This document shows, in pieces, positions 1 to 64,000 of a stretch of DNA of 64,000 nucleotides. The number at the start of each line of letters is the position of its first letter. Positions within the stretch are counted from its first letter, which is position 1. The notes below the pieces were generated by a model. The model worked only from the letters and a program-made list of their open reading frames with translations. It was not told where the DNA came from and searched no databases. The DNA is from Isosphaeraceae bacterium EP7 (GTDB lineage: Bacteria; Planctomycetota; Planctomycetia; Isosphaerales; Isosphaeraceae). The translations under genes were made by a program, and so were the position numbers. Location: contig CP151667.1 of the NCBI GenBank assembly GCA_038400315.1, positions 2,615,174 to 2,679,173 on the forward strand. Reading direction: 5' to 3'.

Positions 1-1986
1 TAGGGCGTCGCGGATCTCCTCGGCCTCCAGTCGGCGGACGTCCCAGCGCCAGTAAAGCCGGTCTTCCGGGTCCTTCTGAAGCGCGTCAGCATCAGGCTCG
101 CTGCTCATCTGGTAGGTCTTTGAGAGCATGATGAGCCGGTGCATCGCCTTGACCGACCAGCCTTCGGCCACGAAGCGGCGGGCGAGCCAATCCAGCAATT
201 CGGGGTGAGTCGGCAGGGCGCCGTTGGTGCCGAAATTGTCGGTCGTGCTCACCAGGCCTCGGCCGAAATGCCAGCGCCAGATCCGGTTGACCATGACCCG
301 GGAGGTCAAGGGATGCTCCGGCTCGACCAGCCATCGCGCCAGCTCTAGCCGTCCGCTCTTTGAGCCTCCGAAACTCGGCGGGCTAGCCTCGCTGAAGACC
401 TCGGGCGCACGTCGGGGGATGACCTTACCCAGGGTCAGGTGGCTGCCCCTGATGTGGACGGCCACGTCGGTGGCGGTTCCCTCGGTCACACCCATCGCCG
501 ACGGCATCACGGGCGCGGCCTTCTCCAGCGTGGCCAGGTCCGCACGCAACTTCGTGAGCCGGGCTTTGGTCTCCTCGGGATAGAGCGTATCGAGCTTCTC
601 GGGAAGGGTCGCGCCTTCGGCCTTCGTGGCGCGGACATGCTCGTCGGCGGCGGTGACCTGGCGGGCGATCTCGGCCTTCGCGGCAGCGACCTCAGCCTCA
701 TGAGCGGCGTTCCGAGCCAGTTCGGGCTCGGTGGCGAGCGTGTTCTCGTGCCAGCGAGCGACCGTCGTGAAACTGTCCATCGTCTTCGTGCTCTTGAAGA
801 CTCCGGCGAGTGCGTAATAGTCGGCCGCGGTGATTGGATCAAACTTGTGGTCGTGACATCGAGCGCACCCAATCGTCAGGCCGAGAACCGCCCGACCCAG
901 GGTGTCGATCTGCTCATCGATGATGTCCATCTCCATCTTCGTCTTATCGACCTCGGCCAGCACCTTCGGCCCGAGCGTGAGGAAGCCGGTGGCGATCAGC
1001 CGCTCATGCTGAACCTCGACGGAGTCGGCCTTCGGGAGCAGATCGCCGGCCAGTTGCTCAACGAGGAACTGGTCGTAAGGCGTATCGCGATTAAACGCGG
1101 AGACGACGTAATCGCGATAGCGCCAGGCATTGCCGTGGGCCACATTCTCGTCCAGGCCGTTCGAGTCAGCATAGCGTGCGACATCGAGCCAATGCCGTCC
1201 CCAGCGCTCCCCATATCGTGGAGAGGCGAGCAGGCGTCCCACGACCCGATCGAAGGCGTCCGGAGCATCGTCCGCCAGGAACGCGTCGACTTCCTTCGAG
1301 GTTGGAGGCAAGCCCGTCAGGTCGAACGTCGCACGTCGGATCAGGGTCCGCTTGTCGGCCGCCGGAGCCGGCTTCAAGCCCTGGGCTTCCAGTTGGGCCA
1401 GGATGAACTGATCGAGGCCATTCCCGGGCGAAATCGCGGATGAGACCGGGGGGGGCGTCGGATTGCTAGGAGGCTTGAAACCCCAGGCTGCCTTATTACG
1501 CTCGCCATCACTTGCCGGCTTCGTGGAGGCCGCCAGGTCCATCGCCGGGGCAGGAGCCCCCATCACGACCCATTCGGTCAGAAACTCGATCTGGCGATCA
1601 TCAAGCTTGCCCTTCGGGGGCATCTGGATGGATTCGTCCTTGTAGCGGACCGCGGTGATCAGCAGGCTTTCTTCCAGATTGCCCGGCACGACGGCTGGTC
1701 CAAGGTCGCCCCCCTTCAGCCAGTCGGCCTTGTTGTCGAGCCTGAGGTTCCCCTTGATCCGCTTGCCCTCCGCCGAGTGGCAGGAATAACAATGCTCAAC
1801 GAGCAACGGGCGGATGTTCTTTTCAAAGAAGGCGACGCCATCCGGGGCAGACTCACTCGCAATCGCCGGACTTGTAAGAAGCCCGAAGACCGCGACGATC
1901 AGACGCGCGGGAAGCCCCTTCACTAGGCGTCCCCACACGCCAGGCGCGCGGAAGTCGTTATGAGGACCGTTGAGCGTAATAATCAT
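1..1986 (-). CDS. PSD1 / DUF1549-DUF1553 cytochrome c-type protein, 3' end beyond window
   Basis: Reverse translation from ATG at 1986 stays open to the window edge (662 codons), so the C-terminus is missing. The N-terminus has a hydrophobic export segment (about residues 25-43), then a planctomycete cytochrome c domain with heme motif CYSCH near residue 67. DUF1549 follows, including the hallmark CARCHDHKFDPI, and then DUF1553, with the tract around MVNRIWRWHFGRGL encoded near 230-295. Members are exported proteins typical of planctomycetes and are usually encoded beside DUF1501 proteins. Their biochemical role is unproven, though the c-type heme suggests periplasmic redox work. A GTG near 1938 is an alternative start but would shorten the signal region. 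Family assignment is secure; function is not. Confidence 0.9.
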   Translation of the reverse strand, partial: MIITLNGPHNDFRAPGVWGRLVKGLPARLIVAVFGLLTSPAIASESAPDGVAFFEKNIRPLLVEHCYSCHSAEGKRIKGNLRLDNKADWLKGGDLGPAVVPGNLEESLLITAVRYKDESIQMPPKGKLDDRQIEFLTEWVVMGAPAPAMDLAASTKPASDGERNKAAWGFKPPSNPTPPPVSSAISPGNGLDQFILAQLEAQGLKPAPAADKRTLIRRATFDLTGLPPTSKEVDAFLADDAPDAFDRVVGRLLASPRYGERWGRHWLDVARYADSNGLDENVAHGNAWRYRDYVVSAFNRDTPYDQFLVEQLAGDLLPKADSVEVQHERLIATGFLTLGPKVLAEVDKTKMEMDIIDEQIDTLGRAVLGLTIGCARCHDHKFDPITAADYYALAGVFKSTKTMDSFTTVARWHENTLATEPELARNAAHEAEVAAAKAEIARQVTAADEHVRATKAEGATLPEKLDTLYPEETKARLTKLRADLATLEKAAPVMPSAMGVTEGTATDVAVHIRGSHLTLGKVIPRRAPEVFSEASPPSFGGSKSGRLELARWLVEPEHPLTSRVMVNRIWRWHFGRGLVSTTDNFGTNGALPTHPELLDWLARRFVAEGWSVKAMHRLIMLSKTYQMSSEPDADALQKDPEDRLYWRWDVRRLEAEEIRDAL

Positions 1987-2199
1987 AGCGATCTCATCGC
2001 TTGGCGGTTCGGGGCAGGTGGCTGTACGGTGGGACTCAGGAAGCGACGATGGGGCGGGAAGGCGAGTCGCGTGCAAGATCAATCATCGCCTAAGTGCCTG
2101 GAATGGGAAAGCAAAAATCCCGGCCCCGTGGATCGCAATGAGTGCTCTGGACCGGAATTTGAAGATCCTCAAGCCGCGGCTCGATCGCCCGAGGTGCTC

Positions 2200-2699
2200 G
2201 ATACCACCATTCTCACCGAAAGCCCGCCGCGGCGAGCCGGTTGGGCCAAGGTCGGCACTCAGGAGGTTGCGCCGATCACCGGCAACCGCGACCGCCGCGT
2301 CCACTTCGTCGCCATCGCCGTGGGCCGCGGCACGCTCTGCCTGGACCGCGCCGAGCACTGGAATCAGGACAGCTTCCAGGGTCATCTGCGGCACCTCCGC
2401 CCGACCTGGCGAGGCTGACGGACGCATTGTTCCTGGAACAGGGCTCGCCGCAAACGGCCAAGCGGTGGCGCGCTCTGGCCAGGGAGTCCTCCATCGAGCT
2501 GCGGTTCTTGCCGACGGCGTGCCCGGAACTCAACCCGATGGAGGGCCTCTGGCGCGAGTTCAAGGGGCAGATCTTGGCCATCGAGCAGCCGCCCGAGCTG
2601 GGTGTCTCGCTGGAGCGAGCCACCGATCACCTCATGGCCATGACCGGCCAACACCGGCGGCAGACCGCGGGTATCCTGTCCAAGAACTTCTTCGGAGGC
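2200..2699 (+). pseudogene. IS630-family transposase, C-terminal remnant with frameshift
   Basis: Two frames together give the second half of an IS630/DDE_3 transposase. The first runs TTILTES through ITGNRDRRV to about 2415. The second continues with SSIELRFLPTACPELNPMEG, the IS630 tract carrying the final catalytic Glu region, to NFF near 2690. The closest relative in this window is the copy at 17146-18178, which reads VVLFSDATILTE at the same place. The N-terminal half is absent and a frameshift lies near 2415, so this is a dead fragment. Confidence 0.8.
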
Positions 2700-2774
2700 G
2701 GGCCCTTGGTCCGATCGCTAAAAGAAAGCCCCCTGGCCCCTGCAATTGCCGGGCCGGGGAGATGTCGATCCTGG

Positions 2775-2907
2775 TCAGCGTCTCCTGCGTCCCGGACGGA
2801 TCTCGCCTCCGGCCAGGCAAGAGGCGAGCATCGCGAGGAAGGCCAGCATGCCGATCCCCAAGCTCGAGGACATCAGGCCGATCGGCGAGGACAGCGGGAG
2901 GCAGCCG
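2775..2907 (-). pseudogene. Possible C-terminal membrane-anchor tail of an interrupted exported protein
   Basis: Next to the inner end of the IS630 copy, the minus strand is open from the junction to a TGA at 2775-2777. It encodes a hydrophobic helix (LGIGMLAFLAMLASCLAG) followed by GEIRPGRRRR and stop, which is the layout of a C-terminal anchor. It lies in the direction expected for the 3' remainder of the exported protein broken at 3961, but I cannot show they were once contiguous. A similar tail (GLLAFLALASGG, then RLRRRHP) ends the open frame at 50841. This is inference from hydrophobicity and position. Confidence 0.3.
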
Positions 2908-3960
2908 TTGACTTAGCCCGGTTTTCCTTTGAGCGTGTCGGTTGACGCCTCTACCCCGCTCCGGTATCCGCAGTGGTCGAACCAGCCGCGGAGGTCGCCC
3001 GGCTCGACGGCCCTCAGGCCGTCGCCCATCGCACCGATCCGCGCCTCGACCGTCCGCGCCTTGGCCGACCTCAGGTGCGGCTTCAGCTTGGAGAACATCG
3101 ACTCGATCGGGCTGAGGTCCGGACTGTACGGCGGCAGGTACCGCACCTCGGCCCCGGCCGCCGCGATCAGCCGGCCGACCTCGGCCGTCTTGTGGCACGG
3201 CAAGTTGTCGATGATCACGACGTCGCCCGGACGGAGCGTCGGGGCCAGGCACCGGCCGATGTCGGCCTCGAAGCAGGCGGCGTTGGTCGCCCCGTCGAAG
3301 GCCAGGCAGGCCGCCGCCGGCACGCCGTCGAGGCGAACCGCGGCGGTCAGCGTCGTGACCTTCCAGTGGCCGTGCGGCACCGGGCCGTCAACGCGGACCC
3401 CGCTGGGGGCCCGGCCGTGGGTACGGTCCATCGCCGTGCTGGCGCCGCTCTCGTCGAGGAAGACCAGCCGCCCCGGGTCGACCGCGGCGAACTCCTCGCG
3501 CCAGGCCCGCCGGTGCGCCTTCAACTCGGGGCGATCCCGCTCGGCCGCCCGCCGCGACTTTTTTGGCGCGTGATGCCCAGTCGCCTCCGCGCCCGGTGCA
3601 CGGCCGACGGGCAGCAGCCCACGCCGGCGGCCTCGGCCAACGGCGCGAGCGTGGCGTCGTCGTCGGCCCGGACCGCCTCGCGGAGTCGCCCCGCGGCCTC
3701 GCCGTCGAAGGCCGGGGCCCGCCCGCCGCCGTGCGGCCGGGGGGCGATCGAGCCGGTGTCGCGCCGCGGCCGCACCAGCTTGCCAATCCAGGTGACGCTG
3801 ACGGAGAACCGCGAGGCGATCTGCTCGCGGGTGCCGTCGCGCCGGTCGCAGGCGGCGAGGACCCGCTCGCGCAGGTCGGCAGAATAAGCCTTCATCCCCG
3901 TGCCCTCCATCCAGGAAGGGATAACAAGGGACAACCGGCTCAGTCAAAGAGAAACCGCTC
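2908..3960 (-). mobile_element. IS630-family element
   Basis: The outer end at 3960 has GAGC-GTTTCTC followed by TTGACTGAGCC and is flanked by TA at 3961-3962. The inner end at about 2908 has TTGACTTAGCCC. These ends are imperfect inverted repeats. No TA is visible at the inner end, which may be trimmed. The element interrupts the exported-protein gene at 3961. It is the same subgroup as the copy at 40983-41997. Confidence 0.7.
2913..3895 (-). CDS. IS630-family transposase, expressed by -1 frameshift
   Basis: The first frame from ATG 3895 (MKAYSADLRERVLAACD) encodes the N-terminal helix-turn-helix region and reaches the end of an A6 run (plus-strand T at 3559-3564), then stops soon after. 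The -1 frame continues as KKSRRAAERDRPELK into the DDE catalytic domain: LVFLDESG (first Asp), VVIIDNLPCHK (second Asp) and YSPDLSPIESMFSKLK (Glu). All three acidic residues are visible, so the transposase may be functional if frameshifting occurs. An upstream ATG at 3910 is an alternative start. Confidence 0.8.
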
Positions 3961-4827
3961 TAGGTGGCCGCCGTAGAGCAAGATCACGTCGGACCCGGCG
4001 GCGGCTGTCGGCACGTTGAACGACAGCGTGATCGACTTCTGATTGGACGCGAAGCTGTACGCGGAGAACGTCAGGCCCGTGAGCCCGTAGGTGGTGATCG
4101 AACCGGCGACCTGGGCAGCGCTGGGTAGTGAACCATCGGTTGGGGTCGCCCAGTTGCTCGCCACGCCGAACGGGCTCGTGCCGACGGTCGGGTCCACCCC
4201 GGCGAACGTTGCGTTGTAACTGGCAAGCGAGTCGATGAAGTGCTCGCCTTGAGAGTTCGTGAAATCATACTTTAGATCGACGCTCTTCGCGCCCGCCGTC
4301 GCATTTTTGATCACGATGCGGAAGGGAATGACGTCGCATTCATTGAACCGCGGATTGCTCCCCTGGAGATTGCCACCCCAGGCACCTACACCGACTAGGG
4401 TCTCCCACCCTTCCACGTTGTCTACATTAGTCGGCGCGTCAGTAAAATGCGTCGTCGCCTCGGCCCCCGAATCGACCCCGGTCGCCGTCAACTTCAACGA
4501 AGTATAAGCATATTGATTTTCAACGAACCAGGACGTCCCGATCGATCCGTTGGCCACGCCGTCGGCGTCGCCTGTGCCGCCGTCGGTGGCGAACCAGGGA
4601 AGGTTGCCACTGGGGAAATCCTCGATCCCATCGGTCCGAGTGACCTGAAACTTCAGCGTCTCGCCGATATTGAAGTTCGAGCCCTCGGCCTCATCGTTCC
4701 ATGCCGTGATCTGGGCAGTCGAGCCGGGCGCGTAATCGGGGAGGTCGGTCACCACTCGGGCCGTCATGAGCGTCCGCGATTCCAGCAACTGGACAACGGA
4801 GTCTACCGGGTTACCGCCCGATCGGCC
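3961..4827 (-). pseudogene. Exported LE-x-R-motif protein, truncated at both ends by IS
   Basis: This is nearly identical to the gene starting at 63311, in opposite orientation. The retained part runs from the region just before LLESRTLMTARVV to VILLYGGHL and ends at the TA of the IS630 copy. The LE-x-R-x-L motif near the N-terminus is common in secreted planctomycete proteins. Substitutions relative to the other copy include PWFATDGG versus PWFVTDGG, YAYTSLK versus YAYASLK and FNECDV versus FNEGDV. Homology stops at about 4827, beside the IS701 target duplication, so the first 30 or so codons are lost. The reading frame is otherwise open. Function is unknown. Confidence 0.8.
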
Positions 4828-4831
4828 TTAG

Positions 4832-6238
4832 TACTACAGTTGTAACTAACCCGGGGGCCCGGCCTCGCGTTTCTTGTAGTGGCAACGCCGCGCGAACGCC
4901 TGGTGGGCGCGCCGCCATACCGACCAATCCAGGACCTCGACGGCCTCCGGCAGGCGTCCCCACAGGAGTCGGACCAGGAGCCGACGGGCCTCGGGCACCG
5001 TCAGGGCGATCAACTCCGGCTCGTCGGCCGACTTTTTTTGGGCGGTGCGCCGGCAAGTCTCCGGATCGCGGCCAGGACGGCATGGGCCAGCAGGGCCAGG
5101 GTGATGTGCCGATGCCAGCCGGTCCAACTCCGCACCTCGTAGTCGGCCAGTCCAGCCTCCTGCTTGGCCGCCTCGAAACCGCCCTCCACCGCCCAGCGAG
5201 CCCCGGCGGTCTGGGCCAGCCGGGTTAACGTCGTGCGGCTCGGGCCGGCCGCGATGGAGTACGCCAACTCCTCGCGGCCATCCAGACTCTTGCGCACCAG
5301 CAGCCACCGCCTCCATGCCGGGCCCAGGTCGCTGTTGATCTCCAGCCACGCCCAGGCGTACCGCCTCGGCCCCTTGCTGCCCGCCGCGATGGTGATCTTG
5401 TGCCAGGCCTGCTTCGGCAACGCTCTGGTCAGGGTGGCGACCGCGGCCTGCCCGGACCCCGCCCAGACATACTGGTTGGCCCGGACCGCCAGCACGTACG
5501 GCCGCTTCTGCTCTTCCAGCCACCGCCGCAACTCCCACGCGCCGTAGACCTCGTCGCCGGTCACCCACGCCGCAGGCACCCCGGCCTTGAACGCCCGCTC
5601 GAGCATCGCCCTGGCCAGCCGGATCTTGGTCGCGAAGGCGGTCTTCTCCGGGACACCCGCCGCCTTGCACCGCCCGGGGTCGCCGGCCCACTCCTCGGGC
5701 AGGTACAGCGTGCGGTCGAGGAACGCGACGCCATGCCGGCTGGCGTACGCGAGGAAGACCCCGACCTGGGCGTTCTCGATCCGGCCCGCGGTGCCGGTGT
5801 ATTGCCTCGCCACGCCCACCGACTTGGTCCCCTTCTTGAGGAACCCGGTCTCGTCGAGGATCAGCACGGCGTCGGGGTCGCCGAGCGTCTCGACGACGTA
5901 GGCCCGCAGGTCGTCGCGGACGGAGTCGGGGTCCCAGTCGGCCCGGCCCATGAGGTACTGGACGCCGTAGGGCGTCTCGTCACCGATCTGCTCGGCGACC
6001 TGCCAGGCGTTCTTCCGCTGGACCGGCCCGAGCAGGCCGATGAGATAGGCCCGGACGCGATCGCGGGTCTCGCTTCGAGGAAACCTCGCCCCGATCCGGC
6101 GGGCCACCTCGTCGATCTGCCGCCCCCAATCGTGGACGTCCTCGGGGCTGAAGGCGGCATCGGTGCTGGCCATGGTGATCCTCCTCGGGGATTCCATGGC
6201 CAAACTACCGGGCTGATCGGTTAGTTGCAACTGTAGTA
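4832..6238 (-). mobile_element. Complete IS701-family insertion sequence
   Basis: The terminal inverted repeats are TACTACAGTTG-T-AACTAACC at 4832 and its counterpart TACTACAGTTG-C-AACTAACC ending at 6238. They are flanked by a 4-bp direct repeat TTAG (4828-4831 and 6239-6242), matching the YTAR target of this family. Length is 1407 bp, and the single transposase gene fills it. Confidence 0.9.
4846..6173 (-). CDS. IS701-family transposase, -1 frameshift near the C-terminus
   Basis: Translation from ATG 6173 (MASTDAAFSPEDVHDW), preceded by GGAGGATCACC, gives the DDE nuclease. Visible motifs are AVLILDETGFLKKGTKSVGV (first Asp), WVTGDEVYG (second Asp) and a C-terminal RWAVEGGFEAAKQEAGL (Glu). 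Near the end the zero frame reads PPKKSRPTSRS and stops. Slipping -1 on the A7 run (plus-strand T at 5033-5039) gives QKKSADEPELIALTVPEAR and about 60 more residues to 4846. The frameshift falls after the catalytic Glu, so it changes only the tail. Both products could be active. Confidence 0.85.
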
Positions 6239-6242
6239 TTAG

Positions 6243-6855
6243 GGGGGGCCTGCACCTGCTCATCGGGCCCGTGCTCTCGGACCTGGGGGACGACGCACGG
6301 TTCCTCTACATCGGCGTGGGCACGGGTCCGGAGCTGATCTACCTGGCCGAGCGGTTCCCGGGCTGGCGCTTCGTTGCGGTCGAGCCCTCGGCGCCGATGC
6401 TCGACGTCTGCCGAAGGAAGGCCGAGGAACGCGGGATCGCCGACCACTGCGGGTTTCACGAGGGCTATCTCGATTCTCTACCTCAGGGCGAGGCGTTCGA
6501 CGCGGCCACGTCGCTTCTGGTGTCCCAGTTCATCCTCGACCGGCAGGCACGCACCGGCTTCTTCCGCGAGATCGCGGGTCGCGTCCTTCCTGGTGGAGTT
6601 CTGGTGAACGCGGGCCTGTCATCCGACGCGAGCGCGGCTGACTAAGATAGCCTGCGCGGGGCCTGGTTCCGGATGATGCGGGACGGGGTACTCAACCGCG
6701 AAGCCATCGGGAAGATGCGTGCGGCGCATGACCGGGACGTGGCCCTCCTGCCTCCCGATGAGGTCGGTGCGATCATCTCGGCCGGCGGCTTCGACGCTCC
6801 GGTCCAGTTCCTCCAGACCGGACTCATCCGCGCCTGGTATGCGCGGCGGGTGTGA
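6243..6855 (+). pseudogene. Class I SAM-dependent methyltransferase, N-terminally truncated, internal stop
   Basis: The frame begins at the IS701 junction and reads LLIGPVLSDLGDDARFLYIG, then the SAM-binding glycine motif IGVGTGPELIYLAERFPG, an acidic VAVEPSAPML and later FREIAGRVLPGGVLV, typical of Rossmann-fold methyltransferases. An in-frame TAA at 6643-6645 splits the C-terminal part, which continues in the same frame (DSLRGAWFRMMRDGVLN) to TGA at 6855. The upstream 5' end is absent beyond the IS. The substrate cannot be inferred. Confidence 0.8.
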
Positions 6856-6910
6856 GCTTGGTGGGCAGCGGTGCTGCGTGTTGCTAGGGTGAGGCGTCTC
6901 CGAGGCAGTC

Positions 6911-7483
6911 ATGAACCCCACCATCTTCGAGACCCCAGGCGACTTTAGGGCATGGCTTGCCGAGAATCACACCACGGCCGGCCATGTATGGGTGGGTTTC
7001 TACGGCCGGAAGCGCATGACCTGGCCCGAGGCCGTCGACGAAGCCCTCTGCTATGGCTGCCTCGACGGTGTACGCAAGGGCGTCGATGCCGAGATCTACG
7101 CGAACCGCTTCACGCCTCGCAAGACAGGCAGCGTCTGGAGCAACGTCAACATGAATCGAGTCCAGGCCCTGATCGCCCTCGGGCGGATGTAGCCGACCGG
7201 ACTCGTCGCGTTTGAAGCCCGGAAAGAGAGCCGATCTGGCATCTACTCACACGAGCAGCAGGACGTGGACCTGCCCGAACCGTATCAGGGCCTCCTTAGA
7301 CAGAACACCGCGGAGTGGGAGTTCTACCAGCGGCAGCCGGCGTCATATCAGAAAGCCGTCAGTTGGTGAATCGCGAATGCCAAGCAGGAGAAAACCCGCC
7401 TATCACGGATGAGAAAACTGATCGAACATTCGACTCGGGCGGAGAGATTGCCGCAGTTTACCCGGAAAAAGTCATCGGATTGA
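6911..7483 (+). pseudogene. YdeI/OmpD-associated family protein with two in-frame stops
   Basis: From ATG 6911 (MNPTIFETPGDFRAWLAENH) the sequence follows the YdeI family: WVGFYGRKRMTWPEAVDEAL, CYGCLDGVRKGVD and NRFTPRKTGSVWSNVNMNR. A TAG at 7190-7192 follows LGRM, but the same frame continues PTGLVAFEARKESRSGIYS. A TGA at 7367-7369 stands where the family normally has the second Trp of a WW pair (AVSW-stop-IANAKQEKTR). The frame ends QFTRKKSSD at 7483, which is the normal family terminus. The gene is thus full length with two nonsense changes and no indels, suggesting recent inactivation. Confidence 0.85.
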
Positions 7484-7676
7484 TGCAGCCTCACGCCATC
7501 CGAGAGAACCACAATTCTCCCGCCCGACGAGCAAGGAGCATGATCCACCGGAAGCCGCCGGATCGGGTCTCGACGGGCGTCTGCCCGCCTAGAAGCCTGG
7601 CGACGAATGAGTTAGGCTGAGGGTGATCGGTGCCGATCGAATCGCCGTCTCCGGTTCGCCCTTACAGGAATGATTC

Positions 7677-9068
7677 ATGATGCATGCAACCGGAGCGGGG
7701 TCTCGCCGAGAATTCCTGAGGGCGGGGCTGGCGGGGATGGGGTCGCTGTCGCTCCCTGGACTGCTCCAGTTGAGGGCGCAGGCCGCGCCGACACGGGAGC
7801 GGAAGGCCGTGATCCTCGTCTGGCTCAGGGGCGGGTGCAGCCACCTGGACACCTACGACCCGAAGCCGGATGCCCCGTCGGATTTTCGGGGCCCCTTCGC
7901 GACCCTGGACACCAGAACGAGTGGCCTGCTCCTGTCCGAATTGCTCCCACTCCAGGCCGCGATCTCAGACAAGTTCAGCGTGCTGCGATCCATGGCGCAC
8001 ACGGGCGGAGGGCACCCGGCCGGGTCGCTCCAGCTGCTCTCGGGCGATCCCGACCCGCAGGACAAGGCCGGGCCGGCCTTCCCCGACGTGCTTGCGGTGG
8101 CGAACTATCTCGGGAAGCGTACAGACCGGACGCTGCCCAATTACGTGGGGGTCAACCCGATCCACGGCTACGACGGGTTCCGCATCGCCGGCCCGGCGTT
8201 CTTGGGATCGACATATGAACCATTTGCCGTGACGGGCGACCCGTCGGCCCCGGACTTCCGCGTTAACTTCGGCGAAGTCGCGCCGGATGCCCGCCTCCGG
8301 GACCGGGATCGCCTCCGCCGAACGTTCGACGACCTCCGGCGGTCGCTGGATCGTTCCGAAATCGAGAAGTCCATGGACGTTTTCCAGTCCCGCGCCCTGG
8401 ATCTCATGACTAGCCCACAGGCCGCCAGGGCGTTCGATGTGTCCCGCGAAGATCCGAGGCTGCGGGACCGTTACGGCCGCCATGCCTGGGGGCAGCAGTG
8501 CCTCATGGCGCGTCGGCTCGTCGAGGCGGGTGTTGACCTCGTCACCACGACCTTCGACGGCCCGCTCTGCGGCCGGGTCGCCAACTGGGACGACCACGCC
8601 GTCAACCACCACGTCTTCGACGCTCTCAAGTTCCGTGCCCCCTATTTCGACCAGGCGGTCTCGGCCCTGATCCAGGATGTCCACGACCGGGGGCTCCAGG
8701 AGCGGGTCCTGGTCATCGTCACGGGCGAATTCGGCCGAACGCCCCGAATCTCCTACGTGGCGAGCAGTGGGGGCGGCGTGGCGAGCGCACCGGCGGGGAC
8801 GACCCAGCCGGGGCGGGACCACTGGAACCGGGCCAACTCGATGATCTGGTCGGGCGGCGGGATCGAAGGAGGCCAGGTCATCGGCTCGACGGATAGCCGG
8901 GGCGAGGATGTGGTCGATCGCCGCGTCGGGCCGCACGATTTCCTGGCGACTGTCTACCACCATCTCGGAATCGATTACGAACGGGTCACGATCCCCGACC
9001 GACTGGGCAGGCCGATCCCGATCGTCACCAACGGTCAGGCGATTTCGGAGTTAGTCGCCAAGTCCTAG
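7677..9068 (+). CDS. DUF1501 domain-containing exported protein
   Basis: A 463-residue product with a twin-arginine signal (SRREFLRAGLAG, residues 9-20) and a processing region around LRAQAAP. The alkaline-phosphatase-like DUF1501 core follows: VILVWLRGGCSHLDTYDPKPDAP, SVLRSMAHTGGGHPAGS, and the late VIVTGEFGRTPR with PGRDHWNR. These are metal-site-like Asp/His clusters of the sulfatase/phosphatase superfamily. The ATGATG start is preceded by AGGAATGATTC. A sulfatase gene follows 139 bp downstream on the same strand, so the two may be co-transcribed. Substrate unknown. Confidence 0.92.
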   Translation: MMHATGAGSRREFLRAGLAGMGSLSLPGLLQLRAQAAPTRERKAVILVWLRGGCSHLDTYDPKPDAPSDFRGPFATLDTRTSGLLLSELLPLQAAISDKFSVLRSMAHTGGGHPAGSLQLLSGDPDPQDKAGPAFPDVLAVANYLGKRTDRTLPNYVGVNPIHGYDGFRIAGPAFLGSTYEPFAVTGDPSAPDFRVNFGEVAPDARLRDRDRLRRTFDDLRRSLDRSEIEKSMDVFQSRALDLMTSPQAARAFDVSREDPRLRDRYGRHAWGQQCLMARRLVEAGVDLVTTTFDGPLCGRVANWDDHAVNHHVFDALKFRAPYFDQAVSALIQDVHDRGLQERVLVIVTGEFGRTPRISYVASSGGGVASAPAGTTQPGRDHWNRANSMIWSGGGIEGGQVIGSTDSRGEDVVDRRVGPHDFLATVYHHLGIDYERVTIPDRLGRPIPIVTNGQAISELVAKS

Positions 9069-9207
9069 TTATCCACCCGAGCCGACGCGGACATGGCTCA
9101 CCGCGAACGGAAGGCCCTCAAGCCGAGGGGTGCCGCCCGCGCGGGTAATTCTCGTGACGGCCATCCCGTCGCACCACCAACCTATCGCCGCCCTGGAAGG
9201 TCCGAGG

Positions 9208-10638
9208 ATGACAATTCGCTCTGCGTTCGTGTGCATCACCTGGATGTTGTCTGCTGCGATTTGCCAGGCGGCGGACACCCCGTCCAGGCCGAACATCGTG
9301 CTCATCTTCGCCGACGACCTCGGCTGGCGTGACGTCGCCTTGAGCAATGACGGCTTCATCGAGACGCCGAACCTCGATCGCCTCCGTGCGCAGGGCATGA
9401 GCTTCACTGCAGCCTACGCCGGGGCAGCCAATTGCGCGCCCAGCCGCGCGTGCCTGCTGTCCGGCCTTTACACGCCCCGCCACGGCGTCTATGCGGTCGG
9501 CGACACCGATCGCGGCCCGAAGGAGAAATTCCGGCTCACGCCCATCCCGAACAGCCCAGGATTGCGCCCAGGGATCGTCACCATGGCCGAGGCGCTCAAG
9601 GGTCTGGGCTACGCAACCGGCCATTTCGGCAAATGGCATCTCGGTTCCGAGGGCCGGGGCACCGGGCCGAAGCAGCAAGGCTTCGACACGAGCCCGGCCG
9701 AGCTCGTCCCGGCCCAGGACGGAGGCGGCGAAGATGAAGAGCCGGCTCCTGAGAAGGGCAAGCGGAGCCCACCGGAAGATCCGAAACGAGCCTCAACTGT
9801 CACCAAAGCCGCCTGCGAGTTCATCGAGTCCAGCAAGGATCGCCCCTTCTTCGCCTACCTCGCGCATCATGCCATCCACACCCCGCTCCAAGCGAAGCCG
9901 GCTACGCTCGCGCGATTCCGAGCGAAGGCCGAGGCCACCAAGGTGCCGCACGTGGCCGCTCTCTATGCCGCGTGCATCTACGAACTGGACGAGAGTGTAG
10001 GGGTGCTACTCGAGAAACTCGACGAGCTCGGGCTGGAGCGGAACACCCTCGTCATCTTCACCAGCGACAACGGCGGTACGCCCGCGTCGATCAATGAGCC
10101 GCTCCGCGGGGCCAAGGGGGCCTATTACGAAGCGGGGATCCGCGAGCCGTTCTTCGCCCGCTGGCCGGGCAAGATTCGACCGGGCTCTCGGTGCGACGTC
10201 CCGATCATCAACCAGGACCTCTATCCCACGTTCGTGGCGGCAGCAGGTGGCCAGGTCGTCCCCGACCTCGACGGGGCAAACATACTCCCCTTATTTGAGG
10301 GCAAGCAATCGCGCGACCGCGCGGCGATCTTCTGGCATTTCCCCGGCTACCTGGACCGGCCCGTCCCGCGCGGACGCGACCCCCTCTTCCGAACCCGCCC
10401 GGTGAGCGTCATCCGCAAGGGAGACTGGAAGCTGTTCCTCTATCACGAGGAATGGCTGCTCGACGGCGGTCGCGGGGCGCTCGCTACCAACCACGCCGTC
10501 GAGCTGTATAACATCCGCGAGGATCTGGGCGAGCGCGAGGACCTCGCTCAGAAAGACCCATCGCGGCGGGATGAACTACTCGACGAGTTGCTCGTATGGA
10601 TCGGCAGAACGAACGCCCCACTGGCGAAGCGTAAGTGA
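9208..10638 (+). CDS. Sulfatase, arylsulfatase family, secreted
   Basis: I place the start at ATG 9208 because MTIRSAFVCITWMLSAAICQA is a clean signal peptide with cleavage after CQA, and GGAAGG precedes it. The mature protein begins RPNIVLIFADDLGWRD (metal-binding Asp pair) and has the sulfatase signature CAPSRACLLSGLYTPRHG, where the Cys of CxPSR is converted to formylglycine. GHFGKWHLG and IFTSDNGG follow. Length (476 aa) is normal. It would hydrolyse sulfate esters, probably of sulfated polysaccharides, outside the cytoplasm. Activity needs a formylglycine-generating enzyme encoded elsewhere. Confidence 0.93.
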   Translation: MTIRSAFVCITWMLSAAICQAADTPSRPNIVLIFADDLGWRDVALSNDGFIETPNLDRLRAQGMSFTAAYAGAANCAPSRACLLSGLYTPRHGVYAVGDTDRGPKEKFRLTPIPNSPGLRPGIVTMAEALKGLGYATGHFGKWHLGSEGRGTGPKQQGFDTSPAELVPAQDGGGEDEEPAPEKGKRSPPEDPKRASTVTKAACEFIESSKDRPFFAYLAHHAIHTPLQAKPATLARFRAKAEATKVPHVAALYAACIYELDESVGVLLEKLDELGLERNTLVIFTSDNGGTPASINEPLRGAKGAYYEAGIREPFFARWPGKIRPGSRCDVPIINQDLYPTFVAAAGGQVVPDLDGANILPLFEGKQSRDRAAIFWHFPGYLDRPVPRGRDPLFRTRPVSVIRKGDWKLFLYHEEWLLDGGRGALATNHAVELYNIREDLGEREDLAQKDPSRRDELLDELLVWIGRTNAPLAKRK

Positions 10639-10712
10639 CGTGGAGGCCCGGCATCGCCGGCGAGACGTCGGGCGTCTGCGCCCGCTTCCACACCTGGTAG
10701 AAGATTGCTTAA

Positions 10713-11875
10713 TACTACTCCGTTAACATCAACGGAATTAACGATGAGCGATCCCGGCAGTATGGACAGTCGTGGCGGCAGATCGGCGCCAGCAGCCGCT
10801 GCAGCGCACGGCGGATCGCCGGCACCGTGATCACCGGCCGTCTCGCCCCCTTTTTCCCGGACGGGCCGGGTCACGATCCTCCCGCTCGCGCTCCGACGCC
10901 AGGAACCCGAAGGCCAGCATCACCAGGCACGCGTGGTGGTGGAAACCCCGCCACGACCGACCCTCGTGGTGGGCCAGCCCGAGCTCTTCCTTCATCGGCC
11001 GGTCGCCCTGCTCCACCGCCCAGCGGCTCTTCCAAAGACGCACCGCGCGGATCCGGCTGGTGCCCGCCGGCAGGTTCGAGAGGGCGTAGCCGATCGCCCC
11101 GTCGGCCTGCTCCTCGATCATCAGCCAGATCGGGCCTGCTCCGGCGCAGGCGCCGGTGGCCCAGCCGCCTCCCGGCCAGACCTGCAGCCAGGCGAAGCGG
11201 CCCGACAGCTTGCCCTTGGTCCCCTCGCGCCAGGTCACCCTCCGCAGCGCCGTCGAGGCGGCCAGCGCCCTGAGGCTCGTCGGCCGCGGCGAGCCGGCGT
11301 CGCTCCAGCGGAGAGCCGCCGGTGGAGGGCCTCGGCGCGTCCCATTGCGGCTCCTCGGCGAAGACGACCATCTCGCCGGTGACGCCTACGACGTCGTGCA
11401 GGCCACGCCCGGCCAGCCGGTCGCGGAATGGGCCCGAGACGCTGTAGCAGCTGTCGGCCACGACGACCGACCCCGGCAGGCCCTCGGCGCGGGCCTGGTC
11501 GAGCAACTCCAGGGCGATCTGCCCCTTCGTCAGCGGCCGGCGGGCCTCCGCGGGCACCCCGGCCCGGTCCAGCCGGGCGGGGTCTTCCAGCCAGACCTCG
11601 GGCATGTCGAGCCGCATCGCCAGCGGGTAGTGCCCCTTCGGCAAGACGTAGTGGACCCAGGGGGCGACCTGGCAATTGGCCTTCCTGCCCGAGGCGCCGC
11701 AGTACTGCCGCTGGACGCCGGCGGAGAGCCTGCCCTGCTTGGGGAAGCCGGTGTCGTCGACGACGAAGATCCCCGCGGGCGAGGCGAAGGTCTCCGCCAT
11801 GATCGAGCGATAGCGCCTCCAGACGGCCTGCTCGTCCCAGGTGCTCTGGCCGACGAACGGCTGCAGCGAGTAGTG
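10713..11875 (-). pseudogene. IS701-type transposase relic with 5' deletion and frameshift
   Basis: The ends resemble inverted repeats: TACTACTCCGTTAAC at 10713 and, on the minus strand, CACTACTC ending at 11875, with near-matching flanks TTAA and TTAG. The right repeat is fused directly to codons for LQPFVGQSTWDEQAVWRRY. In the sister copy (40442-40980) about 280 bp separate these, so the N-terminal coding part is deleted here. The rest reads GIFVVDDTGFPKQGRLSAGV (Asp), VVVADSCYSVSG (Asp), then after a frameshift near 11290, LWKSRWAVEQGDRPMKEELG (Glu). Confidence 0.8.
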
Positions 11876-12135
11876 TTAGATGCTCTTAGAATTCCAAATG
11901 GTCCGTGCGCCGCGAACATGCTTTCTCGCGAGCCTCCGCGAATCTCGTTGAGGGTCAAACGGGTTTCGGGAAATCGCCTCGGTGGTCACACTGGAGTGGG
12001 CCTCGCATGGGAGGCCGACCCGGAGCTGAGTGTCTGATCCGGATCTCCTTGTCATTTCGAAGGGCAGGCTTCGGCCTGCCTTTCCGAGAGAATCTCGATC
12101 GAGACCTTGTCCACCTGCCCGGGAGAATGCGGCCG

Positions 12136-14403
12136 ATGTCGTTGGAGATTCCGACGCGCGACGAGTTATACGTGCGGTATGTGGACCAGTTGCCCTTCGA
12201 GCCCTACCCGGTCCAGGACCTCGCGCTGGCGGCCTGGTTTGAGTCCGAGCAAGGAGTCCTCGTCTGCGCGCCGACGGGCACGGGCAAGACTCTGATCGCC
12301 GAGGCGGCCCTCTTCGAGGCGCTCCATACGGGGAAGGTCGCCTACTACACGACCCCCCTGATCGCGCTGACCGAGCAGAAATTCCAGGAGATGCAGGACC
12401 GCGCGGTTGAGTGGGGCTTCCGCCGCGAGGATGTGGGGCTGGTCACCGGCAGCCGCAAGGTCAACCCCGAGGCCCCGGTGCTCATCGTCGTGGCCGAGAT
12501 CCTCATGAACCGGCTGCTCAGCCGGTCCGACTTCTCCGACGTGACGGCCTGCGTCATGGACGAGTTCCACAACTTCGCCGAGACGGAGCGCGGGATCGTC
12601 TGGGAGTTGTCGCTCGGCATGTTGCCCAAGCACGTCCGCCTGCTCCTGCTCTCGGCGACGGTCGGGAACTCGGCCGAGTTCGTCGGCTGGCTGGCGAGGC
12701 AGCACGACCGCAAGATCACGCTGGTCGAGGGCAAGGAACGCCGGGTGCCGCTGACCTACGAATGGGTGCCCGACAAGCTCCTCAACGAACAGATCGTCGT
12801 GATCGCGGCCGGCGACGAGGAAGGCCCTCGGACTCCCGCCTTGGTCTTCTGCTTCGACCGCGAGGAGTGCTGGAGCGTCGCCGAGAGCGTGATGGGCAAG
12901 GACCTCAACCTGTCCGACGAGAAGAAGGAGGACCTCCACGACCGGGTCAACGCGCTCGACTTCAGCCAGGGGGCCGGCCCCAAGCTCAAGCGATTGCTCC
13001 ACCGGGGGGTAGGCGTCCATCACGCGGGGATCCTGCCGAAATATCGGCTGGCCGTTGAGGACCTCTTCCAGCGCAAACTCCTCCCCGTCGTCGTCTGCAC
13101 CGAGACCCTGGCGGCCGGCCTCAACCTCCCGGCTCGCTCGGTGGTGCTCTCGTCGCTGGTGAAGGGCCCCTTCGGCGCGAAGAAGCTGATCGACCCCAGC
13201 ATCGCGCACCAGATCTTCGGCCGGGCCGGCCGGCCGCAGTTCGACGACCGGGGCTTCGTCTACGCCCTGGCCCACCCCGACGACGTCGACATCCTGAGGT
13301 GGAAGGTTAAGTACGACGCCATCCCCGACGACACCCGCGACCCGGGCCTGATGAAGGCGAAGAAGGCCCTCAAGAAGAAGAAGCCGAAGCGCCGCGAGAC
13401 CGAGCAATTCTGGGTCGAGGGCCACTTCAACCAGCTCCAGGCCGCCCCGCCCGGCAAGCTCTACAGCAAGGGGCCTCTCCCCTGGCGGCTGCTGGCCTAT
13501 CTGCTCGAGTTCTCGCCGGAAGTTGAAGGCATCCGCGCCGCGGTCCGTAAGCGGATGATGGACGACCCGCGGATCGCCGCGGGCGAGAAGGCGCTCGACC
13601 GGATGCTGCTGGCGCTGCAGGCCGGCGGATTCGTGACCCTGAGCCCCGATCTACCGCCGCCGCCGGAAGCCGGTCAGCATCCGACGCCTTACACCCCGAT
13701 CCTGGCCCAGCCGACTCCCGCGCTGGGGAAGCTGCTGGCGTTCCGGAGCATCCATCCCCTCTACGGCGCCTTCCTGACCGAGATCCTGGCCGGGGCCGAT
13801 GCCGACGAGCGCGTGCAAGCCATGGAGAGCGCCCTGGATGTGCCCGGCCCGGTCCGGAAGCGTCTCCGAGTCCCGCCCAGGCTGCTAGAGTCGGGCACCC
13901 TCGCCACCTCGAAACTCAACAACGAGCTGATCCAGCGCGGGCTCATGGCCGCGCAGGTCGAGGAAGAGGAGGAGGACGACGAAGACGATTGGGAGAAGAG
14001 GCCGCCGACCCTGGCGGAGAAGCTCCGGACCTACTTCGACCAATGCTACCCTGACATTACCGACGTCCGCTCGCACCCACTCTGGTGCGTCGGCGAGCTG
14101 ATCGAGTTCGGCGGCAACTTCAACAAGTTCGTGACGACCCTCGACCTGACCAAGCAGGAGGGGATCATCTTCCGCCACACCCAGAGGATGATCATGCTCT
14201 GCGGCGAGTTCGAACGGGCCCTCGAGGTCGACGCCAACCCCTCCACCCTCGCCTGGCGGACCGAGCTGCACGAACTGGCCGCGAAGCTGACCGAGAGCTG
14301 CCGGGTCGTCGACCCGACCAGCACCGATCAACTGATCGCTAAGATCGGCGAGCCCGACGTGATCGATGCCGAGGCGGCGAAGCTCGCGGTCTGGGCGACC
14401 TGA
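12136..14403 (+). CDS. Ski2-like superfamily II DEAD/DEAH-box helicase
   Basis: A 755-residue product from ATG 12136, chosen because GGGAGA sits 9 bp upstream; ATG 12127 would overlap it. Motif I is CAPTGTGKT (residues 38-46), motif II is a DEFH variant in CVMDEFHNFAE, motif III is LLLSATVGNS, and the second RecA domain has GVGVHHAGILPKYR, VVVCTETLAAGLNLPARSVV and HQIFGRAGRP. This architecture matches Ski2/Mtr4-like and related RNA helicases. The C-terminal half carries a basic patch (KALKKKKPKRR) and an acidic linker (EEEEEDDEDDWE). ATP-dependent unwinding of RNA or DNA is expected. It stands alone between two IS blocks. Confidence 0.92.
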   Translation: MSLEIPTRDELYVRYVDQLPFEPYPVQDLALAAWFESEQGVLVCAPTGTGKTLIAEAALFEALHTGKVAYYTTPLIALTEQKFQEMQDRAVEWGFRREDVGLVTGSRKVNPEAPVLIVVAEILMNRLLSRSDFSDVTACVMDEFHNFAETERGIVWELSLGMLPKHVRLLLLSATVGNSAEFVGWLARQHDRKITLVEGKERRVPLTYEWVPDKLLNEQIVVIAAGDEEGPRTPALVFCFDREECWSVAESVMGKDLNLSDEKKEDLHDRVNALDFSQGAGPKLKRLLHRGVGVHHAGILPKYRLAVEDLFQRKLLPVVVCTETLAAGLNLPARSVVLSSLVKGPFGAKKLIDPSIAHQIFGRAGRPQFDDRGFVYALAHPDDVDILRWKVKYDAIPDDTRDPGLMKAKKALKKKKPKRRETEQFWVEGHFNQLQAAPPGKLYSKGPLPWRLLAYLLEFSPEVEGIRAAVRKRMMDDPRIAAGEKALDRMLLALQAGGFVTLSPDLPPPPEAGQHPTPYTPILAQPTPALGKLLAFRSIHPLYGAFLTEILAGADADERVQAMESALDVPGPVRKRLRVPPRLLESGTLATSKLNNELIQRGLMAAQVEEEEEDDEDDWEKRPPTLAEKLRTYFDQCYPDITDVRSHPLWCVGELIEFGGNFNKFVTTLDLTKQEGIIFRHTQRMIMLCGEFERALEVDANPSTLAWRTELHELAAKLTESCRVVDPTSTDQLIAKIGEPDVIDAEAAKLAVWAT

Positions 14404-14474
14404 AAGCGGACGGGTCCCATCGCCTCACGCCCTCAGGTCACGCCGCCGCAGTTCGCAAAAACAATTTTCTCTTG

Positions 14475-15428
14475 ATGTAAGTGTTCACGGTGGTGAGGGC
14501 TGGCGCGACATCGACGGCCCGGATACAACGATGGCATGAATCCCGAGCCGCCCATCCCTCAAGAGCTCTGGAACCAGGTCCCGCCCGCCGCACGGGCGGC
14601 CATCCTGGCCGCCCTCCGATCCCTCGAGGCTCGGGTCGCCGCCCTGGAGGCACGCCTCGGCCAGGACTCCTCCAACTCGTCCAGGCCCCCGTCCTCCGAC
14701 GGGCCTCACGTCAAGCGACGCCCGCCGGCACCCGCCTCCAGGAGGAAGCGGGGCGGCCACCGTGGTCATGCCCGTCACACCCGGGCCCTGGTCGGGGCCG
14801 ATCAGCTGGCCGGCTCGGTCGAGTGCAAGCCGAGTGCCTGCCGGGGCTGCGGCCAGGATCTCGGTGGGGCCGACCCCTAGCCCTTCCGCCATCAGTTGTC
14901 TCAGATCCCCGAGGTCCGCCCTGACGTCACCGAATACCGCATTCATCGGTTGGGCTGCCCGCGGTGCGGGGCCATCACCCGGGGGCGTTGTCCGACAGTG
15001 TGCCGCGAGGGTCTTCGGGCCTCGGCTCCAGGCCACCATCGCCCTGCTGGGCGGGGCCTACCGGCTGAGCAAGCGGCGGATCGTGGCCATGCTCAAGGAT
15101 CTGCTCGGCCTTTCGATCTCCCCGGGCATGGTCTGCAAGGCCGAGCGGGCCTGCTCCGAGGCCCTGGCCACGCCGGTCGGGGCGGTCTACATCCACGTCA
15201 AGGACTCACCCGCGGCCGGCGTCGACGAGACCGGCTGGAAGCTGGGCGGCAAGCGGGCCTGGCTCTGGATGGCGGTGACCGCCGGGGCGACGGCCTTCCG
15301 GGTCACTGCGACCCGGGGAGCCAAGGAGTTGTTCGCCCTGGTGGGCGAGCCGATCGGGCCGGTGATCACATGCGACCGCTACTCGACCTATGCGAAGGCC
15401 CCCGATCGACAGACCTGCTGGGTCCACA
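14475..15428 (+). pseudogene. IS66-family TnpC transposase remnant
   Basis: A possible IS66 terminal repeat (TGTAAGTGTTCACGG) precedes the gene. From ATG 14536 the protein has the IS66 N-terminus: a short coiled coil (LRSLEARVAALEARLGQDSSN), the basic SSDGPHVKRRPPAP tract and the zinc-finger pair CRGCGQDL. A TAG at 14878 interrupts the frame, which resumes with IPEVRPDVTEYRIHRLGCP. After a frameshift near 14985 it continues to the first catalytic Asp (AGVDETGWKLGGKRAWLW) and the second (VITCDRYSTY). The sequence changes to serine-recombinase fragment at about 15428, before the final Glu. Confidence 0.85.
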
Positions 15429-15430
15429 CC

Positions 15431-15846
15431 ATCCGAACGCAATCGACAAATCGGCCGGGGGCCTGGCTCCTCCTCGGGTCCGCGTCCCTGCCCATCGCCC
15501 GCCCCCGGGGGCTCCTGCGGGCCGGGGCCTGAGGGATTCCCGTCGACTTGGCCCAGCGGGATGACGTGCCGGATCTCCAGCGAGTCCTCCCCGACTATGA
15601 TCCGCTCGATCAGCAGTTGCAAGATCCGCTGACGCTCCGCGAAGGTCGCCACGTCGAGCCGGGATCGCACCCGACGGCAGAATTCCTCCAGGTCCGACCA
15701 GACCTTCTTCGCCGCCTGACGCTCGACCTGCAACCGCTGTTCCTGGTCGCGTTGGGTGACCAGGACCTGGCGTCGGCCTCGGATCTGATCGCGGCGGGTC
15801 TTCAACTCCTCCAGGTCGATCACCTCGGCCTGGTAGGCGTCGACTA
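15431..15846 (-). pseudogene. Serine site-specific recombinase, C-terminal fragment
   Basis: The minus strand encodes LVDAYQAEVIDLEELKTRRD, then a charged coiled coil through RQVLVTQRDQEQRLQVERQAA and FAERQRILQLLIERIIVGED, and a late RLRSDGVD. This is the coiled-coil and tail region of large serine recombinases. The catalytic domain is missing: the IS630 element begins immediately upstream at 15847. The 3' end merges into the IS66 fragment. Confidence 0.7.
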
Positions 15847-17066
15847 AGTGGCTCATCCGGCAAGTGTCCTGACACCCGGTACGGCGGCGATTCCCGGCGT
15901 TCGGCGTGGTTGATGGCGACGACGACGGCCCCAGACGAAGGGGTGACGATGCGCGTTCCAGTACGCTGTCGCTCGTTCGACCGCCTGGCAGATCTCCTCC
16001 CAAGTCTCGAACCGGCGGCCCTTCAACGCCAGGCTTCTCAGCACCTTCCACCACGGCTCGATCAGGTTCAGGTACGCCGCGGAGACTGGCTGGAAGACGA
16101 ACTCCCAGCGGGGATGGGCCAGGCTGAACAGCAGCACGTCGGTGGCGCGGTGGGCGCTCAGGTTGTCGAGGATGGCGTAGACCCGTTCGGCGTCCGCCGG
16201 GACCCACGCCTCGACCTGGCCGAGGAACTCGACCCAGTTGCGGGTCGAGCGGCTGTCGTAGGGGCGGGTGAAGGCTTCGCCAGTGGCGGGTCGGAAGGCG
16301 CCGAAGACGTAACCCTTGCCGCGGCGGCCGTAGTCGGCCTCCTGCCGAGCGCGGCCGGCGGGCTGGCGGCTGCCCTCGGCCGTCGTCTCGGGCTTGGTTC
16401 GCAGGGGGTTCTGTCCCGGGAAGCTTTTGGCGCTCTCCGGCCCCATTTCGTCGAGGCAGACGACCGCCGAATCCGCCGGAGGCTCGCGGTAGAGTCGCTC
16501 GATGGCCCCCTTTTTTCGGCGAATTCGGGGTCCACCCGCTCGCCGAACCACGTCTCCTGCTTGCGCCAGCGGAGGCCCTCCTCCGCGAGGATCTCGTCGA
16601 TCCGACTCCGCTTGATGGCGATGTCCTTCTGCTCGTTGAGGTAGGCCTCCAGGCGGTCGAGCGTCCAGCAGCCGAAGGGCAGGCCCAGGTCCTGGGGGGC
16701 GGTCAGCGCGACGGCCAGGACCTCGGCCCGCTGGTCGACGGTATAGGTCGGCGGTCGGCCGGCGCGGGGCCGCTCCTGGAGGCCGGCCATGCCCAGCTCG
16801 CTGAAGCGACGGATCCAAGCATAGACGGTCGGCCGCGAGCAGCCGAGGGCCGCAGCGATGGTGGGGGCCGATCGGCCGTAGGCGGCCTCCTGGACGATGC
16901 GGGCTCGCTCGACCAGGCGGACCGGGGCGGTGCGCGAGTGGAGCAACTCGGCGATGGCCTGCTGCTCCTCGGACGTCATCGGGCGGAGAAGGACGCGGGC
17001 GGCCATGGCGAGGTCTCCTGGGAGATACCTCCATCCACCTGCAAATCACCTGCCGGATGAACCACT
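15847..17066 (-). mobile_element. IS630-family element with AGTGG-TCATCCGGCA ends
   Basis: The left end AGTGGCTCATCCGGCAAGTG and the reverse of the right end AGTGGTTCATCCGGCAGGTG are 18/20 identical inverted repeats. TA precedes the left end. The right flank reads AA, or TA if the end is set one base earlier. A third copy of this end occurs at 24530. It inserted in, or abuts, the serine recombinase fragment. Confidence 0.75.
15853..17006 (-). CDS. IS630-family transposase, expressed by -1 frameshift
   Basis: The zero frame from ATG 17006 (MAARVLLRPMTSEEQQAIAE) has a helix-turn-helix (TIAAALGCSRPTVYAWIRRF) and runs to FAEKRGPSSDS. At the A6 run (plus-strand T at 16511-16516) the -1 frame joins as IRRKKGAIERLYREPPADSA and continues through VVCLDEMGPESAK (Asp), VYAILDNLSAHRA (Asp) and YLNLIEPWWKVLRS (Glu). 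The stop lies inside the terminal inverted repeat. All catalytic residues are visible. Confidence 0.8.
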
Positions 17067-17145
17067 AAGTAGGTCACCAGTAGTGATTGGACGACTCCCC
17101 GGAGTTGACCTATGGTTGCGATAGCCCTACAGAGGACTCGCGACC

Positions 17146-18178
17146 ATGGCCCTGATCACACTCCAGCCGGCCGAGCGCGAGCACCTGCGCGGCCTGGCCC
17201 GTCACTCCGACGACCGCCGCGTCATCCACCGCGCCCTGGCCCTGCTGGACCTCGATTCCGGCCAGCCGCCGCTCGGCTCGGCGTCAGCCGATCGACCGTC
17301 TACAACTGGGCCGGCCGGTTCGCCAAGGAGCGAGATCCAAGCCCGTCGCTGGGCGATCGCCCGCGCGCCGGCAGGCCGCCGGCCGCCAGGCGGGCCGCCG
17401 AAGAGTTGGCCGAGGCCGCCCTGGGGACGGATCCCCGCGCGGCCGGCTATCGCCACACCAACTGGACCGTGCCCCTGCTGCTGGCCCACCTGAACCGGGC
17501 CTCAGGCCAGCAGGCCAGCGGCACCACCATGCGGCGGGCCTTGCACGGGCTGGGCTATCGCTGGAAGCGGCCCCGCTTCGTCCTCTCGCGCCGATCGCCC
17601 ACCTGGCGGCAGGCCAAAGGGGGCTGAGGCGCGGGCTGCCCGGACGCACGCGCACCGTCGTCCTCTTCTCCGACGCGACCATCCTCACCGAGACTCCGCC
17701 GCTGCGGGCCGCCTGGGCCAGGGCTGGCCAGCAGGCCGAGGTGCCGATCACCGGCAACCGCGACCGCCGCGTCCTCTTCGGCGCCATCGCCGTGGGCCGC
17801 GGCACGCTCCGCCTGGACCGCGCCGGGCAATGGAACCAGGACAGTTTCCAGAGCCATCTGCGGCACTTCCGCCCGACCTGGCGCGGCTGGCGGATCGTGC
17901 TGTTCCTGGACCGGGGCTCGCCGCACACGGCCAGGCGGTCGCGGGCCCTGGCCAAGCAGTTCTCCATCGAGCTACGGTTCCTGCCGACGGCGTGCCCGGA
18001 GCTCAACCCGATGGAGGGCCTGTGGCGCGAGATCAAGGGGCAGATCCTGGCCAACGAGCCGACGCCCGAGCTGGACGTCTCGCTGGAGCGTGCCGTCGAT
18101 CACCTGATGACCATGACCGGCAAACAACGACGCCAAACCGCGCGCATCCTCTCCGAGAACTTCTGGCTAGCCTCTTAG
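17146..18178 (+). pseudogene. IS630-family transposase with two frameshifts
   Basis: ATG 17146 begins MALITLQPAEREHLRGLARH. A shift near 17285 is needed to reach LGVSRSTVYNWAGRFAKE, the helix-turn-helix. A second shift near 17628 is needed to reach VVLFSDATILTETPP (Asp), IVLFLDRGSPHTARR (second Asp) and CPELNPMEGLWREIKGQ (Glu), ending at 18178. The shifts are not at A-runs and some residues seem lost, so I treat it as decayed rather than programmed. It is the better-preserved relative of the fragment at 2200-2699. Confidence 0.75.
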
Positions 18179-19011
18179 GCGGGTGACCTGTATCCGAGCG
18201 ATGAATGGCGCCGGATCCTGTTGAAGAAGACCTCGATGGACTCGAAGATGCTTGCGCGGGCTTCCTCCCTCGTGGCGAAGGTCTCGCCCCAGATCAGCTC
18301 CTTCTTCAGGCTCGCGAAGAACGACTCCATCGGCGCGCTATCCCAGCAGTTCCCCCGCCGGCTCATGCTGCAGGTGATCCCCTGGCCGGCCAGCAGGCCC
18401 TGATAGTGCTCGCCGGCGTACTGGCTGCCACGGTCCGAGTGGGCCACCAGCGCCTCGCTGGGTCGGCGGCCGGCCAGGGCCATCTCCAGGGCTTCGACCA
18501 CCAGATGGCTGTCGATCCGCGGGCCCATCGACCAGCCCGCGACCCGCCGCGAGTGGGGGGCCTCCACGGCCGCCAGGTACTGCCAGCCCTCGCCGGTCGC
18601 CACATAGGTGATGTCGGCCGTCCAGGCTTGATTCGGGGCCTCGGGTCGGAACTGACGATCCAAGACGTTCTCGGCCACGGGGCGGCCGTGTTTCGAGTCG
18701 GTCGTGACGCGGAACTTCCGCCTGGTCTTGGCCACGACCCCTTCCCGGCGCACCAGCCTGGCCACGGTATTCACGCAGCAGGAATTCCCGCGAGCCACCA
18801 ACTCGGCGTGAACCCGCGCGCTGCCGTAGCGGGCCTTCGTCTCGACGTGGATGGCCTTGATGGCGACGACCAGGGCGTCGTGCCCGGCCGCCCGGCTGCT
18901 CTGCGGCCTCCCCCGCCAGTCGTAGTCGCCGCCGGGGGAGATGCGCAGGACCCGGCACATCAGCCGGACCGGCCATCGTCCCCGGTGGCGTTCGACGAAG
19001 TCGTACCTCAT
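18175..19011 (-). CDS. IS3-family transposase OrfB
   Basis: The integrase core shows DDE residues in QAWTADITYVATGEGW (Asp), LVAHSDRGSQYAGEH (Asp) and SAPMESFFASLKKEL (Glu). The N-terminus has the HTH_21-like LMCRVLRISPGGDYDWRGR. OrfB overlaps the end of OrfA by 4 bp. A -1 slip on the A6 run (plus-strand T at 19041-19046) would read LKKSDGLLRQGVVMRYDF and yield the OrfAB fusion usual in IS3. The C-terminus is slightly truncated by rearrangement. Confidence 0.85.
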   Translation of the reverse strand: MRYDFVERHRGRWPVRLMCRVLRISPGGDYDWRGRPQSSRAAGHDALVVAIKAIHVETKARYGSARVHAELVARGNSCCVNTVARLVRREGVVAKTRRKFRVTTDSKHGRPVAENVLDRQFRPEAPNQAWTADITYVATGEGWQYLAAVEAPHSRRVAGWSMGPRIDSHLVVEALEMALAGRRPSEALVAHSDRGSQYAGEHYQGLLAGQGITCSMSRRGNCWDSAPMESFFASLKKELIWGETFATREEARASIFESIEVFFNRIRRHSSLGYRSPA

Positions 19012-19304
19012 GACGACTCCCTGGCGAAGAAGGCCGTCGCTTTTTTCAACACGTCGCGCTCCATGGTCAACCGCTTGACCTCGGCGCGGAGGCGACGCAA
19101 TTCCTCCTCCAGGGCGGGCGGGTTGCCCTTGCCGGGGAAGGCCTGGTCGCCGCCCCTGGTCAGGGCCTGCTTCCAGGCCCGGAGCATGCTCTCGCCGAGG
19201 TCGAGGTCGCGGGCGACCTCGGCCAGGCTCTTGCCCCCCTCGGTGACGAGCTTGACGGCCTGGGCCTTGAACTCGGGTGTGAAGGTTCGTCGTATCTTCG
19301 CCAT
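19008..19304 (-). CDS. IS3-family OrfA
   Basis: A 98-residue HTH protein: MAKIRRTFTPEFKAQAVKLV, then SLAEVARDLDLGESMLRAW, and a leucine-zipper-like C-terminus (LEEELRRLRAEVKRLTMERD). It ends ATAFFARESS just after the frameshift site. It binds the IS ends and, when fused to OrfB, forms the transposase. Confidence 0.87.
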   Translation of the reverse strand: MAKIRRTFTPEFKAQAVKLVTEGGKSLAEVARDLDLGESMLRAWKQALTRGGDQAFPGKGNPPALEEELRRLRAEVKRLTMERDVLKKATAFFARESS

Positions 19305-19368
19305 CGGTGGACTCCTGGGTTCGAGCTTACGCTCCTAACCCGGCGCTCGTCTTTCGTAGGGAAGTCCA

Positions 19369-19580
19369 GCGACCAGCTGCTTGAGCTTCTGGTTCTCCTC
19401 CTCGAACAGGCGGAGCCGCCGCACCTCGGGGGTCCCCAGCTCGCCGTACTTGGCCTTCCAGCGGAAGAAGGTGGCCTGGCTGACGCCCAGCTTGCGGCAG
19501 GTCTCCTCGACCCCCAACCCGGACTCGGCCTGGCGCAGGGCGAAGGTGATCTGCTCGACGGTGAACTTCGACTGCTTCAT
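19369..19580 (-). pseudogene. Truncated IS3 OrfA (IS51-like)
   Basis: Begins MKQSKFTVEQITFALRQAES and continues through CRKLGVSQATFFRWKAKYG to EENQKLKQLVAG, after which the neighbouring IS3 end takes over. It is almost identical to the first part of OrfA at 48959-49225. The IS3 element at 18175-19368 therefore inserted into, or recombined with, an older IS3 of another group, and its orfB is gone. Confidence 0.85.
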
Positions 19581-19883
19581 GGGCCTGAGCTCCTAAGACT
19601 CGAGGCCTCATCGTATCCGGATTCTCGAGTGCGATGGTCCAGGAAATCGCGGGCACGTCAGGGGCATGTCAATTCTTCAGGTGGGCCAGACACGCTTCCA
19701 CCTTTCTCATCAGCGTCCGCAGATCAACGGTCGAGGCCGCATGCCGCGACGCCAAGCTCGTACCCCTCCTCAGGACAGCTCGTGCTCTTTTCACCGAGCG
19801 CGTCCCGATGCTGATCGCCGAAGTCCGGCCGGCAGATCCCGGGGTGGCGCCCCATCGGTCCAGGATGCCGGTCTCACGGGGTT
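19581..19883. other. Intergenic stretch with IS3 end and unassigned remnants
   Basis: The first 70 bases match the upstream end of the IS3 element at 48081-49300. On the minus strand, 19669-19760 reads TVDLRTLMRKVEACLAHLKN and stop, which could be a transposase tail, but I cannot assign it. No other gene is supported. Confidence 0.4.
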
Positions 19884-21296
19884 TCACGCGAGGATCTTCG
19901 TCAGCACATAGCCGGCCACGTCGGTCAGGCGGTAGGGGCGGCCGTTGTGGAGGAACGTAAGCCGTTTGTGGTCGATGCCCAGCAGGTGCAGCATGGTCGC
20001 ATGTAGGTCGTGCACGGTCGCCGGGTCAACGGCGGCGCGGTAGCCGATCTCATCCGTCTCGCCGTGGCTCGCGCCCCCCTTGACGCCGGCGCCGGCCATC
20101 CAGGCGAGGAAGCCTTGCGGGTTGTGGTCGCGTCCGTCCTTTCCCTGCGAGACGGGCATGCGGCCGAATTCGCCTCCCCAGATGACGAGAGTCGATTCCA
20201 TCAGCCCGCGTTGCTTCAGGTCGGTGAGCAGTCCGTCGATCGGCATATCGGTCGCCAGGCAATGACCCGTGTGATTGCTCGCGAGGTCGGCGTGGGCGTC
20301 CCACTCGCCATCGCTGTAGACCTGGACGAACCTCACTCCGCGCTCGATCAAACGTCGCGCCAGGAGGCACTTCGAGCCATACGATTTGGTCTCCTTTCGA
20401 TCGAGTCCATAGAGTCTCCGAGTCGCCGTTGATTCCTCCGCGAAGTCGATCAGGCGGAGCCCTTCCGACTGCATCCGGTAGGCCAGCTCGAACGACTGGA
20501 TCCGTCCCAGCAGGTCGGACTCACCGGGGTGGGCCTCGAGGTGCTCGGCGTTGATCCGCGCGAGCAGGTCGAGCTGCCGGCGCTGGTCCTCGCGCGTCAC
20601 GTCCTCCGGTCGCTTGAGGTTCAGGATGGGGTTCCCCTCGGGGCGGAAGAGCGTGCCCTGGTAGGACGAGGGGAGGAAGCCGGCGTGCCAGTTGAGCGGG
20701 CCGCCCTTGATCCCCTGATTGTTCCCGAGCACGACGTAGCCGGGTAGGTCCTGGTTCTCGCTCCCCAGGCCGTACGTAACCCAGGCCCCGGCCGCCGGGA
20801 AACCGGGGCGTGCGATCCCCGTGTTGATCTGATAAAGGGCGGGGACGTGGTCGTTCGACTCGCTGTGGAGCGACTTGATAAAGGCGAAGTCGTCCACGTG
20901 TTTCGCGACGTTCGGGTACTTCTCGCAGACCCAGGCACCGCTCTGGCCGTGCTGCTTGAACTGGAAGGGAGACTTCATCAGCGGGCCGGGGTCGCCGTTG
21001 AACACGTCGATCGCGATCTTCTTGCCATGGCCTCTGGTGAGCTCGGGTTTGGGGTCGAAGAGATCGACGGCGCTGGGAGCCCCTTCCATGAAGAGCCAGA
21101 TGACTGACCGCGCCTTCGCGGGAAAATGCCCGGGTCTCGGTGAGAGCGGGTTGGCGGCGTCTGGTTCGGAGGCGAGGAGGCCCTCGCCGGCCAGCAGGTG
21201 GGCCAGCGCGATGCTGCCGAACCCGGCGCCGGCTCGCTGGAGAAAGTGTCGCCGGTTGGTAATCGGCTCGATACGGCCGCAATGTGCGTCTTGCAT
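19884..21296 (-). CDS. DUF1501 domain-containing exported protein
   Basis: 470 residues from ATG 21296 (MQDAHCGRIEPITNRRHFLQ). A Tat signal (NRRHFLQRAGAGFG) is followed by the DUF1501 core: SVIWLFMEGAPSAVDLFDPK, FAFIKSLHSESNDHVPAL, VQVYSDGEWDAH and VIWGGEFGRMPVSQGKDGRDHN. The C-terminal ATMLHLLGIDH tract is typical. It lies 34 bp downstream of the LamG-PSD1 gene on the same strand, the standard planctomycete pairing, so the two are probably one operon. Role unproven. Confidence 0.92.
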   Translation of the reverse strand: MQDAHCGRIEPITNRRHFLQRAGAGFGSIALAHLLAGEGLLASEPDAANPLSPRPGHFPAKARSVIWLFMEGAPSAVDLFDPKPELTRGHGKKIAIDVFNGDPGPLMKSPFQFKQHGQSGAWVCEKYPNVAKHVDDFAFIKSLHSESNDHVPALYQINTGIARPGFPAAGAWVTYGLGSENQDLPGYVVLGNNQGIKGGPLNWHAGFLPSSYQGTLFRPEGNPILNLKRPEDVTREDQRRQLDLLARINAEHLEAHPGESDLLGRIQSFELAYRMQSEGLRLIDFAEESTATRRLYGLDRKETKSYGSKCLLARRLIERGVRFVQVYSDGEWDAHADLASNHTGHCLATDMPIDGLLTDLKQRGLMESTLVIWGGEFGRMPVSQGKDGRDHNPQGFLAWMAGAGVKGGASHGETDEIGYRAAVDPATVHDLHATMLHLLGIDHKRLTFLHNGRPYRLTDVAGYVLTKILA

Positions 21297-21330
21297 GTTC
21301 GCCGATGCTCCTCGCCCCGGGGCCGCCCAT

Positions 21331-24324
21331 TCAATCGATGTACAGGAATTCGTTAAGGCTGAAGAGTGCCTGACAGAGATCGGCCAGTGCCTGCCTCCGG
21401 ATCTCGCCCGCCGAAGCCTCGGTAGAGCGTTTCTGCCGCTCCGCCCGCTGCGATTCCACGAATGCGCGGCAGGCTTCATGCTCCGACTTGCTCGGCGAAC
21501 GAGCCAGGGCGAGTTGAAAGCCCCGTTCGACCCACCGATCGGGATCGCTCCCGGCGTCCTTCAATAGGCGGTCAGCGAATTCCGTCGAGACCTTCCGCAC
21601 GAACTGGTCGTTCAGCAAGGCCAGCGCCTGGGGCGCGACGGTCGTCGTGTCGCGTCGGCCGCAGCTCTGCTGAGCGTCGGGCTTGTCGAACGCCTGCAGG
21701 AGCGGATACGGGACGACCCGCTTGTGAAACAGGTAGACCGATCGGCGACGAACCGCCGGGCCGTCCTCGATCTTTCCGGGATACGGGTCCTGGACGTTCC
21801 TCGCGAGCATCGCCTCGGCGGCGATCGGGGGCTTTTCTGCGGGACCGTATAGGGCGAGATTCAGGGTCCCGCTCACGGACAGCATGGAATCGCGGAGGGC
21901 CTCGCCTTCGAGGCGCCGGAGCGGCATCTTCCAGAGCAGCCGGTTGCCCGGATCGACCGGGGGCGCCGCCCCGGCCGATCCGTCCAGCTGATAGACGGCG
22001 CTTAGCAGGATCAGGCGTTGCAGTCGCTTGATCCGCCAACCGTGCGCGACGAGGTCATTGGCCAGCCATTCGAGCAGCTCGGGATGGGTCGGCGGGTCCG
22101 AACGGACGCCGAAGTCGCCGACGGTGCGCACGAGCCCCTGACCGAAATGATGCTGCCAGACCCGGTTGACGATGACGCGGGCCAGCAACGCCCCGCCGCC
22201 GTGCTCGACGTCGGTGATCCAATCCGCGAGGGCCCGGCGTTGGTTCGTGCCCCCCTTCGCGGGGCCGGCCTCGCGGGCCGCCTTCCAGTACGCCTCCGGT
22301 GTCTTGCCGTTCGTCAGGACGGAGATGAACCCGAGCTGCACGGCCTGGCTGCGATCGTGGAAGTCGCCGCGATGGAACAGCCACGTCGGCTGCGGTTCGG
22401 GGCCGAGGTCGCGATAGCCGAGCACCTTGTCCGGGCCGACCCGCACCTCGCCCCGCCTGCCACCGTGGAACGCGCTCATCATCCGATAATAATCGCGCGC
22501 GGGGATCGCGTCGTATTTGTGGTCGTGGCAGCGAGCACAGCCGAGCGTCAGCCCCAGGAGCCCCGTCCCGGTCGTGGCCAGCATATCGTCCAGCTCGTTA
22601 TATCGCTCGCGCGTGCGCTCCTCCTCCATCAGCTTCTCCGGGAGCTCGGCGAACGGACCGGCGACCAGGAACCCCGTCGCGGCCACCGCCTCCGCGTCCT
22701 GCGGCTCGTACTCGTCCCCGGCGAGCTGCCAGCGAACGAACCGGTCGTACGGGAGATCGTCATTGAAGGCGCGGACGACGAAATCGCGATAGCGATACGC
22801 CAGGGGCCGGTCGCGATCGCTCTCCTGGCCGTCGCTGTCGGCGTACCGTGCCACGTCCAGCCAGTGCCGTCCCCAGCGCTCGCCATAGTGGGGGCTCGCG
22901 AGGAGCCGGTCGACGAGCGCGGCCAGGGCGCCGTCTGGATCGCGCCCGGCGGCGGAAATGAAGTCGCGGACCTCGTCCGGAGTCGGGGGCAGCCCGACGA
23001 GGTCGAACGTCGCGCGGCGGATCAGTTGCCGTGGATCGGCCTGCGGCAGGGGCCGGATACCCGCGGACTCGAGCCTGGCGAGGACGAACCGGTCGATCGG
23101 CGTCCGGCACCACCTCGCATCGGAGACCACGGGCACGGGAGTCGGAGCGAGCGGCCGGAACGCCCAGTGATCCTTCGCCCGCTCGGCCCGAGGGTCGAGC
23201 ACGTCGGCCCCATCCGGCCAATGGGCCCCCTGGTCGATCCATGCGCGCAAAAGGCCCACTTCCGCGGGGCTCAGCCGGGGACCGTCGGGCGGCATGACCT
23301 CATCGGGCTCGATCGCCGCGACCATGTGGATCAGCCGGCTCTTTGCGCCGTCGCCGGGGAGCAGCACCGGCCCATTGTCTCCCCCTTCGAGCACACGCCG
23401 ACGGATGCCAAGATTGACTCCCCCTTCCTCGTTCCCCTTGGCGTGGCACTCGAAGCAGTGTCTGCGCAACAGCGGCTGAACGTCCTTGACGAAGTCCACC
23501 CGCCGCTGGGCGGCGGGGGGAAGCAGGGCCGCGTAGTCGGCAGCCGTCGCGACGCCCGCGGCGAAGTTCTGAGCGACCTCTCCGCCCGTCAATGCGCGGC
23601 CATAGACCGCGGCGAGGTGCAGCTCGCCCAGCCAGGGGCGATCGTCGGTCAGCTCGTTGAGCAGCGACAGGCGATATTCGTCGCTCCAGTTCTCGACCTT
23701 GCCGCCGACCGTCCGAGCGACGGCCGCGGTCCCATTGATGTAGATCCACGCCCCGCCGTCGCGATCGCGGGTGTAGACGACATGAGTGAGCTCGGTCCGC
23801 AACGACCCGTCCGGGCTGGAGATCGATGGGAGTCCGTTTCCGTCCGTGGAGGTCGAGCGCAGCCGCACGTCGTAGCGTGGCCCATCCTGCGCCATCGTGA
23901 AGTCACGCTGACCCGTGTCGGCGGAGAGCGTCACGATGCGGGCGGGCCCGGCCTGGCTCGTATCCTGGGGCTTGACCCAGGCTTCGATCGACAGCCCGCC
24001 CGATTGCTTGACGGCGGCCACGATCTTCCGGGCCGGCCGGGCTGACGAGATTCGGGTCGATGAGGTCACCAGCATGCGGCCGCCGCGGAACGCGATGCCC
24101 CGGGGCTCCTCGATCTTCAAGTCGAGCGGCTCCCCAAATCCGGAGAGGTCGCGAATGAGGTTGTCGGTCGGTCGCTCGAACGTAAACAGGGCCAAGAGGC
24201 CCTGCGCGACGCGCCGGGCCGGGCCAGCCGGTGGGGACCCGACCGGTGCGTCGCCAGCGCGACTGGCATCGCCGCCACCGATCGTCAGCAGCGCGATCGC
24301 CGCCATCCGCCGCCAGCACATCAT
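21331..24324 (-). CDS. LamG plus PSD1 (DUF1549/DUF1553) cytochrome c-type protein
   Basis: 997 residues from ATG 24324 (MMCWRRMAAIALLTIGGGDA), a short signal peptide. A LamG/concanavalin-like domain covers about residues 50-265 (SIEAWVKPQDTSQ, HVVYTRDRDGGAWIYINGT, LNELTDDRPWLGELHLAAVY). The cytochrome c-like domain has RRHCFECHAKGNEEGG (CxxCH). DUF1549 includes RWGRHWLDVARYADSDG and GCARCHDHKYDAIP. DUF1553 includes RVIVNRVWQHHFGQGLVRT and LHRLDG-like MPLRRLEGEALRDSML. LamG suggests carbohydrate binding, so an extracellular polysaccharide-related role is plausible but not shown. An intact pair with the DUF1501 gene downstream. Confidence 0.92.
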   Translation of the reverse strand: MMCWRRMAAIALLTIGGGDASRAGDAPVGSPPAGPARRVAQGLLALFTFERPTDNLIRDLSGFGEPLDLKIEEPRGIAFRGGRMLVTSSTRISSARPARKIVAAVKQSGGLSIEAWVKPQDTSQAGPARIVTLSADTGQRDFTMAQDGPRYDVRLRSTSTDGNGLPSISSPDGSLRTELTHVVYTRDRDGGAWIYINGTAAVARTVGGKVENWSDEYRLSLLNELTDDRPWLGELHLAAVYGRALTGGEVAQNFAAGVATAADYAALLPPAAQRRVDFVKDVQPLLRRHCFECHAKGNEEGGVNLGIRRRVLEGGDNGPVLLPGDGAKSRLIHMVAAIEPDEVMPPDGPRLSPAEVGLLRAWIDQGAHWPDGADVLDPRAERAKDHWAFRPLAPTPVPVVSDARWCRTPIDRFVLARLESAGIRPLPQADPRQLIRRATFDLVGLPPTPDEVRDFISAAGRDPDGALAALVDRLLASPHYGERWGRHWLDVARYADSDGQESDRDRPLAYRYRDFVVRAFNDDLPYDRFVRWQLAGDEYEPQDAEAVAATGFLVAGPFAELPEKLMEEERTRERYNELDDMLATTGTGLLGLTLGCARCHDHKYDAIPARDYYRMMSAFHGGRRGEVRVGPDKVLGYRDLGPEPQPTWLFHRGDFHDRSQAVQLGFISVLTNGKTPEAYWKAAREAGPAKGGTNQRRALADWITDVEHGGGALLARVIVNRVWQHHFGQGLVRTVGDFGVRSDPPTHPELLEWLANDLVAHGWRIKRLQRLILLSAVYQLDGSAGAAPPVDPGNRLLWKMPLRRLEGEALRDSMLSVSGTLNLALYGPAEKPPIAAEAMLARNVQDPYPGKIEDGPAVRRRSVYLFHKRVVPYPLLQAFDKPDAQQSCGRRDTTTVAPQALALLNDQFVRKVSTEFADRLLKDAGSDPDRWVERGFQLALARSPSKSEHEACRAFVESQRAERQKRSTEASAGEIRRQALADLCQALFSLNEFLYID

Positions 24325-24529
24325 TCCGCGGGAGGGCCGACTGGGTGGGTAGCTCAAGGGTTCGGCCCTCCCCGGGCCGTGACGGGGTAACCTTGATCTC
24401 TCTCTGCCGATTCTTGCAAAGTGGCTTGCTGTCATCAAGAACGGCATGGGGCCAGAGGCAGGTCGCGAATATGTTGTCGAGTTCGGCCAGCTCGCCATCG
24501 ACGGCCGTTACCGGCTTGCCGAGGCTCTT

Positions 24530-25353
24530 AGTGGTTCATCCGGCAAGTGTCCCGACAGAGAATGGGGTTAACTCCGCAGGAGATTCCTCATGACTGCCAA
24601 GGCTCAGTTGCGTGATTTGACCGACGAGGAACTCGGGGAAATCCACCGGCTCGCGCGATCCCGCACCGACGAGGCCCGCCTGGCCCAGCGGGCTCAGGTC
24701 ATCGAGGGTCTGGCCGCCGGAGAACACCCCGGCCGAATCGCGGAGCAGGTTGGCCTCAGTCGCAATCAGAACTACCTCTGGCTGCATCGCTTCAACGACC
24801 GAGGGCTCGAGGGCCTCGGCGATCTGCCCCGCACGGGGCGGCCACCGACCCACACCTCCGATCAGATTGCCGAGGTCGTGGCGGCGGCACTCTCCGACCC
24901 GCAGGGGCTGGGCCTGCCCTTCGGCTGCTGGACGCTCGACCGCTTGGAAGTCTACCTCGACGAGCGGAAGGGCATCCCGATCAACCGGAGTCGGATCGAT
25001 GAACTCCTCGCGGCCGAGGGGCTGCGATGGCGCAAGCAGGAGACCTGGTTCGGCGAGCGGGTGGACCCCGAGTTCGCGGGAAAAAGGGGGCCATCGACCG
25101 ACTCTACTGCGAGCCTCCGGCGGATTCGGCGGTCGCCAGCCTCGACGAGATGGGCCCCGAGAGCGCCAAAAGCTTCCCGGGACGGAACCTCCTGCAAACC
25201 AAGCCCGCGACGACAACCCGAGGGCAGCCGCCATCCTGCCGGACGCGCCCGGCAGGAGGCCGACTACGGACGTCGCGGCAAGGGATACATTTTCGGCGCC
25301 TTCCGCCCCGCCACCGGCGAAGCCTTCACCCGCTCCTACTGATTCACCGCTCT
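24530..25353 (+). pseudogene. IS630-family element, 3' half missing
   Basis: The left end at 24530 (AGTGGTTCATCCGGCAAGTG) matches the element at 15847-17066. The gene starts at ATG 24590 (MTAKAQLRDLTDEELGEIHR), with HTH IAEQVGLSRNQNYLWLHRF. At 25081-25085 the A5 run allows the -1 join RGKKGAIDRLYCEPPADSAV and then LDEMGPESAK (first Asp). A further shift reaches KGYIFGAFRPATGEAFTRSY, where it stops at about 25343. The DDE second half is absent, and another IS630 begins at 25356. Confidence 0.8.
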
Positions 25354-25355
25354 TA

Positions 25356-26460
25356 TTGACTCCAGCCTAGCCAACTGAACCGATAGGCTTTGCCATTCGT
25401 ATCAGTAATCATGAGACCCATCGGCACCGCAGAAGAGCTCCAACGTCGCCGCATCCGGGCCGTCGAGCTCGTCGCCCAGGGCGAATCGCCCGACGACGTC
25501 GCCCACTTCCTCGGGTGCGGCCGATCCTCCGTCTACACCTGGGTGAAACTCGCCAAGGAGTCGATCGAGACGATCGCCGCCAAGCCCCACGCCGGGCCCA
25601 AGCCCCGCCTCGGCTCCGCCCAGTTGGAGCAACTCGAAGACGAGCTGAAGAAGGGGGCCGTGCACCACGGCTGGCGCACCGAGCTGTGGACCGCCGCACG
25701 TGTTGCTGACCTGATCGAGCGACTGTTCAGGATCACGTTCCACCCCGAGCACGTCCGCAAGATCCTCAAGCGGCGCCTCCGCTGGACCAGCCGGAAGCCC
25801 GAGGAGCGAGACGAGGAGGCGATCCGCCACTGAATGGGTCAGGAACTGCCCAACATCGTCCGCAAGGCCCGGCGACGAGGCGAGCAGCTGGTCTTCCTCG
25901 ACGAATCGGGCTTCATGCAGGCCCCCACGGTGCGACGCACCTTCGCCCCGAGAGGCCAGACGCCGATCCTCCGACGCTGGGATCGCCACGATCGGATCTC
26001 GGCGATCAGTTGCATCACGGTCGGCCCGGCGAGGCGACGACTCGGCCTGTACTGCCAACTCTCGCCGGATGACACCAACGTGACGGGCGAGCGGATGGTG
26101 GAGTTCTTGCGAGAGCTTCGCCGTCAGCTGCCGGTGCCGATGCGGATCGTGTGGGACCGCGGCAACGTGCACGACAGGAGCAAGGCGGTGCGGGCATTCC
26201 TGGCGGAGCACCCGTCGGTGAAGACGGAGCGTTTCCCGTCGTACACGCCCGAGGCGAACCCCGACGAGGGGGTGTGGAAGGATACCAAGCACGGACGGCT
26301 GGCGAACTTCACGCCCGAGGACACGGCGGAGTTGCGTTCGGCGGTGAGCGGGGAGTTGACGAGGTTGCAGCGGAGTCCGAAGCTGCTGGCGTCGTTCATC
26401 CGGCACGCAGAAGTCCCGATCCGCCTACCCAAATCGTTCCGTTAGCTACGCTGGAGTCAA
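25356..26460 (+). mobile_element. Complete IS630-family element with TA target duplication
   Basis: The ends are TTGACTCCAGC-C-TAGC-C-AAC at 25356 and the reverse complement TTGACTCCAGC-G-TAGC-T-AAC ending at 26460. TA flanks both sides (25354-25355 and 26461-26462), as expected for IS630. Length is 1105 bp. Confidence 0.9.
25411..26445 (+). pseudogene. IS630-family transposase split by an in-frame TGA
   Basis: From ATG 25411 (MRPIGTAEELQRRRIRAVEL) the first part includes the HTH VAHFLGCGRSSVYTWVKLAK and ends EERDEEAIRH. A TGA at 25831-25833 follows, where the family usually has Trp. The same frame continues at once as MGQELPNIVRKARRRGEQLV with FLDESGFMQAP (Asp), MRIVWDRGNVHDRS (Asp) and YTPEANPDEGVWKDTK (Glu). 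A single nonsense change thus separates an otherwise intact 344-codon gene. Readthrough or re-initiation at ATG 25834 is possible. Confidence 0.85.
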
Positions 26461-26462
26461 TA

Positions 26463-26826
26463 GTAGCGACCGCGGGGGCAGGTCAGACCGGGGTCGTCCA
26501 CTACCCGCTCGTGATCCCTCTGCGAACAAGTGATGCAGGTGGTCTTGTGCCCCCGTACAGGCTCGGCCGGGCTCCCGGCCATTAGCATGAGGATATTCTC
26601 ATGCATTATCACCGCGGGTCATCGCCGTTGCTCTCAACATAACCGAACCGCGGCCCGACTCACTTGGACGACACCATCCCCGAAATCCGTGACGAGCAAG
26701 GTATTTTCAGTGGCGAAAAATAACCTTCTTGTGTGCCGTCACCTCCGCCACTATCCTTTTGCAGGGTCGGTAGTCTCGCTCATATCCACCAGTCTAGTCT
26801 TTATAAACAAGGGAGGAGCATGCCCG
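26463..26826. other. Intergenic region upstream of the DUF1559 gene
   Basis: The sequence after the IS630 target duplication holds no convincing gene. It becomes less GC-rich near 26690-26810 (GTATTTTCAGTGGCGAAAAA and TTTATAAACAAGGGAGGAG). This probably includes the promoter and the ribosome site GGGAGGAG at 26811-26818 for the DUF1559 gene. No sigma-factor boxes can be assigned with confidence. Confidence 0.5.
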
Positions 26827-27951
26827 ATGTGTGTTCATGCGCGCTCTCGCAAGGCTTTCACGCTGATCGAGCTGCTAGTCGTCATCTCCATCATCGCGAT
26901 CCTGATCGGCCTGCTACTCCCCGCCGTCCAGTCGGCCCGAGAGGCGGCCCGCCGCGCCCAGTGCGTCAACAACCTGAAGCAGATGGGCCTGGCGGTGCAT
27001 AATTATATGGATTCGAATCAGGTCTTCCCAGCCTATTCAATGAACAACTATCGGGACTGGGCATGGAATGTGTCGTGGGCCGATGCGATCTTGCCGCACC
27101 TGGAGCAATCGCCGCTGTACAACGCCATCAACTTCAACGTCCCGATTCAGGACCTGGGAGGGTTCACGCCCGGGTCGCCCTGGCCCCAGAACACGACAAT
27201 CGGCCTGACCGTGATCCGGTCCCTGCTCTGCCCCTCCGAGAGCCTCAACCACGCGGTCAGCTACACAGGCGCCAACGCTCAGACCAATTACGCCGGGAAC
27301 TACGGCGGCCCGGCGCAGTTCGCCTCGTGCAGCGGCCTTATCATCCCATCCAAGGGGTCCTTCGGAGTCCCGGCCACCGCGGGCATCTGCTCCCTCTCGT
27401 CGGTCACCGACGGCTCCACGAACACGGCTATGTTCAGCGAGCACCTGATCTCCGGCTCGTACTTCACGGGCCTCGGCGCGGGGCCGTCGCCCGACTCCTA
27501 CGCCGGCCGGAGGAACGCGAAGCGGGCCCTGTTCCAGCTCAACGATGTGACGTTGACATTCGACAACGGCAACACGGCCAACCTCCAGCAGTTCGTCGGT
27601 GCCTGCAAGGGCATTCCGGTCGGGACGCCCCCCTCGGACGATACGGGATTCGGGGCCTCGTGGCACATCTCGCAAGGTTATGACACGTCCTCGATCGCCT
27701 ACACCCACGTGATGACGCCCAACGGCTTCTCCTGCACCGGGAAGCAGGGGGGGCTGTTCGACTTTTCCGCCGACGGCGCGCAGGGAGGATTCGCCGCCGC
27801 CATCACGGCGGCCAGCAACCACCCCGGCGGGGTCAACGTCGGCATGGGCGACGGCTCGGTCCGCTTCGTCAAGGACACGGTCAATCAACAGGTCTGGTGG
27901 TCGCTCGGGTCCCGCAACCTGGGCGAGATCATCAGCGCCGATGCTTATTGA
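26827..27951 (+). CDS. DUF1559 domain-containing type II pseudopilin-like protein
   Basis: 374 residues. ATG 26827 is set by GGGAGGAG 8 bp upstream. The N-terminus is a class III prepilin signal: [19 protein letters not shown], cleaved before Phe by a prepilin peptidase, then [20 protein letters not shown], the DUF1559 signature. The C-terminal hallmark [19 protein letters not shown] is also present. Members occur in many copies per planctomycete genome and are thought to be surface or secretion-apparatus pseudopilins. It heads a co-directional cluster of five genes, and a palindromic terminator-like hairpin follows. Confidence 0.95.
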
Positions 27952-28006
27952 CTAATGACCGCACCACCCGACCGCGCTGAGACGCGGGCCTCGTCCTTCC
28001 TCGTGC

Positions 28007-28044
28007 GACGGCCCGCATCGCATCCGGATGCGATGCGGGCCGTC
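28007..28044 (+). terminator. 38-bp perfect palindrome after the DUF1559 gene
   Basis: Bases 28007-28025 (GACGGCCCGCATCGCATCC) are the exact reverse complement of 28026-28044. The RNA would form a very strong GC-rich hairpin with almost no loop. No T-run follows, so it may act as an attenuator or an RNA-stability hairpin rather than a classical terminator. Confidence 0.65.
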
Positions 28045-28062
28045 CTATCCTCGGAGCATATC

Positions 28063-28305
28063 TTGAATCGCCACCTCTTCCCGAGAATCGGTGCGATCGC
28101 CCTGGCCTGCCTCCTGCCCGGATGCGATTCGGACGAGCCGCCCCCATCCGACACGAACACCGCCGTCTCGGGCCCGACCCGGAGGCTTATGGCCACGAAG
28201 AGGTTCCAGGACCCGTCATTCAAGAAGATGATGGAAAAAGGCGCGCCGAAGAACTGGTCGCCGGAGATGATCAATAAGACACCCGGGGGCGCCCGCAAAC
28301 GGTGA
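28063..28305 (+). CDS. Small lipoprotein downstream of DUF1559
   Basis: 80 residues starting at TTG 28063, chosen because GGAG lies 6 bp upstream and because ATG codons further upstream fall inside the palindrome. The sequence RIGAIALACLLPGC is a lipoprotein signal with lipobox LLPGC, followed by an acidic/proline linker (DSDEPPPSD). The C-terminus is basic. Small lipoproteins often follow DUF1559 genes in planctomycetes, so a role at the same cell-surface structure is likely. No known domain. Confidence 0.75.
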   Translation: MNRHLFPRIGAIALACLLPGCDSDEPPPSDTNTAVSGPTRRLMATKRFQDPSFKKMMEKGAPKNWSPEMINKTPGGARKR

Positions 28306-28490
28306 CCCGCCCGGAGGCCCAACTGGCCTCCCTGGGGCGGATCGGGCGATTGTGGAGTGTGTTAGGCGTTTCGACCGCGACGTACTCCCGCTCCGCGGAT
28401 TCCGGCAAGACAATCCTGCTCCGTCCGAGCCAGCGAGGGAAGTCCTCGGATCGTGCTTCGTCGGATGCCAGAATCGCGAGAGATCGAGCC

Positions 28491-29282
28491 ATGCAGACAT
28501 CCGCCCCCGTTCCTGGCCCTTCCGACTCGCGGGCCGTGTTAGAGTCGGCCTCGGCCTCCTCCTCAGATCTAGGGGAACCTCCTCACGGGCGCGGCCTACT
28601 CTTATCGGCCCTCGGGATTGGCCTGGGTGTCGGCATCATCTCCTGGCTCATCGGTGAGGTGGCCGAGAACACATTTTCGCCCCGAACCATCGCGGGTCGC
28701 CTCGCGAACGGGATCCCGACGCGGATCACCACCGACTCCGCGAGGACCGTCGCGACCATCCGGAACGTGACTCTGTCCTCGGGCCTCTTCGGCGCACTGC
28801 TCGGCTCGGCCCTGGCCCTGGCCGGCGCGATCGCTCGCCGAGACCGCGGGGCGGCGAGGCGAGCCGCCCTGAGCGGGCTGGCGGCGGGAACGCTCGCCGG
28901 GGCGGGGGCGGCTCTGCCGCTCGTGACTCTCTACTTCCGCTCGTTCGAGCGCTACGCGCCGGACAGTCTGATCGAACCGCTGTTGATGCACGCGGGCATC
29001 TGGGGGGCGATCGGCGCCGCCGGAGGGCTGGCGTTCGGGTTGGGCACGGGGGGCCGAGGCCAGGTGCTCAGGGGCCTTGTCGGTGGCCTCGTGGGGGCAG
29101 TGCTCGGCGCGGCGATCTACGAGATGGTCGGCGCCATCGTCTTCCCGATGTCGCGGACCTTCCAGCCCTCTGCCTCCGAAATGCTGCCTCGGCTGATGGC
29201 GAGGCTGCTGGTCGCCACCCTCGCCGCAGCCGGCGCGGCCCTGGCTGTCGCCGACCAGGGGCGGACGAAGCATGCGTCCTGA
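28491..29282 (+). CDS. Polytopic membrane protein of unknown function
   Basis: 263 residues from ATG 28491 (MQTSAPVPGPSDSRAV), preceded by GAGAGATCGAGCC. After a Ser/Pro-rich cytoplasmic-like leader there are about six hydrophobic glycine- and alanine-rich segments: LLLSALGIGLGVGIISWLIG, LFGALLGSALALAGAIA, ALSGLAAGTLAGAGAALPL, GIWGAIGAAGGLAFGLG, GLVGGLVGAVLGAAIYEMVG and LLVATLAAAGAALAVA. No catalytic motif. The frame is open upstream to 28302, so a longer start is possible. It overlaps the CRTAC1 leader region. Confidence 0.75.
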   Translation: MQTSAPVPGPSDSRAVLESASASSSDLGEPPHGRGLLLSALGIGLGVGIISWLIGEVAENTFSPRTIAGRLANGIPTRITTDSARTVATIRNVTLSSGLFGALLGSALALAGAIARRDRGAARRAALSGLAAGTLAGAGAALPLVTLYFRSFERYAPDSLIEPLLMHAGIWGAIGAAGGLAFGLGTGGRGQVLRGLVGGLVGAVLGAAIYEMVGAIVFPMSRTFQPSASEMLPRLMARLLVATLAAAGAALAVADQGRTKHAS

Positions 29283-29349
29283 CCTCGGGATCGCCCCCGC
29301 GATGACCTTTCTTCTTCGGGCCGCGACGCAGACTCCGAAGGTCCCTTCC

Positions 29350-31272
29350 ATGCGGTGGTTATGCCGCGCAAGTGGCGGCGGGATCGCGTACCTCGGCTTG
29401 CTCTTGGCCGGTTGCGAGGCGACCCTGCCCGGCGAGCCTAGCGAGGCGTCGTCCCCGGCAACGCGGCCAGAAGTTCCCCGGCATGTCGGGGTAGGGCGTC
29501 CGTTTGGCTTGAGCGAGAGAATGGCTTACATCGGCTTCGCCGATTCGTTTGCGACTACACCGAAGATGCTCAGCCCGTTCCGGTTCCTCAACATTCTCGA
29601 GGGGAGCGGGATCGACTTCGTCCATACCTCCGGGACGACCGCCGAGAGGTATTTCCCGACCGCCTTCGGCTCGGGTGTGGCGATGCTCGACTACGACGGC
29701 GATTGCCGGCTCGACCTCTATTTCGCCACAAATACATTCCTGCCGCTGGGGACGGCCAAGACGGGGCCAAACAAGCTCTACAGGAACCTGGGTGGCGGCA
29801 AGTTCGAAGACGTGACGGCGAAGGCGGGCCTGGACTTCACCGGGTTCTGCCATGGGATCATCGTCGGCGACCTGGACAATGACGGCGACCCTGACCTCTT
29901 CCTGTGCAACGTGGGGCCGAATGCCCTTTACCTGAACAATGGCGACGGGACCTTCCGTGACGCCAGCCATCCCGCCGGGATCGAAACCCCGAACTGGTCG
30001 ATGGGCGGGGCGATGCTCGACTACGACAACGACGGCGACCTGGACATCTACGTCGCCAACTATGGGACCTATGCGTTCCTCCAGACACCCAGGCCTTGCG
30101 GCTCCGATGAGGTCCCGATCTATTGCGCTCCCGGCGGAGTCCCGTGGGCCAAGAATTGCCTCTATCGCAACAACGGAGATGCGACCTTCACCGACGTGAC
30201 CGACCGTGCGGGACTCGGTCGCACCGACGGTCACAGCTTTGGCGCCGTCGCGGCGGACCTCAATTGCGACGGCCGGGTCGACCTCTATGCCGTCAACGAC
30301 CTCAGGCCGAATTTCCTTTTCCTGAACAAGGGGGACGGCACGTTCGAGGACGTGACCGAGACGTCGGGCGCCGCGTACGATGCCCAGGGGGGGCCACAGG
30401 CCAGCATGGGAGTCGACGCCGAGGACTGCGATGGCGACGGCCGACCTGAGCTAATCGCGACCAACTACCAGTACGAGTACACCGCCTATTATCAGAATTT
30501 CTCCGTGTCGCCCGCGACCCCGCCGGTTCGCGGAGTAGCTCCGCCGGTCATGTTCAACGACGCCTCGGCGGCGATCGGACTGGTCGCCGACAGCAAGCCT
30601 TACGTCGGGTGGGGCTGCGCCCTGGCAGACTTCGACAACGACGGCTGGCCCGACGTCTTCGTCACCAACGGCCACGTCGACAGCAACCGCGCGCTGCTCG
30701 CGCCGATGCTCACCTACCTCGAGCCGCCGATGCTGCACCGGAACGTCCCCGCCGGGACCGCCCCCGGCGCCGGGCGAAGGTTCGAACGCGCCACGCTCGG
30801 CGTGGGGCCGTACTTCGACGCGCGGCACGCCGGCCGAGGCGCGGCCTTCGGCGACCTTGACGACGACGGCGATATCGACATCGTCGTCAATCACCGCGAC
30901 GCCGCCCCCGCGGTCCTTCGCAACGACACCCCGGGCGATTACAGATGGATCCGCCTGAAGCTGGTTGGGACACGGAGCAATCGCGACGCGATCGGTGCCC
31001 GCGTCGAGGTCCACGCCGGCGAGAGGACCATCACACGCCAGCGCAAGAGCGGCCACAGCCTGGAATCGGCCAACGATCCTCGCCTCCTGATCGGTCTGGG
31101 CATCGTCGACGAGGTCGACCGGGTCACGATCCGCTGGCCTTCGGGGGTCGTCAGCACGTTCGAGCACCTGGTCACCAACACGACCTACGAGGTTGTTGAG
31201 CCTCGGGACGAAGAGGGCAAGGGCAAGGGGTTGGCGGTCGTCCGCCCGGGGGAGAAGTTGGGGGCGGACTGA
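29350..31272 (+). CDS. CRTAC1-family FG-GAP/VCBS repeat lipoprotein with ASPIC/UnbV domain
   Basis: 640 residues. ATG 29350 gives MRWLCRASGGGIAYLGLLLAGC, a lipoprotein signal with lipobox LAGC; GAAGG precedes it. The body is a beta-propeller of FG-GAP/VCBS repeats with repeated Ca-binding DxDxDGxxD-type loops: MLDYDGDCRLDLY, VGDLDNDGDPDLF, MLDYDNDGDLDIYV, DLNCDGRVDLY and ADFDNDGWPDVFV. The C-terminal ASPIC/UnbV domain includes RVTIRWPSGVVSTFEHL. Surface-bound, probably adhesion or carbohydrate binding. The TPR gene follows 83 bp downstream. Confidence 0.93.
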   Translation: MRWLCRASGGGIAYLGLLLAGCEATLPGEPSEASSPATRPEVPRHVGVGRPFGLSERMAYIGFADSFATTPKMLSPFRFLNILEGSGIDFVHTSGTTAERYFPTAFGSGVAMLDYDGDCRLDLYFATNTFLPLGTAKTGPNKLYRNLGGGKFEDVTAKAGLDFTGFCHGIIVGDLDNDGDPDLFLCNVGPNALYLNNGDGTFRDASHPAGIETPNWSMGGAMLDYDNDGDLDIYVANYGTYAFLQTPRPCGSDEVPIYCAPGGVPWAKNCLYRNNGDATFTDVTDRAGLGRTDGHSFGAVAADLNCDGRVDLYAVNDLRPNFLFLNKGDGTFEDVTETSGAAYDAQGGPQASMGVDAEDCDGDGRPELIATNYQYEYTAYYQNFSVSPATPPVRGVAPPVMFNDASAAIGLVADSKPYVGWGCALADFDNDGWPDVFVTNGHVDSNRALLAPMLTYLEPPMLHRNVPAGTAPGAGRRFERATLGVGPYFDARHAGRGAAFGDLDDDGDIDIVVNHRDAAPAVLRNDTPGDYRWIRLKLVGTRSNRDAIGARVEVHAGERTITRQRKSGHSLESANDPRLLIGLGIVDEVDRVTIRWPSGVVSTFEHLVTNTTYEVVEPRDEEGKGKGLAVVRPGEKLGAD

Positions 31273-31355
31273 GTCGGGTGACTTCCCCGGGGCAATCGTC
31301 GTCGGGGCGCATCCGAGCCCCATCACGGGTCAGGCCCTGAAATGCGGAGAGGCGG

Positions 31356-32660
31356 ATGGAGACCATCTCGAACCGTTGCCCTCGGGACTTCCTCTCCCGT
31401 CGCGCCCGTTGGATCGTCGTGGCCGTCGGGATGGTCCTCGCACTTGCCGCGGTCGGAGTCTGGCACCTCGGGGAGATCCCGGCGCGTACCACGGCGAGGG
31501 CCGCGCGACGTGCGGTCGCCGACAGTCAATTTGACGAGGCGGATGCGACGCTCGGGCGCTGGCTGCTGATGCGGCCGAGGTCGGCGGAGGCCTACTATCT
31601 CAAAGCCCGGGTCGCGCTGGCCCGGAAGAAGCCCCAGGAGGCGGTCGCGGGTCTGGCTGCTGCCCGGGCGCTGGGATATCCGGCCGCGCCTCTGGATCGG
31701 CTCGACGCCATCATTCGCGCCAATGCCGGTCGGCATGCTGAGGCCGAGCCGGTCCTCAGGCGCGTCCTGGAGGAGTCCAAGGCGCCCGACCCGGAGGCCG
31801 CCGAGGCCCTGGCCCGGGTCTATCTCGAGACCTATCGATTCCAGGATGCCGCCGTCGTGATTGACCGCTGGATGCGCGATGCGCCGGACGACGCGAAACC
31901 CTACCTCTGGCGGACTGAGGTGAATTCGCGACTCAAGAAGGACTCGATCGCCCAGATCCGGGATTATCGTGCGGCCCTGGATCGAGATCCGACCCTCGAT
32001 CGGGCTCGCCTCGGCCTGGCCGGCGAGCTTCGCCTGGCCGGGCGTCACGCCGAGGCCGCGTCGGTCTATGACTCTTACATCGACCGCAATCCCGACGAGC
32101 CCGCCGGACACCTCGGCGCCGGGCTCGTCGCGTTGGACCGGGGGGACGACGCTTCGGCGATCCTCCATCTCGACCGGACGCTGGAACTGGCCCCGGTGAA
32201 CTCCGCCGCACTCTCGGCGCGGGCGGCGATCGCGGTCCGTCGGCGCGAAGACACCGCCGCGTTGGACTTGCTGGATCGGGCCGTCCGCATCACCCCCCAC
32301 GATGTCGAGATTCGCCATCGTCGCGGGCTCTGCCTCGCCCGGCTCGGACGACGCGACGAGGCACGGGCGGAGCAGGTGGTGGCGGCGCGCCTCAGGGAGG
32401 ACGCCCAGCGATTGGGCAAGCTCCAGTTAGCGTTGGTCACGAATCCCGGAGACCTGGGACTCCAGGGTGAGATCGCGCACTGGATGATCGAGCACGGCCA
32501 CGAGGAGGAAGGAATCCGCTGGGCCAGGAAGATCCTCGACGAGCGGCCCAACGACCTAGAGGCCAATCGCATGATGGTCGAATATCACGAGCGGGGCGGC
32601 AGTCCAGGACTGGCGAATTACTACAGGCTCCAGGCCAAAGAGACCCCGCCCCCGAAATGA
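31356..32660 (+). CDS. Membrane-anchored TPR-repeat protein
   Basis: 434 residues. One N-terminal transmembrane helix (WIVVAVGMVLALAAVGVWHL) is followed by tetratricopeptide repeats covering most of the protein, for example FDEADATLGRWLLMRPRSAE, HAEAEPVLRRVLEESKAPD, HAEAASVYDSYIDRNPDEP and DDASAILHLDRTLELAPVNS. Such repeats form a protein-binding solenoid. In planctomycetes TPR proteins are commonly encoded directly after CRTAC1 proteins, as here, so they may form a surface assembly. The C-terminus (KETPPPK) is free of anchors. Confidence 0.9.
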   Translation: METISNRCPRDFLSRRARWIVVAVGMVLALAAVGVWHLGEIPARTTARAARRAVADSQFDEADATLGRWLLMRPRSAEAYYLKARVALARKKPQEAVAGLAAARALGYPAAPLDRLDAIIRANAGRHAEAEPVLRRVLEESKAPDPEAAEALARVYLETYRFQDAAVVIDRWMRDAPDDAKPYLWRTEVNSRLKKDSIAQIRDYRAALDRDPTLDRARLGLAGELRLAGRHAEAASVYDSYIDRNPDEPAGHLGAGLVALDRGDDASAILHLDRTLELAPVNSAALSARAAIAVRRREDTAALDLLDRAVRITPHDVEIRHRRGLCLARLGRRDEARAEQVVAARLREDAQRLGKLQLALVTNPGDLGLQGEIAHWMIEHGHEEEGIRWARKILDERPNDLEANRMMVEYHERGGSPGLANYYRLQAKETPPPK

Positions 32661-32733
32661 GCCCGAAGTGCTGAAGAGGTGGCCATTGATCGTGATCACG
32701 ATTCACTGAGGGATTGGGCCCCGCCTCGTGCCC

Positions 32734-33999
32734 TCAAGACTTCTTCGCCCCGGCGGGCCGCACCACGAAGTGGAATGGCCTGGGTCTCACGAGCGTGCGC
32801 TGGAGGACCTCGATGTGGGCGTTGACGTCGTCGGCCCCCTTCCGGAACGAGTCCCAGTCGGGATAATTGGGCAGGTAATGGTGGGCGGTCCGTCCCGCCA
32901 AGGCGAGGTCGTTGCGGGCGTCCGTCAACTCATTCAGACTCCAGGCCTGGGCCTCCCACGGCCCCCCCGGCTCCCAGCCGTCGGCCGTCGCCGAGGAGAT
33001 GTTCACGCCCGAATCCAGCCGGTCCGCCATGAACGACCCGAGCGATCGGCCGTCGGCCACGACCTCATACCGGCCTTCCGGAAGCCCCTTCACCGCCAGC
33101 ATGTAGCGATTCAGCTCGTCGGGGATCGGCACGAACCGGAATCGGAGGGCACCGAAGAGGCCGAAGTTGATCGGCAGCCCCTCATCCAGGCGGTCGAATT
33201 CCAGGTGCGTGGGATCCCCTTTGAAGTTCGACACTCGGCACCCCTTCGCCTCGACGACCGCGGCCTTACCTGCATCGAGAGTGGCCGAGGAGACGTCGGC
33301 AGGGCCGCCCAAGCCCTTGAGGATCGCGAACGCCATGGCCAGTTGCCCGAGGTCATTCAGGTGGATGCCGTCGCCGGCGTGCAGCGTCAGGTCTGCTTTC
33401 TCCTTTTCCTCTTTGGCACCGGCTCTTTCGGCCAGGACCTTCCGCTGGATGGCGCGCATCGTACGCTGGACGTCGATGGCCCCTGCGCCGGCGGAGCGGG
33501 CGAGGGCCATCCCCTCGTCGCACATCGTCTGGAGGAAGTCATGTTCGCTCTTGTCCGGGTCCTGTCCCGTGATTGCCGCGGAGCAGATAAACACCCGGAT
33601 CCCGCGATCCTTGCACCGCTCGACGATCCCTCGGATCGCGTCCAGGTAGATCTGCTTGTGCTCGGCGTCGGCCTTCGCCCCCCAGCCGATGTCGTTGACC
33701 CCATAGGCGACGATCAGGACGGTCGCGCCGCGGGCGAAGACGTCGCGGTCGAGACGCTTCAGCCCCCCCGCGGCGGTGTCCCCACCCCAGCCCGCGTTGA
33801 GGAACCGGACCTTGCGGTCGGGGAAGCGGAGCAGGGTGTAGTTCTCGACAACCTTGCCGTAGGTGCGCGCCGCCGTGATGCTGTCGCCGAGAAAGACCAC
33901 GGTGTCGCCGTCCCGAAGGGCGAAATCCGCCCCCCCGGCGTGGGGCGAGACCAAGACCAGGGCGAGGAACGACATGGTGGTTTTCAGGGATATTCGCAC
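32734..33999 (-). CDS. SGNH/GDSL-type hydrolase, secreted
   Basis: The N-terminal block has VVFLGDSITAARTYG (catalytic Ser in GDSI), block III has VAYGVNDIGWG (oxyanion Asn) and block V has HAGDGIHLNDLGQ (DxxH with catalytic Asp and His). This makes a complete SGNH esterase. Start is uncertain: GTG 33999 gives a basic leader MRISLKTTMSFLALVLVSPH that works as a signal peptide, while ATG 33975 has no clear ribosome site either. Length (421 aa) exceeds a minimal SGNH domain; the C-terminal 200 residues may bind carbohydrate. It is divergent from the next gene. Confidence 0.88.
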   Translation of the reverse strand: MRISLKTTMSFLALVLVSPHAGGADFALRDGDTVVFLGDSITAARTYGKVVENYTLLRFPDRKVRFLNAGWGGDTAAGGLKRLDRDVFARGATVLIVAYGVNDIGWGAKADAEHKQIYLDAIRGIVERCKDRGIRVFICSAAITGQDPDKSEHDFLQTMCDEGMALARSAGAGAIDVQRTMRAIQRKVLAERAGAKEEKEKADLTLHAGDGIHLNDLGQLAMAFAILKGLGGPADVSSATLDAGKAAVVEAKGCRVSNFKGDPTHLEFDRLDEGLPINFGLFGALRFRFVPIPDELNRYMLAVKGLPEGRYEVVADGRSLGSFMADRLDSGVNISSATADGWEPGGPWEAQAWSLNELTDARNDLALAGRTAHHYLPNYPDWDSFRKGADDVNAHIEVLQRTLVRPRPFHFVVRPAGAKKS

Positions 34000-34158
34000 T
34001 GAATAATCCAAAGCTTCACGGGGGCGGCGACTGGGTCTGGGGCTGCCTTCAATCCAGTTATGTCGCGTCGTGTCTCCCGACTGTATACTCGTCGGACGGG
34101 TCGGTCCAGCCCTTAGAACGAGCACCCGATCGGTTGGCCGTCGACGGGTCGTCGAGGC

Positions 34159-35058
34159 ATGACGTCGATGGATCGTTATGATCTGGTGGATTACGGGGGG
34201 CGTATGATGCGGCGAGAGCGGGCGGAGATCCTCGCGTCATTCCGAGAGAAGGTCGCGAGAGGCGAGCCGATCATCGGCGGCGGGGCGGGGACGGGCCTCT
34301 CGGCCAAGTGCGAGGAAGCCGGCGGCATCGATCTCATCGTCATCTACAACTCCGGTCGGTTCCGGATGGCCGGGCGCGGCTCGCTGGCCGGGCTCATGGC
34401 CTACGGCAACGCCAATCAGATCGTACGCGAGATGGCCCCGGAGGTCCTCTCCATCGTCGGGCGGACCCCGGTGCTGGCCGGAGTCTGCGGCACCGACCCG
34501 TTCCTGCTCCGCGACCAATTCCTGCGCGAGCTGCGCGACCTGGGATTCGCCGGCATCCAGAACTTCCCGACGGTAGGCCTCATTGACGGCCTCTTCCGCG
34601 AGAACCTGGAGGAGACCGGGATGAGCTATCGCCTTGAGGTGGAGCTGATCGCGGCGGCCCGCGCGCTCGACCTCCTGACGACGCCCTACGCCTTCAACCC
34701 CGAGGAGGCACGAATGATGGCCGAGGCGGGCGCCGACATCATCGTGGCACATATGGGGCTGACGACGGGCGGCACGATCGGCGCACGTACTGCTCGCACG
34801 CTCGAGGATTGCGTCGGCGAGGTGCAGGCGATCGCCGATGTCTGCAAATCTGTCCGGTCCGACTGCCTGGTCCTCTGCCACGGCGGCCCGATCTCATCGC
34901 CCGAGGACGCGCAATTCATACTCAGCCGTTGCCATGGAGTCGAGGGGTTCTACGGGGCCAGCAGCATGGAGCGATTGCCGGCGGAAACCGCCATTGCCGA
35001 ACAGGTCGGGCGATTCACGAAGCTGTCGCTGCCAGGGGCCCGTCCGGTCGCGCGGTGA
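34159..35058 (+). CDS. TIM-barrel protein of the phosphoenolpyruvate hydrolase-like family
   Basis: The family signature is clear: [80 protein letters not shown] and [18 protein letters not shown]. This TIM barrel (PF09370, related to PEP mutase-like enzymes) is repeatedly found next to Tm-1-like UPF0261 proteins, and here that partner lies two genes downstream. The reaction is unproven. Starts at 34159, 34168 or 34204 are possible; ATG 34204/34207 follows a GGGGGG tract and matches the usual family N-terminus ([11 protein letters not shown]). Confidence 0.88.
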
Positions 35059-35110
35059 GACGACCACGTCCGCAGCCCCGTTCCGAATTCATGCGGGAAG
35101 GACTTCGACG

Positions 35111-38100
35111 ATGCTCCGCAGCCGTATCGCCTCGGTCGCCCTGGGAATCCTCTCGGCCCTCGCCATCAGCGCATCGGCGGCTGGCCAGGACGTCCCCGCC
35201 AGACCGATCGAGGCGTGGGCCGATCCCCACCTAAAGGTCACACGCGGCCTCGTGCTCTGGCTGGATGCGGGCCACCTGAACGCGGCCCGCAAGGCCCTCG
35301 GCCGCCCGGAGGCGGCCGAGGGCGCGCGGGTCGACCTCTGGTATGACGCCTCGGGCCACGGCCGGCACCTGGCCCAGACACGAGTCGAGGTGCAGCCCTT
35401 CTATCAGGACGGCGCCTTGCGGTTCGACGGCGACGCGAGCCACCTCGAACTGGCCGGGATAGGAGGACGGTTCCGGGAAATCACCCTCTTCGTCGTCGCC
35501 GCGCCCCTCGGCAACGCGGGGGGCTTCCGCGCCTTCATGGCGATCAACCAGGAGGGCAAGGATGACTTCACCAGCGGGCTGAATCTCGACATGGGATTCG
35601 GGTTTTCGTCGCGATTCGAGACGATCAACGTCGAGGGGAACGGCTTCGGCGGGATGGCCAATCTGATGGCCAGCCCCTCCGATTTCGGCGTCGTCCGGCG
35701 GATGACCGTCACCTCGACACCCGGCCCCGGCGGCACGAAGACTTACCTCGACGGCCGACCCGGCGGTTCGCGCGACCGCAAGGATTCGGTCCTCATCGCG
35801 GACAGGGTCACCGTGGGGGCCCGCCGGTATGGGGCCGACGCCGTCCGCGGGTTCCTCGACGGCGACATCTTGCAGGTCCTGGTCTACGACCGCGTGCTCG
35901 ATGAAGCTGAGCGCACACAGGTCGAGGGCTTCCTTGCCGCCCGATATGGCGGGAAGGCCCCGATCGTCCGCCCCGGCCGGCCGGCCGTTGGCAAGCCGCT
36001 GGTCTCCGTAGCGAACCCACCCGCGGTTCAGATGCTGGTGCCGGGCTTCTCCGCGCGGGAACTGCCCGTCGACCTGTCGAACATCAACAACATCAAGTAT
36101 CGGCCGGACGGCAAGCTGGTCGCCCTCGCCTACGACGGGAATCTCTACCTCCTCTCCGACAGCAACGGGACGGGAGTCGAGGACAGGGTCGAGCGATTTT
36201 GGATGAACAAGGGGGGGATCAACGCTCCGATCGGCATGGCGCTGACGCCTCCGGGCTATCCCCTGGGCGAGGGCGTCTTCGTGGCCAGCAAGGGGAAGAT
36301 TTCGCTCATCACGGACGTCGACCGCGACGGCAAGGCCGACCGGGAGATCGTCGTCGCCACGGGGTGGAAGGAACTCCCGCACGGCGTCGACGCCCTGGGC
36401 GTGGCGGTTGACGAGGCGGGGGCCGTCTACTTCGGGCTCGGGGTAACGAACTTCACCAACCCCTACCTTGTCGGTGCGTCGGGCGAGGCGGCGTACGACC
36501 TGAAGGGCGAGCACGGCACGATCCAGAAGGTCGCGCCCGACTTCGGCAGGCGCGAGATCATCGCCACGGGGATCCGGTTCCCGGTCGGGATGGCATTCAA
36601 CCGCCACGGAGACTTCTTCGCGACCGACCAGGAGGGGGCGACCTGGCTCCCCAACGGGAACCCGTTCGATGAGCTGCTGCACATCCGGCCGGGGAGGCAC
36701 TACGGGTTCCCCCCGCGTCACCCGAAGTACCTCCCCTCGGTGGTCGACGAGCCCAGCGTGTTCGACTATGCCCCGCAGCATCAATCCACCTGCGGCCTCA
36801 ACTTCAATGAGCCGGTGAGCGGAGGTCCAACCTTTGGTCCGGCCTTCTGGGCGGGAGACGCGCTGGTCACCGGCTACTCGCGAGGCAAGCTTTACCGGAC
36901 GAAGCTGGCGAAGACCGAGGCCGGCTACGTCGCGCAGACGCACGTCTTCGCCGTCCTGAATATGCTCCCCGTCGACGCCTGCGTCTCGCCCCGAGGCGAT
37001 CTCGTGGTCGCGGTCCACAGCGGCCTGCCGGACTGGGGGAGCGGGCCGAAGGGGAAGGGCAAGCTCTACAAGGTCACGTACAACGACCACGATGCCCCCC
37101 AGCCGGTGCTCGCCTGGGCCTCGGGGCCACAAGAGGCGAGCGTCGCGTTCGACCGTCCGCTCGACCTGGCGAGCCTGAAAGACCTGGCCAGGAACCTCAC
37201 CCTCGAGTACGGCAAGTCAGTTGGCCCCGGCGACCGATACGAGTCCCTGCGCCCGCCCTACGATGCGGTGGCCCGGCAGTTGAACGCGCCCCGGTTCGGG
37301 CTCCCGATCTACTCGGCCAAGGTCTCCGCCGACCGACGTTCGCTGCACCTGACAACCGCCCCGCACCCCGAACTGGGCACGTACGTCATCAACTCACCGG
37401 GCCTGGGGCGGCCCGATCGGGCGAAGATCCCTGCGGCTGCGATGCCCCAGGACGCCGACGTGGATCTCGCCTATGACCTTACCGGCGCCGACGTCACCTG
37501 GAAGCCCGAGTCGGGGCCAGGGAGCTGGGCCGGCTGGCTGCCGCACCTCGACCTAGCCGTCTCCCGCAATTTCACCGTCGGGAGCGCGGAGCACGATCGA
37601 CTCTGGGATGTCCTGGGGCGGCCGGGCCGCTTGACCCTCAAGTCCAGGCTCGACCTCTGGCAGATGCTCCGACCGGCCGTCCAGCCCGGCTCGACCGCAG
37701 GTTACACCCTGCCGGACGAGAAGGTCACGATGACTTTCACCGGCTCCGGTCCGATCCAGGTCACCACGCCCGCAGGGAGCGTTCCCGCCGAAGCCGACAA
37801 GGAGGGCCTCTACCGTGTCCGGGTCGCGGTGTCGCCGAGGGAGCGCGAGCCGCTGCCGCTGGAGGTCGCCCTGGAGACGGGAGGTCGGGCGACCCTGGAA
37901 GTGTCCTACACGACGGCCGAGGACCCTCGACCCCGGGCGTTGCCACTCAGGCGACTCCTGCTGCCGTGGGCGGCCTTGACGAAGCGAGCGGACACGTTCG
38001 CGGAGCGGGATATCCCGGAGTTGTTGGGGGGCAACTGGTCACGAGGCCGGGCCATCTTCACCGGATCCGAGGCCCGGTGCGCCACCTGCCACCGGGTGCG

Positions 38101-39235
38101 CAGCCTGGGAGATGACATCGGCCCCGACCTCTCGAACCTTATCCACCGCGACTATGCGTCGGTGCTCCGCGACATCCACGCGCCGAGCGCCGCCATCAAC
38201 CCCGATTACGTTGCCTACTCCGTCGCCCTGACGGACGGCCGGGTCCTGCAGGGCACGCTGCGCACCGAGGCCGACGGCCTGGTCGTGAGCGACACTGCCG
38301 GCGTGCGGACAACGGTCTCCCGATCGTCGGTCGATGAGACTGCCCCCTCGGCGGTCTCAATGATGCCCGACGGGATCGACGCGGCCCTCGGCCCGAAAAA
38401 GCTGCGCGACCTGCTCACGTTCCTCCTGACCGACCCGATCGGCCCGGCAAAAATCGAGTACCAGGGCTCTCCGCCCCCTCCGCCGCGGCGCCGACACGAG
38501 CTCGACGCGGTCCTGAAGGGGAGCGTCCCGATCGCAAACCCGCGAAAACTCCGGATCGTCCTGGCGGGGGGCCCCAAGGACCACGGGCCGGGCGAGCACG
38601 ACTATCCCCTCTGGCTGAAGCGCTGGTCGCCCCTGTTAGCGACGGACGAGTCCCTCACCGTCGAGACGTCGGCGGGCTGGCCATCCCCCCAGCAGCTCGA
38701 GACGGCCGATGTCGTCGTCTTTTACTCCAACAACCCCGGCTGGGACGCGGCGAAGGCCGAGCAGCTCGACCTCTTCTTCGCCCGGGGCGGCGGGGTCGTC
38801 CTGATCCATTACGCGGTCGACGGCCATGACGCCTCGGAGGCCCTGGCGGATCGGATCGGCCTGGCTTGGAAGGCGGGTCGATCGAAGTTCCGCCACGGGC
38901 AGCTCGAGGTGGACTTCTCCGGGTCGAAGCACCCGATCACCCGGGGTTTCGGCCGGCTCAAGCTCGTGGACGAGAGTTATTGGAATCTCGTCGGCGACCC
39001 GTCGCGGATCGACCTGCTGGGGACTGGGGCGGAGGAAGGCGGGCCGCGGCCGCTCTTCTGGGCCCGCCAGACGGGGAAAGGGAGGGTCTTCGTGAGCCTC
39101 CCCGGCCATTTCACGTGGACGTTCGACGACCCACTCTTCCGCGTCCTGATGCTGCGCGGGATGGCCTGGGTCGCGGGCGAGCCGGTCGATCGTTTCAACG
39201 AGTTGGCGACCCCGGGCGCGAGGATCGATGAATGA
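35111..39235 (+). CDS. Giant secreted fusion: LamG-like, membrane-bound dehydrogenase propeller, cytochrome c, ThuA
   Basis: 1374 residues. ATG 35111 follows GGAAGG and gives the signal peptide MLRSRIASVALGILSALAIS-ASA. Domains in order: LamG-like fold (about 40-280; LVLWLDAGH, FDGDASHLELAGI); PVC-type membrane-bound dehydrogenase/NHL-like beta-propeller (about 300-650; DLSNINNIKYRPDGKLVALA, NRHGDFFATDQEGATWLPNG); a beta-rich linker; cytochrome c-like domain with CATCHRVRSLG and heme-regulatory tail (about 970-1110; GPDLSNL); and ThuA-like domain (about 1130-1374; IVLAGGPKDHGPGEHDYPLW, VVLIHYAVDGHD, GHFTWTFDDPLFRVLMLRG). Probably periplasmic sugar oxidation. It overlaps the next gene by 4 bp. 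Confidence 0.9.
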   Translation: MLRSRIASVALGILSALAISASAAGQDVPARPIEAWADPHLKVTRGLVLWLDAGHLNAARKALGRPEAAEGARVDLWYDASGHGRHLAQTRVEVQPFYQDGALRFDGDASHLELAGIGGRFREITLFVVAAPLGNAGGFRAFMAINQEGKDDFTSGLNLDMGFGFSSRFETINVEGNGFGGMANLMASPSDFGVVRRMTVTSTPGPGGTKTYLDGRPGGSRDRKDSVLIADRVTVGARRYGADAVRGFLDGDILQVLVYDRVLDEAERTQVEGFLAARYGGKAPIVRPGRPAVGKPLVSVANPPAVQMLVPGFSARELPVDLSNINNIKYRPDGKLVALAYDGNLYLLSDSNGTGVEDRVERFWMNKGGINAPIGMALTPPGYPLGEGVFVASKGKISLITDVDRDGKADREIVVATGWKELPHGVDALGVAVDEAGAVYFGLGVTNFTNPYLVGASGEAAYDLKGEHGTIQKVAPDFGRREIIATGIRFPVGMAFNRHGDFFATDQEGATWLPNGNPFDELLHIRPGRHYGFPPRHPKYLPSVVDEPSVFDYAPQHQSTCGLNFNEPVSGGPTFGPAFWAGDALVTGYSRGKLYRTKLAKTEAGYVAQTHVFAVLNMLPVDACVSPRGDLVVAVHSGLPDWGSGPKGKGKLYKVTYNDHDAPQPVLAWASGPQEASVAFDRPLDLASLKDLARNLTLEYGKSVGPGDRYESLRPPYDAVARQLNAPRFGLPIYSAKVSADRRSLHLTTAPHPELGTYVINSPGLGRPDRAKIPAAAMPQDADVDLAYDLTGADVTWKPESGPGSWAGWLPHLDLAVSRNFTVGSAEHDRLWDVLGRPGRLTLKSRLDLWQMLRPAVQPGSTAGYTLPDEKVTMTFTGSGPIQVTTPAGSVPAEADKEGLYRVRVAVSPREREPLPLEVALETGGRATLEVSYTTAEDPRPRALPLRRLLLPWAALTKRADTFAERDIPELLGGNWSRGRAIFTGSEARCATCHRVRSLGDDIGPDLSNLIHRDYASVLRDIHAPSAAINPDYVAYSVALTDGRVLQGTLRTEADGLVVSDTAGVRTTVSRSSVDETAPSAVSMMPDGIDAALGPKKLRDLLTFLLTDPIGPAKIEYQGSPPPPPRRRHELDAVLKGSVPIANPRKLRIVLAGGPKDHGPGEHDYPLWLKRWSPLLATDESLTVETSAGWPSPQQLETADVVVFYSNNPGWDAAKAEQLDLFFARGGGVVLIHYAVDGHDASEALADRIGLAWKAGRSKFRHGQLEVDFSGSKHPITRGFGRLKLVDESYWNLVGDPSRIDLLGTGAEEGGPRPLFWARQTGKGRVFVSLPGHFTWTFDDPLFRVLMLRGMAWVAGEPVDRFNELATPGARIDE

Positions 39236-40455
39236 AGGCCGTCTATCTGCTGGCGACGCTCGACACCAAGGGGATCGAGGCGGCCTTCGTCCGCGACACC
39301 TTGGTCGCCCGCGGGGTCGCCACCGTCGTGGTCGACACCGGGTGCCTGGGTGCGCCAACGATCGAAGCCAACGTCTCGCGAGCGGAGGTCTTCAAGGCGG
39401 CAGGCCTATCGCTGTCGGACTTGGTCGCGCAGAACGACCGTGGGGCCGCAGTGACCGGGGCCACGCTCGGGGCGACCCGGCTCGTGGCCGAGGCCGCCGC
39501 GCGCGGCGAGGTCGCCGGGGTGCTGGCGTTGGGCGGTTCGGCGGGCACGGCCATCGGCACTTCGGCCATGCGTGCCCTGCCGATCGGCATCCCGAAGGTC
39601 ATGGTCAGCACCGTGGCCTCGGGTCAGGTCCGGCCGTATGTAGGCGACAAGGACATCCTGATGCTGAACTCGGTGGTCGACATCCTCGGCCTGAACCGGA
39701 TCAGCCGGACGATCCTCGGCGAGGCGGCCCGGGCGATGGCCGGCCTGGTCATCTTCGCCGACGACTCCGCCGCGGTCGCGGCCTCGTCGGATCGGCCGCT
39801 GGTGGCCGTAACCATGTTCGGCGTCACGACGCCCTGCGTCATGAGGGCGCGCGACGTCCTGGAGGGGGCCGGCTACGAAGTGCTCGTCTTCCACGCCACC
39901 GGCAACGGTGGGCTGGCCATGGAGTCCCTGATCCGCGACGGCCTGATCGCCGGGGTGCTCGACCTCACGACAACCGAGCTCGCCGACGAGCTGGTCGGGG
40001 GGGTCTTCTCCGCCGGCCCGACCCGGCTAACCGCCGCCGCAGAGGCGGGGATCCCGCAGGTCGTCTCCGTAGGCGCGCTCGACATGGTCAACTTCGGCGC
40101 CCTCGAGACTGTCCCGGCGCGATTCGCAGGGCGGACGCTCCACCGCCACAACGCGAACGTAACCCTGATGCGCACGACCGTCGACGAGAACACGGCGATT
40201 GGAGCCGAGATCGGACGGAAGCTCGCCAGGGCGGGCCGCGAAGCGGAGGTCTGGATCCCGCTCCGGGGCGTCTCGGCGATCGACGCTCCCGGACAACACT
40301 TCGAAGACCAAGCCGCCCGCCATGCTCTGTTCGCCGCAGTGCGCTCGCACGCCGGGGAGATCTCCGTCGTCGAGGTCGATCGTCACATCAACGATCCTGA
40401 ATTCGCCGAGGCCGTGGCAAACCGACTGATCGAGCTCCTAACACTACTCCATTAG
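39232..40455 (+). CDS. Tm-1-like ATP-binding domain protein (UPF0261)
   Basis: 407 residues beginning at ATG 39232 inside the ATGA overlap with the upstream gene, implying translational coupling. Motifs fit the UPF0261/Tm-1 family: VYLLATLDTKGIEAAFVRD, GVLALGGSAGTAIGTSAMRA, VSTVASGQVRPYVG and HRHNANVTLMRTT. Tm-1 is a plant protein that inhibits tomato mosaic virus; bacterial members have an unknown reaction but associate with the TIM-barrel protein encoded at 34159. The last six codons (LTLLH and stop) are supplied by the inserted IS701 end at 40438-40455. Confidence 0.9.
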   Translation: MKAVYLLATLDTKGIEAAFVRDTLVARGVATVVVDTGCLGAPTIEANVSRAEVFKAAGLSLSDLVAQNDRGAAVTGATLGATRLVAEAAARGEVAGVLALGGSAGTAIGTSAMRALPIGIPKVMVSTVASGQVRPYVGDKDILMLNSVVDILGLNRISRTILGEAARAMAGLVIFADDSAAVAASSDRPLVAVTMFGVTTPCVMRARDVLEGAGYEVLVFHATGNGGLAMESLIRDGLIAGVLDLTTTELADELVGGVFSAGPTRLTAAAEAGIPQVVSVGALDMVNFGALETVPARFAGRTLHRHNANVTLMRTTVDENTAIGAEIGRKLARAGREAEVWIPLRGVSAIDAPGQHFEDQAARHALFAAVRSHAGEISVVEVDRHINDPEFAEAVANRLIELLTLLH

Positions 40456-40980
40456 CTCCTAAGAACGAACCTCTCGGTCGGTTCGTCATGAGGGGATGAA
40501 CCGCACCTACACTCCCGAACTCGCCCCCGAAGTTCTTGCCCGGCTCGACGCCTTCGCTGACCGCTTCCGCGGCGACTTCAACCGACCACGCCAGGCCGCC
40601 TACAGCGGCGTCTACCTGCACTGCAGGGGCTGCTCCTCGACGGCGACCGCGAGAGCATCGAGCCGCTCTCTCGCAGGGTCACCCTCCCGGCCGGCCTGGT
40701 GGTCGCCGACCTCGACCAGGCGCTGCAGCCGTTCGTCGGCCAGAGCACCTGGGACGAGCAGGCCGTCTGGAGGCGCTATCGCTCGATCATGGCGGAGACC
40801 TTCGCCTCGCCCGCGGGGATCTTCGTCGTCGACGACACCGGCTTCCCCAAGCAGGGCAGGCTCTCCGCCGGCGTCCAGCGGCAGTACTGCGGCGCCTCGG
40901 GCAGGAAGGCCAATTGCCAGGTCGCCCCCTGGGTCCACTACGTCTTGCCGAAGGGGCACTACCCGCTGGCGATGCGGCTC
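40442..40980 (+). pseudogene. IS701-type transposase, 5' part only
   Basis: The left end CACTACTCCATTAGC at 40442 is preceded by CTAA, the expected 4-bp target. The gene starts at ATG 40497 (MNRTYTPELAPEVLARLDAF). After a frameshift near 40620 it reads GLLLDGDRESIEPLSRRVTL, QPFVGQSTWDEQAVWRRYRS and the first catalytic Asp (GIFVVDDTGFPKQGRLSAGV), ending at YPLAMRL, where an IS630 inserted at TA. Its missing 3' part is represented by the relic at 10713-11875. Confidence 0.85.
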
Positions 40981-40982
40981 TA

Positions 40983-41997
40983 GAGCAGTTCCCTATTGAA
41001 CGTGGCGATATCCCGAATGATGAAACCATCCAAGGATATTGGCCGGTGTGACTGACCTCAGGCCGTCTCCCATCGCGCCGATCAGGTCGTCCACGCTCCT
41101 CGCCTCGGCCGATCGCAGGGACTCCTTGAGCTTGCTGAACATCGCCTCGATCGGGTTCAGGTCGGGGCTGTAGGCCGGCAGGTAGCGGACCTCGGCGCCG
41201 GCGGCGGCGACCAAGCGGGCCACCTCGGCAGTCTTGTGGCATGAGAGGTTGTCCATCACCACGATGTCACAGGGCCTGAGTGTCGGGGCCAGGCACTCGC
41301 CGATGTCGGCCTCGAAGCAGGCGCTGTTCGTCGCCCCGTCGAAGGCCAGGCAGGCCCCGATGCCGCCGAGGCGGACCGCCGCGGTCAGGGTGAGCACCTT
41401 CCAGTGGCCGTGCGGCACCGCCGCATCGACCCGCTTGCCGCGCGGGGACCGTGCGTACCGCCTGGTCATCGCGGTCGTCGCGCCGCTCTCGTCCAGAAAG
41501 ACCAGGCGGGACGGGTCGACGCCGGTGAACTCGGCCCGCCAGGCCGCCCTGGCCTCCTTCAAGTCGGGCCGGTCCTGCTCGGCGGCCCGGGGCGACTTTT
41601 TTTGCGCGTGATGCCCAGCCGTCTCAGCGCCCGGTCGGTGGCCGAGGTGCCGCAGGCCACGCCGGCGGCGGCCGCCAGCTGCCTGAGCGTGGCATCGGGA
41701 TCGGCCGCGACGGCGTTGCAGAGCCGCTCGGCCGCCTCGCCGGAGAAGGCCGGGGCCCGGCCCCCGCCGTGCGGCCTCGGCGCGATCGAGCCGGTCTCCC
41801 GGCGCCTCTTGAGCAGCAGGCGGACCCAGGACTGGCTGACGGAGAATCGTTCGGCGACCTCGGCGCGCGTCTGAATCCCCTCATCGCAGGCGGCAATGAC
41901 CCGCTCCCGCAGGTCCATCGAGTATGCGGCCATTCTCCGTGCCCTCCTATCACGGAGAATCGGAGAAAAGCACGCCACGTTCAATGGGGAACTGCTC
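40983..41997 (-). mobile_element. Complete IS630-family element with TA target duplication
   Basis: The ends GAGCAGTTCCC-T-ATTGAACGTG (left) and, reversed, GAGCAGTTCCC-C-ATTGAACGTG (right, ending at 41997) are near-perfect inverted repeats. TA flanks both (40981-40982 and 41998-41999). Length is 1015 bp. It interrupts the IS701 relic. Confidence 0.92.
40993..41933 (-). CDS. IS630-family transposase, expressed by -1 frameshift
   Basis: The zero frame from ATG 41933 (MAAYSMDLRERVIAACDEGI) carries the HTH AEVAERFSVSQSWVRLLLKR and ends shortly after ITRKKSRPG. Slipping -1 on the A7 run (plus-strand T at 41597-41603) gives KKSPRAAEQDRPDLKEARAA, then LVFLDESGATTAM (Asp), IVVMDNLSCHKTAE (Asp) and YSPDLNPIEAMFSKLKE (Glu). 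Catalytically complete and bounded by an intact element, so this may be an active IS. Confidence 0.85.
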
Positions 41998-42000
41998 TAG

Positions 42001-43413
42001 TGGGTCATTTGCGTTGAGGATGATTATAAACCAACTTTGATCGCCGGACCGGCCTCCGTGTGCACGCCCCGGACCCGCCCAGCCGGTGCCCGCGATCTCG
42101 CTGCCGGCGTCCCCGCTCCGCCCGCTTGCCGCCCCACTCGAACGGCGTCGGCGACCGATTCCATTGTTCCGTCACCGCCTCGAGCCGGGCGATGAACTCC
42201 GCCGGACTGCCCGGCTCCTGGCCCTCCAGCGCCCGCCGCTTGAGGATCCGCTGCAGGCTCTCGGCCATGTTCAGCCACGACCCGCCCAGCGGCGTGCCCA
42301 GCGGCATGATCCCTCGGGCGAACAGCCATCAGACGAACTCCGGCGTCTTATGCCCGACCAGGTTGTCCAGCACCAGGAGCATCCGCAACGGCGGCAACTC
42401 GGCCGGCAGGGTCGGCTTGATCGGCAGCCCCTCCTGCCACCGCTCCCACGCCCCTCGCATCGACGCCGCGGTCGGCGTCGTGGGCAAGGGTAAGGACGCC
42501 AGGATCGTCGTCAATTCTTCCTTGAGCCAGGCATGGAGCACCGAGTTGGGGCAGGTGGTCACGCCCTTGACCCGAGCCCGGCCGTCGGCGGGGTGGAACA
42601 GCGTCAGGGCCTTGGCCGCCCCGTTACGGACATACTCGTGCGGTCGTCGGGCCGGCTGTCCCTCGGGGCACCAGGACTGGACGGGTTGGGGGACCGTCTG
42701 GAACGGCCCAGCCTGATCGGTGCACCAGACCGATAGGCCCATCGCCTCGCCAGCCCGGTAGGCGTCCTCGATGCACTTGTTTTCGAGGGCGTGTCCGGGT
42801 CGGTGACGAGGACGGGACCACTCTTGCGAATGCGGAGGACGGTCCCGGTGGGGCACCAGGTGCGGCTGCGTTGATGCGAGGAGTTGGCCTCGCGGAGGAC
42901 CAGCCAGATCGTGTAGGTGGAGACCTTGGGCAGGCCATCGGGTGCCGAGCGGAGGGCCTTCTGCAGGGTGGTCGGGCTCCAGGTCGCCGTGCCGTCGGCC
43001 TCCGGGGTCGGCGTGCGTCGTGCCTCGCGGAGGATCCGCTCGGTCGCCTCCTGATCGTAGGTACGCCGTTGCCCGCCGCCGTGGCGTGGGTCGAGGGCGG
43101 TCAGGCCCTCGGCGTTGAAGCGGGCGACCAGGTTCGAGACGGCGACGCCGGAACGCCGCCCGGCGGAGAGGGCGGGCTGCGGATCATCCTCACCTCGGGC
43201 GACGGCCAGGAGCATGATCGCTCGGGCGACGCGGGCAGCGGGCTCGGTCTGCGCTGCGATCGACTGATCCGGAGGAGGAAGGCGGCCTCTTCGTCGGCGA
43301 GTGGGCGAAGAGGGTCCTTCTTGAGACGCGACATCGTTGACCTCCGTGGGATCAGAGGTCGTTAATGCTAGCAGATCGTCGGTTCTATAGTCACGTGCAA
43401 GACAAACGACCCA
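42001..43413 (-). pseudogene. IS630-related element with decayed transposase
   Basis: The ends TGGGTCATTTGCGTTG at 42001 and, reversed, TGGGTCGTTTGTCTTG at 43413 form an inverted repeat. The gene starts near 43334 ([20 protein letters not shown]) and needs shifts near 43220 and 42790 to read [20 protein letters not shown] (HTH), [20 protein letters not shown] and [16 protein letters not shown]. An in-frame TGA follows at about 42329, then [20 protein letters not shown] and [19 protein letters not shown], carrying the final acidic residue. Two shifts and a stop make it inactive. Confidence 0.8.
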
Positions 43414-43417
43414 CCAG

Positions 43418-43435
43418 TATTACAGTTGTAACTAG
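43418..43435. repeat. Solo IS701-type end
   Basis: TATTACAGTTGTAACTAG resembles the terminal repeat of the intact IS701 at 4832 (TACTACAGTTGTAACTAA). It has no transposase attached. It ends in CTAG, which became the target of the IS5 insertion. Confidence 0.6.
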
Positions 43436-44352
43436 CCTCTGTCTGACGGAGGGGTTATATGGTCAATAGCCTCAGATATCTCTGCATCATGGCCAACTTC
43501 ACCGTGGCCAGGTAGTTGAGTGCCAGCTTGTCGAACCGCGTCGCCACGGCGCGGCACTCCTTCATCTAGCCGACGCACTGCTCCACCACCGACCGCCGGC
43601 GGTACGCCTCGGAGTCGAATCGCACGCGGCCGTCTCCGGGCCGCTGGTCCGACCGGCGCGGGATCACCGCCCGGATGCCGTGCCGCGCCAGCCATCGGCG
43701 GATCCGCGGGTCGCTGTAGGCCTTGTCGCCGGCCAGGGCGACCGGGCGGCACCGCGGTCGGCCCCGTCGGCCCCGCAGCCGCACCTCGCCCATGGCCCGC
43801 TCGAACTGGGTGGACTCGTGCCGCTGGCCCGGCGTGATCACCGCCGCCAGCGGGATGCCGCGGCCGTCGCAGACCAGGTGGACCTTGGTGCCGAAGCCGC
43901 CGCGGGACCGGCCCAGGGCGTGGTCCTCCGGCTCGCCGGCTCGTTTTTTTTCGACGCCCCGGCGGCCGCCCGCGCGGCGCGGATGACGGTGCCGTCGATG
44001 CAGAACAACTCGGCGTCGATGAGCCCCTCGGCGTTGAGCCGGACCTGGAGTCGCTCGAGCATGCGGTCGATCAGCCCCGCCTTGCGCATGGCGTTGAAGC
44101 GGTGGTAGACCGTCTGCCACGGCCCATAACGCTCGGGCAGGTCGCGCCAGGGGACGCCGGCTCGCATCCGCCACAGGGCGCCGTTGAGGACGGTGCGGTG
44201 GTCGGCCCAGCGGCCGCCGCGTCCCTGCGCCGGGAAGAGGTCGGCGATCAGGGCCCATTGTTCATCGGTCAGCTCATGCCGCTTCGCCATGACATCCTCG
44301 CAAGATGCTGCAAGGCGACAAGATAGCGACGCGGTCATCCCTCAGACAGAGG
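43436..44352 (-). mobile_element. IS5-family (IS427-like) element with CTAG target duplication
   Basis: The ends CCTCTGTCTGA-C-GGA at 43436 and, reversed, CCTCTGTCTGA-G-GGA at 44352 are inverted repeats. CTAG flanks both sides (43432-43435 and 44353-44356). Length is 917 bp. Confidence 0.9.
43455..44290 (-). pseudogene. IS5-family transposase with frameshift site and nonsense codon
   Basis: From ATG 44290 (MAKRHELTDEQWALIADLFP) the N-terminal DUF4096-like domain is followed by LFCIDGTVIRAARAA (first Asp). At the A8 run (plus-strand T at 43944-43951) a -1 slip gives VEKKRAGEPEDHALGRSRGG, then FGTKVHLVCDGRGIPLAAVI, VALAGDKAYSDPRIR (second Asp) and RRRSVVEQCVG (Glu). A TAG at 43566-43568 then interrupts, where a Trp is expected. 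The same frame continues MKECRAVATRFDKLALNYLA to TAA at 43455. The element is otherwise complete. Confidence 0.85.
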
Positions 44353-44417
44353 CTAGGCGCGTGCCGCAGCGGCATCCACGCCTCGCCGTCGATCTCGTCG
44401 GCGGGTAGGATGCCCCC

Positions 44418-44750
44418 ATGGCTTACGACGTCATCCTCGAATCAGTCTCGCCTGGCTTCCACGGGCCGGTCGTCGCCGCTCTGCTCACCGTCCGCATCCC
44501 GAGCCGGACGAAGTGGGCGGAAGTCGCGGGATTCCGCAACGCGACCACGGTAGGCCTGGGCCTGGACCCGGCGAAGGCCGAGCGGCTCGCTACCTCGGCT
44601 CCGGTCACCATCGCGAAAGGTGTGACCGCCGAGGACGCAGTGCACATCAAGGCCTATCTCGAGGCGGGCCATTACCCCGAGAAGAAAGAATGGCCGCGCC
44701 CGGAGCCGGGCCACGGCTGTTGCGTGTTAAGCATTCGAAGTTTGGGTTAA
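44418..44750 (+). CDS. Small protein with ribosomal bL12 C-terminal-like domain
   Basis: 110 residues (MAYDVILESVSPGFHGPVVA). The pattern VILESVSPGFHGPVVAALLT, then GLDPAKAERLATSAPVTIAK and GVTAEDAVHIKAYLEAGHYP resembles the C-terminal domain of ribosomal protein bL12 (the ClpS-like fold, with the GVSKEEAEEIKKKLE-type helix). It is too divergent and too far from ribosomal genes to be the ribosomal protein itself. The start follows GGTAGGATGCCCCC. The tail (CCVLSIRSLG) may be abnormal, since it overlaps tail-to-tail with the thermonuclease remnant. Role unknown. Confidence 0.6.
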   Translation: MAYDVILESVSPGFHGPVVAALLTVRIPSRTKWAEVAGFRNATTVGLGLDPAKAERLATSAPVTIAKGVTAEDAVHIKAYLEAGHYPEKKEWPRPEPGHGCCVLSIRSLG

Positions 44751-45391
44751 CGACAATCCCCGGCCTTCCGATACCCAGCCTTCTCCGCTTCCGCAACCGA
44801 GCCAAAGGTCACCCGGTTTGCTTCCTTCATCGCGGCCGCTCCCCGGCAATGCGGCTTGTGATACAGGAAGCTCTTGCGGTTCCCGACAACTCCCGCCGTC
44901 ACGGCAACGCCCACGCCCTTCCGCCATTCCCACGGCGGGACTGGCTTCTCCGCGCTCCAAAGCCCGATCTTGATCTTCTTGGCACACACCTGCGCCCGGA
45001 TCAGCAAGATGTCGTCCGGGGCGTATTTGCGGTAATGCCAGGCCATCCCGAGTCAGGCCATCCCGAGTTCAAGTATTTCCCGGTTGAGCCAGACGCCATC
45101 GGGCAAAAACACGTCGGCAACAGTTCGGCCATAACGGTCGGTGTCCTTTACCTTGACCGTCACATCCTTGCCGAACGCCAGGTCTGATGCCGCCTGCTTG
45201 GCACGCGAGCCGAAATCCTGGCCGGTTTCTGGAGCGTCAATTCCGTGAAGCCTGACCTTCACCTGCGTCTTGTCGGCCTTCAGCACGGTAATCGTGTCGC
45301 CGTTGGAGATGCCGACGACGCGCGCGGCGTAGTCCGTGGCGAAGCTGGGGGAGGCGAAGAGCAGGAGGAGTGCGGTGAAAAGTAACTTCAT
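44747..45391 (-). pseudogene. Secreted thermonuclease (SNase family) broken by a 15-bp tandem duplication
   Basis: ATG 45391 starts a signal peptide (MKLLFTALLLLFASPSFA) and an SNase domain: ARVVGISNGDTITVL, VRLHGIDAPETGQDFGSRAK (active-site Arg and Glu) and DTDRYGRTVADVFLPDG (Arg). The frame stops at ELGMA-TGA. The same frame resumes LGMAWHYRKYAPDD and continues to VPPWEWRKGV, then a C-terminal His/Cys segment (FLYHKPHCRG, EKAGYRKAGDC). ACTCGGGATGGCCTG is present twice in tandem, and removing one copy restores ELGMAWHYRK. This is therefore a recent, precise inactivation. Codon use looks less GC-biased than the neighbours. Confidence 0.88.
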
Positions 45392-45555
45392 AAAGAGAGG
45401 GTAGTTCGAGGAAATCTTTCAAGCCAGCGGAATCGTTAAATTACCGCACCGGTGATGTTTCTTTAACCCTCGGCGGCTCCGCTCCGAAGGTTGACCGTAG
45501 GGTTTAACGGCAAAGGCTTGATCGTGAAAATCGCCAGGGGGCATCGCCAGCGCTT

Positions 45556-46276
45556 ATCAAATCGGTCTGCATCGCACTCGCATTCTTGGCCTTGATCCCA
45601 GAGGCAACCTCGGCGGGCGGATCTCGCGGGTCGGTCAGTGTCGGGGTTACACGAGGAGGGATGGGACTCATGTTAGGCCGCACATGCGTTCGGCCCCGGA
45701 TGGAATTTTCAGCAATAACTGGTCGACGAGGGGCAATGTGAATCCCTACACCGGCGCGGTGGGGACGAAAACACGCGATCCCAACGGATCCTGGGTAGGC
45801 GGAAGCTCCTCTTATGCAGGGACGTCAGCCACGATCAACTATGGCTATTCCGCCCCAGCACCCCAGACATCGGCAGAATCGCTTCACTTAGGGTTCCGAT
45901 CGGTGGGGACACAGGACACAGAAATCGAGGCCCCCAGTCGGCAGCCAATTGTCCTCACGGAAGCCGAAAAGGCGATCCTCTTGAAAGAAGAGGCCGAGCG
46001 GATTCAACTCCTCGAGCGCGAGGAAATCCGACTGAGATCCCTCCAATACGCCGAGGTTGGGCTGGCTCATTACGTTGCGGGCAACTTCCGCTCGGCAATC
46101 GTCGAGTACAATCGGGCAATCGCCCTCGACCCGACGAATCCGAAACTCTTTTACTGCCGCGGCACGATGTACAGCCGGCTCGGCGATTTCGACCAGGCCA
46201 TCGTGGACTTGAACAAGGCAATCTCTCTCAAGGGGGATTTTAAGGAGGCGCACATCGGCATTGGGTATGTCTACAG
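45556..46276 (+). pseudogene. Exported TPR-repeat protein, 5' frameshift and 3' truncation by IS3
   Basis: A signal-peptide-like frame begins at ATC 45556 (IKSVCIALAFLALIPEATSA), perhaps a mutated ATG. A 1-base loss near GGGGTTACACG at about 45645 is needed to join GYTRRDGTHVRPHMRSAPDG and IFSNNWSTRGNVNPYTG, a motif seen in small secreted proteins. From ATG 45684 the frame is open: a charged helical stretch, then TPR repeats (EVGLAHYVAGNFRSAIVEYN, RGTMYSRLGDFDQAIVDLNK). It ends at VYSG, where the IS3 inverted repeat starts at 46277. The ATG at 45684 might still allow a partial product. Confidence 0.65.
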
Positions 46277-46314
46277 TGGACTTCCCCACGAATGGCGAGC
46301 GCCGGGTTAACGGT

Positions 46315-47169
46315 TTATGAGGCTTTTTCGTACTCGGCGGGTGACAGGTAGCCCAGCGACGAATGCCGCCGGACTCGATTGAAGAAGACCTCGATGTACT
46401 CGAAGATGCTCGCCCTCGCCTCCGCCCTCGTCGCGAAGTTCTCGCCCTGAGTCAGCTCCTTTTTCAGGCTCGCGAAGAAGCTCTCCATCGGCGCATTATC
46501 CCAGCAGTTCGCCCGACGGCTCATGCTGCCGGTGATCCCGTGCCTGGCCAGCACCCCCCGGTAGTGCTCGCTGGCGTACTGGCTCCCCCGGTCCGAATGG
46601 GTCACCAACCCCGCGACGGGCCGCCGGCCGGCCAAGGCCATCTCCAGGGCGTCGACGACCAGCCGGCTGTCGATCCGCTCGGACATCGACCAGCCCACGA
46701 TCCGCCGCGAGTGGAGGTCCTCCACCGCCGCCAGGTAGAGCCACCCCTCGGCGGTGGCCACATAGGTGATGTCGGCCGTCCAGGCCCGATCCGGGGCCCC
46801 CGGCTCGAACTCGCGGTTCAGGACGTTCTCGGCCACGGGGCGGTCGTGGTTGGAGTCGGTCGTGACGCGGAACTTCCGCCTCGTCCTGGCGGCGATCCCC
46901 TCCCGACGCATCAGCTTGGCCACGGTGTTCACGCAGCAGGGCTCGCCCCGTGCGATCAACTCGGCGTGAATTCGAGGGCTTCCGTAGCGGGCCTTCACTT
47001 CGCCGTGGATCGCCTTGATCGAGACGACCAGGGCCTCGCGCCTCCGGGCCTGCTCGCTGTCCGGCCTTCCCCGCCAGTCGTAGTAGCCGCCGGCGGAGAC
47101 GCGCAGGACCCGGCACATCAGCCGGACCGGCCATCGATCTCGGTGGCGCTCGACGAAGCCGTACCTCAT
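46315..47169 (-). CDS. IS3-family transposase OrfB
   Basis: Complete integrase core: RAWTADITYVATAEGWLYLA (Asp), LVTHSDRGSQYASEHYRG (Asp) and NAPMESFFASLKKELTQGE (Glu), ending RRHSSLGYLSPAEYEKAS. It is a close relative of the copy at 18175-19011 but has the full C-terminus. The start overlaps OrfA by 4 bp; the slippery A6 run (plus-strand T at 47199-47204) allows an OrfAB fusion. Confidence 0.9.
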   Translation of the reverse strand: MRYGFVERHRDRWPVRLMCRVLRVSAGGYYDWRGRPDSEQARRREALVVSIKAIHGEVKARYGSPRIHAELIARGEPCCVNTVAKLMRREGIAARTRRKFRVTTDSNHDRPVAENVLNREFEPGAPDRAWTADITYVATAEGWLYLAAVEDLHSRRIVGWSMSERIDSRLVVDALEMALAGRRPVAGLVTHSDRGSQYASEHYRGVLARHGITGSMSRRANCWDNAPMESFFASLKKELTQGENFATRAEARASIFEYIEVFFNRVRRHSSLGYLSPAEYEKAS

Positions 47170-47462
47170 GACGACTCCCTGGCGAAGAAGGCCGTCGCTT
47201 TTTTCAAGATGTCGCGCTCCATCGTGAGCCGCTTGACCTCGGCCCGCAGCCGACGCAGCTCCTCCTCGTGCGCGGGCGGGTTCCCCTTGCCGGGGAAGGC
47301 CTGGTCACCGCCCTCGGCCGGGGCCCGCTTCCAGCCCCGCAGCAGGCTCTCGGAGAGGTCGAGGTCGCGTGCGACCTCGGCGACGCTCTTGCCCTGCTCG
47401 TTGACGAGCTTGACGGCCTGGGCCTTGAACTCGGGTGTGAAGGTTCGTCGTGTCGTCGCCAT
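47166..47462 (-). CDS. IS3-family OrfA
   Basis: 98 residues (MATTRRTFTPEFKAQAVKLV) with the HTH SVAEVARDLDLSESLLRGWK and a C-terminal leucine-zipper-like helix (HEEELRRLRAEVKRLTMERD). Pairs with OrfB at 46315-47169 by -1 frameshifting. Confidence 0.9.
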   Translation of the reverse strand: MATTRRTFTPEFKAQAVKLVNEQGKSVAEVARDLDLSESLLRGWKRAPAEGGDQAFPGKGNPPAHEEELRRLRAEVKRLTMERDILKKATAFFARESS

Positions 47463-47526
47463 CGGGGGACTCCTGGGTTCGAGCTTATGCTCTTAACCCG
47501 GCGCCCGCTATCCGTGGGAAAGTCCA

Positions 47527-48080
47527 GTGCGTGCGGCTGCGTCCCAAGCGCAAGGACCACGTGTGGAGCTACGACTTCGTGCAGGCGCGGACCCGCGACG
47601 GTCGGGCCTTCCGCATGCTGAACATCATCGACGAGTACACGCGGGAGTGCCTGGCCATCGACGTGGCCAGGAAGCTGAAGTCCGACGACGTGCTGGAGCG
47701 GCTCTCCGACCTGTTCGTGCGTCGCGGCGTGCCCGAGCACATCCGCAGCGACAACGGGCCGGAGTTCACGGCGAAGGCCGTGCGGGACTGGCTCGGCCGC
47801 GTGGGGTCGAAGTCGCTGTTCATCGAGCCGGGGAGCCCGTGGGAGAACGGCTATGTCGAGTCGTTCAACGGCAAGCTATCGGACGAGCTGCTGGACGGGG
47901 AGGTGTTCGATACGCTGCTGGAAGCGAAGGTACTGATTGAGCGTTGGAGGGTGAGGTACAACACTGTGCGGCCGCACAGCAGCCTGGGGTATCGCCCGCC
48001 GGCTCCGGAGGCATTCCGGCCCGGGTCGCCGGACTCCGGAGCTTTGCCCCTGCGCCCGGCCTCTATGGCCGGGAGTGACC
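47527..48080 (+). pseudogene. IS3-family OrfB, N-terminus removed by IS3 insertion
   Basis: The coding sequence enters from the IS3 end and reads VRLRPKRKDHVWSYDFVQAR (first Asp), IRSDNGPEFTAKAVRDWLG (second Asp) and PWENGYVESFNGKLSDELLD (Glu), ending PHSSLGYRPPAPEAF and a Pro-rich tail. The catalytic triad is intact, but the HTH part and OrfA are missing. The 3' boundary is the start of the next IS3 element. Confidence 0.85.
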
Positions 48081-48101
48081 TGCCCCGGAAAGTTGGACCA
48101 G

Positions 48102-48935
48102 CTAAACGAGAGCTTTTCGGTCGGACGAGGCGTTCAGATCACTGGCCTTCAATGCGGCGAAATCCCTCGGGGCCAGGTTCCCCAGGGCGCCGTGCGGGCG
48201 GACTTCATTGTAGTCGATGCGCCATGACTCCAACCGCTCCCGGGCGTCCTCCAGGCTGGTGAAGTCGGTCTGATTGAGACACTCCTCGCGCACACGCCCA
48301 TTGAAGGACTCGATGAACGCGTTGTCCGTCGGCTTGCCGGGGCGGCTGAAATCCAGCGTCACGCCGTTCAGATGGGCCCACAGGTCGAGCATCTTGCCGG
48401 TGAACTCCGGGCCGTTGTCCACACGAGGCTCACGCGGCGCCCCTCGGGTCGAAGAGACCTCTGCCATCACCTCGGCGACCTGCCCGGAGGTGAACCGCGG
48501 GGCCACTCGCATGGCCACCGCCTCGCGGGTGAACAGGTCCAGCACCGTCAGGACGCGGAGCTTGCCGCCATCCGAGAGTGCGTCGCTCATGAAGTCCATC
48601 GCCCAGGCCTGGTTGGCCGCCTCGATGGCCGGCCGGTCGTCGCGATGGCGAGAGCTCACGCGGCGTCGCGGGGCCTTCCGCCGCAACGTCAATCGCTCCA
48701 GGCCGTAGAGGCGATCGACCCGCTTGACGTTGACGGCCCAGCCCTCGCGCTCGAGCAGGATGTGCAGCCGGCGATAGCCGTATCGGACGCGGCTGGTGGC
48801 CAACTCGCGTAGCCGCAGCCGGAGGGGCTCCTGGGCATCGCGGGTCCTCCGATCGTGGTAGGTCGACCGCGGATAACCGACGACCTCGCAGGCCCGCCGC
48901 ACGCTGACGCCGAAGCGGACGGTCAGGTCCGCCAC
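48102..48935 (-). CDS. IS3-family transposase OrfB (IS51-like)
   Basis: The sequence has HTH_21-like RFGVSVRRACEVVGYPRSTY, RVRYGYRRLHILLEREGWAV, then NQAWAMDFMSDALSDGGKLR (Asp), PRVDNGPEFTGKMLDLWAHL (Asp) and PTDNAFIESFNGRVREECLN (Glu). It starts at a GTG without a good ribosome site. OrfA's A7 run (plus-strand T at 48965-48971) leads by -1 slip through KKTLSPPQRRAVVADLTV directly into this frame, so it is probably made only as OrfAB. Confidence 0.88.
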   Translation of the reverse strand: MADLTVRFGVSVRRACEVVGYPRSTYHDRRTRDAQEPLRLRLRELATSRVRYGYRRLHILLEREGWAVNVKRVDRLYGLERLTLRRKAPRRRVSSRHRDDRPAIEAANQAWAMDFMSDALSDGGKLRVLTVLDLFTREAVAMRVAPRFTSGQVAEVMAEVSSTRGAPREPRVDNGPEFTGKMLDLWAHLNGVTLDFSRPGKPTDNAFIESFNGRVREECLNQTDFTSLEDARERLESWRIDYNEVRPHGALGNLAPRDFAALKASDLNASSDRKALV

Positions 48936-48958
48936 GACCGCCCGCCGCTGCGGCGGGC

Positions 48959-49225
48959 TCAGGGTTTTTTTGCCAGGACGTCCTGGAGCATCTTCTTGTC
49001 GAGGCTCAGGTCGGCGACCAGCTGCTTGAGCTTCTGGTTCTCCTCCTCGAGCAGGCGGAGCCGCCTAACCTCGGGGGTGCCCAGCTCGCCGTACTTGGCC
49101 TTCCAGCGGAAGAAGGTGGCCTGGCTGACGCCCAGCTTGCGACAGGTCTCATCGACCCCCAGGCCGGCCTCGGCCTGCCTCAGGGCGAAGGTGATCTGCT
49201 CGACGGTGAACTTCGACTGCTTCAT
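48959..49225 (-). CDS. IS3-family OrfA (IS51-like)
   Basis: 88 residues, MKQSKFTVEQITFALRQAEA, with HTH CRKLGVSQATFFRWKAKYG and a C-terminal coiled coil (RLLEEENQKLKQLVADLSLD). It ends DVLAKKP at the slippery run. Nearly identical to the truncated copy at 19369-19580. Confidence 0.9.
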   Translation of the reverse strand: MKQSKFTVEQITFALRQAEAGLGVDETCRKLGVSQATFFRWKAKYGELGTPEVRRLRLLEEENQKLKQLVADLSLDKKMLQDVLAKKP

Positions 49226-49318
49226 GGGCCTGAGCTCCTAAGACTCGAGGCCTCATCGTATCCGAACTCTCAAGTGCGATGGCCCAGGAAATCGGGGGCA
49301 CGTCATCCCATGCCGATT

Positions 49319-50404
49319 CTCAAATGCGATGGGCTAGATTCCGGGGTCAAGCGCACCGCCGACATCACCCCACTCGTCACCCAGCACACGATCCATCGCT
49401 TCTGGTGCTCCCGCTGCAAAACCACCGTCGAGCCCATCGTGGCTGATGCTCTGCCGGGTTCGACCATCGGCCTGCGGGTGCTGGTCTTCTCCGCCTGGCT
49501 GCATTACCTTTTGGGCACCACCATCGCCCAGATCCTCGACGTCTTCAACTTCCATCTCCAACTGAAGCTATCCGCCGGTGGCCTGGTTGCGATGTGGCGT
49601 CGCTTGGCTGAGGTTCTCGCCGCCTGGGACCAGCAGATCCACAACCAGGCGTTGCAAAGTGCCGTGCTCCACGCCGATGAGACCGGCTGGCGGGTCGAAG
49701 GCAAAACCCACTGGCTCTAGTGCTTCGCCGCGAAGGATCTGACCTACTACCTGATCGACCGGAGTCGGGGCAGTCCGGCATTGATGCGGTTCTTCCAGGC
49801 CGAGTTCGCCGGGGTCTTGGTGACCGACTTCTGGGGGGCGTACAACGCTGTGGTGTGTGCCCGAAAACAACGGTGCCTGCCCCACCTGCTGCGCGATCTG
49901 AAGCGAACGCAGCATTACCACAAGCCGGAGGGGGACTGGCCGGAGTTTCGCCGCAAGTTGAAGCGGCTGATCCGCGACTCGATCCGGCTGAGCAAGCGGA
50001 AAAAGGAGTTGTCGGCCGAGGCGTTCGCCTCGCGTCGCAAGCGGTTGGACCTGCGGCTGAACCAGATCCTGGACGGGTCGTGGCAGGAGCGGCACGCGCG
50101 GCGGTTAGTGAAGCGGTTGCGGCGGCACGCCGGGGAGTTGTTCACGTTCCTGGACCACGACGGAGTGCCGTTCGACAACAACCACGGCGAGCGACAGATC
50201 CGGCCGGCGGTGTTGGCCAGGAAGAACAGTTATGCCAACGGCAGCGATCAAGCGGCAAGCACGCAGGCGAGCCTGATGAGCGTGTTCCGAACGCTGAAGC
50301 AGCGAGGCCACAACCCGGTATCGGTGGTGACCGAAGCGGTCCGCACCTCGCTCAAGTCGGGTCAACTTCCACCCCTACCTGAACCCGTCCCTGCACTCGG
50401 CTGA
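49319..50404 (+). pseudogene. IS66-family TnpC, N-terminally truncated, in-frame TAG
   Basis: The frame opens inside the IS66 transposase (ITPLVTQHTIHRFWCSRCK, a zinc-finger Cys pair) and runs to VLHADETGWRVEGKTHWL (first Asp). A TAG at 49718-49720 stands where IS66 proteins usually have Trp (WLWCF). The same frame continues CFAAKDLTYYLIDRSRGSPA, GVLVTDFWGAYNAVV (second Asp) and PFDNNHGERQIRPAVLARKN (Glu), to TGA at 50404. The coiled-coil N-terminus is missing. Confidence 0.88.
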
Positions 50405-50514
50405 AGGCTTACGAAAGTGTGAAGTGTCCGACCGAGACAGACTCGAGATCCGACTCTCGCCGAGCAACGGCCTGTGACGATGGAGGCATCGTGTCGCCGC
50501 AATCAAGCTCCTGA

Positions 50515-50841
50515 AGCGCCAGATGTTCGGTCGAGCCGGATTCGTGCTCCTGCGGTGCCGATTCCTTCGGGCCGGGTGGCTCTCGGATCATCGTGGAGGA
50601 AGAGCGGGTCACCGATCAAGAGATGCAGAGATTTATCCTTTTGAACGGATCAAGTCTGTCGGACAGCGGCGGCTTCGTTTGGCCGATGGTCTCACGAAGC
50701 AGGCCAAGCACTTCTCACCTGGCCGCGTCACGGAAATTGCGGGAGAGCCGGAGCCCGGCCATCGGCCTTCTGGCGTTCCTGGCCCTCGCGTCAGGCGGCC
50801 TGGCCACCGGCGCGATCCGGCTACGCCGTCGTCACCCCTAG
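50515..50841 (+). pseudogene. C-terminal end of a probable exported protein with membrane anchor
   Basis: Downstream of the IS66 remnant, the plus strand is open from after a TGA at 50512-50514 to TAG at 50841. It encodes Ser-rich sequence, then a hydrophobic segment (PAIGLLAFLALASGGLAT) and a basic tail (RLRRRHP). A strong hairpin follows 12 bp after the stop, which supports a true gene end. The 5' part is missing or replaced by the IS. The tail resembles that at 2775-2907. No other family clue. Confidence 0.4.
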
Positions 50842-50853
50842 CTTGATGGCCGG

Positions 50854-50883
50854 CCCCCGCCGCGGCACCGGCCGCGGCGGGGG
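50854..50883 (+). terminator. GC-rich hairpin terminator
   Basis: CCCCCGCCGCGG at 50854-50865 pairs with CCGCGGCGGGGG at 50872-50883 across a 6-base loop. A T-rich tract (TTTCTTTT) follows after about 10 bases. It is placed to terminate the plus-strand gene ending at 50841. Confidence 0.7.
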
Positions 50884-50959
50884 TGGCCGCCGCCTTTCTT
50901 TTAACCATGGCCCCGTCCCCCGGTGCACCGGTGACCGAGCCCCTCGGTCGGCCCGGGCC

Positions 50960-50993
50960 GGGACTCCCTGATTAACGTTAATCAGTGAGTCCC
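50960..50993. repeat. 34-bp near-perfect palindrome
   Basis: GGGACTC, one unpaired C, the perfect palindrome CTGATTAACGTTAATCAG, one unpaired T, then GAGTCCC. The AT-rich centre stands out from the GC-rich surroundings. It lies between the plus-strand gene end at 50841 and the end of the minus-strand RT operon. It could be a bidirectional terminator, a protein-binding site or an element boundary. Confidence 0.6.
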
Positions 50994-51359
50994 CTTTGCG
51001 ACCTTCATGATCGCCGACGTGGCCAGGCGGCTCGCGCTGGTCTTCCCGGCCCCGGGCGGGCATGGATTGCTACGGCGAAACGGACCGATTGATCGAACCC
51101 TTCGCCGGCCGCCGGCGAATTGAAAGCGTGCCGATCGGGGTGAGGACAGCCTCAACTTGCAGGCTCGGGCCGCACGGGCAACGGAAACGGTCGAGTCGAG
51201 GTTCGAGCGACCCGCGTCGCCACTCAGCGCGGTCGAGATTCTCGCCTCTTCGACCGCCGCCAGTAGCTTCTCCCCGATGATAATCAGCCCAGCCCATGGT
51301 CAGCTCGCCACGCGTCGGCGGACAGGCAGCCGCTCGTCAGTCCGCCTAGCATCTCTGGG

Positions 51360-51520
51360 GAATCGGACTCGATCCATCGAGTGGGCCTGAGTGTCGTCGC
51401 AGGGTTTGAGAAACGTCTTCGATCGAGCGTGAACCGGGTCTCCGGAACGAGCCCGGGCCGGGCGAAGTCAGCCTCGCCCGGCCCAGGCCTCGAGATGCGA
51501 AGTGAGCTTCGCACCCCGGT
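51360..51520 (-). ncRNA. Candidate structured RNA downstream of the RT gene
   Basis: Three hairpins occur within 150 bp after the RT stop: ACTCGA/TCGAGT (51367-51382), an 11-bp stem GGGCCGGGCGA/TCGCCCGGCCC with 8-base loop (51455-51484), and TGCGAAG/CTTCGCA (51496-51513). The nearest is 57 bp from the stop codon. They could be terminators, or an RNA used by the RT. The rest of 50994-51569 shows no supported gene. Confidence 0.35.
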
Positions 51521-51569
51521 CGATGTGTGGCATGCGGAGCTGCCACGCGACGCAAGTCGCACAGCGGCC

Positions 51570-52814
51570 CTACCCGCCCCCTCCGCGCTCATGCCTCGTG
51601 CGTTCCCACCGCCCGTGTGCCTCACGGCACCATCCCAACGTGGTCTCGCGCGGTGCAACCTCGCGGAAGCCGAGTGCGGCCGCGATCCCCAGGATCCGGC
51701 CCGTCATGGCGGCTGCATGCTGCGGCCCGAAGGCCGGCCCGAGCGAACCGATCCAACCCCTGCAGATGGCCAGGGCCATGGAGGGCGGGTCCGGGTCCTC
51801 GTGGGCCGATTCGAGTTCGGTCTGGAGCTTGGTCCAGGCAGTCCTCCCCGGTGAGAGTTGGAGTCGGTCGTCCTGCCAGCGGAGGGCGAATCCCAGGAGC
51901 CGGCATTCGCCGCGTCGGAGGTCGAAGGGCGGCCCGTCCTGCTGCTTCAGGTTGTGGCCCGCACGATCCAGGAGTTCCCGGGACGCGTCGAGTGCATCCG
52001 TAGCTTCGGCCTCGTCCTCGCAGGTGTAGATCAGGTTGTCGGCGTAGCGCAGCCAGGGGATCTCGTTCGGGCGCCCCCGGAAGGCCCGGTCATGGCATGC
52101 GTCCAGTCGGACGTTCAGAAGCAGCGGCGAGATCGGATCGCCCTGGTCGATGCCCGCGACGCGGGCCAGGTCGGTCGACCCGCGGATGACGGCCTCGACC
52201 AGGGCGTGGAGTCGTCGGTCCTCGATGGGATCGGTCAGGTCCTCCAGGAGGCACGGGATGGAGACATTGTCGAAGGCCGCCTCGACGTCGTCGATCGCCA
52301 GGACATACCGGCTCCTCGCGGCCATGTCCGCCTCGAGCGTCGCCAGCAGGGTCCACGTATTGCGTCCCGGCCGGAATCCGTGCGAGCGATCGTCCAACGA
52401 GGGCTCGAACACCGGCGAAAGGACCTCGAGCAGGGCCTTGGAGATCACCCGGTCCGCGACGCCGCGGATCGTCAGGGTCCTGGTCTTGCTGCTGCCGGCC
52501 TTCGGGATCGCCACGCGGCGTGACGGCCCGGGCTTATAGGTCCCGTCGCGGATCGTCGCGGCCAGATCGCGTAGGACCGCGGCGGTCTCGCGGCGCCCGA
52601 GGTCCTGGTAGGTGACGCCGTCGGGGCCCGGCGCTTGCCCTCCTTTCGCACGAAGTTCGTCGTAGATGGCGATCAGGAACTCGTGGTCCCCGACCTGCGC
52701 GAGGCTCGGACTCCCGCCGTCCGCCAGGCCCGATCGGGCACGACGGCGGGCGCGACGCATGGCGTAGAAGTCGCCAGGGCCGAGGGGCGCGCGGATCGAG
52801 CCATAGCCGCTCAT
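51570..52814 (-). CDS. Reverse transcriptase, group II intron-like (RVT_1), YADN variant
   Basis: 414 residues. RT blocks in order: GPDGVTYQDL (63-72), SRRVAIPKAGSSKTRTLTIR (98-117), FEPSLDDRSHGFRPGRN (136-152), motif A AIDDVEAAFDNV (173-184; catalytic Asp 176), motif B GIDQGDPISPLLLNV (221-235), motif C LRYADNLIYTC (255-265) and thumb-side LRRGECRLLGFAL. Group II-type RTs normally have YADD; the second Asp is Asn here. No maturase-like X or HNH domain and no intron RNA were recognised. The start ATG overlaps the stop of the helicase-like gene (ATGA), so the two are translationally coupled. It lacks DGR-type SQ in motif B. Confidence 0.92.
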   Translation of the reverse strand: MSGYGSIRAPLGPGDFYAMRRARRRARSGLADGGSPSLAQVGDHEFLIAIYDELRAKGGQAPGPDGVTYQDLGRRETAAVLRDLAATIRDGTYKPGPSRRVAIPKAGSSKTRTLTIRGVADRVISKALLEVLSPVFEPSLDDRSHGFRPGRNTWTLLATLEADMAARSRYVLAIDDVEAAFDNVSIPCLLEDLTDPIEDRRLHALVEAVIRGSTDLARVAGIDQGDPISPLLLNVRLDACHDRAFRGRPNEIPWLRYADNLIYTCEDEAEATDALDASRELLDRAGHNLKQQDGPPFDLRRGECRLLGFALRWQDDRLQLSPGRTAWTKLQTELESAHEDPDPPSMALAICRGWIGSLGPAFGPQHAAAMTGRILGIAAALGFREVAPRETTLGWCREAHGRWERTRHERGGGG

Positions 52815-54328
52815 CGGAAGCCCCCGGGCCGGGTGGCGAGGAAGTGATCGAGGGGAGTCGGCGGTTTGACCCCGTCGACGGTCCAGCCCCGCAGGCGATA
52901 GGCCTCACGCCGCGATCGGCTCCGCCTTCGCAGCTCGGCCGACCGGCGATCGACGAGGTCGATCACACGCAGTGGACTTGAAGTCAACTCGTTCGGCACC
53001 GCGATGCCGCAGAGCTTGGGGGGCAGGCCCGCCCCGCCATCCGCGCGGATCAGCACGTCCAGGTCCCCCAGGAACCATCCGTCGATCGCCGAGGGCGTCA
53101 CGATGATGCCGTGGCCCTCGGCCACTTCGTCGTGGACCTCGACGAGGGCCCGGTCGCCCTGCGGCAACCCATCGAGGTCGGCATGGTTCGCCGCAGCGAT
53201 CGACCAGCCTTCGAGTCGGTTAAAGAGCGCCATCGCGTGCTCGAGGTTCGCGGCGAGGACGGCGACCCGCGCCCTGGTCGTGGGGGCTGCCGTCGGATCC
53301 GGGTGCGACGCATATTTCGCCAGATTTGACCTCGCCAGGTTTGCGACGATCCGGGTCCTCGCCTCGTTGTGCCAGATTCCGGCCCGGAGGTGCCGCGCCA
53401 GGCTCGGATGGTCCGGGATGGCGGGCCTGCCGTCGTATGTCCGGAAATCCACCTCGACGTCTCGCAACCGCTGGCCATGCGCGGGGACGAAGCATTCCTC
53501 GAATCCGAACGCCGCGCGGAGCTGATCCCGGTCGAGCGAAGCGGACGCGGGGCCGTCGAGCAGGAAGCCGAACCGACGCGCGTGCCGCGAGAAACCCAGC
53601 GGGAATCGGGCACGGACGCCGAGCGCGTCCATCGCGTCCGGGAAGAGGAGGAGCCGACGCTCGTGGAATCGTGCGGCGGGATCTCCCATGCCGAGCTCGG
53701 TCCCCACCGCGATCTGCACCGGGCCCTCACGCGATGCATGGCTCGTGTACCGGCCCGCGGAGAGGCCGTAGCGACCGAGTTCGCGGGCCACCCCGTCCAC
53801 GTCCTCGCGCCGAGTTACGACGACGGCAATCAGCAAGCCCGGCCAAGCGGCCGCGATTTGAGCGATCAGGAAGATCGGGTTGACCTGCTTTCCGAGGTGG
53901 AGCAGACCGGACTCGCGCGATCGCACGAAGTCGATCATCGGCCGATCGACGACTCGAAGGTTCGCCGGCTTGGCCGCGACTGGCTCGGGGAGCGGATCCC
54001 CGGCCCCGAGATCGTGGACGACCAGGCCCGATTCCCGGAGCTTGAGGGCGACCAGTTCGCGGAGGCAGCACGGGATCGCGATCCTCGCGATGCCCCCACT
54101 CGACGGGCCGAAATCGCGGTCGAGCCGCGCGCATTCGACGTCGATCCGGCTCCCTCCACCGGAATCGGCCCGCAGGACGTGGCGGGAGGTGCCGAGCGCG
54201 GCCACGAGTTCGGGTGGAGGATCCTCGACGATGAATTCATCCTCGAATCGATCGATGACCACGGTTCGCCGCTCGACTGTTCGGCGAGCGGCTTTCCGCG
54301 GGCGATTTCGCCCTCGATCCCGGCTCAT
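52811..54328 (-). CDS. Helicase-like protein with degenerate P-loop, RT-operon member
   Basis: 505 residues. The layout follows SF2-type phage/plasmid helicases: a P-loop position GLLHLGKQVNPIFLIAQIAA (141-160) that has lost the usual GxGKT/S pattern, a strand IAVVVTRREDVDGVARELGR, VQIAVGTELGMGDP, a motif-II position LLLFPDAMDALG without DEAH, and a C-terminal block RVIDLVDRRSAELRRRSRSR. The last is typical of helicase ends that read DR-x-x-P-x-L-RRxSxxRR. I infer an ATPase-dead relative. Basic N-terminus (RKAARRTVERR). Coupled by ATGA overlaps to the HTH gene upstream and the RT downstream. Family identity is from memory of related sequences. Confidence 0.65.
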   Translation of the reverse strand: MSRDRGRNRPRKAARRTVERRTVVIDRFEDEFIVEDPPPELVAALGTSRHVLRADSGGGSRIDVECARLDRDFGPSSGGIARIAIPCCLRELVALKLRESGLVVHDLGAGDPLPEPVAAKPANLRVVDRPMIDFVRSRESGLLHLGKQVNPIFLIAQIAAAWPGLLIAVVVTRREDVDGVARELGRYGLSAGRYTSHASREGPVQIAVGTELGMGDPAARFHERRLLLFPDAMDALGVRARFPLGFSRHARRFGFLLDGPASASLDRDQLRAAFGFEECFVPAHGQRLRDVEVDFRTYDGRPAIPDHPSLARHLRAGIWHNEARTRIVANLARSNLAKYASHPDPTAAPTTRARVAVLAANLEHAMALFNRLEGWSIAAANHADLDGLPQGDRALVEVHDEVAEGHGIIVTPSAIDGWFLGDLDVLIRADGGAGLPPKLCGIAVPNELTSSPLRVIDLVDRRSAELRRRSRSRREAYRLRGWTVDGVKPPTPLDHFLATRPGGFR

Positions 54329-54714
54329 CGTCCGGGCCTTCCGCCGGTCGTGCCATCCACCTCAGATCCCAATGTCGCGGGAAGCGCGTCGCCGAGCCCG
54401 CGCCCGATCAGTCGCTCGAGCTGCTCCCTCGGGACCAGGAGCCGGCCTTTCGGGCCGGTGCCGGTGACCCGGACGGCGTGCAATTTCCCCTGCTTCACCC
54501 AGCTCCGGACGGTGTACGAGGCCCGGCCGGTGAGCTCGGCGATCTCCTCGATGGTGTAATGCGACTTCCGCGAATGGCCGAGCAGGTTGTGGATCTCGCC
54601 CAGCATCCGGTGGACGTCGCGGACGAACTCCGCCATGGCCGCGGGATCGAGGCCGGGCTGGCGTGGGTCGGGGCCGGCCTGATGGGGACGAGGAAACGGT
54701 CGGGTCGTATCCAT
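54325..54714 (-). CDS. Helix-turn-helix DNA-binding protein (excisionase/MerR-like)
   Basis: 129 residues from ATG 54714 (MDTTRPFPRPHQAGPDPRQP). A Pro-rich leader and a helix (AEFVRDVHRMLGEIHNLLGH) precede a winged HTH: YTIEEIAELTGRASYTVRSW, then VKQGKLHAVRVTGTGPKGRL and LVPREQLERLIGRG, the layout of HTH_17/excisionase domains. It may regulate the operon or the integrase. The stop overlaps the next start (ATGA). The frame is open further upstream to 55065, but codon content there does not look like protein. Confidence 0.75.
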   Translation of the reverse strand: MDTTRPFPRPHQAGPDPRQPGLDPAAMAEFVRDVHRMLGEIHNLLGHSRKSHYTIEEIAELTGRASYTVRSWVKQGKLHAVRVTGTGPKGRLLVPREQLERLIGRGLGDALPATLGSEVDGTTGGRPGR

Positions 54715-55061
54715 GGATGCACGCCTCGGTACGCTCAGGAATCCGGCAAGGCCGGGGTCCGGATACTGGTTGCGACCGAGGTGGCGCCGATCAAGCGGGA
54801 TGGAATAGGCGAGGGGAGCCGGGCGACAAGACGCGGAGGAACAAACGCCGCGGATGGCGTCGCCTCGGGTCGCAACCAGCTTGGTTTGGGGGTCTTCGGG
54901 ATCGGGGAGATCCCGGAGAGTCGTCACGCGGCGCTGACTGCCAGTGCCCGAAACTCGGGACTTGTGACGACCGATCCAGGCTAACCATCGCGTCGTGATG
55001 CGGCAATGCCATGTCGTGGAATTTCGACCCGGGCTCCCGGCCATGCTGCGGATGCCTTGAT

Positions 55062-57131
55062 TCAATAAGTATCGCGGACCTCGATGACGAATAGGTCATG
55101 CGTGAATCGCAGAGATCCTGCCGCGGCCCGCGTCGCGGCCGTCACGAGCGACGAGTTCGCGGCCCGATCGTCCGGCCCTGCGGGGGCATCGATCAGGATC
55201 TGATCATGGAATGCGCCTGCCACGCAGAGTCCTTGCTCGACGACCGAGAAGAGGACCTCCTTGCGGACGGCGTCCGCGAGATCAAGGAGGATCGCGCGGT
55301 GCACCCCGGCGAAGGCGCGTCCCCCCACGATCCTCCCCGTCGCGGTCACGACCGAACGGGAGAAGATCGCCTCGTGCAACGCCTTGCTGCCGGATCCGGA
55401 CTCCAGGACTGTTCGCAGGGCCGGATTGCGGCAGATGGCGGCCATCCGACGCAGGAGCGATCGATCCCTGGATCTCCCCGAGATCAAATTCCTGAGCGAC
55501 GCGTCGTGCTCATCTCGTTGGCGACCGATGATCGAAGCCAGCTCGGACGTCTCGCAGGCCAGGGCCCGGAGCAACGTCAGGACGACCTCATCGTCGGGAA
55601 GGTAGACGCGTTCCAGCCCGGTTTCCGCAGTCATGATTCGCTGGTACTCCGCGGACTTGCTTGCATCGATCTCGATCCCGCGCTCCAGGCCCAGCATGAC
55701 CCGCGACTGGGCGGCGCTGTAGCCGCGGGTCAGCCCGCGGAGGAAGGTCTCCGAGATCGCTAGTAGGCGTCGGCACTCGGCCGGATCCTTGGCAATCTCC
55801 GAGGTGAACTCCTCACCGGCGAGCGGCGGCTCGTGGAATCTCGATGCGACCTCGGCGATCGGGTCGATTCCCGCCCGGAACCACCCCGCCAGCTGGGAGC
55901 AGCCGCCCTGCCGCTCGACCAGCTCCGCGAAGCATCGGAGCTCAAGATCGCGCAGGTACAACACGAGGAATTTGCGACCCGGCCCCGGTTCGAAGATCGG
56001 GGCGTCGACGAGCCGGCGTAGGCCGACGACGTCCGGGTTGTAGGCGCGAATCGCCGGCACAACCTCGTAGGCCGGAAGGAAGATCCGGTCGCCCGCCAGG
56101 CGAGCCATGGCAACCTTGAGATCTGCTGCGATCGTCAATTGCGACCAGGCCTCGAGGATCGGATCGAGATGAATCAAGTCTCCCCAACGCCTGGGGTCGA
56201 TGCTGACATTCCCATCACCATCCTCGGGTGTCTCGATGGATAGTTGCCGTTCATCCGTCGAGTTGGAGGCGGCCTGGCCGAGCAGGATCGCGAGTTTCTT
56301 CGGCCTAGCGTCGGGGAATTTCCCGTCCTTCAGGCGAACGTCCTCGCCGTCCCATCGGAAGCAATCCTGCGCCCGCGCGTCGCGCCCGAGGCTGAGCGAG
56401 CTCGCCCTGTAGATTTGGTCGGCTTGCGTGTCGAGCGTCTCGAGCTGATCGGCCCGGACTCGCAGGCCTCGCCTCGTCGCCCGGGCCAGCGTGACCGCCC
56501 CGCGGACCTCGATCCCCAGGCCGAGCGGGCCGTGCCGGCAGATGACCCCGAGATCGAGGCCCTCCTCTTCGCAAATCCGGTCAACTTGCTCGCGGAGGGC
56601 GTGCTCGATCTCGCGGGTCGCGCACGCTCGTTCCAGGAGTGTGACGGACCCCGAATCGGATTCGGTAGCCGCCCCCCCGGTCGACGGGCCATACGTTCTG
56701 ATTGGCGCCTCGGCCGATCCAACATAAAGGTCGGAACGGTAATGGCCGAGCTCGTCGAGGGTCCTAGTTACGGGTGAGCTCGCACCGTCCGCCAGCCAGA
56801 CGAGTTGGTCGAGCAGCCTCACGTCGACGATCCGATTTGTCCGGCACAGCTCCAGGAGGACCTGCCCGGGCTCGCCAACCTCCCCGACGCAGTCCGCGAT
56901 CGACCAGAACCACATGCGCGAGTCGTAGCAGGCGAATGTGCGGTCGCGATGCGAGAGCAGGAACGGCCCGATCTCGCCGGGTTGCAGGATGCACGAATCG
57001 GCTCCCGTATCCGCCGCGGCGAGGGCGACCGTAGGGGTCGAAGCCCGACCATGAGTCGCTTCGTTTATCTCGACCGCCATCGCGATCGTCCCACCGCTCA
57101 AGATGCGGCCTCCCCACGCGAACTCGTGCAT
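55062..57131 (-). CDS. Family-A DNA polymerase-like protein lacking key catalytic residues
   Basis: 689 residues. An N-terminal 3'-5' exonuclease-like region (60-115: FACYDSRMWFWSIADC, RIVDVRLLDQLVWLA) is followed by a palm-like region (LGIEVRGAVTLARATRRGLR, 206-225). A motif A position LYLRDLELRCFAEL (391-404) matches DYSQIELR but has Tyr for the catalytic Asp. The motif B area (LLAISETFLRGLTRGYSAAQ) lacks the Arg/Lys of RxxxKxxNF. TATGRIVGGRAF and motif C FHDQILIDAP (641-650) keep the His-Asp of VHDE. I infer a pol I fold without normal activity. An alternative start is at 57080. Lies between the integrase and HTH genes, same strand. Confidence 0.6.
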   Translation of the reverse strand: MHEFAWGGRILSGGTIAMAVEINEATHGRASTPTVALAAADTGADSCILQPGEIGPFLLSHRDRTFACYDSRMWFWSIADCVGEVGEPGQVLLELCRTNRIVDVRLLDQLVWLADGASSPVTRTLDELGHYRSDLYVGSAEAPIRTYGPSTGGAATESDSGSVTLLERACATREIEHALREQVDRICEEEGLDLGVICRHGPLGLGIEVRGAVTLARATRRGLRVRADQLETLDTQADQIYRASSLSLGRDARAQDCFRWDGEDVRLKDGKFPDARPKKLAILLGQAASNSTDERQLSIETPEDGDGNVSIDPRRWGDLIHLDPILEAWSQLTIAADLKVAMARLAGDRIFLPAYEVVPAIRAYNPDVVGLRRLVDAPIFEPGPGRKFLVLYLRDLELRCFAELVERQGGCSQLAGWFRAGIDPIAEVASRFHEPPLAGEEFTSEIAKDPAECRRLLAISETFLRGLTRGYSAAQSRVMLGLERGIEIDASKSAEYQRIMTAETGLERVYLPDDEVVLTLLRALACETSELASIIGRQRDEHDASLRNLISGRSRDRSLLRRMAAICRNPALRTVLESGSGSKALHEAIFSRSVVTATGRIVGGRAFAGVHRAILLDLADAVRKEVLFSVVEQGLCVAGAFHDQILIDAPAGPDDRAANSSLVTAATRAAAGSLRFTHDLFVIEVRDTY

Positions 57132-57299
57132 GGCCTTCGGCTCCGCCTGTGATTTCGCCCTCGACCCAGCTTACCTACCCGAGGAGGTCGTTCCGATCCC
57201 CTGCAACGGGGACACGTCAGCACTCGCAGCAGCCCTCTCGATTCAATCCTCGCAATCCAGGCCCCGACGCGTTCGACCCGCCGCCCGACCCGGCCATCG

Positions 57300-58547
57300 T
57301 CAGCTCGCCCCCTCGGAGGGCTCGTCGCCGAAGCTGAGGGACTCGATGGCCGAGCGGCGGTCGTCCGGATGCAGATGACGGTATCGCTTGCGCATCCCCT
57401 CGGTCTGGTGGCCCATCCACTCGTCGATGATCCGCTGATCGACGCCGCGCGAGGCCAGGTTGCTGGCGAAGCTGTGCCGGTAGGTGTGGAAGCCCACCTT
57501 GAACCAGTTGCGTTTGCTGTCCAGGCACCACCCCGTCCCGCGCATCGGCTGCCAGAAAGCCCGGTTGGCGCGGTCGGTGCCCAGGGCGTCGGGGCTCCCC
57601 GGCTCGCAGACGACGTGCTGCCCGCCAGGTCGCTTGCGCGACCATTCGTCCAGGATCCGACGGAGTTCGGGGTGGAGGTCGATCCTCCGGGCCGTCGAGA
57701 CCGTCCGGCGCGACTGCTTGAGACTGCGTGCGACGACCTGTCGGCGGTCCAGCTCGACGTCCTCCCACCGCAGGCGAAGGACCTCGCCCCGCCGCATCCC
57801 CGTATACGCGGGGATTGCGTGCAGGAGATGGGCGAAGTCGGCCTCGGCCCGCTCGTTCACCGACCTCAGGAGCCCGCCGATCTCGCCCGGCGCGAGGTAA
57901 AGACAGTCCCAGAGCCCGGCGGACTCCGCCGCCGACAGGCCGCCCCGAGACTGCATCCGCTCGATCTCGGCGATCGTTCGGAAACGCGGCAGCTCGGCAT
58001 GCTCCTTGATCGGAGCCAGGTCGGACGCCGGCGAGGATTCCAGGTAGCCGTTGGCGACCGCCCAGGCGAAGAGCTGGCCGACCGTGTCGCGCTCCTTGTG
58101 GACCGTGCTGGGCCACCTCAGCTTCAGCCGGGCCTGGAGGAACTGGTCCAGGTCGCGGTGCGCGATCGCGTCGGCGGACGCCTCGGCCTTCGGCCCCAGG
58201 GCGCGCATGAGGTTGCGGAGGTGGACCCCCTCGGTGTAGACCGTCGAGGGGGCCTTGTGCGACTGCCCCTGCAAATAGGACGCGGCCAGGGCGGCCAGGG
58301 TCGGGGCCCGCCGCCGCGAGCGGGCAGGGGCCCTGAGCGTGCCGCCGCTGACGATGAAGTCGCCGGGGTCGACGCCGGGCGGGACCTCGATGAGCCCCGT
58401 GAGCAGGCCGTGGATGGCCCGCTCGAGTCCCTTGATCGCGACGCGGGCGTCGGCCGCGTCCGTCGTCTTCAGGGACTTCTTGTATTCCTTGCCGCCGTGC
58501 CGGAAGCGGGCGACGAACGTGTCGCCCTTCTTGCCCAGGTACGCCAT
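57300..58547 (-). CDS. Tyrosine site-specific recombinase (phage-type integrase)
   Basis: 415 residues from ATG 58547 (MAYLGKKGDTFVARFRHGGK). An N-terminal SAM-like/arm domain (KAPSTVYTEGVHLRNLMRAL) precedes a catalytic domain with AIPAYTGMRRGEVLRLRWED (first Arg), GFHTYRHSFASNLASRGVD (HxxR) and MGHQTEGMRKRYRHLHPD (nucleophile Tyr). Complete in length and residues. It lies about 175 bp from the tRNA-Leu 3' fragment, as expected for an integrase beside its attachment site, and it heads the minus-strand RT-containing gene block. Confidence 0.92.
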   Translation of the reverse strand: MAYLGKKGDTFVARFRHGGKEYKKSLKTTDAADARVAIKGLERAIHGLLTGLIEVPPGVDPGDFIVSGGTLRAPARSRRRAPTLAALAASYLQGQSHKAPSTVYTEGVHLRNLMRALGPKAEASADAIAHRDLDQFLQARLKLRWPSTVHKERDTVGQLFAWAVANGYLESSPASDLAPIKEHAELPRFRTIAEIERMQSRGGLSAAESAGLWDCLYLAPGEIGGLLRSVNERAEADFAHLLHAIPAYTGMRRGEVLRLRWEDVELDRRQVVARSLKQSRRTVSTARRIDLHPELRRILDEWSRKRPGGQHVVCEPGSPDALGTDRANRAFWQPMRGTGWCLDSKRNWFKVGFHTYRHSFASNLASRGVDQRIIDEWMGHQTEGMRKRYRHLHPDDRRSAIESLSFGDEPSEGAS

Positions 58548-58675
58548 CGCACCGACCCTCCCCGCCTCGGAGTGGCAGCCCACGCACCCGGACAACCGGG
58601 CTGTGGGGAATGCCACACGGTGCCACAGGATCGCCGGCCGAGGCACTCCGGAGGCACCGACGGGGAATGGTAACG

Positions 58676-58711
58676 AAAAAAGGGCCCGCGGCAATTCGCC
58701 GCAAGCCCTTT
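58676..58711 (-). terminator. Intrinsic terminator after tRNA-Leu fragment
   Basis: On the minus strand, AAAGGGC pairs with GCCCTTT and GCGGC with GCCGC around a GAATT loop, followed by a T6 run (plus-strand A at 58676-58681). It sits 11 bp after the tRNA 3' end and suits termination of that tRNA. Confidence 0.85.
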
Positions 58712-58721
58712 CGCTGCATAG

Positions 58722-58775
58722 TGCCGGAGACAGGACTTGAACCTGCACGGGAATAAATTCCCTCTAGCCCCTCAA
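58722..58775 (-). tRNA. tRNA-Leu (GAG) 3'-half fragment, probable attachment site
   Basis: The minus strand reads TTGAGGGGCTAG (anticodon loop and 3' stem), a variable arm with a GGGAAT/ATTCCC stem, GTGCAGGTTCAAGTCCTGT (T arm) and CTCCGGCA (acceptor 3' strand). The matching 5' strand GCCGGAG and the D arm are absent upstream. The break is at the anticodon loop, a common crossover point for tyrosine integrases. Partial: not a functional tRNA as it stands. Confidence 0.8.
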
Positions 58776-58989
58776 GGTAGTAAACCAGCATCGTACCAGC
58801 GTTGGCTCTGCGTCAGATCTGCATCGATCCCTCTGGAGTTGTTCGACTTGGAACGAAATCGCGTCGGATCTGTGTTGGTTCAACCCAGGTCTGATGTGGG
58901 CTACGCGGGTGTAAGCACGGTGTAAGGGCGACGCATAAGGATACGATCTCCGGTTTTCCGTCGGAGGCGGCAGACTGGTGCTTAATCGC

Positions 58990-59420
58990 GTTAGGGCAGA
59001 TCCAGCTGAATCTGCCCTGGCTGGCCTGGGCCGATCGGCTCGACCGGCTCGGGGTGCTGCAGGGGGCACACACGCCTCAGATCAAGGGGCAGATCGCACC
59101 GGAGCTGCTCGACCAAGCCCGCGACGAGTGCCAGCCGGTGAAGGTCGTGGTGGCCGACAGCGGCTGCGGCAACTCGGGACGGTTCTGCGACGGCCTGGCC
59201 GGGCGGGGCCTGCACTCCGTCGTCGGCGTCAGCGGAGAGAGGGTCGTCTCCGCCGAGGTGCCGCCATGGGGCGTGCCGAAGCCCTCCACCGGCGGCCGGC
59301 CGCAGAATCGACGCCGGCTCGCGGCCGACTCACCGCGGCCGGTGAGCCCGTCCGAGCTGGCCACCCGGACGCCCCGGCAGAATGTGACGTGGCGCGAGGC
59401 GACCAAGTGTCTGGATTTCT
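58990..59420 (+). pseudogene. IS701-type transposase internal fragment
   Basis: Frames read LNLPWLAWADRLDRLGV, then GAHTPQIKGQIAPELLDQAR and VVVADSGCGNSGRFCDGLAG (second Asp), ending NVTWREATK. These correspond to the middle of the relic at 10713-11875 but are more diverged (for example SGCGNSG versus SCYSVSG). Both ends of the gene are missing. Confidence 0.75.
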
Positions 59421-59459
59421 CCAGCAAAGACGGGTGTCGAAGTTGTGGGTTCATCCGGT

Positions 59460-59545
59460 TCTCTCGTACCCGGCAGGCGACATGTATCTCAGCGACGAAT
59501 GTCGCCGGACTCGATCGAGAAAGGTCGAGGAGGATGTATACAAAT
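59460..59545. repeat. IS3 end remnant
   Basis: CGTACCCGGCAGGCGACATG, then CAGCGACGAATGTCGCCGGA and a GACTCGAT tract match, with changes, the end of the IS3 orfB at 46320-46400 in the same orientation. No reading frame survives. Confidence 0.6.
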
Positions 59546-59851
59546 CGACAGAAAATTGCGTACGCCCTGTTCAGGAACGAGCTAAATCGGTGTACGTCAT
59601 GGACTCGGGCATTCTTGGCGACGCAGAATTGCAACAGCGCCCTCGGGCCGGTCTCAAGCACGAGAGGGACACCGTAAAGTGCGTGCTTCATTAGACTTTG
59701 CCAATTCTGATCTGGACTGATTGTCGCCGAGGTGTCTCAACCTGATAATCGGCCCCCGGAACATCGCTGGCACAGTCTCTGACGACTGTAGGCTACTGGC
59801 GAGCATCTGCGACGCTAACATCCAGCACCGAGATCGAATTGAGGGATCACC
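59546..59851. other. Intergenic, nothing recognised
   Basis: A stretch of lower GC with no supported gene. GAGGGATCACC just before 59852 is the ribosome site of the Fae-like gene. Confidence 0.5.
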
Positions 59852-60400
59852 ATGAACGAGCGGATCATCCTGCGGACCGGCGAGGCCTTGGTTGAGGGCG
59901 ACGTGGACTATTTGGCCGCCGAACCAGAGGTCGTCATTGGTGAACTCGATGGGCCGGTCGGCCATGCTCTGGCCCAGCTCATCGGCGGGCAGGTCAAAGG
60001 CCATACGAAAGTCTTCGCCATCCTCAACAGCGACGTCCAGGTCCGGCCCGTGACCGTCTTGGTCAGCAAGGTGACGGTCAATGACGCGAGGTACACCAAT
60101 ATCCTCATGGGGACCGTCCAGGCGGCGATCGCCAATGGCGTGCTCGACGCCGTACGTGCCGGCGACTTGCCGAGGGACAAGGTGAACGACCTCGGGATCA
60201 TCTACTCGGTCTGGCTCGACCCGGCGGCGTCGAAGGTGGACAAGCTGGACCACGAGGCGCTCTTCCAGATCCACAGGGAGGCGACGGCGAAGGTGATCCG
60301 CAAGGCCATGCGCCACGAGCCATCGATCGACTGGCTGCTGGAGAATCAGGACAAGGTTCAACACTACTACCACCAGCTTGGACTGCAGGGGGAACTCTGA
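59852..60400 (+). CDS. Formaldehyde-activating enzyme (Fae) homologue
   Basis: 182 residues; ATG 59852 follows GAGGGATCACC. Fae features: RTGEALVEGD near the N-terminus, PVTVLVSKVTVNDARYTNIL (the KVTI-DAR core) and MGTVQAAIANGVLDAV, IIYSVWLDPAASKVDKLDHE and HREATAKVIRKAMRHEPS. Canonical Fae condenses formaldehyde with tetrahydromethanopterin in C1 metabolism, which planctomycetes possess. The catalytic His of GDGNEVAHIDL is not apparent here (VDYLAAEPEVVIGE), so this is probably a Fae paralogue (Fae2/Fae3-like) with altered or regulatory function. No C1 genes adjacent. Confidence 0.8.
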   Translation: MNERIILRTGEALVEGDVDYLAAEPEVVIGELDGPVGHALAQLIGGQVKGHTKVFAILNSDVQVRPVTVLVSKVTVNDARYTNILMGTVQAAIANGVLDAVRAGDLPRDKVNDLGIIYSVWLDPAASKVDKLDHEALFQIHREATAKVIRKAMRHEPSIDWLLENQDKVQHYYHQLGLQGEL

Positions 60401-60417
60401 CCTCGGCTGATGCCGAT

Positions 60418-60592
60418 CGGTGAAGGTTACGCCGCGGGTGCGAGGGTCGTAGCAGGACCTCTCGCAACGCCTCGGGGAGTTTCTCCAGGCCCAGCCCGCC
60501 GCCGGCCTGTGGGAAAACCCAATCGGCCCATAGCCAGAGCAGTACCGTCGCCACCGCGTCGGAGAACGTCACCGCCGCTTTCCCGGGCCAGC
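60418..60592 (-). pseudogene. Transposase C-terminal remnant
   Basis: In a frame shifted from the HTH hybrid, the minus strand reads AVTFSDAVATVLLWLWADWV, LEKLPEALREVLLRP and stops soon after. This resembles the C-terminal tail of IS4-like transposases common in planctomycetes. It is the continuation of the QVESTFQEARAHLGLETTRG segment just upstream. Confidence 0.55.
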
Positions 60593-61042
60593 TCACCGCC
60601 CCGGTTCGCGCCGTCTCGGGAGGGCGTGGAACAGCAGCGCCACGACGGAGTACAGCTCGAACAGGCAGGGGGCGGCCCGCTCGACCGTCTTGCGACACCG
60701 GCCCCGCGTCGTCTCCAGGCCGAGGTGGGCCCGGGCCTCCTGGAAGGTGGATTCGACCTGCCATCGCTGCCCCCTCCGTTCCGGGAGCAGGCCGTTGCGG
60801 CGATAACGCAACAGCTCGTCGTGGGAGATCGCCCACGATTTCGACGCACTCCGGCCGGAGCCGCGCTTGCCCGCGTGGACCCGGCCCAGGCGGCACCACT
60901 GCCTGACGGCGAACTCCGCCTTGCCGACTGCGCGGGCGAACTCGTCGGTGGAGTAATGCTCCTTGACCGACTCGCGCTCGAGCAGCGAGGCCAGCATCTG
61001 CTCGATCCTGTCCAGCCGATCGATCATCTCGCCGTCCGCCAT
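60593..61042 (-). CDS. HTH protein joined to a transposase fragment
   Basis: ATG 61042 (MADGEMIDRLDRIEQMLASL) begins a short coiled coil and an excisionase-like HTH: YSTDEFARAVGKAEFAVRQW, CRLGRVHAGKRGSGRSASKS and SHDELLRYRRNGLLPERR. From about 60775 the same frame changes to RWQVESTFQEARAHLGLETT and LYSVVALLFHALPRR, part of an IS4-like transposase with the catalytic-Glu-type VESTFQEA block. The join looks accidental. The HTH domain itself appears intact and could be expressed. Confidence 0.6.
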   Translation of the reverse strand: MADGEMIDRLDRIEQMLASLLERESVKEHYSTDEFARAVGKAEFAVRQWCRLGRVHAGKRGSGRSASKSWAISHDELLRYRRNGLLPERRGQRWQVESTFQEARAHLGLETTRGRCRKTVERAAPCLFELYSVVALLFHALPRRREPGR

Positions 61043-61215
61043 CGTCGCCGCCTCCGGGGGTTCAGCTCTCAGGGGGCGGCGAGAGTAACCCCGCCCCGGT
61101 CCCCGCACAAATCCGCTGGCCTCGATCGGGGTTCGCTCCCCGACCCGGCCGTCATCTCCGCCCAACCGGCGAGGTCGCCGGGGCCGCCCATGGGCACCAC
61201 GAGTGGGGCCGATCG

Positions 61216-61518
61216 ATGAAATACGAGACCGACGGGGATGTCCGCTCGCCCCGCGAAGTCCTCGACGCTCATCCCAACGCCATCGATCTGGTCGAATTCG
61301 ACCGGTTCTTCTCCGATCAGGCCCTGCCGATCCGGGGCGTGGCCGTCCTGTCATACCGGGTCGCCCGCCAGGTCGCCGACCCGGAGGCCATGCTCGATGC
61401 CACCCCGACAAGCTCGTCCGCGTCGCCAGCCTCAACGACCGCCCCACCCAGGCAGAGCTCGCGTCGAAATCCCCGAGGACTTCCGGGAGAGATCCGAGTG
61501 AACCCCCCGCGCCATTGA
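61216..61518 (+). CDS. Hypothetical protein, weakly supported
   Basis: The ATG at 61216 opens a 100-codon frame (MKYETDGDVRSPREVLDAHP) reading plausible protein up to VAVLSYRVARQVADPEAMLDA, after which it turns Ser/Pro-rich. The neighbouring frame then looks better (DKLVRVASLNDRPTQAELAS). A frameshift near 61400 is likely. No family recognised. Confidence 0.3.
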   Translation: MKYETDGDVRSPREVLDAHPNAIDLVEFDRFFSDQALPIRGVAVLSYRVARQVADPEAMLDATPTSSSASPASTTAPPRQSSRRNPRGLPGEIRVNPPRH

Positions 61519-61899
61519 CACCTACGGTTCGCTGTACTCGGTCCTCCGAACGGACCCGATCACGACGCTCTCTCGATAGCTGGAAGACGAAATGACCGTT
61601 GCCGGCAATCGTCGGCCGACCTCCTCCTGAAGATATAAGATCCAGCGAGCCAACAAGTTGTGGCGGAGACGATGACTTTCGTGAGTCGTCTTGGCGGCGG
61701 ATTTCCCCCGATCGGCACTCTTTTGTCCTGAAGCTCCTTCGGGTTTCTGCTGAGGATCCTCGCCCCGTAGCCTCCACGCGCCGCGGGCGAGATCGACGAG
61801 GGCGTCGCTCATGGTCCCGGGCGGGAACCGGCAGCCGCCGGGGCCCCTCGGAAAAAAGGCGCCTCGGCGCCGAGGCGTCGGCGCATCGCCAGGGCCTCG
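61519..61899. other. Intergenic, no supported gene
   Basis: Open frames here are short and change composition often. A minus-strand frame ([20 protein letters not shown]) is not convincing. I see nothing I can name. Confidence 0.4.
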
Positions 61900-62060
61900 G
61901 CCGCAGCCGGGGGGGCCTGAGCAGCCAGATCGTCGCGATCGCCGGCGACGAGAGCACGGCCCTGGCCGTCGTGGTCGTCCCGGGTCAGTCGCACGACGCC
62001 CCGCACCTGAAACCCTTACTGAATCAGGCCGTGGCCCGGCTGAAACCCGCCGAGCAGTCA
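61900..62060 (+). pseudogene. IS5-like transposase fragment
   Basis: Reads [20 protein letters not shown] followed by [20 protein letters not shown], resembling the IS5-family region after the first Asp (cf. LVCDGRGIPLAAVITPGQRH in the IS5 copy). No further part of the gene is present. Confidence 0.5.
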
Positions 62061-62630
62061 GCTACCCTCACTCGCGAGGGGCGGTACCGCGAAGACCTGT
62101 GCTATCGACTGGGGGTCTTTCTCGTCCACCTGCCGCTCCTGCGCGATCGGCTCGCCGACCTGCCGTTACTGGCGGAGCACTTCTGTGCCGGTTCCGCGTC
62201 GAACTGAGGAAGGAAGTGAGCAGCAGTGCTCCGGAGCTCCTCGATCGGCTGGGATGGTATTCCGGGCTCGGCAACGTGCAGGGATAGCAGAACGTCCTGA
62301 AGTCGGCGCCGCTACGCTCCCACGGGCCGATCCTCCTGCTCGATTCCTTCACCCGCTGGAGGATCCCACTGTCGGGATAGCCCCGGCCCCCGGAGTCCGA
62401 CACTGCGGCGGGCGTGCCCGACTGGGTAACTTCGTGGATCGGAGATTACGCGACGGCACGACGGACCTCCTTGCCAAGGCCCAGGCCGCCATGGTGTGAG
62501 ATATCCTCGTGCGCATCCCGCTACCTTCCGGGGGGAACCAGATTCGGGCTGCGCGTCGTTTGGGGATTTCACGCGATCCCCTTCGCGCCAAGCGACGAAC
62601 TCTTGACATTGTCACTGCTTCAACGCTGGC
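62061..62630 (+). pseudogene. Decayed sigma-54-dependent (NtrC-type) regulator, C-terminal part
   Basis: Frames in sequence give [20 protein letters not shown] and [18 protein letters not shown], the AAA+ segment after Walker B of sigma-54 activators. A weak SAPELLDRLGWYSGLGNVQ (normally WPGNVREL) and NVLKSAPLRSHGPIL follow. Last comes a Fis-type HTH, GGNQIRAARRLGISRDPLRA. At least two frameshifts and stops separate these blocks and the N-terminal half is missing. It would once have activated sigma-54 promoters. Confidence 0.75.
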
Positions 62631-63310
62631 CAAACTTCAGAGACTTCTGGGTGATTCATGTCTCAAAAACTTCTGGGTGATTCCTAAGCCGCCTGTGGAC
62701 GAAAATGGGCCACGACGCCGCCTTGGCCGTTGCCCGGTCGCAACCATTTGGACGCTGATGCAAATAATATACTTCACACAATAAAGCGCCAATATTTGCA
62801 GGTCAGCCCTCAGGCTCGCTTACTTTTAAGGCCTTGCGATATAAAGGCACGTCAGCTGGGCTCTAGCCTCTCGGGATTTCACCTTTAAAGCCGATTTGTC
62901 CCGAGCGCACGTAATACTTAGTAGCAAACGTGTTTCGCCGCTATCTTGACCGCCATTAACCATGCTGGCATTTTGCTTTTATCATTCTTTAAATATCGGA
63001 TCTCCTAGGCAAGTTTGCCCGAGATCCCACTCGACGTCGCTAGTGGCATTCCCCCCAGGCCACCCAGGATTTTCATCCCTGTAGACTCCAGGACCGACCC
63101 GATTCCGGCGACGGAATCTTGGGCGCTGCTGCCCTGTTTTCTCACTTCAGATTCCATCGAAGCCTAGGTCATAGCCGGGGCCCTGTCCACCCGCCACATC
63201 CGGGCCTCGACGACCCGGGAGTGGGCATCTCCCGCTACTTGCGCGACTGCCACACGAACGGACGATTTCGCACCCTCCGCCTCGCTTTACTAACGCAGGA
63301 GTCGACGCCG
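62631..63310. other. Long intergenic region upstream of the exported-protein gene
   Basis: About 680 bp of lower GC than the surroundings (for example GATGCAAATAATATACTTCA near 62757 and TTATCATTCTTTAAATATCG near 62978). No gene is supported. AGGAG at 63297-63301 is the ribosome site for 63311. It likely carries the native promoter of that gene, which the broken copy at 4 kb lacks. Confidence 0.45.
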
Positions 63311-64000
63311 ATGTCGCTGTTCAAGGCATTCCGCGATCACCACACCAACCGCAAGCTAAACCGCTCTCGCGAGGCCCGCCGAAGCGGTTCCATCGCCTGG
63401 GCGAGCTTAGGCCGATCGGGCGGTAACCCGGTAGACTCCGTTGTCCAGTTGCTGGAATCGCGGACGCTCATGACGGCCCGAGTGGTGACCGACCTCCCCG
63501 ATTACGCGCCCGGCTCGACTGCCCAGATCACGGCATGGAACGATGAGGCCGAGGGCTCGAACTTCAATATCGGCGAGACGCTGAAGTTTCAGGTCACTCG
63601 GACCGATGGGATCGAGGATTTCCCCAGTGGCAACCTCCCATGGTTCGTCACCGACGGCGGCACAGGCGACGCCGACGGCGTGGCCAACGGATCGATCGGG
63701 ACGTCCTGGTTCGTTGAAAATCAATATGCTTATGCTTCGTTGAAGTTGACGGCGACCGGGGTCGATTCGGGGGCCGAGGCGACGACGCATTTTACTGACG
63801 CGCCGACTAATGTAGACAACGTGGAAGGGTGGGAGACCCTAGTCGGTGTAGGTGCTTGGGGTGGCAATCTCCAGGGGAGCAATTCGCGGTTCAATGAAGG
63901 CGACGTCATTCCCTTCCGCATCGTGATCAAAAATGCGACGGCGGGCGCGAAGAGCGTCGAGCTGAAGTATGACTTCACGAACTCTAGCGGCGTTCACTTC
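63311..64000 (+). CDS. Exported protein with LE-x-R-x-L motif, 3' end beyond window
   Basis: ATG 63311 (MSLFKAFRDHHTNRKLNRSR) follows AGGAG by 9 bp. The first 45 residues are basic and end in SVVQLLESRTLMTARVVTDL, the LE-x-R-x-L motif that marks many secreted or surface planctomycete proteins. The following beta-rich sequence (DLPDYAPGSTAQITAWNDEA, IGTSWFVENQYAY, NATAGAKSVELKYDF) suggests an extracellular Ig-like or adhesion-type module. It is a near copy of the truncated gene at 3961-4827 in inverted orientation. The frame is open to the window end. Function unknown. Confidence 0.8.
   Translation, partial: MSLFKAFRDHHTNRKLNRSREARRSGSIAWASLGRSGGNPVDSVVQLLESRTLMTARVVTDLPDYAPGSTAQITAWNDEAEGSNFNIGETLKFQVTRTDGIEDFPSGNLPWFVTDGGTGDADGVANGSIGTSWFVENQYAYASLKLTATGVDSGAEATTHFTDAPTNVDNVEGWETLVGVGAWGGNLQGSNSRFNEGDVIPFRIVIKNATAGAKSVELKYDFTNSSGVHF

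What the first reader, a model, noticed from the sequence alone, without database searches (positions are those of the whole stretch)
51570..58547. Integrase-linked operon of RT, helicase-like, HTH and family-A polymerase-like genes
Five same-strand genes are open and tightly packed. HTH, helicase-like and RT genes are joined by ATGA overlaps, while the surroundings are full of broken genes. A reverse transcriptase encoded with a pol I-like and a helicase-like protein on a tRNA-Leu-associated integrative element matches no retron, DGR, CRISPR-RT or abortive-infection RT layout I know. It could be a mobile-element replication module or an RT-based defence system. Gene adjacency, overlaps and RT/integrase motifs are seen; the functional link is inference.
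Basis: partly seen in the sequence, partly recalled or inferred. Interest (0 to 1): 0.9.

Follow-up and report, generated by a model that had tools for sequence, protein, structure and literature searches.

The report
Reverse transcriptase paired with dead helicase
A planctomycete mobile element that inserts at a transfer-RNA gene carries an undescribed two-protein system, a group II intron-derived reverse transcriptase with an altered active site joined to a helicase-like protein that has lost its ATP-binding motifs; the helicase-like partner occurs in about one in eight of the planctomycete genomes searched, and some relatives encode a structured RNA between the two genes, so it is probably a new kind of reverse-transcriptase system carried by mobile DNA.

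Summary
In detail: five open, same-strand genes at 51570-58547, with HTH/HEL/RT joined by ATGA overlaps. A survey shows they are two modules.

(1) Mobile backbone: tyrosine integrase, catalytically dead family A polymerase (pPolA), excisionase-type HTH. The same trio, reading away from a tRNA (Leu, Gln, Asp) or its 3' fragment, recurs in seven other genomes with varying genes after the HTH; two of the seven also carry HEL-RT.

(2) HEL-RT: a group II intron-like RT plus an XPB/UvsW-like SF2 pseudohelicase. HEL occurs in 47 of 398 Planctomycetia genomes; 45 of 51 HEL loci have the RT adjacent, six as a fused ORF. No HEL keeps Walker A. These RTs form one clade; a single Asp-to-Asn change in YxDD defines the window's subtype (YADN, 28 RTs). 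The YxDD subtype mostly has a 0.3-0.55 kb spacer, with covarying RNA helices in one group.

No Pfam, PHROGs, NCBIfam or PADLOC model covers HEL or the window's pPolA. The RTs extend the function-less "G2L5" label. Function is inferred: most likely an element-borne RT-based conflict system; replication or maintenance is the main rival.

The parts
51570..52814 (-). RT: group II intron-like reverse transcriptase (414 aa), motif A Asp kept (IDDVEAAFDN), motif C YADN instead of YADD, no maturase or RNase H domain
   Evidence: RVT_1 E=4.1e-19; TIGR04416 164.5 bits, below its cut-off of 300; motif and clade:
52811..54328 (-). HEL: SF2 (XPB/UvsW-like) pseudohelicase, 505 aa, without Walker A, Walker B or motif VI; conserved partner of the RT; overlaps the RT start by ATGA
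   Evidence: hhalign of the HEL family to an intact SF2 helicase E=1.1e-9 over 373 columns; motif table of about 50 members; no Pfam, PHROGs, NCBIfam or PADLOC match
54325..54714 (-). HTH_17 / excisionase-type DNA-binding protein (129 aa), third backbone gene; overlaps the HEL start by ATGA
   Evidence: HTH_17 E=3.6e-9; TIGR01764 'excise' 29.1 bits, cut-off 28.8; homologues at the same position in L118, L164, L169, L170, L175, L176, L177, L180
55062..57131 (-). pPolA: catalytically dead family A DNA polymerase (689 aa). Motif A Asp to Tyr, motif B Lys to Glu, exonuclease DTE to EIN; second backbone gene
   Evidence: Alignment with intact element PolAs; dead PolAs split from intact ones at a 100/99 branch
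57300..58547 (-). Tyrosine integrase, first backbone gene
   Evidence: PF00589 E=9.2e-18; 46-56% identical to the integrases of the other backbone loci
58722..58748 (-). 3' end of tRNA-Leu(GAG): attachment-site remnant upstream of the integrase
   Evidence: Exact 27-nt copy of the 3' end of the intact tRNA-Leu at G000:C1:2721679
51376..51572 (-). Strongly folding array of hairpins directly downstream of the RT stop; terminator or RNA, unresolved
   Evidence: z -7.1 for 51450-51599 (fold); no DNA match in the nearest relative

Best explanation
The window holds a tRNA-Leu-targeted integrative element whose recurrent backbone (integrase, dead PolA, excisionase-type HTH) carries, in a variable cargo slot, a two-protein retro-system. 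HEL (SF2 pseudohelicase) and RT (group II intron-derived) are made from overlapping genes and most likely act as one complex. HEL, without ATPase motifs, would serve as a nucleic-acid-binding or sensing arm. In the YxDD subtype the RT would use the structured RNA encoded between the two genes as template or scaffold. The window's subtype lacks that spacer and has Asn for the second Asp of motif C, so its chemistry is altered (other metal use, untemplated or differently primed synthesis) or its RT is now a binding platform. Most likely use: conflict with phages or rival elements, as in retrons and DRT systems. Shown: gene order, adjacency, fusions, motif losses, a single Asp-to-Asn change, one covarying spacer RNA in the sister subtype. 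Inferred: complex formation, the RNA's role, the defence role.
For: Adjacency: 45 of 51 HEL loci have the RT downstream on the same strand; reciprocally about 28 of 33 family RTs lie next to a HEL, scoring at least 206 bits against 197 or less for ordinary group II introns. Six loci have HEL and RT in one ORF (L018, L088, L102, L107, L115, L210; five of them in one RT clade). The 46 HEL-linked RTs form one clade and the 28 DN RTs one clade with a single change, both 100/99. No HEL has Walker A, yet HEL aligns with an intact XPB/UvsW-like helicase. Spacer 27 nt in DN against 492 nt in DD at the median, p=8e-7, not corrected for kinship. Covarying helices in the L112/L114/L116 spacer: 11 both-side changes against 4.0 in shuffles and at most 2 when slid; strong folds in L021, L042 and L045 spacers. 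Conflict-like traits: patchy (47/398 genomes), loaded at least twice onto the same backbone (window and L118 RTs are not sisters), HEL diverging faster than RT in 12 of 14 pairs.
Against: No defence test exists and no PADLOC model fits. Three of six other backbone loci with a readable slot carry replication-type genes (DUF927 with or without Toprim, a PolB-motif protein), and 14 HEL-RT loci have a ParB-like gene upstream, which points towards replication or maintenance. The window's subtype has no recognised ncRNA. The HEL/RT rate difference may be relaxed constraint, and the 14 pairs are not all independent. HEL structure prediction from two sequences failed (pLDDT 34).
Confidence: 0.5

Rival explanations
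1. HEL-RT is a replication, priming or maintenance module of integrative elements: it takes the slot of helicase-primase or PolB-like genes and works with ParB-like and HTH proteins to copy or stabilise the excised element.
For: Slot alternatives include DUF927 with or without Toprim and a PolB-motif protein; ParB-like gene upstream in 14 loci; pPolA descends from element polymerases that sit beside primase or helicase genes.
Against: HEL has no ATPase motifs and most RTs carry YxDN, odd for a replicase; most HEL-RT loci lack the backbone; L169/L170 carry a RuvB-like/AAA_5/DUF2201 set that is not a replicase.
Confidence: 0.3
2. Inactivated replication enzymes as decoys: pPolA, HEL and the YxDN RT bind replication intermediates without catalysis and block or sense phage or rival replication.
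For: Motif A Asp and motif B Lys lost in all nine dead PolAs with readable motifs and Walker A lost in all HELs; Asn kept in motif C of all 28 DN RTs.
Against: Motif A Asp and the first motif C Asp are kept in the RTs, so catalysis is not excluded (RNA polymerases of negative-strand RNA viruses work with GDN: established knowledge); the DD sister RTs look active.
Confidence: 0.12
3. A mobile retroelement derived from a group II intron that has lost its ribozyme but still moves by RNA.
For: Nearest families are group II intron RTs; many loci lie in mobile DNA.
Against: No ribozyme match in Rfam; no maturase domain; loci do not look like recent multi-copy insertions, unlike true group II introns in the same class with seven or more copies listed per genome.
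Confidence: 0.05
4. Chance gathering of unrelated genes on a decaying island.
For: The surroundings are full of IS elements and broken genes.
Against: Same order in three genomes of different families; reciprocal HEL/RT association; fusions.
Confidence: 0.02

Closest known systems
G2L5, 'group II-like 5' RTs of Planctomyces (Gimesia) maris and Blastopirellula marina (PMC4244168, PMC4424553, PMC8934634)
   Same: Planctomycete, group II-like RT without ribozyme. Genome G428 has two such RTs 29% identical; PMC8934634 reports 28% for the two G. maris RTs and IS3-type transposase genes beside one, as at L019, so these are probably the same genes.
   Different: G2L5 was three sequences without function or partner, left out of a later tree as not a supported group. 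Here it is a supported clade of 46 with a pseudohelicase partner, two active-site subtypes and an RNA-bearing spacer.
Retrons and DRT / UG / Abi RT systems
   Same: RT with a partner protein and, in the sister subtype, a structured RNA; carried by mobile DNA.
   Different: No DRT or retron model is the best match of the window RT; pseudohelicase partner; YxDN motif.
G2L4 and group II intron RTs
   Same: Closest RTs by sequence among solved structures (GsI-IIC RT E=6e-55, G2L4 RT E=3e-18).
   Different: No ribozyme, no maturase domain; separate clade from group II introns.
XPB / UvsW-type SF2 helicases
   Same: HEL aligns over 373 columns with L047, which matches XPBII, RAD25 and UvsW in the PDB.
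   Different: ATPase motifs lost.
Family A DNA polymerases of planctomycete integrative elements
   Same: pPolA aligns end to end with them (best E=1e-41).
   Different: Catalytic residues lost; one separate, fast-evolving group.
tRNA-targeting integrative elements
   Same: Tyrosine integrase and excisionase-like HTH beside a tRNA 3' end.
   Different: A dead PolA as recurrent backbone gene.

Membership tests
Group II intron | Ribozyme RNA around the RT | tested here: not met
   No Rfam match in the window; at E<=5 around the operon only an unrelated miRNA model and a tRNA model
Group II intron | RT/maturase family score and maturase domain | tested here: not met
   TIGR04416 164.5 bits, cut-off 300; only RVT_1 in Pfam
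G2L5 group II-like RT | Same clade as the three named planctomycete sequences | tested here: inconclusive
   Named accessions not available; G428 fits the published description of the G. maris pair
CRISPR-associated RT | cas1 nearby or fused | tested here: not met
   No Cas1 in the whole genome; control genomes positive
DGR | TR/VR repeat pair beside the RT | tested here: not met
   Longest direct repeat within 50400-59000 is 32 nt at 78%
Retron | Retron RT family | tested here: not met
   Retron models score far below the generic RT and group II models
Retron | msr-msd RNA | tested here: inconclusive
   No Rfam match; structured spacer only in the DD subtype
DRT / UG / Abi RT | Best match to a UG or DRT class | tested here: not met
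   Drt9 57.7 and UG21 55.6 bits against 134.8 for the generic RT model
DRT / UG / Abi RT | Protects against phage | not testable with these tools
   Needs an experiment
Active SF2 helicase | Walker A (GKT/GKS) and DExH | tested here: not met
   Lost at the aligned positions in all surveyed HELs
SF2 helicase fold | Homology to SF2 helicases | tested here: met
   hhalign E=1.1e-9, 373 columns, against one helicase; structure prediction failed
Active family A DNA polymerase | Catalytic Asp of motif A, Lys of motif B | tested here: not met
   Y and E in the window; both lost in every other dead PolA with readable motifs
tRNA-targeting integrative element | Integrase next to a tRNA 3' end | tested here: met
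   tRNA-Leu fragment 58722-58748; whole tRNA upstream of the homologous integrase in six relatives
tRNA-targeting integrative element | Second att copy bounding the element | tested here: inconclusive
   No left-hand repeat found; the other copy is the intact tRNA to the right, beyond a second integrase

The most novel reading that the evidence does not exclude
A categorically new class of bacterial retro-system: an RNA-guided or RNA-templated RT bound to an SF2 helicase without ATPase motifs, with a derived branch in which YxDD became YxDN once and has been kept in all 28 sequences, giving either a new polymerase chemistry or a non-catalytic RT, and moved between mobile backbones that themselves carry a dead DNA polymerase.
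Probability: 0.35. Interest if true: 0.92.

Novelty: new variant of a known kind. Interest (0 to 1): 0.78.

Why it matters
It turns a function-less RT label (G2L5, three sequences) into a large, recurrent two-protein system whose partner is found in 12% of the Planctomycetia genomes sampled and is absent from the searched protein libraries. It supplies a natural active-site experiment: one Asp-to-Asn change that goes with the absence of an RNA-bearing spacer. It also reveals a mobile backbone with an exchangeable cargo slot that can be mined for further unknown systems.

Tried and rejected
An RT scan of genome contigs gave only Paludisphaera soli (same contig as L022) and a Cas1-type RT of a Myxococcales MAG; viral contigs gave nothing. 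PolA as a specific RT partner was first doubted because intact PolA relatives lack HEL-RT, then shown to belong to the backbone. The open frame in the L021-group spacer was considered as a gene; substitutions lack the clear excess at third positions expected of one. The tests of the DN/DD spacer contrast treat loci as independent although the trait changed once on the tree; the p value is descriptive. A DNA search for the L112/L114/L116 RNA found no further members. Many papers on this topic are not in the open library, so 'not described' means not found there.

Full report
1. Observation. The window lies in a 7.2 Mb genome (G000:C1:2615174-2679173) of the same family as Paludisphaera soli (L022 and the named contig L049 are both 9,579 bases and carry the same genes). 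Five minus-strand genes are open and in the order integrase, PolA-like, HTH, helicase-like (HEL), RT. HTH/HEL and HEL/RT overlap by ATGA. Coding third-position GC is 0.80-0.92 in all five.

2. Family searches. Integrase, HTH and RT have clear Pfam matches; the PolA-like and HEL proteins have none, and none in PADLOC, PHROGs or NCBIfam. The RT is nearest to group II intron RTs but below the family cut-off.

3. PolA-like protein. Relatives in the same order are 25-31% identical. Six of the seven aligned match DNA_pol_A, and they keep the polymerase motifs; several sit beside replication genes. The window copy has lost the exonuclease residues, the motif A Asp (now Tyr) and the motif B Lys (now Glu). 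A profile of the dead PolAs of the window and L118 found further ones. Nine dead PolAs with readable motifs stand apart from 15 intact ones at a 100/99 branch, though long branches make the inner order unsure.

4. The backbone. Integrase (46-56% identical to the window's), PolA-like gene and HTH follow each other in seven other genomes: L118, L164, L170, L175, L176, L177, L180 (in L177 the PolA-like motifs could not be read). L163 shows integrase and dead PolA only, L169 dead PolA and HTH only. Upstream of the integrase lies a whole tRNA (Gln in L163/L164, Asp in L170/L180, Leu in L175/L177) or a 3' fragment (window, L118, L176). What follows the HTH varies: HEL-RT (window, L118, L176), RuvB-like + AAA_5 + DUF2201 (L169/L170), DUF927 (L164), DUF927 + Toprim (L177), a protein with PolB-like motifs read by eye and a weak PHROGs polymerase hit (L175), an unknown 493-aa protein (L180). 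In the window the tRNA-Leu fragment (58722-58748) is separated from the intact tRNA-Leu by 47.8 kb that has its own integrase next to the tRNA: a tandem insertion.

5. HEL. A ten-sequence profile found HEL in 47 of 398 Planctomycetia genomes, 34 of 186 genera. HEL aligns over 373 columns with an intact helicase (L047; hhalign E=1.1e-9), itself related to XPBII, RAD25 and UvsW. At the aligned positions no HEL has Walker A, and Walker B and motif VI are gone.

6. HEL-RT pairing. Of 51 HEL loci read, 45 have the RT downstream on the same strand. The exceptions: two contig ends (L093, L121), two broken HELs (L104, L113), one with the RT on the opposite strand (L106), one without (L101). In the reverse direction 33 RTs score at least 206 bits and about 28 have a HEL beside them; ordinary group II introns score 197 or less and are often multi-copy. 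Six loci have both parts in one ORF (L018, L088, L102, L107, L115, L210; five of these lie in one RT clade, so fusion may have happened only once or twice). A ParB-like gene lies upstream in 14 loci.

7. Two subtypes. Motif C ends in DN in 28 RTs and in DD in most others. In an IQ-TREE of 52 RTs the 46 HEL-linked RTs are one clade and all DN RTs one clade within it, both 100/99, with one change of state (the column itself was left out). DN pairs have almost no spacer (median 27 nt or fused); DD pairs have a median of 492 nt, while a minority of DD loci have a short spacer and a roughly 200-aa RT extension instead. The L112/L114/L116 spacer shows no codon periodicity and covarying helices: 11 pairs with both sides changed against 4.0 in shuffles and at most 2 when slid, on only three sequences. 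L021 and L045 spacers fold far better than shuffles. L021, L042 and L089 RTs carry a C-terminal extension, which in L021 is an RNase H. No such RNA was found for the window's subtype; three of its members share a conserved 164-nt stretch after the RT and the window has a strong hairpin array there, both unexplained.

8. Mechanism. Adjacency, overlapping genes and fusion argue that HEL and RT work together. The RNA-bearing spacer in the sister subtype suggests an RNA partner or template. Patchy distribution, repeated loading as cargo (window and L118 RTs are not sisters) and faster divergence of HEL than RT (12 of 14 pairs) suit a conflict system; replication-type genes in the same slot and ParB suit element maintenance. 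I put the first at about 0.5 and the second at 0.3. The YxDN motif does not prove inactivity, since GDN works in RNA polymerases of negative-strand RNA viruses (established knowledge).

9. What is known. G2L5 was defined from three planctomycete sequences without function. Genome G428 fits the published G. maris pair. No paper found describes the HEL partner, the DN subtype, the spacer RNA or the dead-PolA backbone, within the open library searched.

Noticed in passing
G000:C1:2673895-2721705 (window 58722 to beyond the window end): A second element of about 47.8 kb with its own tyrosine recombinase (L056:8173-9570) sits between the intact tRNA-Leu(GAG) and the tRNA fragment beside this integrase: tandem integration at one tRNA gene.
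   Followed up: partly
L021, L042, L089 (RT genes): HEL-linked RTs with a C-terminal extension of about 150 aa, identified as RNase H in L021 (NCBIfam NF046109, E=1.2e-40), unusual for a bacterial RT.
   Followed up: partly
L169, L170: The dead PolA-HTH backbone carries a RuvB-like ATPase, an AAA_5 ATPase and a DUF2201 metallopeptidase/VWA protein: another possible uncharacterised system.
   Followed up: no
L175:7538-10240: 900-aa cargo protein with PolB-like motifs read by eye (DVDLKGCYNSIL, KVQANSMYG, ITDG) and no Pfam match.
   Followed up: partly
Element PolAs of alignment A2 (three of seven members): TubC_N docking domain on the N-terminus of element PolAs, and two with intact polymerase motifs but a lost exonuclease motif (L026, L027).
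   Followed up: no
L050:2317-5751: Myxococcales MAG protein that looks like an RT followed by a Cas1-like part.
   Followed up: no
window 51376-51572: Very strong hairpin array directly after the RT stop; terminator or RNA unresolved.
   Followed up: partly
window 60593-61042: A second HTH protein weakly similar to the backbone HTH, on the other side of the tRNA fragment.
   Followed up: no
window 46315-50404: Cluster of transposase genes and fragments (IS3- and IS66-like by eye) left of the operon.
   Followed up: no
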